Assembly (NCBI RefSeq): GCF_900102145.1
Contig: NZ_FNBC01000019.1
Span: 1-44,081, forward strand
Direction: 5' to 3'
Source of the DNA: Thermus arciformis
Lineage (GTDB): Bacteria; Deinococcota; Deinococci; Deinococcales; Thermaceae
Length of the DNA stretch: 44,081 bases
Numbering within the stretch: the first letter of the stretch is position 1; each line of letters opens with the position of its first letter. The position numbers and the translations under genes are program-made. Shown here piece by piece: positions 1 to 44,081 of the stretch. The notes under the pieces were generated by a model, which worked only from the letters and a program-made list of their open reading frames with translations, had not been told where the DNA came from and did no database searches.

Positions 1-41
1 TCGTCTATAATGCAAAAGGCCGCTATGAGACGGGAAAGCAT
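1..41 (-). CDS. IS982-family transposase, N-terminal fragment
   Basis: Reading leftwards from an ATG at 41-39, the frame gives MLSRLIAAFCIID before the window ends. That resembles the short hydrophobic, FC.IDD-like start of IS982 transposases. The start codon is buried in a 10-bp inverted repeat, which in the mRNA would form a hairpin hiding the start, a common way for IS elements to limit translation from read-through transcripts. Only 13 codons are visible, so identity depends on the shared terminal repeat with the element at 43749-44081. Confidence 0.45.
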   Translation of the reverse strand, partial: MLSRLIAAFCIID

Positions 42-88
42 AGCGGCCACTATTTTTTCAGATCCAGGGGATAGGTAGCAACTTGGGT
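1..88 (-). mobile_element. IS982-family insertion sequence, right-hand (5') end of a copy running off the window
   Basis: The segment ends at 74-88 with GGTAGCAACTTGGGT, the exact reverse complement of ACCCAAGTTGCTACC at 43749-43763, so both are the terminal inverted repeat of one IS type. The 41 bases at the window edge read on the minus strand as the first 13 codons of a transposase. A perfect 10-bp inverted repeat (18-27 with 39-48) contains that start codon. Assignment to IS982 rests on the better preserved C-terminal part at the other window end. Only the 5' end of this copy is visible. Confidence 0.75.
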
Positions 89-847
89 TACCACCTCCCC
101 TTTTGGCAGGCCCTCCCCGCCTGGACCCCGGGAAGCGCCCTCACCTGGTTCCCCTCCCCGTACCTGGGCCTTGCCCTCTGGATGGGGCTTCTCGCCGCCT
201 TGTACCTGGGGGTGAGCCAGGTGGAGCGGAGGAGGCGGGGAAGGCTCGAGCCCCTCCTCCGCCAAGAGGCCACCCACCCCCTCTTCGGCCCCTGGAGCCT
301 GGCCGCTGGGGCCTTTCTCCTGGCCCTGGGGAGCCTCCTTCTCCTCCTTCTCCAGGGCCGCCCCTGGGGGGTGACAGCGGCCTTCGCCCTCTGGGGGGGC
401 AAGCTGGCCCAGGCCTTGGGGGTCCCGGTGCTGGACTGGGCCCTCTTCCACAACCCCCCCTTCGCCGAGAGGCTGCAGGAGAGCGTGCTGAGGGACGCCA
501 CCAGCGTCACCAACTTCGGCCTCTTCCTGGGGGCCTTTCTGGGGGCGGCCCTAAGCGGAAGCCTACGTCTGAAGGACCTTCGCCGAATTCCCTGGAGCAC
601 CCACCTGGGCGTCTTCCTAGGCGGGGTGCTCATGGGCTATGGGGCCCGGCTTGCCGGGGGGTGCAACATCGGGGCCTACCTGGGGGGTACCGCCTCCTTC
701 AGCCTCCACGGCCCCCTCTGGGGAGTCTTCGCCCTATTGGGGACGGCCCTAGGGGTGCGGCTTAGGCCCGTCTGCCGCTTGGAGAACGAAGGGGGATCCG
801 CACCGCAGGCAGGTGGGAAGGAGGGCCTCGAGGCCCACAGGCTCTAA
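83..847 (+). pseudogene. YeeE/YedE-family (sulfur-compound transporter-like) membrane protein, 5' end removed by IS
   Basis: The frame is open from inside the IS terminal repeat to a TAA at 845-847 and encodes several hydrophobic segments. Near the C terminus it has YGARLAGGCNIGAYLGG, the conserved cysteine motif of YeeE/YedE proteins, a family that imports thiosulfate and related sulfur compounds. Family members are usually about 350-400 residues with two such halves; only about 250 remain and the first half is missing. No native start codon or ribosome-binding site is visible, and the apparent TTG start lies in IS sequence. The stop codon lies in the CTAAG that begins repeat copy A. Most likely a non-functional remnant. 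Confidence 0.75.
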
Positions 848-950
848 GTACCCCACCGCGGCTTTCGCCGCGGTGGGGGCCCCAAAAAGACCTTCCCAAG
901 CCTTATTTCGGGCCACCCGTGTTGCGGAATCAACGTGCAGCCGCTTAGCA
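844..950 (+). repeat. Structured repeat element, copy A (107 bp)
   Basis: Begins CTAAGTACCCC and ends CTTAGCA. A perfect 12-bp stem (851-862 with 867-878) with a TTTC loop is followed by GGCCCCAAAAAG. It aligns end to end with copy B at 9202-9309, although the inner 8 bp of the stem differ completely and still pair. The leading CTAAG supplies the stop codon of the upstream YeeE remnant. There is no T-run after the stem on the plus strand, so it is not a classical terminator in this orientation. Confidence 0.7.
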
Positions 951-1153
951 GGACGGCCCTTAGGGCCCCGGGAAAGGGGGCGTCCTGAGCATGGGGCACG
1001 GGTCCATAGCCAGGAGGCAGCCACAAGGCGCACCTCGGCACCCAGGGGCTTCCACGCAGCGTAGGCCCGGCTACTTTTGGAAGTTCTTTGTGGTTCAAAC
1101 CCAGGTTCTCCCGAGGCCTCCCGGCTAGGCTCAAGGCCTGGAGGTGAACAGGC
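951..1153. other. Intergenic region without a recognisable gene
   Basis: With copy A this makes about 300 bases without a gene. The only structure seen is an inverted repeat, AGGACG at 950-955 with CGTCCT at about 982-987, enclosing a smaller palindrome. A possible -10 box TAGGCT lies about 20 bases before the ATG of the DUF4397 gene, which also has a good ribosome-binding site. No coding frame here looks convincing. Confidence 0.5.
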
Positions 1154-1819
1154 ATGAAACGCGGGTTTTTCGCTATGGTTTTGACGGGCTTGGTGGGTCT
1201 GGCCCTAGGCCAAGGGGCCATGGTGCGGGTGGCCCACCTCTCCCCGGACGCCCCGGCGGTGGACGTCCTGGTGAACGGGCAGCGGGCCATCACCGGCCTG
1301 GCCTTCAAGGAGGTCACCCCTTACCTCCCCCTCCCCGCCGCCAAGGTCCGGGTCCAGGTGGTGCCTGCGGGGCAGGACGCCCCCGTGGTGATGGACGCCG
1401 AGCTGGACTTGAAGGAAGGGGTCTACTACACCGTGGCCGCCACGGGCTTCCTGGCCCAGATCCGGCCCCAGGTCTACACGGACCTCCTCGCCGGCTTCTT
1501 CCCCAGGGCGGGGTACGCCCGGATCCGGGTGGTCCACGCCTCCCCCGACGCCCCGGCGGTGGACGTGGCGGTGAAGGGGGGCCCCGTGCTCCTCGCGGGC
1601 CTTCCCTTCCCCCAGGCGAGCCCCTACCTCTCCGTGGCCGCGGGGACCTATGACCTCGAGGTCCGGGCGGCGGGCACCGACACCGTGGCCCTGAGCCTTC
1701 CCGGGGTAGAGCTGGAGCCGGGCAAGGTCTACACGGTCTTCGCCGTGGGGAGCCTCAAGGAGGGGACCCTCACCGTGGTCCCCGTGGTGGACGCCACCGT
1801 CCTCGGTGGGAACCGCTGA
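1154..1819 (+). CDS. DUF4397-domain exported protein
   Basis: A 221-residue protein starting MKRGFFAMVLTGLVGLALGQ, a typical signal peptide, so it is exported. The mature part has two similar domains, each opening with V.HLSPDAPAVDV or V.HASPDAPAVDV (near residues 25 and 121), the hallmark of DUF4397, a beta-sandwich domain of extracellular proteins with no defined biochemical role. The start is supported by the ribosome-binding site GGAGGTGA 7 bases upstream. The 3' end overlaps the next gene by 14 bases, so the two are probably co-transcribed. Function unknown. Confidence 0.85.
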   Translation: MKRGFFAMVLTGLVGLALGQGAMVRVAHLSPDAPAVDVLVNGQRAITGLAFKEVTPYLPLPAAKVRVQVVPAGQDAPVVMDAELDLKEGVYYTVAATGFLAQIRPQVYTDLLAGFFPRAGYARIRVVHASPDAPAVDVAVKGGPVLLAGLPFPQASPYLSVAAGTYDLEVRAAGTDTVALSLPGVELEPGKVYTVFAVGSLKEGTLTVVPVVDATVLGGNR

Positions 1820-2558
1820 GGCTCCCAAGCCCCCCTTCCCGGGGCCTCCCGGGGAGGGGGTTCCCCCTTGGCTCCCTCCCCTCCTCGCCTGCCCCTTCTG
1901 CCGGGGGCCCCTCCTCGAGGAGGGATGCCCCGGGTGTGGCCGGGCGTTCCCCTGGAAGGGGGGCTTTCTGGACCTCCGGGCCTTCCGGGAAAGGCCCCTC
2001 CTCGCCCTCGTCAACCGGTTTCCCCCCGTGGCCTTGGGCTACGACCTCTGGCGCACCCGCTCCACGGGCCTCCTCTCCGGGGGGCGCCTGGACCTCGCCG
2101 GGGAGCTCGCCCTCCTCCGGGAGTGGCTTCTTCCTACGGGAGGGCCTTTTTTGGACGTGGGCACGGGGACCGGGGTCTACCGGGAGGCCCTGGGGGAGGG
2201 GATGGTGGGGGTGGACCCTTCCCCCGCCTTCCTGAGGGTGGCCCGGAAGCGCCGCCCGGGAGCCTACCTCCTCGCCCACGGGGAGAGGCTTCCCTTCCGG
2301 GAGGGGGCCTTCGGGGGCGTGGCCATCGGGCCCACCTGGAACGAGTTTTTTGACCCCATGGCGGCGGCCCGGGAGGCGAGGCGGGTCCTAAGGCCTGGGG
2401 GGAGGCTTTTCGGCCTCCTCCTCCTCGGCCCCGGGGCCTCCCTCGGGCTTTTCCGCCCCTCCCCGGAAGCCCTCCTCCGCCTCTTGGAAGGGGCGGGCTT
2501 CCAGGCCGAGGTCCGGAGGCTAGGCCTCATTGGCCTCGTCCTCGCCGAGGTAGGGTGA
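1806..2558 (+). CDS. SAM-dependent methyltransferase with N-terminal zinc ribbon
   Basis: 250 residues. Near residues 29-45 lie CPFCRGPL and CPGCGRAF, a two-knuckle zinc ribbon like that of Trm112/RlmA-type proteins. A class I methyltransferase fold follows: FLDVGTGTGVY (SAM-binding motif I), VGVDPS (motif II), and a motif near EARRVLRPGGRLFG typical of UbiE/type-11 enzymes. The substrate cannot be read from sequence; a small molecule or quinone-like lipid is plausible. The GTG at 1806 is chosen because no good start occurs between it and the zinc ribbon; it overlaps the upstream stop by 14 bases, suggesting translational coupling. Confidence 0.8.
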   Translation: MGTAEAPKPPFPGPPGEGVPPWLPPLLACPFCRGPLLEEGCPGCGRAFPWKGGFLDLRAFRERPLLALVNRFPPVALGYDLWRTRSTGLLSGGRLDLAGELALLREWLLPTGGPFLDVGTGTGVYREALGEGMVGVDPSPAFLRVARKRRPGAYLLAHGERLPFREGAFGGVAIGPTWNEFFDPMAAAREARRVLRPGGRLFGLLLLGPGASLGLFRPSPEALLRLLEGAGFQAEVRRLGLIGLVLAEVG

Positions 2559-2563
2559 GGGGC

Positions 2564-3835
2564 ATGAGGCGGCTTTTGGCCTTTTCCCTCGCCCTCCTCC
2601 TGGCCCAAGGCCAGGAGTACCGGGCCCTCCCCGGGGCGGACACGGGGCGGCCCGACCTGGACCATAGTTACGCCCTCGTCTACCCCGCCCCAAGGCCCAA
2701 GGCCCTCCTCCTCCTGGTGCCGGGGCTTCTCGGGGGAAGCACCAACTTCGCCCTGTTGGCCGAGCACCTGCGCGCCCTTGACCCGGACCTCGAGGTCTGG
2801 GCCTGGGAGAGGCGGGCCAATGGCCTCGAGGACCGCCGGGGCTTCCTTCAGGAGGACCCCGTGGCCTACTACCGGCGCATGCCCCTCCCCGACCTCACCC
2901 CCTTAAGGGCGTGGGGCTTGGAGGTGCACCTCAAGGACCTGGACCTGGCGGTGGAGGAGGCCAGGAGGCGCGCCCCCGTGGTCCTCGGGGGCCACTCCCT
3001 GGGGGCGGCCCTCGCCGGGCTTTACGCCCTCCTCCACGGGGAGAAGCTTTCCGGCCTCGTCCTCCTGGACGGGGCCCCCGGGGTGGCGCGCCTCACGGAG
3101 GAGGCCTTTTATGAAGGGACAGACCTCCCCTTTGGCCGCTTCGTGGGCTACCGGGCCTTCCTCCGAGGGGAGGGAAGCCCTGTCGTGGAGTTTTTGGGCC
3201 TTGGGCCTGAGGCGCTCGCCCTGGCCGAGGCCGAGGCCTTCCTGGCGGCGAAAAGGCCCGAGGAAGTCCTTCCCTTCGGGCCCTACCGGGCCACCCGGGA
3301 GGCCTTGGCCCTCCTCCGGGTGGACGACGACTACAGCCTCCTTCCCGTCTTCAGCGTGAGCGTGGGCCGGGCCTGGGCCAGGGAGGGCTTTAGCCTTTTT
3401 GGCCTCCTCCAGGGGCGGCTTGTGCGCACGGTGCGGGGGCCGAGGGCGGGCCCCGTCGCCTGGCGGGACACGGGGGAGGCCACGGACCCCAGGGCCTTCC
3501 TGAGGGCCTTCGCCCTCCCCGAGACGGGCTTTTCCGAGTGGTACTTCCCCTACCGGCTCCTCCTGGAGGTGGGGGGGTACCCCTACGTCCTCCGGGGCCT
3601 CAAGCCCCGGGCCCTGCCCTACCCGGTGCTCGCCTTAGGGGCCGGGCGGGGCCTCTACCCGAGGGCGGAGAACTTCCTTCTGGGAGAACTCTTCCCGGGG
3701 ACGGAGGCCCGCGCCCAGGTCCTCCCCGGCCTCACCCACCTGGACCTCCTCACGGAGAGGGAGGGAAGGACGGCCGGGCTTCTCCTTCGCTACCTGCAAG
3801 GCCTAGGGCTTCTAGGGCCAGGCGGGCCGCCCTGA
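2564..3835 (+). CDS. Alpha/beta hydrolase, exported
   Basis: 423 residues from the ATG at 2564, giving the signal peptide MRRLLAFSLALLLAQGQ; a GTG at 2555 overlapping the previous stop is an alternative. The nucleophile elbow GGHSLGAAL sits near residue 145. An oxyanion-hole segment VPGLLGGS comes earlier, and THLDLL near the end can supply the catalytic histidine. This is a serine hydrolase of the lipase/esterase type acting outside the cytoplasm; the substrate is unknown. It follows the methyltransferase with no gap. The last 86 bases overlap the convergent oxidoreductase gene. Confidence 0.8.
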   Translation: MRRLLAFSLALLLAQGQEYRALPGADTGRPDLDHSYALVYPAPRPKALLLLVPGLLGGSTNFALLAEHLRALDPDLEVWAWERRANGLEDRRGFLQEDPVAYYRRMPLPDLTPLRAWGLEVHLKDLDLAVEEARRRAPVVLGGHSLGAALAGLYALLHGEKLSGLVLLDGAPGVARLTEEAFYEGTDLPFGRFVGYRAFLRGEGSPVVEFLGLGPEALALAEAEAFLAAKRPEEVLPFGPYRATREALALLRVDDDYSLLPVFSVSVGRAWAREGFSLFGLLQGRLVRTVRGPRAGPVAWRDTGEATDPRAFLRAFALPETGFSEWYFPYRLLLEVGGYPYVLRGLKPRALPYPVLALGAGRGLYPRAENFLLGELFPGTEARAQVLPGLTHLDLLTEREGRTAGLLLRYLQGLGLLGPGGPP

Positions 3836-5153
3836 GCCCGGAGAGGGCTGCCGCGGGGACGCTCTGCCCCGGGAAGACCCCTTCCCCCACCCGGAAGACG
3901 TTGGGAAAGGGCCGCACCCGGGGGAAGCGGAAGGGGTGGGTCTGGGGATACCCCCCCACCCAGGCCCGCCCGGCGAAGCGGGCGTAGGTCCTGGGGGTGC
4001 CGAAGAGGAGGAACTCCGCCTCCCTCAGCCCCGGGAGAAGGGCCTCCCCAAGGCGTAGGGCCATCTCCCCCCACCGGGCCTTGAGCCTTCCGTACTCCTC
4101 CCGGGAAAGCCCCTCCCAGAGGGCGAGGGGGGTGTGGAGGCTTAGGGCGAAGGCCGTCTTCTCCCCCTCGGGGCGCAGGGAGAGGAAGGCGAAGGGCTTT
4201 TCCCTGGCGTTTTGCCGGAAGTAGGGGGGAGGGGCCCTAAAGGGCAGGACCCCGTGGACCACGAAGGCCCCCCAGGCGTCCTTGGGCGCCTTGAGGGGAA
4301 GGCCGAGAAGGGGGGCGAGGGGGACGTCCAGGACGAAGAGGTCGGCCTCCACCACCTCCCTTTCCCCCCGCCTTCTTCCCCCGTAGGCCACCTCCACGGC
4401 GAAGGCCCGCCCCTCCCGGAGGAGAAGCCTCTCCGCCCGGGCCTTGTAGCGCACGGGAAGGCCCTCCGCCAGGGCCTCCGCCACCCGCCCCACGCCTTCT
4501 GGGGCGAGGGCTGAGCCCATGTGGGGGAGGTCCAGGGCCAAAGCGGCGTAGAGGGCGTAGGTGCGCCCCGCCTCCGCCTGGCTTGCGATGAGGAGCTGGG
4601 CGTCCAGGAAGCGGAGGAAGTGGGGGTCCTGGGGGGCCCGGTGGACCGCCTTCAAGAAGAGGTCGGGGAGGAGGGGGAGAAGCTCGGGCACGAGGGCGAG
4701 GAGGCGGGGAAGCTCCTCCCTCTCGGGGGGCCAGGGGAGGCGGGGAGCGAGGCGGAGGAGGGCCTTGGCCCTCTCCTCCTGCCAGCGCCAGAAGGGGAGG
4801 ACCTCTGGCCCGAAGAAGTCCCGCTGGGCCTCCCGCTCCGCCTCCCGCCCCACGGGCCGCACCACCCTTCCCCGGGGCAGGTGGACCTCGAGGAGGGGGA
4901 AGCCCTCAGGGAGGGGCTCCACGGGGAAGCGCACCTCCAGGGCCTCCGCGATGAGGGCCATGGGGCCTTCGGGAGCGAAGCCGGAAAGCAGGGTGGCCCC
5001 GGCGTCCAGGCGGTGCCCCCTGTGGGTGAAGGTTCCGGCGAGGCCCCCCGGGTAGGTGTGGGCCTCGAGGACCAGCACCTCTAGCCCGGCCTTCTGCAGG
5101 GCCCGGGCCGCCACGAGCCCCCCGATCCCCGCCCCCACCACCAAAGCCCGCAC
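3750..5153 (-). CDS. FAD-dependent oxidoreductase of the CrtI/carotenoid isomerase family
   Basis: 467 residues. The N terminus VGAGIGGLVAARALQKAGLE followed by LEAHTYPGGLAGTF is the FAD dinucleotide-binding fold of phytoene desaturases and carotene isomerases. The C terminus has the matching FAD motif NVFRVGEGVFPGQSVPAAALSG. It is a second, divergent CrtI-like protein besides the true crtI at 20394. It could desaturate, isomerise or oxygenate a carotenoid or other isoprenoid, but the sequence does not say which. GTG start; a possible -10 box TACCCT lies 7 bases upstream (leaderless). Divergent from the SDR gene at 5237. Confidence 0.8.
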   Translation of the reverse strand: MRALVVGAGIGGLVAARALQKAGLEVLVLEAHTYPGGLAGTFTHRGHRLDAGATLLSGFAPEGPMALIAEALEVRFPVEPLPEGFPLLEVHLPRGRVVRPVGREAEREAQRDFFGPEVLPFWRWQEERAKALLRLAPRLPWPPEREELPRLLALVPELLPLLPDLFLKAVHRAPQDPHFLRFLDAQLLIASQAEAGRTYALYAALALDLPHMGSALAPEGVGRVAEALAEGLPVRYKARAERLLLREGRAFAVEVAYGGRRRGEREVVEADLFVLDVPLAPLLGLPLKAPKDAWGAFVVHGVLPFRAPPPYFRQNAREKPFAFLSLRPEGEKTAFALSLHTPLALWEGLSREEYGRLKARWGEMALRLGEALLPGLREAEFLLFGTPRTYARFAGRAWVGGYPQTHPFRFPRVRPFPNVFRVGEGVFPGQSVPAAALSGLRAARLALEALGLAGSEGEARPSFPPSP

Positions 5154-5236
5154 GGGGGCCAGGGTAGCGCCTCTTTTCCGGCAAGACCTTGGCCTACCGC
5201 CCTTTTCCCGGGGGAAGAGGGGTGTAGGCTTGGGGC

Positions 5237-6676
5237 GTGCGCGTCCTGGTCACGGGGGCCACGGGGTACGTGGGGGGGAGGCTCGTGCCCCGCCTCCTGG
5301 AGCGGGGGCACGAGGTGCGGGTCCTGGTGCGGGACGAGGCGCGGCTTGCAGGAAGGCCCTGGGCCAAGGGGGTGGAGGTGGTCCAGGGGAGCCTGGAGGA
5401 CGAGGAGGCCTTGAGGCGGGCCCTGGAGGGGGTGGAGGCCGCCTACTACCTGGTCCACGCCATGCTCTCGGAGAGGGCCTTCCAGGAGGCGGAGCGCCGC
5501 CAGGCGGAGGCCTTCGCCCGGGTGGGCCGGGAGGTGGGCCTTGCGCACGTGGTCTACCTCGGGGGCCTCCTGCCCAAGGAGGGGAAGCCCTCCCCCCACC
5601 TGCGAAGCCGGGCCCAGGTGGGGGAGGTGCTGAGGGGGAGCCTTCCCGCCACGGAGTTTCGGGCCGGGCCCATCGTGGGCTCAGGGTCGGCGAGCTTTGA
5701 GATGGTCCGCTACCTCACGGAGCGCCTGCCCGTCATGCTGGCCCCCCGCTGGGTGCTGAACCCCGTCTCCCCCATCGCCATCCGCGACGTGCTGGCCTAC
5801 CTCCTCCTGGCCCTGGAGAGGGGGCCTTCCGGGGTGGTGGAGATCGGCGCCGAGCCCCTCTCCTTCAAAGCCATGATGGAGACTTACGCCGAGGTGCGGG
5901 GGCTTAAGCGGGTCATCCTCCCCGTCCCCGTCCTCGCCCCGAGGCTTGCCGCCCTCTGGGTGGGCCTCGTCACCCCCATTCCCAACCGGCTTGCCCTCCC
6001 CTTGGTGGAGGGGATCCTCCACCCCCTGGTGGCGGACACCGCCCGGGCCCGGGCCCTTTTCCCCGAGGTCTCGCCCATCCCCTACCGCAAGGCGGTGGAG
6101 CTCGCCCTGGAGAGGATCGCCCTGGGGGAGGTGGAGACGCGCTGGTCGGGGGCGCTTTACGGCGGGGGGTTCCGCCTCGAGGACCGGGAGGGCCTCATCC
6201 GCGAGGTCCGCGCCCTCCGCACCCAGGCCTCTCCGGAGGCCCTCTTCCGGAGCTTCGCCTCTTTGGGAGGGGAGAGGGGCTGGCTCGTCTGGAACTGGGC
6301 CTGGGCCTTGAGGGGCCTTCTGGACCGCCTCCTCGGGGGGCCGGGCCTGAGGCGGGGGAGGCGCCACCCCACCGAGCTCCTCCCCGGGGAGGCGGTGGAC
6401 TTCTGGCGGGTGGAGGCGGTGGAGCCCCCGAGGCTCCTCCGCCTAAGGGCGGAGATGCGCCTGCCCGGACGGGCCTGGCTGGAGTGGGAGGCCCGGGAGG
6501 AGGAGGGGGGAAGCCTCCTCGTCCAGACCGCCTACTTTGAGCCCAAGGGCCTCACGGGCTTCCTCTACTGGTGGGCCCTTTACCCCATCCACCGGCGCAT
6601 CTTCAGCGACCTGGCGCGGGCCATCGTCCGCGAGGCCGAAGCCGCCCATGCGCCACCGCGAGGTGGGGCGGGGTGA
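5237..6676 (+). CDS. NAD(P)H-binding SDR-family protein with C-terminal DUF2867
   Basis: 479 residues. The first about 290 are an atypical short-chain dehydrogenase: VLVTGATGYVGGRLVPRLLE is the nucleotide-binding start, as in NmrA/NDUFA9-like proteins. The last about 150 (from around GLLDRLLGGPGLRR) match the DUF2867 lipid-binding-like domain that often follows it. The fusion is common near light- and carotenoid-related genes, but its substrate is unknown. GTG start, with -10 box TAGGCT 6 bases upstream, so the mRNA is probably leaderless. First gene of a tight series running to uvsE. Confidence 0.8.
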   Translation: MRVLVTGATGYVGGRLVPRLLERGHEVRVLVRDEARLAGRPWAKGVEVVQGSLEDEEALRRALEGVEAAYYLVHAMLSERAFQEAERRQAEAFARVGREVGLAHVVYLGGLLPKEGKPSPHLRSRAQVGEVLRGSLPATEFRAGPIVGSGSASFEMVRYLTERLPVMLAPRWVLNPVSPIAIRDVLAYLLLALERGPSGVVEIGAEPLSFKAMMETYAEVRGLKRVILPVPVLAPRLAALWVGLVTPIPNRLALPLVEGILHPLVADTARARALFPEVSPIPYRKAVELALERIALGEVETRWSGALYGGGFRLEDREGLIREVRALRTQASPEALFRSFASLGGERGWLVWNWAWALRGLLDRLLGGPGLRRGRRHPTELLPGEAVDFWRVEAVEPPRLLRLRAEMRLPGRAWLEWEAREEEGGSLLVQTAYFEPKGLTGFLYWWALYPIHRRIFSDLARAIVREAEAAHAPPRGGAG

Positions 6677-6737
6677 GAGGAGCCCTTTTCTCCCTGCCCT
6701 ACAAACCAAAGCCGCCCCAGGCCCTAGCCTGAAGGCC

Positions 6738-7361
6738 ATGCGGGTCCTCATCGCCGGAGCCACGGGAGGCCTGGGGGGCGCCTTCGCCCGGGCCTTTAAG
6801 GGGCACGAGCTCTTCCTCTCGGGGAGGCGGGCCGGGGCCCTCTTGGAGCTCGCCCGGGAGCTTGGGGCCAGGGCGCTTCCCGCAGACCTCGCCGACGAGC
6901 TGGAGGCCAAGGCCCTCCTGGAGGAGGTGGGGCCCTTGGACCTCCTGGTCCACGCCGTGGGAAAGGCGGGGCGGGCCTCCGTGCGGGAGGCGGGGCGGGA
7001 CCTCCTGGAGGGGATGCTCGCCGCCCACCTCCTCACCGCGGCCTTCCTCCTGAAGCACGCCCGCTTCCAGCGGGGAGCAAGGGCGGTCTTCTTCGGGGCC
7101 TACCCCCGGTACGTCCAGGTTCCCGGCTTCGCCGCCTACGCCGCGGCCAAGGGGGCCCTCGAGGCCTACCTCGAGGCCGCCCGGAAGGAGCTCGCCCGGG
7201 AGGGGGTGCACCTCGTCCTGGTGCGGCTTCCCGCCGTGGCCACGGGGCTTTGGGCCCCCCTCGGGGGGCCGCCCAAGGGGGCCCTCTCCCCGGAGGAAGC
7301 GGCCCGGAAGGTCCTGGAGGGGGTCCTCAAGGACCCTCCCCCGCAGGTTCTGGAGGTCTAG
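6738..7361 (+). CDS. Short-chain dehydrogenase/reductase (SDR)
   Basis: 207 residues beginning MRVLIAGATGGLGGAFARAF, a Rossmann dinucleotide-binding motif. The SDR catalytic pair appears as YAAAKGALEAYL (Tyr and Lys). The ATG at 6738 is chosen because the Rossmann motif starts there and a -10-like TAGCCT lies 7 bases upstream; the open frame extends further 5' but that part is the shadow of the previous gene. It lies between the SDR/DUF2867 gene and the flavin reductase gene, which begins right after its stop codon, so it probably belongs to an operon. Substrate unknown. Confidence 0.8.
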   Translation: MRVLIAGATGGLGGAFARAFKGHELFLSGRRAGALLELARELGARALPADLADELEAKALLEEVGPLDLLVHAVGKAGRASVREAGRDLLEGMLAAHLLTAAFLLKHARFQRGARAVFFGAYPRYVQVPGFAAYAAAKGALEAYLEAARKELAREGVHLVLVRLPAVATGLWAPLGGPPKGALSPEEAARKVLEGVLKDPPPQVLEV

Positions 7362-7868
7362 GTGTACCGGAGCTTCTTCTACCCCATGCGCCTCGCCCTC
7401 CTCTCCTCGGGGGAGAACTTCATGCCCATGGCCTGGTGGACCCCCGTTTCCAAAAGCCCCTTCCGCTTCCTCCTCGCCGTGGACCGGAAGAACCACACCC
7501 TAAGCCTTCTGCGGGAGCTTTCCGAGGCGGCCCTTTCCTTCCTCCCCTGGGAGGAGCGGGCCTGGGTGGTGCGGGCGGGCTACCTCACGGGGAGGAAGGC
7601 CCGGAAGGCGGAGAGGCTCGGGGTGGCCCTTAGGCCTGCCCGGAGGCTCGCCCACACCTTGGTCCCGGAAAAGGCCCTGGCGGTGTTTGAGCTGAAGGTG
7701 ACGGAGTGGCCCATGGACGGGGACCACGCCCTCTTCCTGGGGGACGTGGTCCACGTGGAGGGAAGCCCCGAGGCCAGGCTCAGGCCCATCCTCTTCCTGG
7801 GCTTCCGGGACTACGCCACCTTGGGGGAGCGCTGGCGCTTCTCCCCCTCGGGAGGGGGTGGGCCGTGA
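7362..7868 (+). CDS. Flavin reductase-like FMN-binding split-barrel protein
   Basis: 168 residues. The pattern [19 protein letters not shown] followed by a hydrophobic core and VKVTEWP-like and GDVVHVE strands fits the flavin reductase/FMN-binding split-barrel domain, in which FMN is bound or reduced with NAD(P)H. The GTG start directly follows the stop of the SDR gene, and the 3' end overlaps the YceI-like gene by 4 bases, so translation is probably coupled. It may supply reduced flavin to a neighbouring oxidoreductase; that is inference. Confidence 0.75.
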
Positions 7869-8377
7869 GGGGGGCTTTCCTCCTCGCCTTCCTCCTCCTG
7901 GCCCAGGCCCAGGCCCCCCTGGCCGTGGAGGGGGTGGCCCGCTACCGGGGGTACTACCCCTTGGGAAGCTGGGAGGGGGTGAACCCCACGGCCCGGGGGG
8001 AGGTGCTTTGGGACGGGCGGGAGAAGGCCTCGGGAAAGGTCTGCCTAAAGCAGGCGGCCTGGGACTCGGGGAACGCCGAGCGGGACGAGAAGGCGCGGAA
8101 GATCCTGAAGGCCGAGGCCTACCCCGAGGCCTGCCTCTACCCCCAAAGGGCCTACCGGGAAGGCTCCGGGTTCGTGGTGGAAGGGGAGCTGGAGATGGCG
8201 GGGAAGAAGCTTCCCGTGAGGGTCCTTGGGGAGCTTCGGGAGGAGGGAGGGGGGTACCGCTTCTCGGGGCGCTTCGCCACCCGCTTTTCCCAGTGGGGCC
8301 TGGAGCGGCCGAGGTTCCTCTTCCTCGAGGTCCGGGACGAGGTGGAGGTCTACCTGGAGGCGAGGCTTCTCCGGTGA
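7865..8377 (+). CDS. YceI-like (polyisoprenoid-binding lipocalin-type) exported protein
   Basis: 170 residues with signal peptide [17 protein letters not shown]. The rest follows the YceI pattern: a GEV strand, [20 protein letters not shown] (the conserved N.RD.H...YLDA region), [13 protein letters not shown] (the G.LTLHG.T strand), then [14 protein letters not shown] and DEVEVYLEA. YceI proteins form a lipocalin-like barrel that binds long polyisoprenoids such as quinone precursors, which would suit a carotenoid locus. GTG start overlapping the upstream stop by 4 bases; the end overlaps uvsE by 4 bases. Confidence 0.75.
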
Positions 8378-9489
8378 TCCGCCTGGGCTACCCCTGCGAG
8401 AACCTCACCCTGAAGGCCACCACCAACCGCACCCTGCGCCTCGCCCACCTCACCGAGGAGCGGGTGCGGGAGAAGGTGGCGCAAAACCTAAAGGACCTGG
8501 AAAGGATCCTCCGCTTCAACGCCGAACACGGCTTCGCCCTCTTCCGCATCGGCCAGCACCTCATCCCCTTCGCCTCCCACCCCCTTTTCCCCTACGACTG
8601 GGAAGGAGCCCACAAGGAGGCCTTGGGGCGCCTCGGGGCCCTGGCCCGTGCCCTCGGCCAGCGGCTTTCCATGCACCCTGGGCCCTACGTGAACCCGGGA
8701 AGCCAAGACCCCAAGGTGGTGGAGCGCTCCCTAATGGAGCTCCGCTACTCCGCCCGGGTCCTCTCCCTCCTCGGGGCGGAAGACGGGGTCTTGGTCCTCC
8801 ACCTGGGCGGGGCCTACGGGGAGAAGGGGAGGGCCCTCCGCCGCTTCGTGGAAAACCTCCGGGGGGAGGGGGAGGTCCTGCGCTACCTGGCCCTGGAGAA
8901 CGACGAGAGGCTCTGGAACGTGGAGGAGGCCCTGGAGGCGGCGGAGGCCCTGGGGGTGCCCGTGGTGGTGGACACCCTTCACCACGCCCTAAACCCCGGG
9001 AGGCTCTCCCTGGAGGAGGCCTTCCGCCTCACCTTTCCCACCTGGCGGGGCCGGCCCAAGGTGCACCTGGCAAGCCAGGACCCTAAAAAGCGCCCCGGGG
9101 CCCACGCCTTCCGGGTAAGGAAGAGGGACTGGGAGCGCCTGCTTGCCGCCTTGCCCGCCCCGGCCGACGTCATGGTGGAGGCCAAGGGCAAGGAGCGGGG
9201 CCTAAGTACCCCGCTCTGGCTTGCGCCAGAGCGGGGGCCCCAAAAGAGCCTTCGCAAAGCCCTACCCCCGGCGTCCCATGTGGCGAAATCAAGGTGCGGG
9301 CACTTAGCAATGGAGGTACTGGGGCAAGACCTCCTCCGGGGCCTGGGGCGTGGGCAGGATTTCCTTAAGGGCCTCGGGGAAGGGGGCGGTGTTCCCCTCC
9401 TTGAGCATGAGGTACTGGTCCAGGGTGAGGGGGCTGAAGGGGAGGAGGGAAAGGAGGGGCACGAGGCGGTCCATGAGCCAAAGGGGTAG
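8374..9489 (+). CDS. uvsE: UV damage endonuclease UvsE (UVDE), with read-through C-terminal tail
   Basis: From the GTG at 8374 (overlapping the previous stop by 4) the first 276 codons encode a [14 protein letters not shown] near the start, [53 protein letters not shown] and [11 protein letters not shown], the conserved metal ligands and lysine of this TIM-barrel enzyme. It nicks DNA 5' of UV photoproducts. From codon 277 the frame enters repeat copy B and continues as unrelated sequence, then antisense to the epimerase gene, stopping at 9489 (371 codons). The native C terminus has probably been replaced; most catalytic residues lie before the repeat. Confidence 0.85.
9202..9309 (+). repeat. 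Structured repeat element, copy B (108 bp)
   Basis: Begins CTAAGTACCCC and ends CTTAGCA like copy A. A perfect 12-bp stem (9209-9220 with 9225-9236) with a TTGC loop is followed by GGCCCCAAAAGAGCC. Outside the stem it is about 70% identical to copy A by eye; the inner stem differs but stays paired. It lies where uvsE and the epimerase gene converge: uvsE reads through it, while the epimerase stop codon (TAA, minus strand 9306-9304) lies in its terminal CTTAGCA. Confidence 0.7.
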
Positions 9490-10167
9490 GGGCAGGAAGG
9501 GCTTCTTCCTCCCCAAGGCCTCCATCACCAGGAGGAGGAGCTCGCGGAAGGTGTACTCCTTAGGCCCCACCAGGTCGTAGGTGCCCTCGAGGCCCCGCTC
9601 CAAGGCCTCCACGAAGGCCTCCGCCACGTCCCCCACGTACACGGGCCGGAAAGGAAAGCTCCCGTCCCCGATGAGGGGGACGAAGGGAAGGGGGGCACAG
9701 ACGAGGCCCCTAAGGACCCCCCCGAAGAACCCGTCCCCGGGGCCGAAGATGAGGCTTGGGCGGAAGATGGCGTGGCTTAGGCCGCTTTGGCGCACCAGGG
9801 CCTCCCCTTCCGCCTTGGTCCGGTGGTAACGGCTTGGGGCGTCTGGCCTTGCCCCCAGGGCGGACATGTGGAGGAGGCGGCCCACCCCGGCCCGCTCCAT
9901 GGCCCTTAGGAGGTTCCTCACCCCCTCCACGTGCACCGCCTGAAAGGTCTGCTCCCCCTCTCGGATGAGGCCCGCCAGGTAGATGGCGGCCTCCGCCCCC
10001 TGGAGGTCCGGGGCTTCCTTGGCGATGTCCCCCTCTACCAGGACCGCCCCCTCGGGGAGGGGCCTGGACCTGCGGGCAAGGACCAGGGGGGTGTGGCCCC
10101 GCTTAAGGAGGGCCCGCACCACCTCCTGGCCCACGAACCCCGTCCCGCCCACGACGAAAACCCGCAT
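9304..10167 (-). CDS. NAD-dependent epimerase/dehydratase, NDUFA9-like
   Basis: 287 residues. [20 protein letters not shown] is the Rossmann motif of extended SDR proteins. [22 protein letters not shown] carries the Tyr-x3-Lys pair, and [12 protein letters not shown] is typical of the complex I NDUFA9-like/atypical SDR group. It starts 5 bases after the ldrP stop, so it is probably the third gene of the litR-ldrP operon and thus under light control. Its stop codon comes from the end of repeat copy B, so the C terminus may have been altered by that element. Substrate unknown. Confidence 0.8.
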
Positions 10168-10172
10168 GGGCG

Positions 10173-10760
10173 CTAGGCCGCCTCCAAGGCCCCTTCCGCC
10201 TCGGCCTCGAGGGCCTGAAGGTTCAGGAGGTACACCTTGCGGTAGGCGGTGGCGATGAGGCCCCCTTGGCGGAGGTCGGAGAGGATCTTGGACACCGACT
10301 CGCGGGTGGAGGCGGTGGCGTCGGCGATCTCCTCGTGGGAGACGGTGACGTAGAGGCCCTTCTCGTCCCGGTAGGAGGCCGGGGTGTCGGCGAGGAAGAG
10401 GAGGTAGCGGGCGATGCGGGCCCGAAGCTCTCCCGTCTGCAGGTGGGCCTCGTAGGCGTGGACCCGCCGCATCTGCCGGGCGAGGTTCTTCGCCACCTGG
10501 TGCAGGGCCTCGTGGGACATGGCCTTGGGGTCAAACCCCTGGACCACGGCCTCCGTCATGGCCTCCGCGGTGTAGCGGTAGCGCTTGCCCTCCAAGGCCT
10601 CCTCGCCAAAGAAGTCCCCCGGGAGGACGTGGCGCAGGGTGAGGATGCGCCCGTCGGGCAAAAGCTCCACCACCCGCACCAGCCCCTCCTCCAGGCGGTA
10701 GAGGGTGTGGGCGTTCTCCCCCCTCAGGTAGATGGTCTCCTTGCGGCCAAACCTCTTCAT
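10173..10760 (-). CDS. ldrP: CRP/FNR-family transcriptional activator LdrP
   Basis: 195 residues from the ATG at 10760, which has a strong GGAGGA ribosome-binding site. The N-terminal half is a cyclic-nucleotide-binding-type beta roll ([30 protein letters not shown]). The C-terminal half is the CRP winged helix ([20 protein letters not shown]). It closely resembles T. thermophilus TTHB099/LdrP, known to activate promoters including that of crtB without cAMP. It overlaps the end of litR by 4 bases, consistent with co-transcription, so LitR indirectly controls the LdrP regulon. Confidence 0.92.
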
Positions 10761-11608
10761 GCTTCCTCCTTTTCCGTCTCCAGCCAAAGGGCCTCGGCGA
10801 GGGCCTCGGGCGCCTCCAAGTGCTCGGCGCCAAGCCTCCTGGCCTCCTCCGGGTCCGCCCCCTGCCCCCCGAGGAAGACCCGGGGGGCGAGGTCCTTGAG
10901 GGCCCCGTCGGGAAGGGCCCTCAAGGGCTCAGAGAGGAGGGCGGAGAGGACCACGGCCCTCGCCCCAAGCCGCCGGGCCAGGGCCCTGAGGTCGGGCAGG
11001 GGGGTGTCGGGGCCCAGGTAGAGGGCGGGAAGCCCCCGGCGGCGGAGGTGGTAGGCGGCGAGCATGGCCCCCATCTCGTGCCGCTCCCCGGGGGGCGTGG
11101 TGACGAGGACGGGGGGCCCCGGGGGAAGGCCCGCGAGGTCCAAAAGCTCCTGGAGCCGCGCCCGGAGGAAAGTGGAGGCCAGGTGCTCCTCCGCCACCCC
11201 GATCTCCCCCCGGTGCCAGGCCTCCCCCACCTCCCGGAGGACGGGGAGGAGGAGGTGCTTCAGGGCGCCCTCCGGGCCCAAGAGCCTGAGGCCCCGGCGG
11301 AAGAGGGCCTCGGCCCCGGCGAGGTCCCCCCGGAGGAGGGCCTGGATGAGGTCGGCCCCCAGGCCCTCGAGGCGCACCTCCTGGGCCAGGTAGCGGCGGA
11401 TGGCGGCCTTGGGCGTGGCCCCCTCCTCCAGCCAGCGCTTGATGGTCTTCAGGGCCTCCACGTCCTCCAGACGGTAGAGGCGGTGCCCCCCCGGGGTGCG
11501 CAGGGGCTTGGGGAAGCCGTAGCGGCGCTCCCACTGGCGGAGCACCTCGGCGGAGAGGCCGGTCATGGCCTCCACCTCGGCGATGCTGTACACCCCGGAG
11601 GAGGTCAT
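10757..11608 (-). CDS. litR: LitR/CarH, B12-dependent photoreceptor repressor (MerR family)
   Basis: 283 residues: an N-terminal MerR-type winged helix ([20 protein letters not shown]), a four-helix light-sensing cap and a Rossmann cobalamin domain. Residues known to matter in T. thermophilus CarH are at the expected positions: Trp131, His132, Glu141, His142 and the lower-ligand His177 in ERHEMGA. With adenosylcobalamin it forms a DNA-binding tetramer in the dark; light breaks the Co-C bond and releases it. The ATG at 11608 is preceded by TTGACA-17-TACCCT with a 6-base gap, so the mRNA is leaderless and the operator overlaps its own promoter. Confidence 0.95.
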
Positions 11609-11614
11609 GGCCTA

Positions 11615-11643
11615 AGGGTAGCAGGTTGTACAACTCCTGTCAA
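11615..11643 (-). promoter_or_regulatory. litR promoter, leaderless
   Basis: On the minus strand TTGACA (11643-11638) and TACCCT (11620-11615) are separated by exactly 17 bases, and the ATG follows 6 bases after the -10 box. The -35 box lies within the middle repeat of the LitR operator, so binding would block transcription. Confidence 0.85.
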
Positions 11644-11655
11644 GGTCTTGTACCA
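11623..11655 (-). promoter_or_regulatory. LitR/CarH operator, three 11-bp direct repeats, outermost one altered by the IS
   Basis: In the litR direction the repeats are (outer) tgGTACAagac, (middle) cTTGACAggag and (inner) tTGTACAacct, matching the nTGTACAnnnn operator organisation known for T. thermophilus CarH. The outer repeat would have been cTGTACAagac: its last two bases now come from the inserted IS (11654-11655), giving a one-base mismatch in the core. The other part of the original site survives at 14295-14303 beside crtB. Confidence 0.8.
11647..11653. repeat. Target-site duplication CTTGTAC, left copy (right copy 14295-14301)
   Basis: CTTGTAC lies directly before the left terminal repeat (11654) and again directly after the right terminal repeat (ending 14294). 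A perfect 7-bp duplication at exactly these positions marks a single insertion event into one site. Confidence 0.85.
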
Positions 11656-11660
11656 GGGCT

Positions 11661-12888
11661 TTACCCAAAACTCCTTCCTCGCCCTCCCTTAGCCTGCTTC
11701 AAGAGTTCTTGGGTGACTTCATAGTTGAGCAGGCGAACCAGGCCCCTCAGGAGCAGGTACGGACCATCCCTCTCGCTGGGCAGCCCCAGCTTGCCCCCGA
11801 GCTGCAAAAGAAACCCCTTGAACGGATCCCCCAACCGCTCAACTTCCCAAAGGAACACCGCCAGCCCCAGCAAAACCGCCACCACCTTCCGGATCCGGGC
11901 AAGCCCCCGCACCTGGAAGGTCTCAAGCCCCAGCCCCGTCTTCAAAAGCCGGAAGAACCGCTCCACCTCCCACCGCCTGCGGTACGCCTCCACCACCTGC
12001 GCCGCCTCCTCCCTCCCCCTCACCGGCAAGCTGGTCAGTAGCCACCACTCCCCACGCCGCCCCAGGGCTGGCACCCGGCAGACCACCAGGTGGAGCCGCC
12101 TCCCCTCCACCTCCACCTCCCTCCATCCGAAGTGGAGCCGCACCCGCTGGTACCTGCCCCCTACCCTCAGCTCCACCTCCTCCCCACAGGGAAGGGCCAG
12201 GGAAGAAGCCACCTTCGCCAGAGAACCCCCCTCCCCAAGCTTCCGGTCCCGGTAGACCCGCACCACGAACTCCTCCCCCAGGGCCAGCACCTGCCCAAAC
12301 ACCTTCCGGTCGTCAAACCCCCGGTCCGCCACATACACCAGCCTCCTGCCCACGCCCCCCAATCGCTCCCGGGCCGCCTCAATGGCTCCCTCCACCTCCT
12401 TGGGCAGGCTGGCAAACCCCCTCTCCCCGTAGGCCACCAGGTGGGCGTACCCCAGGGCCAGCCGCCCCGCGGGGTCCAACCCCAGGGCGGTGAGGAGCTC
12501 GTACCCGGGCCGCCTATCCTTCCCCACCCGGGCTATCCCCTCCAGGGCCCGGGCATAGGGCTTGGCCACCGGGCTCAGGTCCAGGAGGACCAGAACCTCC
12601 TCACCCTCCAGGGCAGTCGCGCTCTCCTGATAGACCCGGTCAAGGAGGGCTTCTGCCTCCACCCGTGGGTTGGACAGGAAGCGGTAAAGGGCTTTGGCCT
12701 GGTGGAAGCGGTTCTGGAGGGGAGAAGGGAGCGAGGCCACCATCTCGCTCACCCGGGCTGAGCCTGCGGCCAAGGCGCCCCGCACCACCTCTTCAAACCG
12801 TCGGTGGAGGCGCTTATCGGGGGAAAACGCTCGCAAAACGGCCCGTGAACTCCTGGAGCCTGGCCTCGGCCACCTTGAGCATGTCCAT
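11661..12888 (-). CDS. IS4-family DDE transposase with an apparent frameshift near its start
   Basis: The C-terminal region has YRRRWEVERFFRLLK, exactly the Y-2-R-3-E-6-K signature of IS4 transposases; the aspartates appear in VLLDLSPVAKPY and YVADRGFDD. The likely true N terminus starts at the ATG at 12888 (MDMLKVAEARLQEFTGRFAS) but stops after 24 codons in a TTTTCCCCC run (12827-12819). Dropping one C joins it to SPDKRLHRRFEEVV. The long frame reading from 12926 has an implausible N terminus. Either a mutation, a sequencing error or slippage is possible. The stop lies inside the terminal repeat, about 408 residues if repaired. Confidence 0.8.
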
Positions 12889-12992
12889 GGATCACCCCCG
12901 GTACCAGATACGGGCTGCGCCCGCAAGGGGATATGAACCCTCTAGACTAGACGCTGATTTTGATGTAGGATGACCTCATCCGGGAGGTCAAG

Positions 12993-13274
12993 ATGAAGAA
13001 GCCCAAAGCGGTACCCCCACAGGTTAAGTTTCAAGCAGCTCTGGAGGCCATCAAGGGGGAGAAGAGCCTGGTGGAACTCGCCCGCATCTACAACGTCCAC
13101 CCCAACACCATCGTGAAGTGGAAGGCGGAGCTCATGGAGAAGGGGGCCACCATCTTCTCCAACGAGACCCAGGAGAAGGAGCTGGAGAAGAAGATCCGCG
13201 ACCTGGAACAGCTCATCGGCAAAAAGGAAGTGGAGATCGCCCTCCTAAAAAACTTCCTCGGGCAGGGGAGGTAA
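12993..13274 (+). CDS. IS3-family transposase OrfA
   Basis: 93 residues: a helix-turn-helix of the IS3/IS911 OrfA type (VKFQAALEAIKGEKSLVELA, then VHPNTIVKWKAEL) followed by a leucine zipper-like segment (LEKKIRDLEQLIGKKEVEI). Near its end is the slippery heptamer A AAA AAC (13247-13253) in the correct frame, where ribosomes can slip by -1 into orfB to make the full transposase; a purine-rich stretch about 10 bases upstream could stimulate this. Confidence 0.88.
   Translation: MKKPKAVPPQVKFQAALEAIKGEKSLVELARIYNVHPNTIVKWKAELMEKGATIFSNETQEKELEKKIRDLEQLIGKKEVEIALLKNFLGQGR
13247..13253 (+). promoter_or_regulatory. Programmed -1 frameshift site A AAA AAC
   Basis: In the orfA frame the codons are CTA AAA AAC, the classical slippery heptamer of IS3 elements; orfB is in the -1 frame. 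The stretch GGAAGTGGAGAT about 10 bases upstream resembles the ribosome-binding stimulator found in related elements. Confidence 0.75.
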
Positions 13275-13279
13275 AGCGG

Positions 13280-14224
13280 ATGACCCTGGGCGAGCGCATC
13301 GACCTGGCCCGCGAGGCGCTGGCCCAGGGTCTGGCTCCCCTGCCCATCGTCCTGAGTGCCCTGGAGATCCCTCGGGCCACCTGGTACTACTACCGGAAGC
13401 AGAAGGTGGAGGCGGACAGGAAGAGGGAGGGGGAGGAGCGCCGCCTCAAGAGGGCCATCGAAGAGATCCTGCTGGAGCACCCCGAGTACGGCTACCGCCG
13501 GGTCACCGAGGAGCTCCACAGAAAGGGCATTCCGGTCAACCACAAACGGGTCCACCGCCTACTGCAGGACTTCCACCTCTCCCTGAAACGCACCGCCCGG
13601 AAGCCCAAGCCCAACCCCCTGCTGCAGATCGTGCTTTTGGCCGGGGACAAGGCCGACCTCCGGGGTTTCCTGCTGAAGCAGAGGGAACCGGAGCCCTTTG
13701 AGCTCCTGTACACCGACTTCACCCTCCTGCCCTACCGGGGAGGGAAGGCCTGGTTCGTACCCATCCTAGACCACAGGACGCGGACGGTGGTGGCCTGGGG
13801 TTTAGGGCCTTCTCCCTCGGCGGAGCTGGCTCTGGAGGCGTGGGAGGAGGCCAAGACCTTTCTCCAGGCCCAGGTGGGGAGGCTCCCCAGGGCCCTGGTG
13901 CACCACGACCAGGGGGGACCTTTCCTGAGCCACGACTGGGTGGGGACGCTTCTTCTCAGGGACGGGCAGCGGCTTTCCTACAGCCTGATGGGGGCTAAAG
14001 GAAATCCCACGATGGAGAGCTTTTTTGCCCGGTTCAAGGGGGAGGGGGGAGACCAGTTTTTGGAGGCCAGAAGCCTTGGGGAGCTAAAGGAGGTGGTGAA
14101 GGAGCGCCTACGCTACTACCACGAGAGCCGGTTGCACTCGGGGCTCGGTTATCGGACGCCGAGGGAGGTGATGGAGGAGGCGCTGGGGCAAAGCACACAG
14201 GACATCACATGGGAGGCAGGGTGA
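13280..14224 (+). CDS. IS3-family transposase OrfB (integrase core)
   Basis: 314 residues from the ATG at 13280; in vivo probably made as an OrfA-OrfB fusion by -1 frameshifting. Contains the HTH_21 region (EHPEYGYRRVTEELHRKGI) and the rve catalytic core: first Asp in LLYTDFTLLPY, second in HHDQGG (usually HSDQG) and Glu in GNPTMESFFARFKGE. The C-terminal YYHESRLHSGLGYRTP matches the IS3 YN..R.H..LGY.TP motif. It looks intact and may be able to move itself. Confidence 0.9.
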   Translation: MTLGERIDLAREALAQGLAPLPIVLSALEIPRATWYYYRKQKVEADRKREGEERRLKRAIEEILLEHPEYGYRRVTEELHRKGIPVNHKRVHRLLQDFHLSLKRTARKPKPNPLLQIVLLAGDKADLRGFLLKQREPEPFELLYTDFTLLPYRGGKAWFVPILDHRTRTVVAWGLGPSPSAELALEAWEEAKTFLQAQVGRLPRALVHHDQGGPFLSHDWVGTLLLRDGQRLSYSLMGAKGNPTMESFFARFKGEGGDQFLEARSLGELKEVVKERLRYYHESRLHSGLGYRTPREVMEEALGQSTQDITWEAG

Positions 14225-14319
14225 AAGTGTCTAAGTTTAGGGGGCTGGATCAAGGGGAGATTTACCACGAAACGGAGATGTGGGTAAAGTCCTGCTTGTA
14301 CAGCTTGGCCGAGTGTGGG

Positions 14320-14350
14320 CGGGACAAAAGTCCCGTAAAAGGGGTACACT
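14320..14350 (+). promoter_or_regulatory. crtB promoter region with CGGGAC-aaaa-GTCCCG palindrome
   Basis: A -10-like TACACT (14345-14350) lies 15 bases before the crtB ATG. The matching -35 (GGGACA or GGACAA near 14321-14327) is poor, which suits an activator-dependent promoter; LdrP is known to activate crtB in T. thermophilus. A perfect 6-bp inverted repeat (14320-14325 with 14330-14335) overlaps the -35. All of this lies downstream of the IS and survives the insertion. Confidence 0.55.
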
Positions 14351-14365
14351 AAAACTGAACTCAGT

Positions 14366-15217
14366 ATGGAGCCCGATTGGAAAGCCCTCCTCCGGATCCT
14401 CCGGGCCCACTCCGCCACCTTCTACCTGGGAAGCCTCCTCTTCCCCAAGGAGGCCCGCAAGGGGGCCTGGGCGGTCTACGCCGCCTGCCGCCTGGGGGAC
14501 GAGGCGGTGGACGGGGAGGGCGGGGGCCCCAAGGCCCTAGAGGCCTGGTGGGCGGGGGTGGAGCGGGCCTACCGGGGGAGGCCCCTCGCCGAGTGGGAGA
14601 AGGGCCTCGCCTGGGCCCTGGAGCGCTGGGACATCCCCTTTGAGGCCTTCGCCCACATGCGGGAGGGCTTCCAAACCGACCTCGGCCCCGTGCGGCTCAG
14701 GACAGAGGAAGAGCTCCTCCGCTACTGCTACCAGGTGGCGGGCACCGTGGGGCGGATGATGGCCCCCATCGCCGGGGGGAATGGGGAGGCGGAGGCCCGG
14801 GCGGTCCAGCTGGGCCAGGCCCTGCAGCTCACCAACATCCTCCGGGACGTGGGGGAGGACCTGAGGCGGGACCGGGTCTACCTGCCCATGGAGCTCCTGG
14901 AAGCCTACGGGGTGCGCCTGAGCGACCTTATGGCGGGGCGCATCACCCCGGAGTACCGCGCCCTCATGGCCCACCTGGAGGGGAAGGCCCGGGCCCTCTA
15001 CCGGGAGGGGCTTGCGGGCCTGGGCCACCTCAAGGTGGGCCGGGCGGCCATCGCCCTTGCCGCCTTGCAGTACCGGGGGATCCTGGACAAGCTCAGGCTT
15101 TCGGGCTACGACAACCTGGGGAGGCGGGCCCACCTCAAGGCCTGGGAAAGGGCCTTCCTCGTGCCCAAGGCCTTCCTTGCCGCCCGCTTTCCCCCAAGCC
15201 TGGAGGAAAGCCCCTGA
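14366..15217 (+). CDS. crtB: Phytoene synthase CrtB
   Basis: 283 residues. The two aspartate-rich substrate motifs of squalene/phytoene synthases are present: DEAVD near residue 49 and DVGEDLRRDRVYLP near residue 170. It condenses two geranylgeranyl diphosphates to phytoene, the first committed carotenoid step. It overlaps phr by 1 base (TGATG), so it heads a transcription unit running through the photolyase and possibly beyond. In T. thermophilus crtB lies directly divergent from litR; here 2.6 kb of IS sequence separates them. Confidence 0.95.
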   Translation: MEPDWKALLRILRAHSATFYLGSLLFPKEARKGAWAVYAACRLGDEAVDGEGGGPKALEAWWAGVERAYRGRPLAEWEKGLAWALERWDIPFEAFAHMREGFQTDLGPVRLRTEEELLRYCYQVAGTVGRMMAPIAGGNGEAEARAVQLGQALQLTNILRDVGEDLRRDRVYLPMELLEAYGVRLSDLMAGRITPEYRALMAHLEGKARALYREGLAGLGHLKVGRAAIALAALQYRGILDKLRLSGYDNLGRRAHLKAWERAFLVPKAFLAARFPPSLEESP

Positions 15218-16479
15218 TGGGCCCCTTTCTCGTCTGGCACCGGGGCGACCTCCGCCTCCACGACCACCCGGCCCTCCTCGAGGCCCTGGCCCGGGGGCCG
15301 GTGGTGGGCCTCGTGGTCCTGGACCCCAACAACCTGAAGACCACCCCGAGGCGGCGGGCCTGGTTCCTGGAGAACGTCCGGGCCCTTAGGGAGGCCTACC
15401 GGGCCCGGGGCGGGGCCCTTTGGGTCCTGGAGGGCCTCCCTTGGGAGAAGGTGCCCGAGGCGGCGAGGAGGCTTAAGGCCCAAGGGGTCTACGCCCTGAA
15501 GGGCTACACCCCCTACGGCCACCACCGGGACGCCCGGGTGGCCGAGGCCCTTCCCGTCCCCCTCCACCTCCTCCCCGCCCCCCACCTCCTCCCCCCCGAC
15601 CTCCCCAAGCCCTACCGGGTCTACACCCCCTTTAGCCGCCTCTACCGGGGGGCCGACCCGCCCCTCCCCCCTCCCGAGGCCCTGCCTAAGGGGCCGGAGG
15701 AGGGGGAGATCCCCCGGGAAGACCCGGGGCTTCCCCTCCCCGAGCCGGGGGAGGAGGCGGCCTTGAGGCGGCTTTGGGGCTTCCTCGAGGCCAAGCTTCC
15801 CCGCTACGCCGAGGAACGGGACCGGCTGGACGGGGAGGGGGGCTCGAGGCTTTCCCCCTACTTCGCCCTGGGGGCCCTCTCCCCGAGGCTTGCCGCCTGG
15901 GAGGCTAAGAGGCGGGGCGGGGAGGGGGCGAGGAAGTGGGTGGCCGAGCTCCTTTGGCGGGACTTCTCCTACCACCTCCTCTACCATTTCCCCTGGATGG
16001 CGGAAAGGCCCCTGGACCCGAGGTTCCAGGCCTTCCCCTGGGAGGAGGACGAGGCCCTCTTTCAGGCCTGGTACGAGGGGAAGACGGGGGTCCCCCTGGT
16101 GGACGCCGCCATGCGGGAGCTCAGGGCCACGGGCTTCCTCTCCAACCGGGCCCGCATGGCCGTGGCCCAGTTCGCGGTGAAGTACCTCCTCCTCCCCTGG
16201 AGGAGGGCGGAGGAGGCCTTCCGCCACCTCCTCCTGGACGGGGACCGGGCGGTGAACCTCCAGGGCTGGCAGTGGGCGGGAGGGCTTGGGGTGGACGCCG
16301 CCCCCTACTTCCGGGTCTTCAACCTGGTGGCCCAAGGGGAACGGCACGACCCCGAGGGGCGTTGGCTCAAGCGCTGGGCCCCGGAGTACCCCTCCTACGC
16401 CCCCAAGGACCCCGTGGTGGACCTGGAGGAGGCGAGGAGGCGCTACCTGCGCCTGGCGAAGGGCCTCCCCCGAGGGTAG
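15217..16479 (+). CDS. phr: DNA photolyase (CPD class I)
   Basis: 420 residues, the length known for T. thermophilus photolyase. It opens with LVWHRGDLRLHDHPAL, the cryptochrome/photolyase start. The FAD-binding region includes WVAELLWRDFSYHLL, GVPLVDAAMRELRATGFLSN, RMAVAQF and WQWAGGLGVDAAPYFRVFNL. It splits UV-made cyclobutane pyrimidine dimers using visible light. Start ATG overlaps the crtB stop by one base. Co-expression of a photolyase with carotenoid genes makes both light defences respond together. Confidence 0.95.
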   Translation: MGPFLVWHRGDLRLHDHPALLEALARGPVVGLVVLDPNNLKTTPRRRAWFLENVRALREAYRARGGALWVLEGLPWEKVPEAARRLKAQGVYALKGYTPYGHHRDARVAEALPVPLHLLPAPHLLPPDLPKPYRVYTPFSRLYRGADPPLPPPEALPKGPEEGEIPREDPGLPLPEPGEEAALRRLWGFLEAKLPRYAEERDRLDGEGGSRLSPYFALGALSPRLAAWEAKRRGGEGARKWVAELLWRDFSYHLLYHFPWMAERPLDPRFQAFPWEEDEALFQAWYEGKTGVPLVDAAMRELRATGFLSNRARMAVAQFAVKYLLLPWRRAEEAFRHLLLDGDRAVNLQGWQWAGGLGVDAAPYFRVFNLVAQGERHDPEGRWLKRWAPEYPSYAPKDPVVDLEEARRRYLRLAKGLPRG

Positions 16480-16512
16480 GCGGGGGTACACTCCTGGGAG
16501 GGGCTTCCCCGG

Positions 16513-16518
16513 TAGAGT
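16513..16518 (+). promoter_or_regulatory. -10 box TAGAGT of a leaderless promoter
   Basis: TAGAGT ends 6 bases before the ATG of the 59-residue membrane protein. No clear -35 box is seen. Confidence 0.4.
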
Positions 16519-16524
16519 GCGGGC

Positions 16525-16704
16525 ATGTTCAAGGTGAAGGACCCGGAAAAGGCCCTCAAGGCCATCGCCCTCTTCCGCTACGCCCTGGCGGCCCTCTTCC
16601 TCCTCCTCGCCCTCTTCCGCCCCGAGAAGCTCCTCTTCGGGGGCCTGGCCCTCCTCGCCCTCCTCATGGCCCGCTCGGGGTACTGCCCCCTGGTGCGCCG
16701 TTAA
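16525..16704 (+). CDS. Small DUF2892/YgaP-like inner membrane protein
   Basis: 59 residues starting MFKVKDPEKALKAIAL. It has two hydrophobic segments (about residues 17-30 and 38-50) and ends GYCPLVRR. The final G.CP pattern and two-helix layout resemble DUF2892/YgaP membrane domains. It lies between phr and the P450 gene, and its TAA stop forms part of the -10 box of that gene. Function unknown; it could help with membrane-bound carotenoid enzymes or be unrelated. Confidence 0.7.
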   Translation: MFKVKDPEKALKAIALFRYALAALFLLLALFRPEKLLFGGLALLALLMARSGYCPLVRR

Positions 16705-16713
16705 GATGCTCCC

Positions 16714-17883
16714 ATGAAGCGCCTTTCCCTGAGGGAGGTCCAGCCCTACCTAAGAAACCTCCAGCAAGATCCCCTCGCCGTCCTCCTGGAGTGGGGCCGG
16801 GCCCACCCCCGGCTCCTCCTTCCCCTGCCGGGCTTCCCCCTGGCCCTGGTCTTTGACCCCGAGGGGGTGGAGGGGGCGCTCCTCGCCGAGGGGACCACCA
16901 AGGCCACCTTCCAGTACCGGGCCCTCTCCCGCCTCACGGGAAGGGGCCTCCTCACCGACTGGGGGAAAAGCTGGAAGGAGGCCCGCAAGGCCCTCAAGGA
17001 CCCCTTCCTGCCCAAGGCGGTCAGGACCTACCGGGAGGCCATGGAGGAGGAGGCCCGGGCCTTCTTCGGGGAGTGGCGGGGGGAGGAGCGGGACCTGGAC
17101 CGGGAGATGCTCGCCCTCTCCCTACGCCTCCTCGGGCGGGCCCTCTTCGGAAAGCCCCTCTCCCCAAGCCTCGCGGAGCACGCCCTTAAGGCCCTGGACC
17201 GGATCATGGCCCAGACCCGAAGCCCCCTGGCCCTCCTGGACCTCCCCGCCGAGGCCCGCTTCCGGAAGGACCGGGCCGCCCTCTACCGCGAGGCGGAGGG
17301 GCTCATCGCCCACCCGCCCCTCTCCCACCTCCCCCGGGAACGGGCCTTAAGCGAGGCGGTGACCCTCCTGGTGGCGGGCCACGAGACGGTGGCGAGCGCC
17401 CTCACCTGGTCCTTCCTCCTCCTCTCCCACCGCCCCGACTGGCAGGAGAAGGTGGCGGAGGACGGGGCCATGGCCCTCGCCGCCTTCCAGGAGGCCCTGA
17501 GGCTCTTCCCCCCCGCCTGGGTCCTCACCCGGAGGCTGGAGAGGCCCCTCCTCCTGGGAAAGGATCGGCTCCCCCCGGGCGCCACCCTGGTCCTCTCCCC
17601 TTACGTGACCCAGAGGCTCTACTTCCCCGATGGGGAGGCCTTCCGGCCCGAGCGCTTCCTGGAGGAAAGGGGGACCCCTTCCGGGCGCTACTTCCCCTTC
17701 GGCCTGGGGCAGAGGCTCTGCCTGGGGCGGGACTTCGCCCTCCTCGAGGGCCCCATCGTCCTGCAGGCCTTCTTCCGCCGCTTCCGCCTAGACCCTCTCC
17801 CCTTCCCCCGGGTCCTCGCCCAGGTCACCTTGAGGCCCGAAGGCGGGCTTCCCGCGCGGCCCAAGGAGGAGGTGCGGGCGTGA
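16714..17883 (+). CDS. cyp175A1: Cytochrome P450 CYP175A1, beta-carotene 3-hydroxylase
   Basis: 389 residues, matching CYP175A1 of T. thermophilus in length and sequence. I-helix oxygen-binding motif LLVAGHETVAS, ExxR helix EALR, and heme-binding loop FPFGLGQRLCLG with the proximal cysteine. It hydroxylates both rings of beta-carotene to give zeaxanthin. ATG at 16714, with -10 TAAGAT 6 bases upstream (leaderless promoter inside the previous gene's end). The stop overlaps the cyclase GTG by 4 bases. Confidence 0.94.
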   Translation: MKRLSLREVQPYLRNLQQDPLAVLLEWGRAHPRLLLPLPGFPLALVFDPEGVEGALLAEGTTKATFQYRALSRLTGRGLLTDWGKSWKEARKALKDPFLPKAVRTYREAMEEEARAFFGEWRGEERDLDREMLALSLRLLGRALFGKPLSPSLAEHALKALDRIMAQTRSPLALLDLPAEARFRKDRAALYREAEGLIAHPPLSHLPRERALSEAVTLLVAGHETVASALTWSFLLLSHRPDWQEKVAEDGAMALAAFQEALRLFPPAWVLTRRLERPLLLGKDRLPPGATLVLSPYVTQRLYFPDGEAFRPERFLEERGTPSGRYFPFGLGQRLCLGRDFALLEGPIVLQAFFRRFRLDPLPFPRVLAQVTLRPEGGLPARPKEEVRA

Positions 17884-18578
17884 CCTACCTCGCCTTCCAC
17901 CTCGTCTTCCTCCTCCCGCCCCTCCTCCTCCTCCTGGCCACGGGCCTTCCCCGGCCCCCTAGGCTCTGGGCCTACCTCCTCATGCCCCTCATCGCCCTCC
18001 TTTACACCACCCCCTGGGACAACTACCTGGTGTGGAAAGGGGTCTGGGGCTACCCAGAAGGGAGGGTGCTCCTGCGCCTCGGGTACGTGCCCCTGGAGGA
18101 GTACCTCTTCTTCCTCCTCCAGCCCCTCCTCACCGGGGCCTTCCTCCACCGGGTGGCAGGGGCGCCGCCTTCGGCGGGGCGGGGCCTCGCCCGGGTGGTG
18201 GGGGGCGGGGTGTGGCTCCTCGTGGCCGCCCTGGGGGTCCTCCTCCTCGCCCTCGGGGGGAAGGGGCTTTACCTGGGGCTTATCCTCGCCTACTTCGCCC
18301 CCGTCTTCCTCCTGCAGTGGGCCTTCGGGGGAGACCTCCTCTGGGGCTGGCGGCGGGCCCTCCTCCTCGGGGTGGCCTTCCCCACCCTCTACCTCTGGTT
18401 CGCCGACGCCTGGGCCATCCGGGAGGGGATCTGGTGGATCTCCCCCCAGTACACCCTAGGCCTCGGGGCCTTCGGGCTTCCCCTGGAGGAGATGGCCTTC
18501 TTCCTCTTCACCAACCTGGCCGTGGTCCAGGGCCTCCTCCTCGCCTGGCACCCCGAGGCCCTGAGGCGCCTAAGATAA
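17880..18578 (+). CDS. crtY: Lycopene beta-cyclase, fused CrtYcd type
   Basis: 232 residues with about seven hydrophobic segments. It is built of two similar halves, each with a P(L)EE motif: YVPLEEYLFFLL near residue 70 and FGLPLEEMAFFLFTN near residue 200. This is the fused form of the heterodimeric CrtYc/CrtYd cyclases of actinobacteria and archaea. It would cyclise lycopene to beta-carotene, the substrate of the P450 whose gene overlaps it. GTG start inside the P450 stop. Confidence 0.88.
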   Translation: MTYLAFHLVFLLPPLLLLLATGLPRPPRLWAYLLMPLIALLYTTPWDNYLVWKGVWGYPEGRVLLRLGYVPLEEYLFFLLQPLLTGAFLHRVAGAPPSAGRGLARVVGGGVWLLVAALGVLLLALGGKGLYLGLILAYFAPVFLLQWAFGGDLLWGWRRALLLGVAFPTLYLWFADAWAIREGIWWISPQYTLGLGAFGLPLEEMAFFLFTNLAVVQGLLLAWHPEALRRLR

Positions 18579-18582
18579 CCCC

Positions 18583-19254
18583 GTGGCCGACCTCTGGGAA
18601 CGCCTGAAGGAAAGGCCCACGGGCAAGGCCCTGGGCCTCGTGGTGGAGGCCCTCCTCCTGCGAAGCCTCAAGGGGAGCCTCCGGGGGGTCTACCTGAGGG
18701 GGGAGGCGCCCGCGGGCCCCCTGGTCCTCGTCCTGAACCACCACGGCTTCTTTGACGGCCACCTGGCGTGGCTTCTGGGGAAACTCTACCAGAGGCCCCT
18801 AAGCCTCCTCGTGGCCGAGGAGAACCTGCGGGCCTTCCCCGTGCTGAAGCTTGTGGGGGCCTTGGAGGCGGGGCGGGTGCGGGAGGCCCTGCGGAGGCTT
18901 AAGCGGGGGGAGTGGGTGGCCCTCTTCCCCGAGGGGGCCATGCGCTACCCGGGGCCCCTGGGGCCCCTTCGGGAAGGGGCTTCTTGGCTTGCGGAAAAGG
19001 CGGGGGTTCCCCTCCTCCCCGTGGCCTTAAGGGTGGCCCTCCGGGGGTACGAGCACCCCGAGGCCTTCGTCTGGATCGGGAAGCCCATCCCCCCCAAGGA
19101 GGCCAGGGCCCTGGGGGGGCTTCTCCAGGGGCTGGACGCCCTCCTCGCCCAAACCCACCCCCGGGAGGTGCCAGAGGGCTTCCGGGAGGTGCTTCGGGGG
19201 AAGAGGAGCCTGGAGGAAAGGGTGCTTCCCCTGGTGAGGCTCTTTCGGCCATGA
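18583..19254 (+). CDS. PlsC-like acyltransferase, possible thermozeaxanthin acyltransferase
   Basis: 223 residues. NHHGFFDG (about residue 52) is the NHx4D catalytic motif, and FPEGAMRYPGPL the second substrate-binding block, of glycerophosphate-type acyltransferases. It lies between the lycopene cyclase and a glycosyltransferase. Thermus makes thermozeaxanthins, zeaxanthin glucosides esterified with branched fatty acids, so this protein is a natural candidate for the acylation step. That is inference from position; an ordinary phospholipid role is not excluded. GTG start 4 bases after the cyclase stop; the end overlaps the next gene by 4. Confidence 0.75.
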   Translation: MADLWERLKERPTGKALGLVVEALLLRSLKGSLRGVYLRGEAPAGPLVLVLNHHGFFDGHLAWLLGKLYQRPLSLLVAEENLRAFPVLKLVGALEAGRVREALRRLKRGEWVALFPEGAMRYPGPLGPLREGASWLAEKAGVPLLPVALRVALRGYEHPEAFVWIGKPIPPKEARALGGLLQGLDALLAQTHPREVPEGFREVLRGKRSLEERVLPLVRLFRP

Positions 19255-20273
19255 CGGGGGACTTCTTCTTCGGGGTCTTCCTTTTCCTCCTCCTGAGGTG
19301 GCTCGCCCTCCTCCATAACCTCCTCGCCTTCCCCCGCCTAAGGCCTCGCCCCACGCCCCCGAGGCCCACGGCCTCCATTCTCGTGCCGGCCCGGAACGAG
19401 GCGGAAAACCTAAAGAAGACCCTCCCCGCCCTCCTCCGGCAGGGGGCCCTCGAGGTCCTCGTCCTGGACGACCTCTCCGAGGACGGCACCGCCCAGGCCG
19501 CCCTGGAGGCGGCGGGGCACCACCCCGCCTTCCGCCTCCTCCGGGGCGCCCCCCTGCCCCCGGGCTGGACGGGGAAGAACTGGGCCTGCTTCCAGCTCGC
19601 CCAGGAGGCGCGGGGGGAGGTCTTGGTCTTCACCGACGCCGACGTCCTCTGGGAGGAGGGGGCCTTGGGGGGGCTTCTGGAGGCCCTGGAGGGGAAGGAG
19701 ATGGTCTCCGCCCTCCCCCGCCAGGAGGTGGGCCTTAGGGAGGGCGCCCTGGTGGCCTTCGTGATGCACGGGCTCCTCTCCTTCCTCCCCCACCCTCTTC
19801 TAGAAGGGCTACGGGTGGCGAACGGCCAGGTCCTGGCCTTCCGAAGGGCGGCCTACCTCGCCCTCGGGGGGCACGAAGCGGTGAAGGGGGAGGTCCTGGA
19901 GGACGTGGCCCTGGCCCGAAGGGCGCGGACCTACGGCCTCTTCCTGGGCAGGGGGCTTTTCCGGGCGCGGATGTACCGGGGCTACGGGGAGGCGGTGGCG
20001 GGCTTCGCGAAGAACTTTCTGGCGGTCCACCTGAAGAACCCCGCCGTCCTCCTGGGCTCGGCCTTTTACCACCTCGCCCTCTACACCCTGCCTTGGCTCT
20101 TTGGGCGTTGGGAACTTGGGCTTATGGGCCTTCTGGAGCGGCTTTGGGTGCAGAAGGCCCTCGGGGGGCCCCTCTGGCCCGCCCTCCTCACGCCCCTCGC
20201 CCCCCTTCTCCTCCTCCCCGTCTACCTCCTGGCCCTCCTCCCGGGAAGGCGCTGGAAGGGGCGGAAGGTGTGA
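19251..20273 (+). CDS. Family 2 glycosyltransferase, possible zeaxanthin glucosyltransferase
   Basis: 340 residues from the ATG at 19251, overlapping the acyltransferase stop (ATGA). An N-terminal membrane helix is followed by a GT-A domain: SILVPARNEAENL, LVLDDLSEDGT, FTDADV (DxD-type metal site) and LEDVALARRART. C-terminal hydrophobic segments suggest membrane attachment. It resembles the GT2 proteins found beside carotenoid genes (CruC type). Attaching glucose to zeaxanthin is the likely role given the acyltransferase before it and crtI after it, but this is inferred. Confidence 0.75.
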   Translation: MTGDFFFGVFLFLLLRWLALLHNLLAFPRLRPRPTPPRPTASILVPARNEAENLKKTLPALLRQGALEVLVLDDLSEDGTAQAALEAAGHHPAFRLLRGAPLPPGWTGKNWACFQLAQEARGEVLVFTDADVLWEEGALGGLLEALEGKEMVSALPRQEVGLREGALVAFVMHGLLSFLPHPLLEGLRVANGQVLAFRRAAYLALGGHEAVKGEVLEDVALARRARTYGLFLGRGLFRARMYRGYGEAVAGFAKNFLAVHLKNPAVLLGSAFYHLALYTLPWLFGRWELGLMGLLERLWVQKALGGPLWPALLTPLAPLLLLPVYLLALLPGRRWKGRKV

Positions 20274-20277
20274 CGCT

Positions 20278-20337
20278 GGCTGGTCCCCCGGGAAAGGCTG
20301 GAGTGGACCCACAGCCTGGTCACTCCCGGGGGCAGCC
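20278..20337 (+). other. Strong compound hairpin between glycosyltransferase and crtI
   Basis: Three nested stems: GGCTG (20278-20282) with CAGCC (20333-20337); CCCCCGGGA (20285-20293) with TCCCGGGGG (20324-20332); AGGCTG (20295-20300) with CAGCCT (20312-20317). No T-run follows. It lies 5 bases after the glycosyltransferase stop and upstream of the probable leaderless crtI start, so in RNA it would be the 3' end of the upstream message. It may block exonucleases or slow polymerase. Confidence 0.6.
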
Positions 20338-20380
20338 CCCTGTGTGGGCCAGGCCCAACTCGGCGGGACGGAAAGCCTGG

Positions 20381-20386
20381 TAGACT
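20381..20386 (+). promoter_or_regulatory. crtI -10 box TAGACT, leaderless
   Basis: TAGACT ends 7 bases before the crtI ATG, the spacing of leaderless Thermus promoters; there is no ribosome-binding site. No convincing -35 box is visible. Confidence 0.5.
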
Positions 20387-20393
20387 CCTCTCC

Positions 20394-22957
<2,564 letters not shown>

Positions 22958-22958
22958 G

Positions 22959-23078
22959 AGGATCGGCTTCCGCCACCTCCTGGTGCACGAGTACCTGGAC
23001 ATTGACCGCCGCATCGTCCACCGGGTCCCCCGGGAAAACCTCGAGGCCCTGGGCCGGGTCTTCGCCCGGTTCCTCTAG
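22959..23078 (+). pseudogene. HepT-like (DUF86) HEPN toxin, C-terminal fragment
   Basis: A 39-codon open stretch reads GFRHLLVHEYLDID then NLEALGRVFARFL and ends in TAG. That is the C-terminal part of HepT/DUF86 proteins, including the conserved R-x4-H-x-Y motif of HEPN RNases (usually RN.LVH.Y..ID). No start codon, N-terminal helices or MntA nucleotidyltransferase partner gene remain; the fragment begins right after the idi stop. It is a remnant of a lost HepT-MntA toxin-antitoxin pair. Confidence 0.65.
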
Positions 23079-24016
23079 GCCCCGGGGATGTGCATCAGCG
23101 CCCGGGGGTACGGCTCCAGGAGGGCCTGGGCCTCCACGTAGGGCTCGGCGAAGCGCCGGGCCCAGGAGGCGAGGAGGGCCAGGGGGGCCTCGAGGGGCAG
23201 GCGCTCCTCGCGGAAGTCCGCAAGGAGGTCCAGGAAGTGGGCCTTCTCCCTTGGGGTGAGGGCCTTCTTGAAGTAGCCGAAGGCGTGGAGGAGGGCGTCG
23301 GCCATGGCTCCCAGGCGCCAAAGCCTCTCCGTGGCCCGCAAGAACCCCTCCTCGTAGGCCCCACGGACCTCGGGAAAGGGCCTCCCCTGGGCCTCGGCGA
23401 GGAGGCGGCCCAGGGCCCTCGCCTCCTTCTGGCTGTAGGCCAGGAGGAGGAGCTTGTAGCGGGCGTGGAAGGCCATGAGGCCGGGGAGGTCCTCCACCCG
23501 CCGAAGCCGGGCCAAGGCGAAGATGCGGGTGAAGAAGTGGGCCCGGATGCGAGGGTTGGTGAGCCTCCCCTCGTCCTCCTTGGGGAGGAGGGGGAAGGCC
23601 TCCTCCACCGCCTTGGCGAAAAGCCCGGGGCCTTTCCCCACCACCCCGCCCCCTTCGGCGTGGGCGTAGACCTTGGCGTCCTTCAGGGCGCAGGAGGGGG
23701 AGCGGTTCTTGAGGAGGAAGCCCTCCACCTCCCCAAGGCCCTGGAGGAAGCCCAGGCTGAAGGCCCGCATCCTCTCCGTGAGGTCCTCCCCCGTCTTGGG
23801 CTGGACCATCCTCGGGCCCTCCTCCCCCCGCACCAGGCGCACCACGGGCCTCGGCACCCCGAGGCCGATCTCCACCTCCGGGCAGACGGGGAGGAAGTCC
23901 ACGTGCGCCTTCAGGGCCGCCACCACCTTGTCGGGGATGAGCTCCCCCGAGTAGCGCACCGCGGCGAAGCCCAGACAGGCGCTCACCACCAGACGGGGCT
24001 TAGGCCAAGGCTCCAC
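23075..24016 (-). CDS. TudS/DUF523-DUF1722 (YbgA-like) protein
   Basis: 313 residues from the GTG at 24016, chosen because -10 box TACCAT lies 6 bases before it; the longer frame adds 15 doubtful codons. N-terminal DUF523: VSACLGFAAVRYSGELIPD and FLPVCPEVEIGLGVPR, cysteines that in TudS desulfidases bind an iron-sulfur cluster. SPSCALKDAKVY carries the third conserved cysteine region. C-terminal DUF1722 begins near residue 180 (HFFTRIFALARLR). YbgA-type proteins are often found next to photolyases, as here. Exact reaction unproven; thiouracil-type desulfuration is possible. Confidence 0.82.
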   Translation of the reverse strand: MEPWPKPRLVVSACLGFAAVRYSGELIPDKVVAALKAHVDFLPVCPEVEIGLGVPRPVVRLVRGEEGPRMVQPKTGEDLTERMRAFSLGFLQGLGEVEGFLLKNRSPSCALKDAKVYAHAEGGGVVGKGPGLFAKAVEEAFPLLPKEDEGRLTNPRIRAHFFTRIFALARLRRVEDLPGLMAFHARYKLLLLAYSQKEARALGRLLAEAQGRPFPEVRGAYEEGFLRATERLWRLGAMADALLHAFGYFKKALTPREKAHFLDLLADFREERLPLEAPLALLASWARRFAEPYVEAQALLEPYPRALMHIPGA

Positions 24017-24063
24017 CCCTCCATGGTACCCTTCCCACAAGAAAAGGGCCCTCGGAGCCACGG

Positions 24064-24099
24064 GAAAAACACCCCGCCCTGGCTAAAGCCAGAGCGGGG
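24064..24099 (-). terminator. Rho-independent terminator after aioA, related to the structured repeat
   Basis: On the minus strand a 12-bp stem with one mismatch (24099-24088 with 24083-24072, loop of four) is followed by TGTTTTT. It shares CCCCGCTCTGGC...GCCAG.GCGGGG and the adjacent GGGG(A)CCCC with repeat copy B in reverse orientation, and the aioA stop codon lies in CTAAG just before it. Confidence 0.75.
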
Positions 24100-24112
24100 T
24101 CCCCAAGAGGGC

Positions 24113-26698
24113 TTAGTCAAACTTGTTCTGCTGCAAGACGCTCGCCGTCTGCTGCACGGAGGGGATGGCCCCCGCCACCTTGCGGAGGTTGGCCCGGGTG
24201 CCCTTGTACCAGGGGATGGTGGTCTTGGGGTCGGTGTAGCCGGAGACCAGGGAGTTGGAGGTGCCCCGCCAGTGGTACATCACCAGGAAGAGGGTGCCCG
24301 GCTTCACCGCGTCCGTGACGTAGACGAGGAAGGTGCCGTTCCCCTCCTCGTTGTAGACCTCCACCAGGTCCCCGGACTGGAGGCCGAGGCGCCTGGCGTC
24401 CTCGGGGTTCACCTCCACGTAGGGGAGGGGGAGGGCCAGGGCCTTCTCGGGGAGGCGGCGGTCGTGGTAGGCGGTCTGCCAGATGGTCTGGGCCCGGCCG
24501 GTGGTGACCCAGAAGGGGTACTGCCGGGCCTTCTCCCCCTCGAGGTACTTGGCCACCTCCGCGGGGTAGCCTTCCCAGTCGTCGGTGCCGTACCACTTGA
24601 ACTTGCCGTCAGGGGTGCCGAACTTGTAGGTGTAGCGCCGGACCGTGCCCACGAGCTTCCCCGTCTTGGGGTCGCGGCGCACGGGGGTCTGGATGCCCTT
24701 CTGGCCCAGCTCCTTCAGGAGCTTGTAGGTGACCCCCTTGTAGTTCTCGGCCTCCAGCTTGGCCTCGTCCTCCTCGCTCACGCGGTTGTCGCCGAACTCC
24801 TCGGCCCCGGCGAGGAAGACGTCCTCGTCCGTCTTCCAGTCCTTGCCGAACTCAAACTTGGCGGCCTCCTGGGCCTTGCCCTCGGCCCGGTAGAGCTCGG
24901 CGATCCGCAAGCCCACCAGCTTGAAGATCTCCCAGTCGGGCTTGGCCTCCCCGGGCGGGTCCATGAACTTCTCGTAGAGGCGGAGGAGGCGGCTGTTGCA
25001 GTTGATGGAGGTGTCGTTGGCCTCGCCCCAGGCGGCGGCGGGGAGGATGAGGTGGGCGTCCCGGGCCGTCTCGGTCATGTAGATGTCCTGGACCACCATG
25101 AAGAGGGCGTCGGGGTCCTGGTAGAGGACGTCCAGGATCTTCTGGGCCCGCTCCCGTATGGTCCCGGGCTCGCCCCCGGCGCCGAGGGCCTTGGTGAGCT
25201 TCTCCGTGCGCTCGTGGATGCGCTTGCGGAAGACCTGGTTGTTGGGGGTGGAGAGGTAGGGGTCGTTGGCGATGACCCAGTAGAACTTGCCCTTGCCGTC
25301 GGTGAGGAACTTGTCCACGTTGACGGGGGGCCCGCCCCGGTAGATGGAGCCCGGGGTGGGGGCGGGGGGACGGACGTACCCCTCCTGGTGCCCGCCCTGG
25401 CGGCCGCAGCCCGTGCCGGGCCGGCCGATGTTGTGGGTGAGGACGGCGAGCTGGACGATGGCCGCTACCTGGTCGTAGTTCTTCATGTTCCAGATGATGC
25501 CCTTCTCGTAGATGGTGAGGGTGCGGCGCTTGAACCGGCCCGCCTTGGGCTTGGCGATCCAGTCGGCGGCCTTCTCAATCTCCGCCCGGGAAACCCCGGT
25601 GATGCGCTCCGCCTGGGCCATGAACTCGGCGTAGGGCACGGAGAGCTTAAGGCTTTTCGCCTTGTACTCCTCAAAGAGGGCCATGTCCGTGCGGGCCTGG
25701 AGGTAGGCCATGTCGTAGTAGCCCTTCTCCCAGACCGCCCGGGCGATGGCGTTGGCCAGGATGTAGTCCGTGCCCAGGTTGGGCCGGAGGAGCATCACCC
25801 GGTCCGGGGCCACCTGGGCGGCCACGGTGTAGGAGCTGGTCTTCCTGGGGTCAATGACGATGAGGTAGCCGGGCTCGGCGGGCTCGCCCCGTTCAAAGAC
25901 CTGCTGCTTCTCCGCCACCGTGGCCCCCTGGATGTTGGGGAGCATGTGCTCCACGTAGAACACCGTGGCCGTCTCGTAGGGGTTCGCCCCCCAGAGGACG
26001 ATGGTGTCGGCGAGCCGGGCGTCCTCGTAGGTGTAGTTCAGCTCGTGGACGCCCCTCTCCCGGCTTCCCCAGACCTCGGAGTTGTAGGCGGGGCGGTTGT
26101 GGATGGCGATGTGCTTCACGGAGAGGGCGGCGAAGAAGAGCTTCCCGGCGCCATAGTTGTCCTCAAAGCCCTGGCCCGAACCCCCGTGGTCGTAGCACTT
26201 CACGGCGATGTTGTCGTCGTTGCCGTCCCGGTCCCGGATGCCCTTGATGAGGAGGCCCATGAGGGTCAGGGCGTCCTGCCAGGTGATGGCCTGGAACTGG
26301 TCGCCCACCCTGAGGAGGGGGTAGGTGAGCCGGTCCTGGGTGCCCCGGTCTAGGCTCCAGACGGTGAGGGCGTTGGTGCCGCCGCGGATGGAGTAGTCGC
26401 CCCGGTTGATGGGGCTGTCCTTGGCGGGGACGATGACCACGTGGTACTGCTGGCCGTCCCTGCCCACGGTGACGGCGTGCATGGTCTCCGTGTAGCTCTG
26501 GCCGGCCAGGGGGGGCTGGGGCGTGGAGAGGTCCAGGCCGAAGGCGTTCTGGGAAGGCTTAGGCCCGCCCTGCTCGCCCACCGGCCAGACGTACACCTTA
26601 TAGCCGCACCCCACGTTGCAGTACTGGCAGACGGTGTTGTAAACCTTGGCGTTCTTGGGTGGGATAGGAAGCTGGTCCCTACGAGGAATGAGCGCCAT
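24113..26698 (-). CDS. aioA: Arsenite oxidase large subunit AioA (molybdopterin)
   Basis: 861 residues, the length of arsenite oxidase catalytic subunits. CQYCNVGCGYKVYVWP near the start gives Cys24, Cys27 and Cys31 for the [3Fe-4S] cluster, closely matching the AioA form CxxCxVGCGYxVY. Later molybdopterin-binding blocks include GPPVNVDKF, VQDIYMTETARDAHLILPAA and WVTTGRAQTIWQTAYHD. It oxidises arsenite to arsenate and passes electrons to the Rieske subunit. No own signal peptide; it would be exported with AioB by the TAT pathway. Strong ribosome-binding site; 12 bases after the aioB stop. Confidence 0.92.
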   Translation of the reverse strand: MALIPRRDQLPIPPKNAKVYNTVCQYCNVGCGYKVYVWPVGEQGGPKPSQNAFGLDLSTPQPPLAGQSYTETMHAVTVGRDGQQYHVVIVPAKDSPINRGDYSIRGGTNALTVWSLDRGTQDRLTYPLLRVGDQFQAITWQDALTLMGLLIKGIRDRDGNDDNIAVKCYDHGGSGQGFEDNYGAGKLFFAALSVKHIAIHNRPAYNSEVWGSRERGVHELNYTYEDARLADTIVLWGANPYETATVFYVEHMLPNIQGATVAEKQQVFERGEPAEPGYLIVIDPRKTSSYTVAAQVAPDRVMLLRPNLGTDYILANAIARAVWEKGYYDMAYLQARTDMALFEEYKAKSLKLSVPYAEFMAQAERITGVSRAEIEKAADWIAKPKAGRFKRRTLTIYEKGIIWNMKNYDQVAAIVQLAVLTHNIGRPGTGCGRQGGHQEGYVRPPAPTPGSIYRGGPPVNVDKFLTDGKGKFYWVIANDPYLSTPNNQVFRKRIHERTEKLTKALGAGGEPGTIRERAQKILDVLYQDPDALFMVVQDIYMTETARDAHLILPAAAWGEANDTSINCNSRLLRLYEKFMDPPGEAKPDWEIFKLVGLRIAELYRAEGKAQEAAKFEFGKDWKTDEDVFLAGAEEFGDNRVSEEDEAKLEAENYKGVTYKLLKELGQKGIQTPVRRDPKTGKLVGTVRRYTYKFGTPDGKFKWYGTDDWEGYPAEVAKYLEGEKARQYPFWVTTGRAQTIWQTAYHDRRLPEKALALPLPYVEVNPEDARRLGLQSGDLVEVYNEEGNGTFLVYVTDAVKPGTLFLVMYHWRGTSNSLVSGYTDPKTTIPWYKGTRANLRKVAGAIPSVQQTASVLQQNKFD

Positions 26699-26710
26699 AT
26701 CTTAACCTCC

Positions 26711-27193
26711 TCACACGTTCTTCACGCGGCCCCAGATGAGGCCCGCCACGGCCACGGCGTAGATGTCGCCCTTGCCGTCCACGCGAAGGGGGATCTGGGG
26801 GAGCCAGGAGCTGGCCAGGCCCTGGTAGGTCTGGCCCGCCTTGGCAGGGTCAAACATGGAGTAGTGGCAGCGGCAGAGGAAGCGGCCCCCCTCGTACTGG
26901 ACGGGACAGCCCATGTGGGTGCAGAGGGCGGAGAAGGCCACGATGTCCCGCTCCCGTCCCACCCCGCCGATGGCGGGCCGGCCGAGCTTGACCAGGATGG
27001 CCGGGGAGGAGGCGTCGGGGTAGTTGAAGGTGATGGGCTGGCCCGTCTTGACCTGGGAGAGGTTGGCCACCTTCACCGCGGGGTAGGTGAGGCTCGGGGC
27101 GTACCCGAGCTGGGCCTTGCCGCCTGCGGCGAAAAGGGCGGTGGCCGCAGCGGTGAGCTGAACAAAACGCCTCCGGCTCAGGGTTTGCGTCAT
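26711..27193 (-). CDS. aioB: Arsenite oxidase Rieske subunit AioB
   Basis: 160 residues. The start MTQTLSRRRFVQLTAAATAL is a twin-arginine (TAT) signal. The Rieske cluster ligands are Cys91-x-His93 (CTHMGC) and Cys107-x2-His110 (CRCH), with Cys96 and Cys109 placed for the stabilising disulfide. It relays electrons from AioA to cytochrome c or a similar acceptor. ATG supported by a GGAGGG site. First gene of an aioBA operon, with a TTGACA -35 box upstream, divergent from an ArsR-type regulator. Confidence 0.92.
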   Translation of the reverse strand: MTQTLSRRRFVQLTAAATALFAAGGKAQLGYAPSLTYPAVKVANLSQVKTGQPITFNYPDASSPAILVKLGRPAIGGVGRERDIVAFSALCTHMGCPVQYEGGRFLCRCHYSMFDPAKAGQTYQGLASSWLPQIPLRVDGKGDIYAVAVAGLIWGRVKNV

Positions 27194-27225
27194 ACTTTTG
27201 TCCCTCCTTCCTTTGACGGTTTGAA

Positions 27226-27254
27226 CGTTATCATAGCGGATCGGCGTTTGTCAA
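27226..27254 (-). promoter_or_regulatory. aioBA promoter
   Basis: Minus-strand TTGACA at 27254-27249, with an AT-rich -10 region around 27226-27233 (TGATAACG) 15-17 bases further on. The message would carry a leader of about 30 bases with a ribosome-binding site. Confidence 0.55.
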
Positions 27255-27275
27255 CGGAAACAAAACCTCTCCAAA

Positions 27276-27294
27276 TATACCTCACTAGGGTATA
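27276..27294. promoter_or_regulatory. Palindrome TATACC-N7-GGTATA, candidate ArsR/SmtB operator
   Basis: A perfect 6-bp inverted repeat with a 7-base centre in the 217-bp space between the divergent aioB and arsR genes, in an AT-rich patch that stands out in this GC-rich DNA. Position and symmetry suit an ArsR dimer, but it is a prediction. Confidence 0.45.
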
Positions 27295-27410
27295 CAAAGG
27301 AAAACCCTCTTCCCTAGCGGGATGCGGTGCGGGTAGGAGAAAGAGCCATAAGGAGATTTTGAGGTCTACCCGGGGTGGTTCTTAAGAGGTCCGCATGGCA
27401 TAATGGGGCC

Positions 27411-27764
27411 GTGCGCGGGAAAGACGTGACTCAAGGCCGCCTCGAGGCCCTGGCCCATCCCGCCAGGGTGGCCATGGTCCGCCTTCTGGCGGAACTCCCC
27501 GACGAGCACACCGCCTACGATCCCCGCTGCGGCACGGCCTACGGGGTCTGCTTCTGCCACCTGCAGGAGAAAACAGGCCTCTCCGCCCCCACAGTGAGCC
27601 ACCACCTGCGGATCCTTCGGGAGGCGGGCCTGGTGGAGGGGGTGCGGGTGGGCCGGTGGACCTACTACCGCCTACGCCCAGGGGCCCTGGAAGCCCTAGC
27701 CCACGAGCTCTTGCGCCTGGCCCAGCAGGCGAGGAAAGCCCTGGAAGCCGAAAGGGCGGTCTAG
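27411..27764 (+). CDS. ArsR/SmtB-family metalloregulator
   Basis: 117 residues from the GTG at 27411, preceded by -10 box CATAAT at 27399-27404 with a 6-base gap (leaderless). Winged-helix core: LEALAHPARVAMVRLLAEL, then LQEKTGLSAPTVSHHLRILR (recognition helix) and GRWTYYRLRPGAL. Cysteines in YDPRCGTAYGVCFCHL just before the recognition helix could bind As(III) or another soft metal. Divergent from aioBA, so it probably represses that operon and itself until arsenite binds. Specificity is inferred. Confidence 0.85.
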   Translation: MRGKDVTQGRLEALAHPARVAMVRLLAELPDEHTAYDPRCGTAYGVCFCHLQEKTGLSAPTVSHHLRILREAGLVEGVRVGRWTYYRLRPGALEALAHELLRLAQQARKALEAERAV

Positions 27765-27803
27765 ACTCCACCAAGCGGAAGGCTTTTCCCTTACCATGAG
27801 GGC

Positions 27804-28715
27804 GTGGCGGAAATCCGGGTGGGCACCGCCAGCTGGACCGACCCTACCCTCCTCGCCTCCGGCTGGTACCCCCCTGGGGTGAGGAACCACCCGGAAAAGC
27901 GCCTCCGCTACTACGCCCAGCACTTTGACACCGTGGAGGTGGACAGCACCTTCTACGCCCTGCCCCGCCTCGAGGTGGTGGAGAAGTGGGCGGAAAGGAC
28001 CCCCGAAGGCTTCCTCTTCCACGTCAAGGCCTTCTCCGCCTTCACCGGGCACGGGCTGGAGGCGGACGCCCTCCCCAAGGACCTCAAGGCCCTCCTGCCC
28101 CGCCAGGAGGGGCACCTGGCGCAGCGGGAGGTGCCCGAGGAAGTGGTGGAGGAGGCCTGGCGGCGCTTCTTCGGGGCGCTAAAGCCCCTGGAAATGGCGG
28201 GGAAGCTTGGCTACCTCCACTTCGGCCTTCCCCCCTGGACCGAGCCCAAGCCCAGGAGCTTCCGCTACCTGGAGCGCCTGGCGGAGAGGACCCAGGGGTA
28301 CCTGGTGGCGGTGGAGTTCCGCAACCCCAAGTGGTACACCGCCTGGGGCTTCGTGAAGCGGGAGCTAAAGCGGCTTGGCCTCGTCCACGTGAGCGTGGAC
28401 GCCCCGCCCCACCCCGAGGCCCCGCCCAGGGTCTTAGAGCCCACCCACCCCGTGGCCGTCCTCCGCTGCCACGGGAGGAACGCCGAGGCCTGGAAGGGCC
28501 CCCACACGAAGCCCTACGAGCGCTTCAACTGGCGCTACTCCGAGGAGGAGCTTTTGGACCTGGCGGAGGCCACCCGCACCCTGGCCGCGCAGGCGGAAAG
28601 GGTCTTCGTCATCTTCAACAACAACTACGGCACCCAAGGGGTGGAGGCCGCTTTGGGACTCAAGCGCCTTCTGGGTCTTGGGAAGCCTCCCTGGACCGAA
28701 GGGCCGTTTTATTAG
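27804..28715 (+). CDS. DUF72-family protein
   Basis: 303 residues, the usual DUF72 length. IRVGTASWTDPTLL at the N terminus, HFDTVEVDSTFYALP, GFLFHVKAFSAFTGH, VAVEFRNPKWYT and a C-terminal VFVIFNNNYGTQGVEAALGLK are its conserved blocks; the fold is a TIM barrel of unknown activity. GTG start with -10 box TACCAT 6 bases upstream, again leaderless. It follows arsR by 39 bases but has its own promoter. Confidence 0.88.
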   Translation: MAEIRVGTASWTDPTLLASGWYPPGVRNHPEKRLRYYAQHFDTVEVDSTFYALPRLEVVEKWAERTPEGFLFHVKAFSAFTGHGLEADALPKDLKALLPRQEGHLAQREVPEEVVEEAWRRFFGALKPLEMAGKLGYLHFGLPPWTEPKPRSFRYLERLAERTQGYLVAVEFRNPKWYTAWGFVKRELKRLGLVHVSVDAPPHPEAPPRVLEPTHPVAVLRCHGRNAEAWKGPHTKPYERFNWRYSEEELLDLAEATRTLAAQAERVFVIFNNNYGTQGVEAALGLKRLLGLGKPPWTEGPFY

Positions 28716-28724
28716 ACCAAGTAC

Positions 28725-28738
28725 AGGACATTTGTCCT
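28725..28738. promoter_or_regulatory. Perfect palindrome AGGACA-TT-TGTCCT upstream of the DsrE-like gene
   Basis: A 6-bp inverted repeat with a 2-base centre, 13 bases before a -10-like TAGACT (28752-28757), in an AT-rich patch. It looks like an operator for a dimeric regulator; no matching site was noticed elsewhere in the window. Confidence 0.4.
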
Positions 28739-28767
28739 CTGAACCACTACTTAGACTTCTTTATCGT

Positions 28768-29481
28768 ATGGAGCTGGGTTTGCTTTCGGAAAAAGGAAAC
28801 TTTTCCAGGGAAAATGATCCCTTTATCTGGGATCCAATGAAGGAAAGTCTAGAAGGGGCTTGCAAGCGGCTTCTTGCCCTTTACGACCGCGTTCTTCTTT
28901 TGATGACCCGCCCCCCCTTCGGCGCCCACCTGGCCCTGGCGGAAGCCCTTCGGGAACGGTACCCAGGACGCCTCCTCCTCCACGCCACCCCCCTCTTCGG
29001 CCCGGGGCTCCAGGCCCTGCACGAACGGGCCGAGGAGCTCCTCGGCAAGGCGGAGCCGGAAGACGTGCTCGCCGAGCTACGGCGAATGGAACGGGAAGGC
29101 CGCCTATACCTGGCCTCCGCCGATCCCGAGGCCCTAGGACGCCAAGGCTGGCTTCCCCCGGGAGGAAAGTTGGTCATGCGCCTGGGCTTCCACGCCCTCT
29201 TCGCCCTAGAAGGCGAGCGCTTCCGCCTACCCCCCTTGCCCGTGCCGGAAGGCCAGGTTCCCGCCGCCTTCGCGGAGTTCTGGGGGCGGGCCTTCGCCGG
29301 AAGACCCGTCCGGGCCTACCTCAATCTGGGCAAGGCCACACCCCCCTCCTGGCGAAGGGCCTTGGAGGAGGGACTCAAGGCCCACCTTGCCCTGCAGAAG
29401 GCGCGCCTCTCTCCCATGCCCCAGGACCTACAGGAACGGATCGGGGCGAAGAGCCTCCTGGGGTTCGCCTATCCGCTTTAG
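28768..29481 (+). CDS. Hypothetical protein, possibly DsrE/TusBCD-like
   Basis: 237 residues from the ATG at 28768; an ATG at 28837 is equally possible because neither has a clear ribosome-binding site. RVLLLMTRPPFGAHLALAEA resembles the beta strand and P.G...EAL start of DsrE/DsrF sulfur-relay proteins. RLYLASADPEALGRQGW resembles the later 'D.ARG' region. No catalytic cysteine of TusD type is seen. The C-terminal half is unrecognised. The first about 25 codons are AT-rich compared with neighbours. Its end overlaps the convergent serine hydrolase gene by 4 bases. Function unknown. Confidence 0.5.
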   Translation: MELGLLSEKGNFSRENDPFIWDPMKESLEGACKRLLALYDRVLLLMTRPPFGAHLALAEALRERYPGRLLLHATPLFGPGLQALHERAEELLGKAEPEDVLAELRRMEREGRLYLASADPEALGRQGWLPPGGKLVMRLGFHALFALEGERFRLPPLPVPEGQVPAAFAEFWGRAFAGRPVRAYLNLGKATPPSWRRALEEGLKAHLALQKARLSPMPQDLQERIGAKSLLGFAYPL

Positions 29482-30671
29482 GGGAGAAGGTCCAAAAGCC
29501 CCCCGTAGAGGGTGAAGGCCTTGAGCTCGTCCACCTCCTCCCCGTTCCACACGAAGGCCACGCAGTAGCGGCTTTCGCCGCGGGAAAGGCTATGGACCAG
29601 GCTCAGCACCCCGGGCCTAAAGCCCCCCTTGTAGGCCACCCGGTCCCAGCGGAAGGCGGCCACCCCGGGGTTGATGCCCATGAGGGGAAGGTCCGCCACC
29701 TTCCCCATCCAGCGGCAGAGCTCCCTCGGGGTAAAGCGCCAGTCCGTCTCGGGCGGCCAGTCCCCAGGGTCTAAGGGCAGGTCCGTCACCGAGGGGAGGC
29801 CTCGGGCCCTCAGGGCCTCCAGGGCCTGGCGCTTGGCCTCTAGGTCCCCGTGGCGGAAGGCCGCCAAGAGGTCCCGGTTTCCCCGGGCGGCGAGGCCGAA
29901 GGCCTCCCTGGTGGTGAGGAAGGGGCGGTTGCGGGGGGAGAGGGCCTCGAGGCGCTCCCGCCCGAGGAGGGCAATGAGGGCGTCCGCGGCGGTGTTGTCG
30001 GAGAGGGAGATCATGAAGGCCGCCAGGGTGTGGAGGGTCAAGGGGCTTCCTTCCGGCCAACTCTGGAGCAAACCGGAAGGCAGGCTCTTCCACACCTCCT
30101 CCAGGCGGACCACCTCGTCCCACGCCCGCCTTCCCGCCTCCACCTCCTCGCGCAAGGCGGCGAGGACCAGAAGCTTGAAGGCCGAGGCCACGGCCAAAGG
30201 CGTGTCCTCCTCCAGGGCCAAGACGGGCCTCCCGTCCCGCTCCACCCATAGCCCCACCCGCCCCGGGAGGGCCCGGAAGGCCTCCATGGCCCCCTCGAGG
30301 CTTCCCAGCTTGGCTATGGGGGGCTCAAAGAAGAGGCCCGCGATGCGCCCTTCCCGGTCCAGGCTGATGCGGGCGGGCACGTACCCCCGCTCAAGCTCCA
30401 AGAGGTACCTCTCCGGATCCAGGAGCTGCACCCCTTTGAGCTCTCCTAGATTGGCCTTCAGCTGGGCCACGATGGCCGCCACCTGGGCCGCGGGCACCTG
30501 GGCGAGGAAGCCCGGAGCAAAGGCCTCCTCGCGGACCTCCTCCGTAAAGAGGCGGAGGAGCACCTCCGCCCCCCGTTCCAGCCTCCCCCCCATGGGGTCC
30601 CCAAGCCCCTCCGCCCCGCCGAACCCGCCCAGGAGGGCGAGTAGCCCCAAGAAAAACCCCTTCGCCTTCAT
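29478..30671 (-). CDS. Class A beta-lactamase-like serine hydrolase, exported
   Basis: 397 residues with signal peptide MKAKGFFLGLLALLGGFGGA. The penicillin-recognising fold is shown by ASAFKLLVLAAL (SxxK with the nucleophilic Ser), MISLSDNTAADAL (SDN) and VAYKGGF (KTG-like). An extra about 100-residue N-terminal domain precedes it. Such proteins may be beta-lactamases, D,D-peptidases or other hydrolases; the resistance role cannot be judged. It lies 9 bases downstream of the gamma-glutamyltransferase gene on the same strand, so the two are probably co-transcribed. Confidence 0.8.
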   Translation of the reverse strand: MKAKGFFLGLLALLGGFGGAEGLGDPMGGRLERGAEVLLRLFTEEVREEAFAPGFLAQVPAAQVAAIVAQLKANLGELKGVQLLDPERYLLELERGYVPARISLDREGRIAGLFFEPPIAKLGSLEGAMEAFRALPGRVGLWVERDGRPVLALEEDTPLAVASAFKLLVLAALREEVEAGRRAWDEVVRLEEVWKSLPSGLLQSWPEGSPLTLHTLAAFMISLSDNTAADALIALLGRERLEALSPRNRPFLTTREAFGLAARGNRDLLAAFRHGDLEAKRQALEALRARGLPSVTDLPLDPGDWPPETDWRFTPRELCRWMGKVADLPLMGINPGVAAFRWDRVAYKGGFRPGVLSLVHSLSRGESRYCVAFVWNGEEVDELKAFTLYGGLLDLLP

Positions 30672-30680
30672 GGCTCCAAA

Positions 30681-32255
30681 CTACCACGCCAAGGCGAGCC
30701 CCTCGGCCCGGGGGTCGCTCGCCCCCACGAGGGCCTCCCCCAGGCGGAAGACCGCCTGCCCCCGCCCGAAGAGGCCGTACTCCGCCTCGTAGCGCACCCT
30801 ATGCCCGAGGTCCTTGAGGAAAAGCGCCGTGGCCTGGGGGATGCCGGGCTCAAAGAGCACCTCGTCCCCCGGCACCACCTGCCAGCGGGGCCGGTCCAGG
30901 GCCGCCTGGGGGTTCAGGCCGAAGTCCGCCAGGCCCACCACCACCTGGACGTGCCCCTGGGGCTGCATGAACCCCCCCATGACCCCAAAGGGCCCAAGGG
31001 GCTTCCCCTCCCGGGTGAGGAAGCCCGGGATGATGGTGTGGAAGGGCCGCTTTCCCGGACCCACCCGGTTCGGGTGCCCCTCCTCCAGGGAAAACCCCAG
31101 GCCCCGGTTGTGCAGGGCGATCCCCGTTCCCGGCACCAAAACCCCGGAGCCGAACCCCTGGTAGTTGGACTGGATGAGGGAGACCATCACCTCCCCGTCC
31201 GCCGCCGCGAGGTAGACCGTGCCCTCGGGGCGGAGGCCGGGAAGGACCCGGGGAAGGGCCCTTTCCCCGATGAGCCTCCGCCTTTCCGCCGCGTAGGCCT
31301 TGGAGAGGAAGGCCTCGGGGGCGAGCTCCATGTGCCGCGGGTCGGCCACGAAGCGGTAGGTGTCCGCCAAAGCGAGGCGCATGGCCTCAATCTGGACGTG
31401 GTAGCTCCAAGGGTCCTCCGGCCTCAGGTCAAACCCCTCCAGAAGGTTCAGGGCGAGGAGGACCGCCACCCCCTGGCCGTTTGGGGGAAGCTCCCAGACG
31501 GTGAGCCCCTTGTACTCCGTGGAAAGGGGCGTCACCCACTCCGGGGCGTGGGCCTCGAGGTCCTCCCGGGTAAGGAGCCCCCCCGTGGCCTCGCTGAAGC
31601 GGAGGAGGGCCTCGGCCAGGGCCCCCCGGTAAAGGCTTTCCCCGTAGGACTCGGCGATCTCCTTAAGGGTCTTGGCGTGGAGGGGGCTTCGCCACACCTC
31701 TCCCGCCCTTGGGGCCCTCCCCCCGGGGAAGAAGACCTCCTTGAAGGGCCCAAACTCCGGCCCCTCCAGGGGGAGGAAGACGCCTTCTGCCCGCCGCCAG
31801 CTCCTCGCCGTCTCCGGCCCCACGGGGAAGCCTTCCTCGGCGTAACGGATGGCGGGGGCGAGGACCTCGGCGAAGGGAAGCCTGCCCCAGCGCTCGTGCA
31901 GGGCCCGCCACCCCGAGACCGCCCCCGGCACGGTCACGGGAAGCCACCCCCGCTCCGGCATCCTCCCGGGAAGCCTCTCCGGGGTGAGGGCCATGGGGCT
32001 TTTCCCGGAGGCGTTCAGGCCGTGGAGGGCTCCGTCCCACACCAGGGCGAAGAGGTCCCCCCCGATCCCGTTGGAGGTGGGCTCCACCACGGTGAGGCAG
32101 GCGGCCATGGCAATAGCGGCGTCCACGGCGCTTCCTCCCTTTTGGAGCATCTCCATCCCCGCCAAAGCGGCAAGGGGCTGGCTCGTGGCCACCGCGCCCC
32201 GCCTTCCCAAGACCACGTGGCGGCGGGAGGGGTAGGGGTAGTGGGTGAGGTCCAT
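30681..32255 (-). CDS. ggt: Gamma-glutamyltransferase
   Basis: 524 residues. GAVATSQPLAALAGMEMLQK and GGSAVDAAIAMAACLTVVEP followed by GIGGDLFALVWDG is the family start. The autoprocessing threonine is in EGTVYLAAADGEVMVSLIQS, and MGGFMQPQGHVQVV the C-terminal block. The enzyme cleaves glutathione and other gamma-glutamyl compounds. No signal peptide is evident, unlike many GGTs, so it may be cytoplasmic. ATG with -10 box TAGCAT 6 bases upstream; divergent from a DtxR-type regulator with only 23 bases between start codons. Confidence 0.88.
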   Translation of the reverse strand: MDLTHYPYPSRRHVVLGRRGAVATSQPLAALAGMEMLQKGGSAVDAAIAMAACLTVVEPTSNGIGGDLFALVWDGALHGLNASGKSPMALTPERLPGRMPERGWLPVTVPGAVSGWRALHERWGRLPFAEVLAPAIRYAEEGFPVGPETARSWRRAEGVFLPLEGPEFGPFKEVFFPGGRAPRAGEVWRSPLHAKTLKEIAESYGESLYRGALAEALLRFSEATGGLLTREDLEAHAPEWVTPLSTEYKGLTVWELPPNGQGVAVLLALNLLEGFDLRPEDPWSYHVQIEAMRLALADTYRFVADPRHMELAPEAFLSKAYAAERRRLIGERALPRVLPGLRPEGTVYLAAADGEVMVSLIQSNYQGFGSGVLVPGTGIALHNRGLGFSLEEGHPNRVGPGKRPFHTIIPGFLTREGKPLGPFGVMGGFMQPQGHVQVVVGLADFGLNPQAALDRPRWQVVPGDEVLFEPGIPQATALFLKDLGHRVRYEAEYGLFGRGQAVFRLGEALVGASDPRAEGLALAW

Positions 32256-32278
32256 GCTTCCATGCTACCTTTAGGGGG
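32256..32278. promoter_or_regulatory. Overlapping divergent leaderless promoters (ggt / DtxR-type gene)
   Basis: Between the two start codons lie 23 bases containing a minus-strand -10 TAGCAT (32267-32262, 6 bases from the ggt ATG) and a plus-strand -10 TACCTT (32266-32271, 7 bases from the regulator ATG). The two boxes share two bases, so both promoters cannot be occupied at once, and each -35 lies in the opposite coding region. Confidence 0.6.
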
Positions 32279-32938
32279 ATGGCGAGGCCGCCCCTCACCG
32301 AGGCCCAGGAGGATTACCTAAAGCACCTCTTTCTTCTGGAGGAGGCCCTCGGGGGGCCCGTCCCCACGCAGGCCCTGGCGGAGCGCCTCTCGGTCAAGCC
32401 GCCCTCCGTGACGGAGATGCTGAAGAAGCTCAAGGCCCTGGGCCTCCTGGAGCACGAGCCCTACCGGGGGGCCCGGCTCACGGAGCGGGGGAGGAAGGTG
32501 GCCCTCGAGGTCCTGCGCCACCACCGCCTCCTCGAGGCCTACCTCCACCAGGCCCTGGGCTACGGCTGGGAGGAGGTCCACCAGGAGGCGGAAAGGCTGG
32601 AGCACGTGATCAGCGAGGACCTGGAGGAAAGGATTGCCGAGTACCTGGGCCACCCCCCCTTTGACCCCCACGGGGACCCCATCCCCACCAAGGACCTGAC
32701 CCTCCCCTCCTCCAAGGCCCTCCCCCTCACCGAAGCCCCCCTGGGGCGGGCCCGGGTGGCCCGCGCCCTGGCCCAGGACCGGGGCACCCTGAACCTCCTC
32801 GCCCGGCTCGGCCTGGTGCCGGGAAAGCCCCTCCGGATCCTGGAGAAGGGCGAGGGGGTGCGGGTGGAGGTGGAGGGGGAGGTCTACCTCCTGCCCCGGG
32901 CCCTCGCCCAGGCGGTGGGGGTGGAGCCTTTAGGCTAG
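32279..32938 (+). CDS. DtxR/MntR-family metal-dependent transcriptional regulator
   Basis: 219 residues. The N-terminal winged helix [18 protein letters not shown] with [20 protein letters not shown] is followed by the dimerisation and metal-binding helices ([47 protein letters not shown]). A C-terminal SH3-like FeoA-type domain of about 70 residues makes it the longer IdeR/SirR-like type. It would sense Mn(II) or Fe(II). Shares its promoter region with ggt, which it may control; target genes are not known from sequence. Confidence 0.87.
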
Positions 32939-32942
32939 GGGC

Positions 32943-33167
32943 ATGCGCCTCGTGGACCTGAGGAGCGACACCCTCACCCGCCCCACCCCGGCCATGCGCA
33001 AGGCCATGGCGGAGGCGGAGGTGGGGGACGACGTCTACGGGGAGGATCCCACGGTGAGCCGCCTGCAGGCCATGGCGGCGGAGATGCTGGGCGCAGAGGC
33101 CGCCCTTTTCTTCCCCACGGGCACCATGGCCAACCAGGTGGCCCTCCTTCACTCCAGCCCCAGGTAG
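32943..33167 (+). pseudogene. Threonine aldolase, truncated to its N-terminal 74 residues
   Basis: [20 protein letters not shown] and [16 protein letters not shown] and [14 protein letters not shown] are the first blocks of PLP-dependent L-threonine aldolase, normally about 340 residues. The frame then runs into the 3' end of the opposite-strand serine hydrolase gene and stops. The catalytic lysine and most of the PLP domain are missing, so it is inactive. The junction at about 33148 marks a deletion or rearrangement. It follows the DtxR gene by 4 bases, suggesting a former operon. Confidence 0.82.
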
Positions 33168-34315
33168 ACCAGGGTGCGGAAGGCGTGCTGGAGCCTCGCC
33201 CCAAGCCGGGAGTGGAGGCCCCTTTCCGGCTCCAGGACGGAGAGGAGGTTCGGGGCCTGAGCGAGGTAGAGGGCGGTGACCTCCTGGAGGGGGTCCACGA
33301 AGAAGAAGGTCCCGCCGAAACCCGCCCAGGTCCACTCCCCCAGAGAGCCCGGGGAGTAGCCCATGGGCTCCACCCGCACCGCCACCCCTAAACCGAAGCT
33401 GTACCCGGGCCCGGGCAGGTACTCGGGCCCCCGCTTGAGGGCCTCGGGGTAGAGGCTTCCCAGGTGGTCCTGGACCATGAAGCCCGCCATGGTGGGGGAA
33501 AGCAGGCCCCGGCCCAGGCGAAGGGCCTCGAGGAAGGCGAGGTAGTCCGCCGCGGTGCCCACGCCCCCCATCCCCCCGGCGTACCGGGGCGGGGGAGCCT
33601 CCACGGGAAGGAGGACGATCCTCCGGCCCGTCTCCGGGTCCTTGGGGAAGGGCTGGGCCAGCCGGGCGGGGTCCTTGGCCTGGAAGCCCGAGTCCTTCAT
33701 GCCCAGGGGGCGGAAAAGCCTCTCCTCCAAAAGCTCCGCCAGGCTCCGCCCCGCCAAAGCCTCCAGGAGGTGACCGAGGAGGTCGGTGGAAAGCCCGTAC
33801 TCAAAGGCCTCCCCGGGCTGGAAGCGCAAAGGCAGGGCGGCGAGGCGCTGCAAAAAGGCCTCCCGGCTCAGGTCAAACCGGTCCACCCCGGCCTCGAGGT
33901 AAAGGCGCTTCACCGGGGAGCGGAAGAAGACCCCGTAGGTGAGCCCCGCGGTGTGGCGGAGGAGGTCGTAGACGGTGAGGGGGCGCTTCAGGGGCTCCAA
34001 AATCACCTCCTCCCCTACCTCCCGCCCCACCCGGAGCCCGGAAAACCCCGGGAGGTACTTCTCCACGGGGTCCAAGAGGGAGAGGGCCCCCTCCTCCACA
34101 AAGCCCAGGGCCAGGGCGGAGACCCAAGGCTTGGTCATGGAGTAGAGGCGGAAGAGGGCGTCCTCCCGCATGGGGAGGCCCTTTTCCGGGTCCAAAAAGC
34201 CGTAGACCCCCTGGAAGACCACCTCCCCTCCCCGGGCCACGAGGACCACGGCCCCGGGGAGAAGGCCCTCCTCCACCAGGCGCCGGAAGTAGGCGTCAAG
34301 CCTCCGGAAGTCCAT
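33149..34315 (-). CDS. Class C beta-lactamase-like serine hydrolase
   Basis: 388 residues from the ATG at 34315, which overlaps the upstream stop by one base; two GTG codons just before it are alternatives. [10 protein letters not shown] (SxxK with nucleophilic Ser), then a Tyr in [19 protein letters not shown] (YxN-like, here YGL), and the HTAGLTYG region fit the class C/esterase family EstB. The C-terminal [11 protein letters not shown] replaces KTG, which points to an esterase-type enzyme rather than a true beta-lactamase. No signal peptide. Its 3' end lies at the junction with the broken threonine aldolase. Confidence 0.82.
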
Positions 34316-34578
34316 CACCACCCCTCAGGAACGGGCCTCCTCGGGCTTAGGAGGAGCCAGAGGGCGAGGAGGAGAAGCGCCAAGGGCAAAAGCCACTTCA
34401 CGAAGAAGCCCAAAAGGCCAAGGACAGCCCCCAAAAGGGCGAGGAAGAGGCCCACGGGAAGGGCCAAGACGGCGAGGAGGAGGGCCAAAAGGGCGAGGAC
34501 CAGGGCCACGAAGGGGCCCAGGAGAAACCAGGCGAGGACGAGCCCCAAAAGGAGAAGGACCCAGCCTAGGACCCGCAT
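34315..34578 (-). CDS. Small hydrophobic membrane protein
   Basis: 87 residues, nearly all leucine, alanine and valine, forming two or three membrane segments (about residues 4-20, 22-45, 50-80), with a short charged tail SPRRPVPEGW. No family recognised. ATG with -10 box TAGGCT 6 bases upstream (34590-34585), leaderless. It overlaps the serine hydrolase start by one base, so the pair is probably one operon. The strong leucine bias makes a real membrane protein plausible, but expression is unproven. Confidence 0.6.
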   Translation of the reverse strand: MRVLGWVLLLLGLVLAWFLLGPFVALVLALLALLLAVLALPVGLFLALLGAVLGLLGFFVKWLLPLALLLLALWLLLSPRRPVPEGW

Positions 34579-34610
34579 GCCTCAAGCCTACACCCTCTTC
34601 TGCCTCCGAT

Positions 34611-34676
34611 GCCCGAAGAAGGCTAGGCCTTTTCGGGGCCCCCATGCGGGCTTGGGCCCGCATGGGGTGCTCTTAG
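34611..34676 (-). repeat. Structured repeat element, shortened copy C
   Basis: On the minus strand it reads CTAAG...ACCCC, a perfect 12-bp stem (34667-34656 with 34651-34640) with a four-base loop, GGGGGCCCC, GAAAAGG, then GCCTTCTTCGGGC. The same order of parts is found in copy A (GCCTTATTTCGGGC). The stem sequence differs from copies A and B. The TAA stop of the FabG-like gene lies in its CTAAG. It lacks the final CTTAGCA. Confidence 0.55.
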
Positions 34677-35410
34677 GCCGAGGCCGCCCCAATGGTCCTC
34701 CCCCCGTCCACGAAGAGGACCTGGCCGGTGATGAAGCTGGACTCGTCGGAGACCAGAAAAAGGGCGGCGTAGGCCACCTCCAAGGGCTTCCCCGCCCGGC
34801 CCAAAGGCGTGGCGGCGATGGCCTTCTCCCGCACCTTCTCCGGCACCTTGGCCGTCATCCGCGTCTCAATGAACCCCGGGGCCAGGGCGTTCACCCGGAT
34901 CCCCCACCGCCCAAGCTCCAGGGCCAAGGTCCGGGTAAGCCCCACCACCCCCGCCTTGGAGGCGGCGTAGTTCGCCTGCCCCAGGTTCCCGAGGTACACC
35001 CGGCTTGCGGTGAGGACGATGCTCCCAGGGTTTTTCTCCCGCATGGCCTCCGAGGCCGCCTTGGCCACCAGGAAGCTTCCCGTGAGGTTCACCCGGAGGA
35101 CGAGCTCCCAGTCCTCCAGGGGCATCTTCCAGTGGAAGTTGTCCCGGGTGATCCCGGCGTAGTGCACCACCCCGTCCAGCCGGCCCAGGTGGGCCAGGGC
35201 CTCGGCAAACCCCCGCTCCACGGAGGCGGGGTCGGCCACGTCCATCACCACCGGGTGGGCCCCCACGCTTTCCGCCGCCTCCCTTAAGGGGCCTTCTTCC
35301 ACGTCGCAGGCCACGAGCCTCGCCCCTTCCTTGGCGAAGAGCTCCAGCGTGGCCCGGCCAATGCCGTGGGCCGCCCCCGTGATGAGCACCGCCTTGTCCT
35401 TGAGCCGCAT
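34673..35410 (-). CDS. FabG-like 3-oxoacyl-ACP/acyl-CoA reductase (SDR)
   Basis: 245 residues from the ATG at 35410. Classical SDR: AVLITGAAHGIGRATLELFA (cofactor motif), VHYAGIT (NAG-like), SIVLTASRVYLGNLGQANYA with the catalytic Ser-Tyr-Lys (YAASKAG), and APGFIETRMT. It reduces a 3-ketoacyl thioester with NAD(P)H or runs in reverse during fatty acid breakdown. The upstream PfmR-type palindrome suggests control together with fatty-acid and phenylacetate genes. Its stop codon lies in repeat copy C. Confidence 0.85.
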   Translation of the reverse strand: MRLKDKAVLITGAAHGIGRATLELFAKEGARLVACDVEEGPLREAAESVGAHPVVMDVADPASVERGFAEALAHLGRLDGVVHYAGITRDNFHWKMPLEDWELVLRVNLTGSFLVAKAASEAMREKNPGSIVLTASRVYLGNLGQANYAASKAGVVGLTRTLALELGRWGIRVNALAPGFIETRMTAKVPEKVREKAIAATPLGRAGKPLEVAYAALFLVSDESSFITGQVLFVDGGRTIGAASA

Positions 35411-35426
35411 CCCGCACCCCCTAGAC

Positions 35427-35442
35427 GACCAACCGGTCGGTA
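35427..35442 (-). promoter_or_regulatory. PfmR-like TetR-family operator
   Basis: On the minus strand TACCGACCGGTTGGTC, 17 bases before the FabG-like ATG. It fits the consensus TACCGACCGNTNGGTN that I recall for T. thermophilus PfmR, a TetR-family repressor of fatty acid and phenylacetate metabolism released by long-chain acyl-CoA. The consensus is quoted from memory. Confidence 0.6.
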
Positions 35443-35450
35443 AGCCCACC

Positions 35451-35783
35451 CTACTCCCGGCCCCGGGGGCCCGTCAAGGGCCAGGCGTAGTAGGGGGTCT
35501 CCACGAACTCGGGGGGGCCTCCCAGGTAGACCCGAAGCCCGGGCAGGACCAGGGTCTCCCCCTCCCACTCAAAGGCCAGGGGGTCCACCTCCAGGGGGTA
35601 GTGGAGGACGGCCTCCCTCGGAAGGCCAAGCCTCAGCCACTCGGGCGGGGAGACCCGCCCCACGAGGAGGTAGCGGGCCCGCCGCGGCCCCCCCTCGGTG
35701 TAGAGGAGGACCTCCTCCCCCAGGTCCAGGAGGAAGGCCCGCCGCCTTACGAAGAGCCTGGCCCTACGGGTCCAGGTAGACAT
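35451..35783 (-). CDS. Hypothetical protein at the end of the B12 transport operon
   Basis: 110 residues from the ATG at 35783, overlapping the end of the ATPase gene by 20 bases. No domain recognised: rich in Arg, Leu and Pro, with no membrane segment or metal motif (RARLFVRRRAFLLDLGEEV, then VSPPEWLRLGLPREAVLHYP). The overlap suggests it is the last gene of the btuFCD operon and so under the cobalamin riboswitch; a role in cobalamin handling is only a guess. The longer frame reading from 35975 is the shadow of the ATPase gene. Confidence 0.6.
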   Translation of the reverse strand: MSTWTRRARLFVRRRAFLLDLGEEVLLYTEGGPRRARYLLVGRVSPPEWLRLGLPREAVLHYPLEVDPLAFEWEGETLVLPGLRVYLGGPPEFVETPYYAWPLTGPRGRE

Positions 35784-36516
35784 GGGGCCTCTCCCCCAGG
35801 CGGACGACCCGGACCCCCGGCCCGTAGAGCCGGGCGAGGAGGGGTTCCTGCAGGACCGCTTCAGGCCTCCCCTCCGCCACCACCCTTCCCCCTTCCAGCA
35901 CCGCCACCCGGTGGGCGAGGGCCGCCTGGTTGGGGTCGTGGAGGACGGAAAGCACCCCGAGGCCCATCCCGGCAAGCCGCCTCAAAAGCCCCACCACCGC
36001 CCCCTGGTGCTCCAGGTCCAAGAAGGTGGTGGGCTCGTCCAGGAGGAGGTACCTGGGCCTCCCCGCCAGGGCCCGGGCCAGGAGGACCCGCTGCCTCTCC
36101 CCGCCCGAGAGGGTGCCGAGGAGCCTCCCCCGAAAAGCGGAAGCCCCGGTGACCTCGAGGGCCCAGTCCACCGCCTCCCGGTCCTCCCGCCCCTCCCGCC
36201 CCCAAAGCCCGAGGTGGGGAAGCCTCCCCAGGCGCACCACCTCCTCCACCAAAAGCCCCTCGGGGTAGGGGCCGCCCTGGGGGAGGTAGGCGAGGAGGCG
36301 GCCCCGCCCGTAGCTGCCGTGGACCCTAAGGGGCCTCCCCTCCAAAAGCACCTCTCCCCGCCTGGGCCTGAGGAGGCCCGCCATCGCCTTCAGGAGGGTG
36401 GTCTTCCCCGAGCCGTTGGGCCCGAGGAGGGCGAGCCACTCCCCCGGGCGCAGGAGGAGGTCCACGCCCTTTAGGGCGAAGGGCCCCACAATTCCCCTGG
36501 CCTCAAGCCCGCCCAC
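35764..36516 (-). CDS. btuD: Vitamin B12 ABC transporter ATPase BtuD
   Basis: 250 residues. Walker A GPNGSGKTTLLKAMAG, signature LSGGERQRVLLARALAG, Walker B YLLLDEPTTFLDL and switch histidine SVLHDPN are all intact. It belongs to the FepC/BtuD group of siderophore and cobalamin importers. The GTG start overlaps the permease end by 14 bases. With btuC and btuF it forms a cobalamin importer; the substrate is supported by the riboswitch upstream of the operon. Confidence 0.88.
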   Translation of the reverse strand: MGGLEARGIVGPFALKGVDLLLRPGEWLALLGPNGSGKTTLLKAMAGLLRPRRGEVLLEGRPLRVHGSYGRGRLLAYLPQGGPYPEGLLVEEVVRLGRLPHLGLWGREGREDREAVDWALEVTGASAFRGRLLGTLSGGERQRVLLARALAGRPRYLLLDEPTTFLDLEHQGAVVGLLRRLAGMGLGVLSVLHDPNQAALAHRVAVLEGGRVVAEGRPEAVLQEPLLARLYGPGVRVVRLGERPHVYLDP

Positions 36517-37531
36517 GCCGCCTCCACATGAGGTAGAGGAAGAAGGGCCCCCCGAGGAGGGTGGTGACCACGCCCACGGGAAGCTCCGCGGGCCGGGCGA
36601 GGGTGCGGGCGAGGAGGTCGGCCAGGGCGAGGAGGGCCCCGCCCCCCAGGGCGCTGGCCGGGAGGAGGAGGCGGTAGTCCTCCCCCAGAAGCCGCCTCAG
36701 CATGTGGGGCACCACCAGGCCCACGAAGCCGATGATCCCCGCCTGGGCCACGGCGGAGGCGGTGAGGAGGCTCGCCGCCCCGAGGAGGAGAAGCTTTAGG
36801 CCCTCCAAGGGAAGCCCGAGGCTTTTCGCCGTCTCCTCCCCAAGCTGCAAGGCGTTGAGGACCCTTCCCAGGAGGAAAAGGGGAGGCAGGGCGAGGAGGA
36901 GGGCCAGGGCCAAGGCCCGCACCCCCGCCCAGCCCACGAAGGCCAGGTTGCCCAGGGTGTAGGCGAAGACGGCCCGCACCCGGTCGGCGTCCTGCATCAT
37001 CAGGTAGGTGGTGAGCCCGGTGAGGACGCTCCCCACCACCACCCCGGCGAGCACGAGCTCCCCCGTGCGGGCCACCCCCCCCGCCAGGACCAGGGTGAGG
37101 AGGGTGGCCAAAAGGGCCCCAAGGAAGCCGAAGAAGGTGGCGGAGAAGGGGAGGTGCTGGAAGACGGCGTGCTGGGCGAAGGCGGGGGAAAGCCCCCCCA
37201 AGAGGACGGCGAAGAGGGTCACGGCGAAGGCCGCCCCCGAGGCGGAGCCCATGAGGTAGGGGTCGGCCAGGGGGTTGCGGAAGAGCCCCTGGAAGGCGGC
37301 CCCCGAGACCGCCAAGGCCCCCCCCACCAACATCCCCCCCAGGACCCGGGGCAGGCGGAGCTCGGTGACGATGGGGTTTTCCTCCAGGCCCAGGAGGGCC
37401 CGGACCACCGCCTCCGGGGGCAGGGCCACCGCCCCGAAGGCGAGGCCCAGGACCAAGGCCCCGAGGAGGAGGAAGAGGAGCCAGGCGAAGACCAGGCCCC
37501 GCCTTACGGCCAGGGGAAGGCTTAGGGTCAT
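36503..37531 (-). CDS. btuC: Vitamin B12 ABC transporter permease BtuC
   Basis: 342 residues with about ten membrane helices. Family blocks: LRLPRVLGGMLVGGALAVSGA, FRNPLADPYLMGSASGAAF, AGVVVGSVLTGL and GFVGLVVPHMLRRLLGEDYR, as in FecCD/BtuC permeases. It forms the membrane channel with BtuD. The ATG overlaps the btuF stop (ATGA), so translation is coupled. Confidence 0.88.
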   Translation of the reverse strand: MTLSLPLAVRRGLVFAWLLFLLLGALVLGLAFGAVALPPEAVVRALLGLEENPIVTELRLPRVLGGMLVGGALAVSGAAFQGLFRNPLADPYLMGSASGAAFAVTLFAVLLGGLSPAFAQHAVFQHLPFSATFFGFLGALLATLLTLVLAGGVARTGELVLAGVVVGSVLTGLTTYLMMQDADRVRAVFAYTLGNLAFVGWAGVRALALALLLALPPLFLLGRVLNALQLGEETAKSLGLPLEGLKLLLLGAASLLTASAVAQAGIIGFVGLVVPHMLRRLLGEDYRLLLPASALGGGALLALADLLARTLARPAELPVGVVTTLLGGPFFLYLMWRRRGRA

Positions 37532-38385
37532 GGCCTGCCGTGGAAGCAGTCCACGAGGAGCCTCAGGCCCTGGGCCACCCGGGGGCCGGGGCGGGAGAGG
37601 AGGCTGTCCTCGCCCCCGGTGTAGACGCAGATCCGGCCCGCGCGCACCGCCCGGACCCGGTCCCAGCCGGGGCGCTTGCGGATGGTCTCCAGGGCGTTCG
37701 GGTAGGTGGCCACGATGACCTCGGGGTCCTTCTCCACCACGAACTCGGGGGCGATCTTGGGGAAGAGGCCGAGCTCCTTGGGGACGATGTTCACCCCCCG
37801 GGCCTTTTGGATGAGAACCCCGATGAAGCTCTCGGGGCCCACGGTGTAGGGGGTGGGGTCAATCTCGTAGTAGACCCGGGGGCGGGACTTGGCCTTGGCC
37901 GCCCGGGCCTCCTCCTGGTAGACCTCCTTCTGGATCTGGGCCACGAGCCGCTCGGCCTGGGCCTCGAGGCCAAGAAGCCTCCCCAGGGTGCGGACGGTGC
38001 GGAAGATGTCCTCGTAGGTCTCCGTCCTCACGGCGTAGACCGTAAGCCCCGCCCTTTCCAGGGTCTCGTAGAGCCTCCCGTACTTGGAGACCAGGACCAG
38101 GTCGGGCTTGAGGGAGACGATGAGCTCGGGGTTGGGGTTGTAGAGGCCGCCCGCCTTGGGAAGCTTTTTGACGCTTTCCGGCCAGTCGGAGTAGTCGTCC
38201 GTGGCCACGATGCGGTCGCAGGCCCCCAGGGCGCAGACCGTCTCCGTGACCGAGGGCAGCATGGTGACGATGCGCTTGGGCGGGGCCTTGAGGGTGACCG
38301 TGCGCCCCAGGTCGTCCTGCAGGGTGAGGGGAAAGGCGAAGGCCAAGGCCAGTAGAAGCGAGAGCGCCGCCAAGAGTCTTTTCAT
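37528..38385 (-). CDS. btuF: Cobalamin-binding periplasmic protein BtuF
   Basis: 285 residues from the ATG at 38385, chosen for the GGGAGGT ribosome-binding site and signal peptide MKRLLAALSLLLALAFA. Family start TLQDDLGRTVTLKAPPKRIV followed by LPSVTETVCALGA; GLYNPNPELIVSLKPDLVLV is typical of the BtuF/FhuD class. It captures B12 outside the membrane and hands it to BtuCD. First gene of the operon behind a cobalamin riboswitch. The frame extends upstream through the riboswitch but is not translated there. Confidence 0.9.
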   Translation of the reverse strand: MKRLLAALSLLLALAFAFPLTLQDDLGRTVTLKAPPKRIVTMLPSVTETVCALGACDRIVATDDYSDWPESVKKLPKAGGLYNPNPELIVSLKPDLVLVSKYGRLYETLERAGLTVYAVRTETYEDIFRTVRTLGRLLGLEAQAERLVAQIQKEVYQEEARAAKAKSRPRVYYEIDPTPYTVGPESFIGVLIQKARGVNIVPKELGLFPKIAPEFVVEKDPEVIVATYPNALETIRKRPGWDRVRAVRAGRICVYTGGEDSLLSRPGPRVAQGLRLLVDCFHGRP

Positions 38386-38431
38386 GCCTACCTCCCTAAG
38401 GCCGCTAGGGCCAGGCCCGGGGGAGGTAGGG

Positions 38432-38456
38432 AAAAACCCCTGCCGGGAGGCAGGGG
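38432..38456 (-). terminator. Intrinsic terminator of the cobalamin riboswitch
   Basis: On the minus strand CCCCTGCC-tccc-GGCAGGGG is followed by TTTTT, between the aptamer and the btuF ribosome-binding site. This is the expression platform: B12 binding would favour this terminator and lower importer synthesis. Confidence 0.85.
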
Positions 38457-38514
38457 CTAAAGGCAAACGCCGTTTATCCCCCACTTCTCCCCCATCCGCG
38501 TGAGGTGCCCGCCC

Positions 38515-38690
38515 CGGGGAAGGGCGGACGGCCCTGGCAGGCATTCGGGCTTCCGGCCTACGACGAAGGGCGTGACGCGCGACCGGTTACCGTTGCGGGA
38601 CAGCGCCGGACTTGCACCGGACTTCCCCACTTTAAGCCTGGACTACGCGCCCAGGCACCAGGGCAACGGGACCTGGCTTTGGGGCCCTAG
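38515..38690 (-). ncRNA. Cobalamin (B12) riboswitch aptamer
   Basis: The minus strand carries the core GGTGCAAGTCCGGCGCTG (from 38618) continuing into TCCCGCAACGGTAACCGG, near-identical to the canonical cobalamin riboswitch core. The B12 box GAAGCCCGAATGCCTGCC ends at 38536. It precedes btuFCD and a terminator. Outer ends are estimated from the paired arms (GGTGCCTGGGC near the 5' side) and may be off by 10-20 bases. Confidence 0.92.
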
Positions 38691-38691
38691 C

Positions 38692-38717
38692 GGGCCTTAG
38701 CCCTAAGGCTAAGGCCC
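38692..38717. other. Perfect 11-bp inverted repeat between riboswitch and ROK gene
   Basis: GGGCCTTAGCC (38692-38702), a four-base loop, then GGCTAAGGCCC (38707-38717). There is no T-run on either side. It lies between the divergent B12 operon and the ROK gene, and may be an operator or a transcription barrier. Confidence 0.5.
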
Positions 38718-38740
38718 GGGGAAGGTTCTGGCAAGGGGGC

Positions 38741-38788
38741 TTGACAAGGAAGGCCCGGGGTGGTTTCTTAGTCCTGAGAACGAACTAA
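38741..38788 (+). promoter_or_regulatory. ROK gene promoter and probable autoregulatory operator
   Basis: TTGACA at 38741-38746 is a clear -35 box; the -10 (about 38764-38770) is weak. TTAGT at 38768-38772 and ACTAA at 38784-38788 form the outer arms of a site resembling the TTAGTTT...AAACTAA operators of XylR-type ROK repressors, overlapping the start codon. Confidence 0.5.
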
Positions 38789-39990
38789 TGGGGGCGAGGG
38801 TGCGCAAGGGAGACACGCAAGAAATCCGCAGGCTGAACCGCCGGGCCATCCTGGAGCACCTGCGCCAAGGCCCCCTGACCCGCGCGGAGCTCTCCCGGCG
38901 CACCGGCCTGGCCAAAAGCGCCATAAGCCGCTTGGTGGACGAGCTTTTGCAGGAAGGCCTCTTGGAGGAAGGGGCCTTCACCTCTCCCCCCCTGGGGCGG
39001 CCCGGCACCCTCCTGCACCTCCGGCCCCGGGCCCGCTTCGCCCTGGGGGCGGAGCTGGGCGTGGAGGGGACCGTCCTCCTCGCCCTGGACTGGCGCGGGG
39101 AGGTCCTCTGGGCCCGGGAGTGGCGGCATGACCCCCACGCCGGACCCGAGGAGCGGCTAGACCGGCTCCGGCAGGAGGTCTTGCCCCGGGCTACGGGGGC
39201 CTTGGGCCTGGGCTTCACCCTGCCCGGGGTGGTGGGAGACCGCCTCCTCCTGGCCCCGAACCTGGGTTGGCGGGACCTGGACCTCAGGCCCCTCCTCTCC
39301 GGTTTCCCCCTAGCCGTGGCCATGGAAAACGACGCCAAGGCCTCGGCCCTTTCCGAGGTCTTCTTCCACGGGGAGGCCAACCTGGCCTACGTGGTGCTGA
39401 GCACCGGGCTAGGGGTTGGGGTGGTGGCAGAAGGCCGCCTCCTGCGGGGGGCCAACGGGGCGGCGGGGGAGCTCGGCCACTGGCTGGGCCCGGGGGAAAG
39501 GGCCTGCGCCTGTGGCCGCGTGGGGTGCCTGGAAACGGCCCTGGGCCTGGGCACCCTCCTGGCCCACCACCAGGCCCTGGGGGGGAGGGCGGAGGACCTC
39601 GAGGCCCTCCTCCACCTGGCCCGGCAAGGGGACCCCCTTGCCTTACAGGCCCTCGCCCACCTGGGAGAGGCCCTGGGCCGCTTCCTGGCCAACCTCGCCG
39701 TGGCCTACGACCCTGCCCTGGTGGTGGTGGGGGGCAAGGCGGCGGAGTTTTTCCCTTTCCTGGAGGCTTCCCTGCGCCGGTCCCTGGAAGCCCACGCCTT
39801 CGTGGAGGCCCACCGAGCCCTTCCCGTGCGCCCCTCGGTCTACGGGCACCTGGCCCCGGCGGTGGGCGGGGCCAGCCTCTTCCTGGCGCGGTTTCTTGAG
39901 CTGGGCGGCCTGTGGGCGGAAAGCCCACGTCGCAATGGAGGTAGGTATGAGGAAGTGGCTTTTGGCGATCGGCGTGGCCTTGGGGCTTAG
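38788..39990 (+). CDS. ROK-family transcriptional regulator (NagC/XylR type)
   Basis: 400 residues. The N-terminal winged helix [20 protein letters not shown] and [20 protein letters not shown] binds DNA. The ROK sugar-binding part has [18 protein letters not shown] (catalytic-type Asp region), [20 protein letters not shown], and the zinc motif [10 protein letters not shown] after GELGHW. It most likely represses the adjacent sugar transporter in the absence of sugar. The 3' end overlaps the binding-protein gene by 44 bases, an unusually long same-strand overlap. Confidence 0.87.
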
Positions 39991-41182
39991 CGCCCTGGCC
40001 CAGACGGGCAAGCTGGAGATCTTCTCCTGGTGGGCGGGGGACGAGGGGCCGGCCCTCGAGGCCCTCATCAAGCTCTACAAGCAGAAGTACCCCGGGGTGG
40101 AGGTCATCAACGCCACCGTGACCGGGGGGGCCGGGGTCAACGCCAAGGCGGTCCTGAAGACCCGCATGCTGGGCGGCGACCCGCCGGACACCTTCCAGGT
40201 GCACGCGGGGCAGGAACTCATCGGCACCTGGGTGGTGGCGGACCGGATGGAGGACCTCACGGGGCTCTTCCGTCAGGAGGGCTGGCTGCAGGCCTTCCCC
40301 AAGGGACTCATTGACCTCCTCTCCTACAAGGGCGGCATCTGGAGCGTCCCCGTGAACATCCACCGCTCCAACGTCATGTGGTACATCCCCGCCAAGCTCC
40401 GGGAGTGGGGCGTAACACCCCCCAAGACCTGGGCCGAGTTCCTGGCCACCTGCGAAACCCTGAAGAAGAAGGGCCTCCAGGCTCCTTTGGCCCTGGGGGA
40501 GAACTGGACCCAGCAGCACCTCTGGGAGAGCGTGGCCCTGGCCACCTTGGGGCCGGAGGGCTGGAACAACCTCTGGAACGGGAAGCTGAAGTTCACCGAC
40601 CCCAAGGCGGTGGCCGTTTGGGAAACCTTTGGTAAGGTCCTGGACTGCGCCAACAAGGACGCCGCCGGCCTCTCCTGGCAGCAGGCCGTGGACCGGGTGG
40701 TGCAGGGCCAGGCCGCCTTCAACATCATGGGCGACTGGGCCGCGGGCTATATGGCCACCACCTTGAAGCTCCGCCCGGGCACGGACTTCGCCTGGGCCCC
40801 TTCCCCCGGCACCTCCGGGGTCTTCATGATGCTCTCCGACTCCTTCGGCCTGCCCAAGGGGGCCAAGAACCGCCAGAACGCCCTTAACTGGCTTAAGCTC
40901 GTGGGCTCCAAGGAGGGGCAGGACACCTTCAACCCCCTCAAAGGCTCCATCGCCGCCCGGCTGGACTCCGACCCCGCCAAGTACAACGCCTACGGCCAGT
41001 CGGCCATGAAGGACTGGAAGTCCAACCGCATCGTGGGCTCCCTGGTCCACGGGGCGGTGGCGCCCGAGAGCTTCATGAGCCAGTTTGGCACCGTGATGGA
41101 AATCTTCCTGCAGAGCAGGAACCCCCAAGCCGCCGCGAACGCCGCCCAGGCCATCGCGAGCCAGGTGGGCTTAGGCCGCTAA
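39947..41182 (+). CDS. Glucose/galactose-type ABC transporter substrate-binding protein
   Basis: 411 residues with signal peptide [19 protein letters not shown]; the ATG at 39947 has GGAGGT upstream, while an in-frame ATG at 39935 lacks one. [66 protein letters not shown] and [12 protein letters not shown] are nearly the same as the T. thermophilus glucose/galactose-binding protein of known structure (from memory), so glucose is the likely ligand. A strong terminator hairpin follows, which would keep this protein more abundant than the permeases. Confidence 0.88.
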
Positions 41183-41190
41183 GCGCGTGG

Positions 41191-41223
41191 AACCCGTGGG
41201 GGCTAAAGCCCCCACGGGTTTTT
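41191..41223 (+). terminator. Hairpin with T-run between binding protein and permease genes
   Basis: A perfect 13-bp stem, AACCCGTGGGGGC (41191-41203) with GCCCCCACGGGTT (41208-41220), loop TAAA, followed by TTT. It is probably a partial terminator or mRNA stabiliser that gives more binding protein than permease. Confidence 0.8.
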
Positions 41224-41233
41224 CGGAGGAAAC

Positions 41234-42343
41234 GTGCGCGACCGCATCACGGCCTTTTTGGTCCTCCTCCCCTCCTTGGTGGCGGTGGGGGTCTTCGTCT
41301 ACGGCTTCATCGGGCAAAACCTTTGGGCCTCCCTCACCGACTGGGGGCGAAACCCCGCCCAAGCCCTGGCCCTACGGCCCGAGCTCAAGTTCGTGGGCCT
41401 GGAGAACTACCGCGAGCTTTTCACCGGCTTCGTGGACATGCGCTTCCGCCAAAGCGTGGTGAACTTGATCTTCTTCACCCTCTTCTTCATGGCGGGAAGC
41501 CTGGGGCTTGGGCTCCTCCTGGCCCTGGCTTTGGACCGAAGCCCGAAGGGGGAAGGGTTCTTCCGCACCGTCTTCCTTTTCCCCATGGCCCTTTCCTTCG
41601 TGGTCACGGGGACGATTTGGCGCTGGCTCCTCCAACCCCAAGGGGGGGTGAACGTCTTGCCCACCCTCGTTGGCCTCCCGCCCCTCTCCTTCCCCTGGCT
41701 CACCACCCGGGACCAGGTCCTGGTCTTTGACTGGAACGCCCTCCCCTTCTACACCGCCTTGGTGGTGGGCCTCGTCCTCCTCTACCTGGCCTGGCGGGCC
41801 CATCGGGAGGGGGAGCCCAAACGCCTCGCCTGGAGCCTCCTCGCCGCGGGGATCCTCTTCCTCTGGGCCTTCACGGTGGGGCGGGGCCTCCACCTTCTCC
41901 CCTACCCCGAGCCCCACGGCTTCAGCCTGGCCCTGGTGGGGGTCATCCTGGCGGCGGTGTGGCAGATGTCGGGCTACACCATGGCCCTCTACCTGGCGGG
42001 CCTCCGGGGCATCCCCGTGGAGGTGCTGGAGGCCGCCAAGGTGGACGGGGCCAGCGAGTGGCAGACCTACCGCCACGTGATCTTCCCCCTCCTGGCCCCC
42101 ATCACCCTCTCGGCCATGATCGTCCTCGGGCACATCGCCCTGAAGATCTTTGACCTCATCTTCGCCATGGCGGGGCTGGACTACGCCCCCACGGACGTGC
42201 CCGCCATCTACATGTACCTCTTGGCCTTCCGGGGGAACCAGTTCGCCAAGGGCGCCGCCATCGGCCTCCTCCTCCTCCTCCTGGTGGCGGTGGTGGTGGT
42301 CCCCTACCTGGCGAGCCAGCTCAGGAAGGAGGTGCGGCGCTGA
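41234..42343 (+). CDS. Sugar ABC transporter permease (MalF/GlcT type)
   Basis: 369 residues with a hydrophobic N terminus, at least six membrane segments and a large loop (residues about 145-215). The inner-membrane EAA loop [20 protein letters not shown] is the ATPase docking site. GTG start at 41234 with GGAGGA upstream, only 11 bases after the terminator. Its stop overlaps the second permease start (TGATG). Confidence 0.88.
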
Positions 42344-43149
42344 TGGGGCGGGCCCTCCTCTACGCTTTTCTCCTCCTGGCCACCCTCTTTTTCCTCCTGC
42401 CGGTGTACCTGGTGGTCCTCACCGCCCTCAAGGAGCCCGCCAAGATCACCCTGGACACCGTGTGGCGCTGGCCGGACCCGGTCTACTGGGAAAGCTTCCG
42501 GATCGCCTGGGAGGCCTTCCGGCCCAAGTTCCAAAACTCCCTGGTCCTGGCCCTCACGGCCACGGCCCTCTCCGCCCTGGTGGGGGCGCTAAACGGCTAC
42601 GTGCTGGCCAAGTGGCCCTTTAGGGGCTCAGGCCTCCTCTTCGCCCTCATGCTCTTCGGCATGTTCATCCCCTACCAGAGCATCCTCATCCCCCTCTTCC
42701 AGTTTGTGAAGGCCATCGGGCTTTACGGGACGCTTTGGGGCTTGATCCTGGTCCACGTGGTCTACGGCATCCCCATCGTCACCCTGATTTTCAAAAACTA
42801 CTACAGCGAAATCCCCGACGAGCTGGTGGAGGCGGCCCGCATTGACGGGGCGGGGTTCTTCGCCATCTTCCGCCACGTGATCCTGCCCCTCTCTGTCCCC
42901 GCCTTCGTGGTGGTGGCCATCTGGCAGTTCACGCAGATCTGGAACGAGTTCCTTTTCGCCGTGACCCTCACCCGGCCCGAGAGCCAGCCCATCACCGTGG
43001 CCCTGGCCCAGCTTGCGGGAGGCGAGGCGGTGAAGTGGAACCTGCCCATGGCCGGGGCCATCCTGGCCGCCCTGCCCACCCTGTTGGTCTACGTCTTCCT
43101 GGGCCGCTACTTCCTGAGGGGGCTCCTCGCCGGGTCCGTCAAGGGCTGA
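42343..43149 (+). CDS. Sugar ABC transporter permease (MalG/GlcU type)
   Basis: 268 residues with six membrane segments; the EAA loop is [20 protein letters not shown]. It pairs with the previous permease. No ATPase gene follows; in T. thermophilus one MalK-type ATPase is known to serve several sugar importers, so the energy subunit is probably encoded elsewhere. The end overlaps the convergent protoglobin gene by 11 bases. Confidence 0.88.
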
Positions 43150-43747
43150 TCTGGGCGAGGAGGGCCGCCGCCGCCATCTGGGCTTTCTGGGCAAAGGCCT
43201 CGGGGTCCTGGCGGTCCGAAAGGGCTAGGGCCTCGAGGTAGCCCTGAAGGTACTCCTCGGCAATGAGGGCCGTGGCGGTGAAGGCCAGGCGGCGCCAGGC
43301 GTCCTCCAAAGCCCGGGCCTCCTCGGGAGGAAGGTGGGCCCGGGCTTTCTCGGACACCTTTTCCGTAACCCAGTTCCACATGGCGGCCATCATGGCGTTG
43401 GTCACGCCCCGGCGCACGTGCACCAAGCCCACCAGGGCCTGCCAGGCGAAGTACTGGCCATTGAAGGGGCCCCGGATGGTGCGCAGGTACCAGTCCCTAA
43501 GGGTCTTTTCCCGCGCCGGACGTTCCCCTTCCCTAAAGATTTTCCGGGTAGCTGGATGGCCGAAGAGGGTGTCGTAAAACCCCTGGACGAGCTCCTCCGT
43601 CCAGGAGGCCATGAGGTCCGCGTGACGGGCCAAAACCTTTCCGTCCTCCAGAGGGCGGAAGCGGGCTTTGGGAGGAAGCTGGTTCCAAATCTCCTGGGCG
43701 ATCTGGTAGAAGCGGGCGAGGTTCTTCTCCGTCACGTCCTCTAGCAT
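43139..43747 (-). CDS. Protoglobin (globin-coupled-sensor-type single-domain heme protein)
   Basis: 202 residues, the normal length for bacterial protoglobins. The globin core includes [19 protein letters not shown], then [15 protein letters not shown], and the proximal heme histidine in [17 protein letters not shown]. It would bind O2, CO or NO and may sense or detoxify them. The ATG lies directly against the IS982 terminal repeat, so its native promoter, leader and possibly first codons are gone, and expression must come from within the IS, if at all. Confidence 0.85.
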
Positions 43748-43748
43748 A

Positions 43749-44081
43749 ACCCAAGTTGCTACCCAGCCATCTTCTGGGTCAGGAGACTGATGTTATGGGC
43801 CAGGACGAAGGTGAGAACTTTGATGACGAAACCCTCCTGGGTCACGGCGTGGATGCGCCTGGGGAAGAGGTGATGGAGCATGCTCCCCACCGTCTCCACC
43901 ACCCTCCGCCCCACGATGGCCAGGTACTGCATCCAAGGGAGATACCGCCGGCTGTTCCTCCTGCGGATGACCATGGGAACAACCTCCTGGGCCTCCCGGA
44001 GGAGGTCCTCGTACAGATGGCTCTCGTACCCCCGGTCCAGGTAGAGCTCCGCCCCCTCGGGAAGGTCCAGGGGAAGGAGGA
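43749..44081 (-). mobile_element. IS982-family insertion sequence, left-hand (3') end of a copy running off the window
   Basis: Starts with ACCCAAGTTGCTACC (43749-43763), the inverted counterpart of the repeat at 74-88, and contains the 3' part of a transposase gene on the minus strand. The copy has the same orientation as that at the left window end, so the two form a direct repeat around about 43.7 kb. Confidence 0.8.
43759..44081 (-). CDS. IS982-family transposase, C-terminal part
   Basis: The frame is open to the window edge; about 107 codons are visible up to the TAG at 43761-43759. ELYLDRGYESHLYEDLLREA contains the second catalytic Asp (DRGY). IRRRNSRRYLPWMQYLAIVG is the R.N.....Y block, and RRVVETVGSMLHHLFP carries the catalytic Glu, followed by GFVIKVLTFVLAHNISLL, together the IS982 DDE signature. 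The stop codon lies inside the terminal repeat. The N terminus is outside the window. Confidence 0.8.
   Translation of the reverse strand, partial: LLPLDLPEGAELYLDRGYESHLYEDLLREAQEVVPMVIRRRNSRRYLPWMQYLAIVGRRVVETVGSMLHHLFPRRIHAVTQEGFVIKVLTFVLAHNISLLTQKMAG

Follow-up and report, generated by a model that had tools for sequence, protein, structure and literature searches.

Does a structured repeat found at gene ends in Thermus act as an RNA element at the 3' ends of messages, or is it a mobile element? The question is raised by a 44,081-nucleotide stretch of Thermus arciformis, here called the window, which is contig C65 of a genome (G000) of 2.44 Mb in 88 contigs. A preliminary description of the window had entertained both possibilities. 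We conclude that the repeat is a MITE of about 101 bp that is probably moved in trans by a putative Thermus DDE transposase of the IS630 family, a reading based on sequence comparison to which we assign a probability of roughly 0.85.

Copies and relatives of the repeat

Two full-length copies lie in the window. Each is non-coding and about 106 bases long (about 101 bp without the duplicated TA), and is made up of CTAAGTACCCC, a 12-bp stem, a 4-nt loop, GGGGGCCCCAAAA, a tail and CTTAG. The features that bear on the repeat are:

844-948, plus strand: copy 1, subtype A, full element (covariance model, 117 bits)
845-846 and 946-947, plus strand: duplicated TA of copy 1
851-878, plus strand: hairpin of copy 1, CCCCACCGCGGC-TTTC-GCCGCGGTGGGG (folding; pairs kept across 30 variants)
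879-889, plus strand: conserved GCCCCAAAAAG, 3' of the copy 1 hairpin (invariant or nearly so in alignments)
919-947, plus strand: right end of copy 1 (23/30 bases as in the 3' end of an IS630 transposase gene on contig C76 of G000)
9202-9307, plus strand: copy 2, subtype B, full element (covariance model, 129 bits)
9203-9204 and 9305-9306, plus strand: duplicated TA of copy 2
9209-9236, plus strand: hairpin of copy 2, CCCCGCTCTGGC-TTGC-GCCAGAGCGGGG (folding; pairs kept across variants)
24071-24100, minus strand: intrinsic terminator, no repeat copy (terminator scan; 3' of the gene for the arsenite oxidase large subunit)
34631-34674, minus strand: hairpin-only relative, ACCCCATGCGGGC stem and GGGGGCCCCGAAAA (weak model match, 43 bits, no tail)

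The two full copies, previously placed at 844-950 and 9202-9309, are real, but their ends lie two bases earlier, at 948 and 9307. What had been taken for a shortened copy at 34611-34676 on the minus strand does share the hairpin and GGGGGCCCCGAAAA, but its tail is not recognisable; this hairpin, which adjoins the stop of an SDR/FabG-like gene (34673-35449, minus strand), is a solo module. The supposed terminator-like relative at 24064-24115 proved to be an ordinary minus-strand intrinsic terminator, a stem followed by GTTTTTCCCG, and it belongs to the arsenite oxidase large subunit gene that it directly follows (24113-26698, minus strand; TIGR02693 score 1420). An additional hairpin, ACCCGTGGGGGCTTTAGCCCCCACGGGT, at 41179-41226 on the minus strand scores 27 bits with the model; it is probably unrelated to the repeat and is perhaps a terminator. 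When the window was scanned against Rfam at the gathering threshold, the sole match was a cobalamin riboswitch (RF00174, 58.7 bits) at 38519-38677 on the minus strand, and the repeat was unmatched.

The repeat is abundant beyond the window. A whole-genome pattern search of G000 for ACCCC-N18..34-GGGGNCCCCRAAA gave 46 places, far more than chance would produce, against one for the reversed control, and both ends could be located for 43 copies; the two sets overlap without being identical and together provide a conservative count. A covariance model search of Thermus genomes, as suggested in the preliminary description, was run with a model built from 36 copies. Matches came from 23 of the 27 genomes, in many of them numbering 20-140, and the remaining four gave none. 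These per-genome counts, including the 131 for G000, take in hairpin-only and opposite-strand matches. The tail after the A-run, on whose conservation the preliminary description had staked its proposal, is conserved in further copies. Most copies in G000 belong to subtype A (stem CCCCACCGCGGC) or subtype B (CCCCGCTCTGGC), with a few others, and these subtypes have homologous tails terminating in GCACTTAG or CCACTTAG. Other Thermus species have variants of their own; one, with stem CCCCGTCGTGGC and a different tail, is found in six genomes (G022, G008, G025, G007, G023 and G003). The same architecture occurs in G044, from another family of Thermales. The repeat is also located in plasmids of T. 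thermophilus and T. aquaticus; the element was not found at 14 loci around uvsE, named Thermus species among them. We found no earlier description of such a Thermus repeat in the open-access literature searched. T. thermophilus is a model organism, yet the repeat is marked in none of the three annotated records examined.

Insertion at TA and placement at gene ends

With the element removed, the flanks of copies were spliced together and the resulting joins were searched for in the 27 Thermus genomes. Empty sites in relatives, which the preliminary description had thought worth seeking, were found. An occupied site reads CTA-element-TAG, and the orthologous empty site in other Thermus species is a single intact CTAG or, in some instances, CTAA. 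Such sites were identified in G016 (CCCCGGCCTAGGGGCGGCC, which is the exact predicted join, and CACGCCGGTCTAGGCCGGCGTG), G009 (CCGGCCTAAGGCCGGC), G013 (GACTAGGG) and G019 (GACTAGGCC). With two TA dinucleotides at each occupied site and one at each empty site, insertion is accompanied by a 2-bp TA duplication. Moreover, neighbouring copies share one TA, GGGGTACTTAAGTACCCC, both in tandem (contig C66) and head to head (C43 and C49), and the context YTAR surrounds 33 of 37 insertions as against 149 of the 701 TA dinucleotides of the window. The repeat is therefore a mobile element and not primarily an RNA element, and the earlier reading of it as a small non-autonomous element is borne out by the empty sites with their TA duplication. 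Short, non-coding and dispersed in many copies with fixed ends and a target-site duplication, it has the properties of a MITE.

The target also accounts for the gene-end location. CTAG carries a TAG stop on each strand, and the first base of the element beyond the duplicated TA is A; insertion therefore converts TAG to TAA in place and is tolerated at gene ends, those of convergent genes included. Gene-end statistics were drawn up with a simple codon-position model for which eight window ORFs served as the training set. Among the 43 copies, the stop of the adjoining frame fell exactly at the junction at the left end in 16 and at the right end in 11, and on both sides in five. Neither orientation of the element with respect to the gene end is favoured (16 versus 11, p = 0.44). 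Independent annotation of two T. thermophilus plasmids, pTF19b and pTMY, agrees, with a CDS that terminates 3 bp into the element. Insertions that fall within genes would presumably be removed by selection. The repeat thus accounts for odd gene ends, in the form of TAG-to-TAA changes and altered C-termini. The genes that adjoin the window copies are:

83-847, plus strand: YeeE/TsuA-like sulphur transport gene, its stop TAA supplied by copy 1 at the element's left end
8386-9201, plus strand: uvsE (UV endonuclease) frame, broken by copy 2 close to its 3' end and reading through the element to 9489
9304-10167, minus strand: SDR/epimerase gene, its stop TAA being the right end of copy 2

The claim that a neighbouring stop always falls inside CTAAG does not hold at copy 2. 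The uvsE frame passes through CTA AGT here without a stop and continues to 9489, and it is the convergent SDR/epimerase gene whose stop is supplied, by TTA (9304-9306) at the right end of the element.

Comparison with relatives reveals that gene order has changed between the two copies. Seven Thermus relatives have the YeeE-like gene next to the SDR gene, the two converging and, in six of the seven, joined by CTAGCA. The 8.3-kb segment 949-9201 with uvsE inside it is missing between them, and this junction counts as a further empty site in all seven; in several of these relatives, the coordinates put uvsE upstream of the YeeE-like gene. The ancestral YeeE-SDR site is split in the window, its left flank lying at copy 1 and its right flank at copy 2, 8.3 kb apart. 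The two copies have the same orientation, and the copy 1 junction is also occupied in G026. In the simplest reading, two direct copies would have recombined or a composite unit would have transposed. The repeat is thus dispersed homology at a place where gene order has changed, and the presence or absence of copies could serve as a marker of Thermus strains.

The hairpin module

The compensatory changes in the stem described earlier are real. Across 30 distinct variants, 97.8% of pair cells are kept, and both sides have changed in six of the 12 pairs. Covariation scores 0.386, compared with 0.150 for shuffles, and the signal is lost once the partner is slid along. The inner 8 bp had been said to differ completely; about 5 bp of them do vary, but the loop-proximal GGC/GCC is kept in nearly all variants. 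Within subtypes, deviations from the consensus occur at 4 of 480 inner-stem positions, a count which leaves out three B copies with a replaced stem, and at 83 of 1929 tail positions (Fisher p = 5e-5). The stem thus changes less than the tail, which indicates that the shape of the hairpin is kept. The loop is present in both orientations (TTTC/GAAA and TTGC/GCAA), one copy (L062) carries an A stem on a B tail, and much of the stem is gone from several copies.

Inversion, template switching and recombination of palindromes can alter both arms jointly and repair mismatches. Since these processes mimic it, covariation alone is no proof of selection on RNA, a caution that extends to stem covariation in repeats generally. 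The compensatory changes could have their source in a mobile lineage that carries a palindrome and undergoes hairpin inversion and swapping.

These observations bear on whether the repeat might instead be a dedicated 3'-end RNA element or terminator, whose place at gene ends is maintained because selection acts on its RNA structure. Such an element would explain a perfect 12-bp stem that covaries and evolves more slowly than the tail, as well as the frequent placement at stop codons. It would account neither for the target-site duplication and empty sites nor for the loop inversions and stem swaps, and the repeat is absent from four Thermus genomes. In the terminator scan, moreover, the main hairpin of both full copies lacked a U-tract (a T-run after the stem), which, with the unbiased orientation, speaks against this half of the preliminary description. 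We regard it as very improbable, although inserted copies may have a secondary effect on mRNA ends. Nor does the suggested switch of GGGGG between the CCCC runs on either side seem feasible; GGGGG directly abuts the following CCCC with no loop between them, which would make a local switch sterically unreasonable.

A second high-copy family, with ends TGATACC...GGTATCA, is present in G000 (loci L253-L275, and for example L266, L265 and L038). It has the hairpin module (stem CCCCATGCTGGC) and GGGGGCCCC of the first family and a different tail. First-family copies appear to be nested inside it (L004 and L040), and G071, from another genus of the same taxonomic family, has mostly TGATACC-type repeats. 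The occurrence of the same hairpin module between other ends suggests that the module is portable. We would go further only tentatively, and with considerable doubt, in proposing that the hairpin and the conserved GGGGGCCCCARAA form a portable, structure-selected module that replaces most of one terminal repeat and is common to two MITE families (TAAGT...ACTTA and TGATACC...GGTATCA), its shape but not its sequence being kept across Thermales through a role of DNA structure in transposition or through harmless insertion beside genes.

The candidate transposase and known systems

IS630-type transposase domains (PF13358) were matched in 17 of the 27 Thermus genomes, many of the matches being fragmentary. 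Aligned Thermus IS630 copies have the ends TA-AGTGCC...GGCACT-TA, their terminal bases being almost those of the repeat, and in G026 one such element directly abuts a repeat copy, with a TA common to both. The similarity is most extensive at the right end, where the last 30 bp or so of the repeat resemble the 3' end found in a single subgroup of the resident IS630 elements, both ending in CACT-TA. This subgroup, found in G000 (contig C76), G022 (several copies), G023 and G003, has the ends AAAGTCTATGC...ACT-TA, and the C-terminus of its transposase, SLCxxT-stop, is encoded at the end of the element. In each of these four genomes the right end of the repeat matches that of the same-species subgroup with a shuffle p of about 0.001-0.002; against two other IS630 groups, the match was mostly no better than in shuffles. 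Group X (G026, G025, G002 and G017) was rejected as a partner, its right-end fit lying mostly at shuffle level. A further IS630-like element in G026 (loci L143-L146; about 1.14 kb, ends ATAAGAACTCCCCC...GGGGGATTTCTTAT) was probably active recently, its copies being about 99% alike.

The left end is less informative. Compared by eye with IS630 left ends (loci L184, L188 and L189), it has only AGTRCCC in common with them; read inward, the ends of the repeat are AGTRCCC on the left and AGTGCCC or AGTGGCT on the right. A left terminal repeat hidden in subtype B and split by the hairpin, proposed by eye, fails for the G022 variant. No insertion sequence with both element-like ends was found, and the C76 partner in G000 is without a recognisable left end. 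The TA-target MITE might accordingly be moved by some other element, perhaps extinct in G000, with the right-end likeness to IS630 convergent or a relic. The left end without an extended IS630 match would fit such a history, as would several copy-rich genomes, such as G009, G020 and G023, that have many element matches and little or no intact matching transposase. Against this, the right-end likeness recurs in several species with one IS630 subgroup and is not seen with the other groups, and Thermus IS630 elements have the same terminal bases and the TA target. We consider a different mover unlikely.

A third possibility is an element of the IS200/IS605 or REP/RAYT type, which a Y1 transposase would recognise by its hairpin and move in single-stranded form. 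The hairpin beside one end and the head-to-head pairs, which recall REP arrangements, are what it has in its favour. However, it would leave no duplication where 2 bp are found, the right end is IS630-like, and Y1 transposases (PF01797) are absent in 22 of the 27 Thermus genomes, including G000 and most of the copy-rich genomes, G005, G018, G022 and G026 among them. The IS200/IS605 kinship raised in the preliminary description founders on these points, and we give it almost no credence.

With an IS630-family enzyme as the putative mover, the transposase would bind both ends of the repeat, excise it and insert it at TA. The left-end hairpin would be needed in transposition or would render insertions harmless, and the mobile lineage would keep its shape while the sequence drifts and swaps between subtypes.

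Several known systems invite comparison. The Thermus IS630 elements themselves resemble the repeat in their TA duplication and, in the copies examined, in their terminal TAAGTGCC...GGCACTTA; they differ in their length of about 1.06 kb, their transposase gene and a left end without a hairpin. One example from Thermus, ISTth6, is listed as an IS630-family member with a 2-bp direct repeat (table, PMC6352166). REP/BIME sequences with RAYT transposases (PMC2817692) are likewise high-copy extragenic palindromes, sometimes head to head, but the Thermus repeat has a TA duplication, an IS630-like end and a genome without a Y1 transposase. The pneumococcal SPRITE and BOX repeats (PMC3049150) share with it hairpins near gene 3' ends or supplying stops, and nested insertions; SPRITE, however, resembles a rho-independent terminator (PMC3049150), whereas the Thermus repeat has no T-run after the stem. 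RUP of pneumococcus is a 107-bp MITE of about 100 copies, proposed to be mobilised by IS630-Spn1 (PMC2229807, PMC3049150). By description, RUP and the Thermus repeat have in common a TA-containing target, at least one end like that of a resident IS630 and a mostly intergenic location (PMC2229807, PMC3049150). The Thermus repeat departs from RUP in its perfect, conserved hairpin module with GGGGGCCCC at one end and in an extended IS630 likeness confined to the right end. By analogy, its closest known kind is that of the TA-target MITEs such as pneumococcal RUP, with the conserved hairpin module at one end as its unusual feature.
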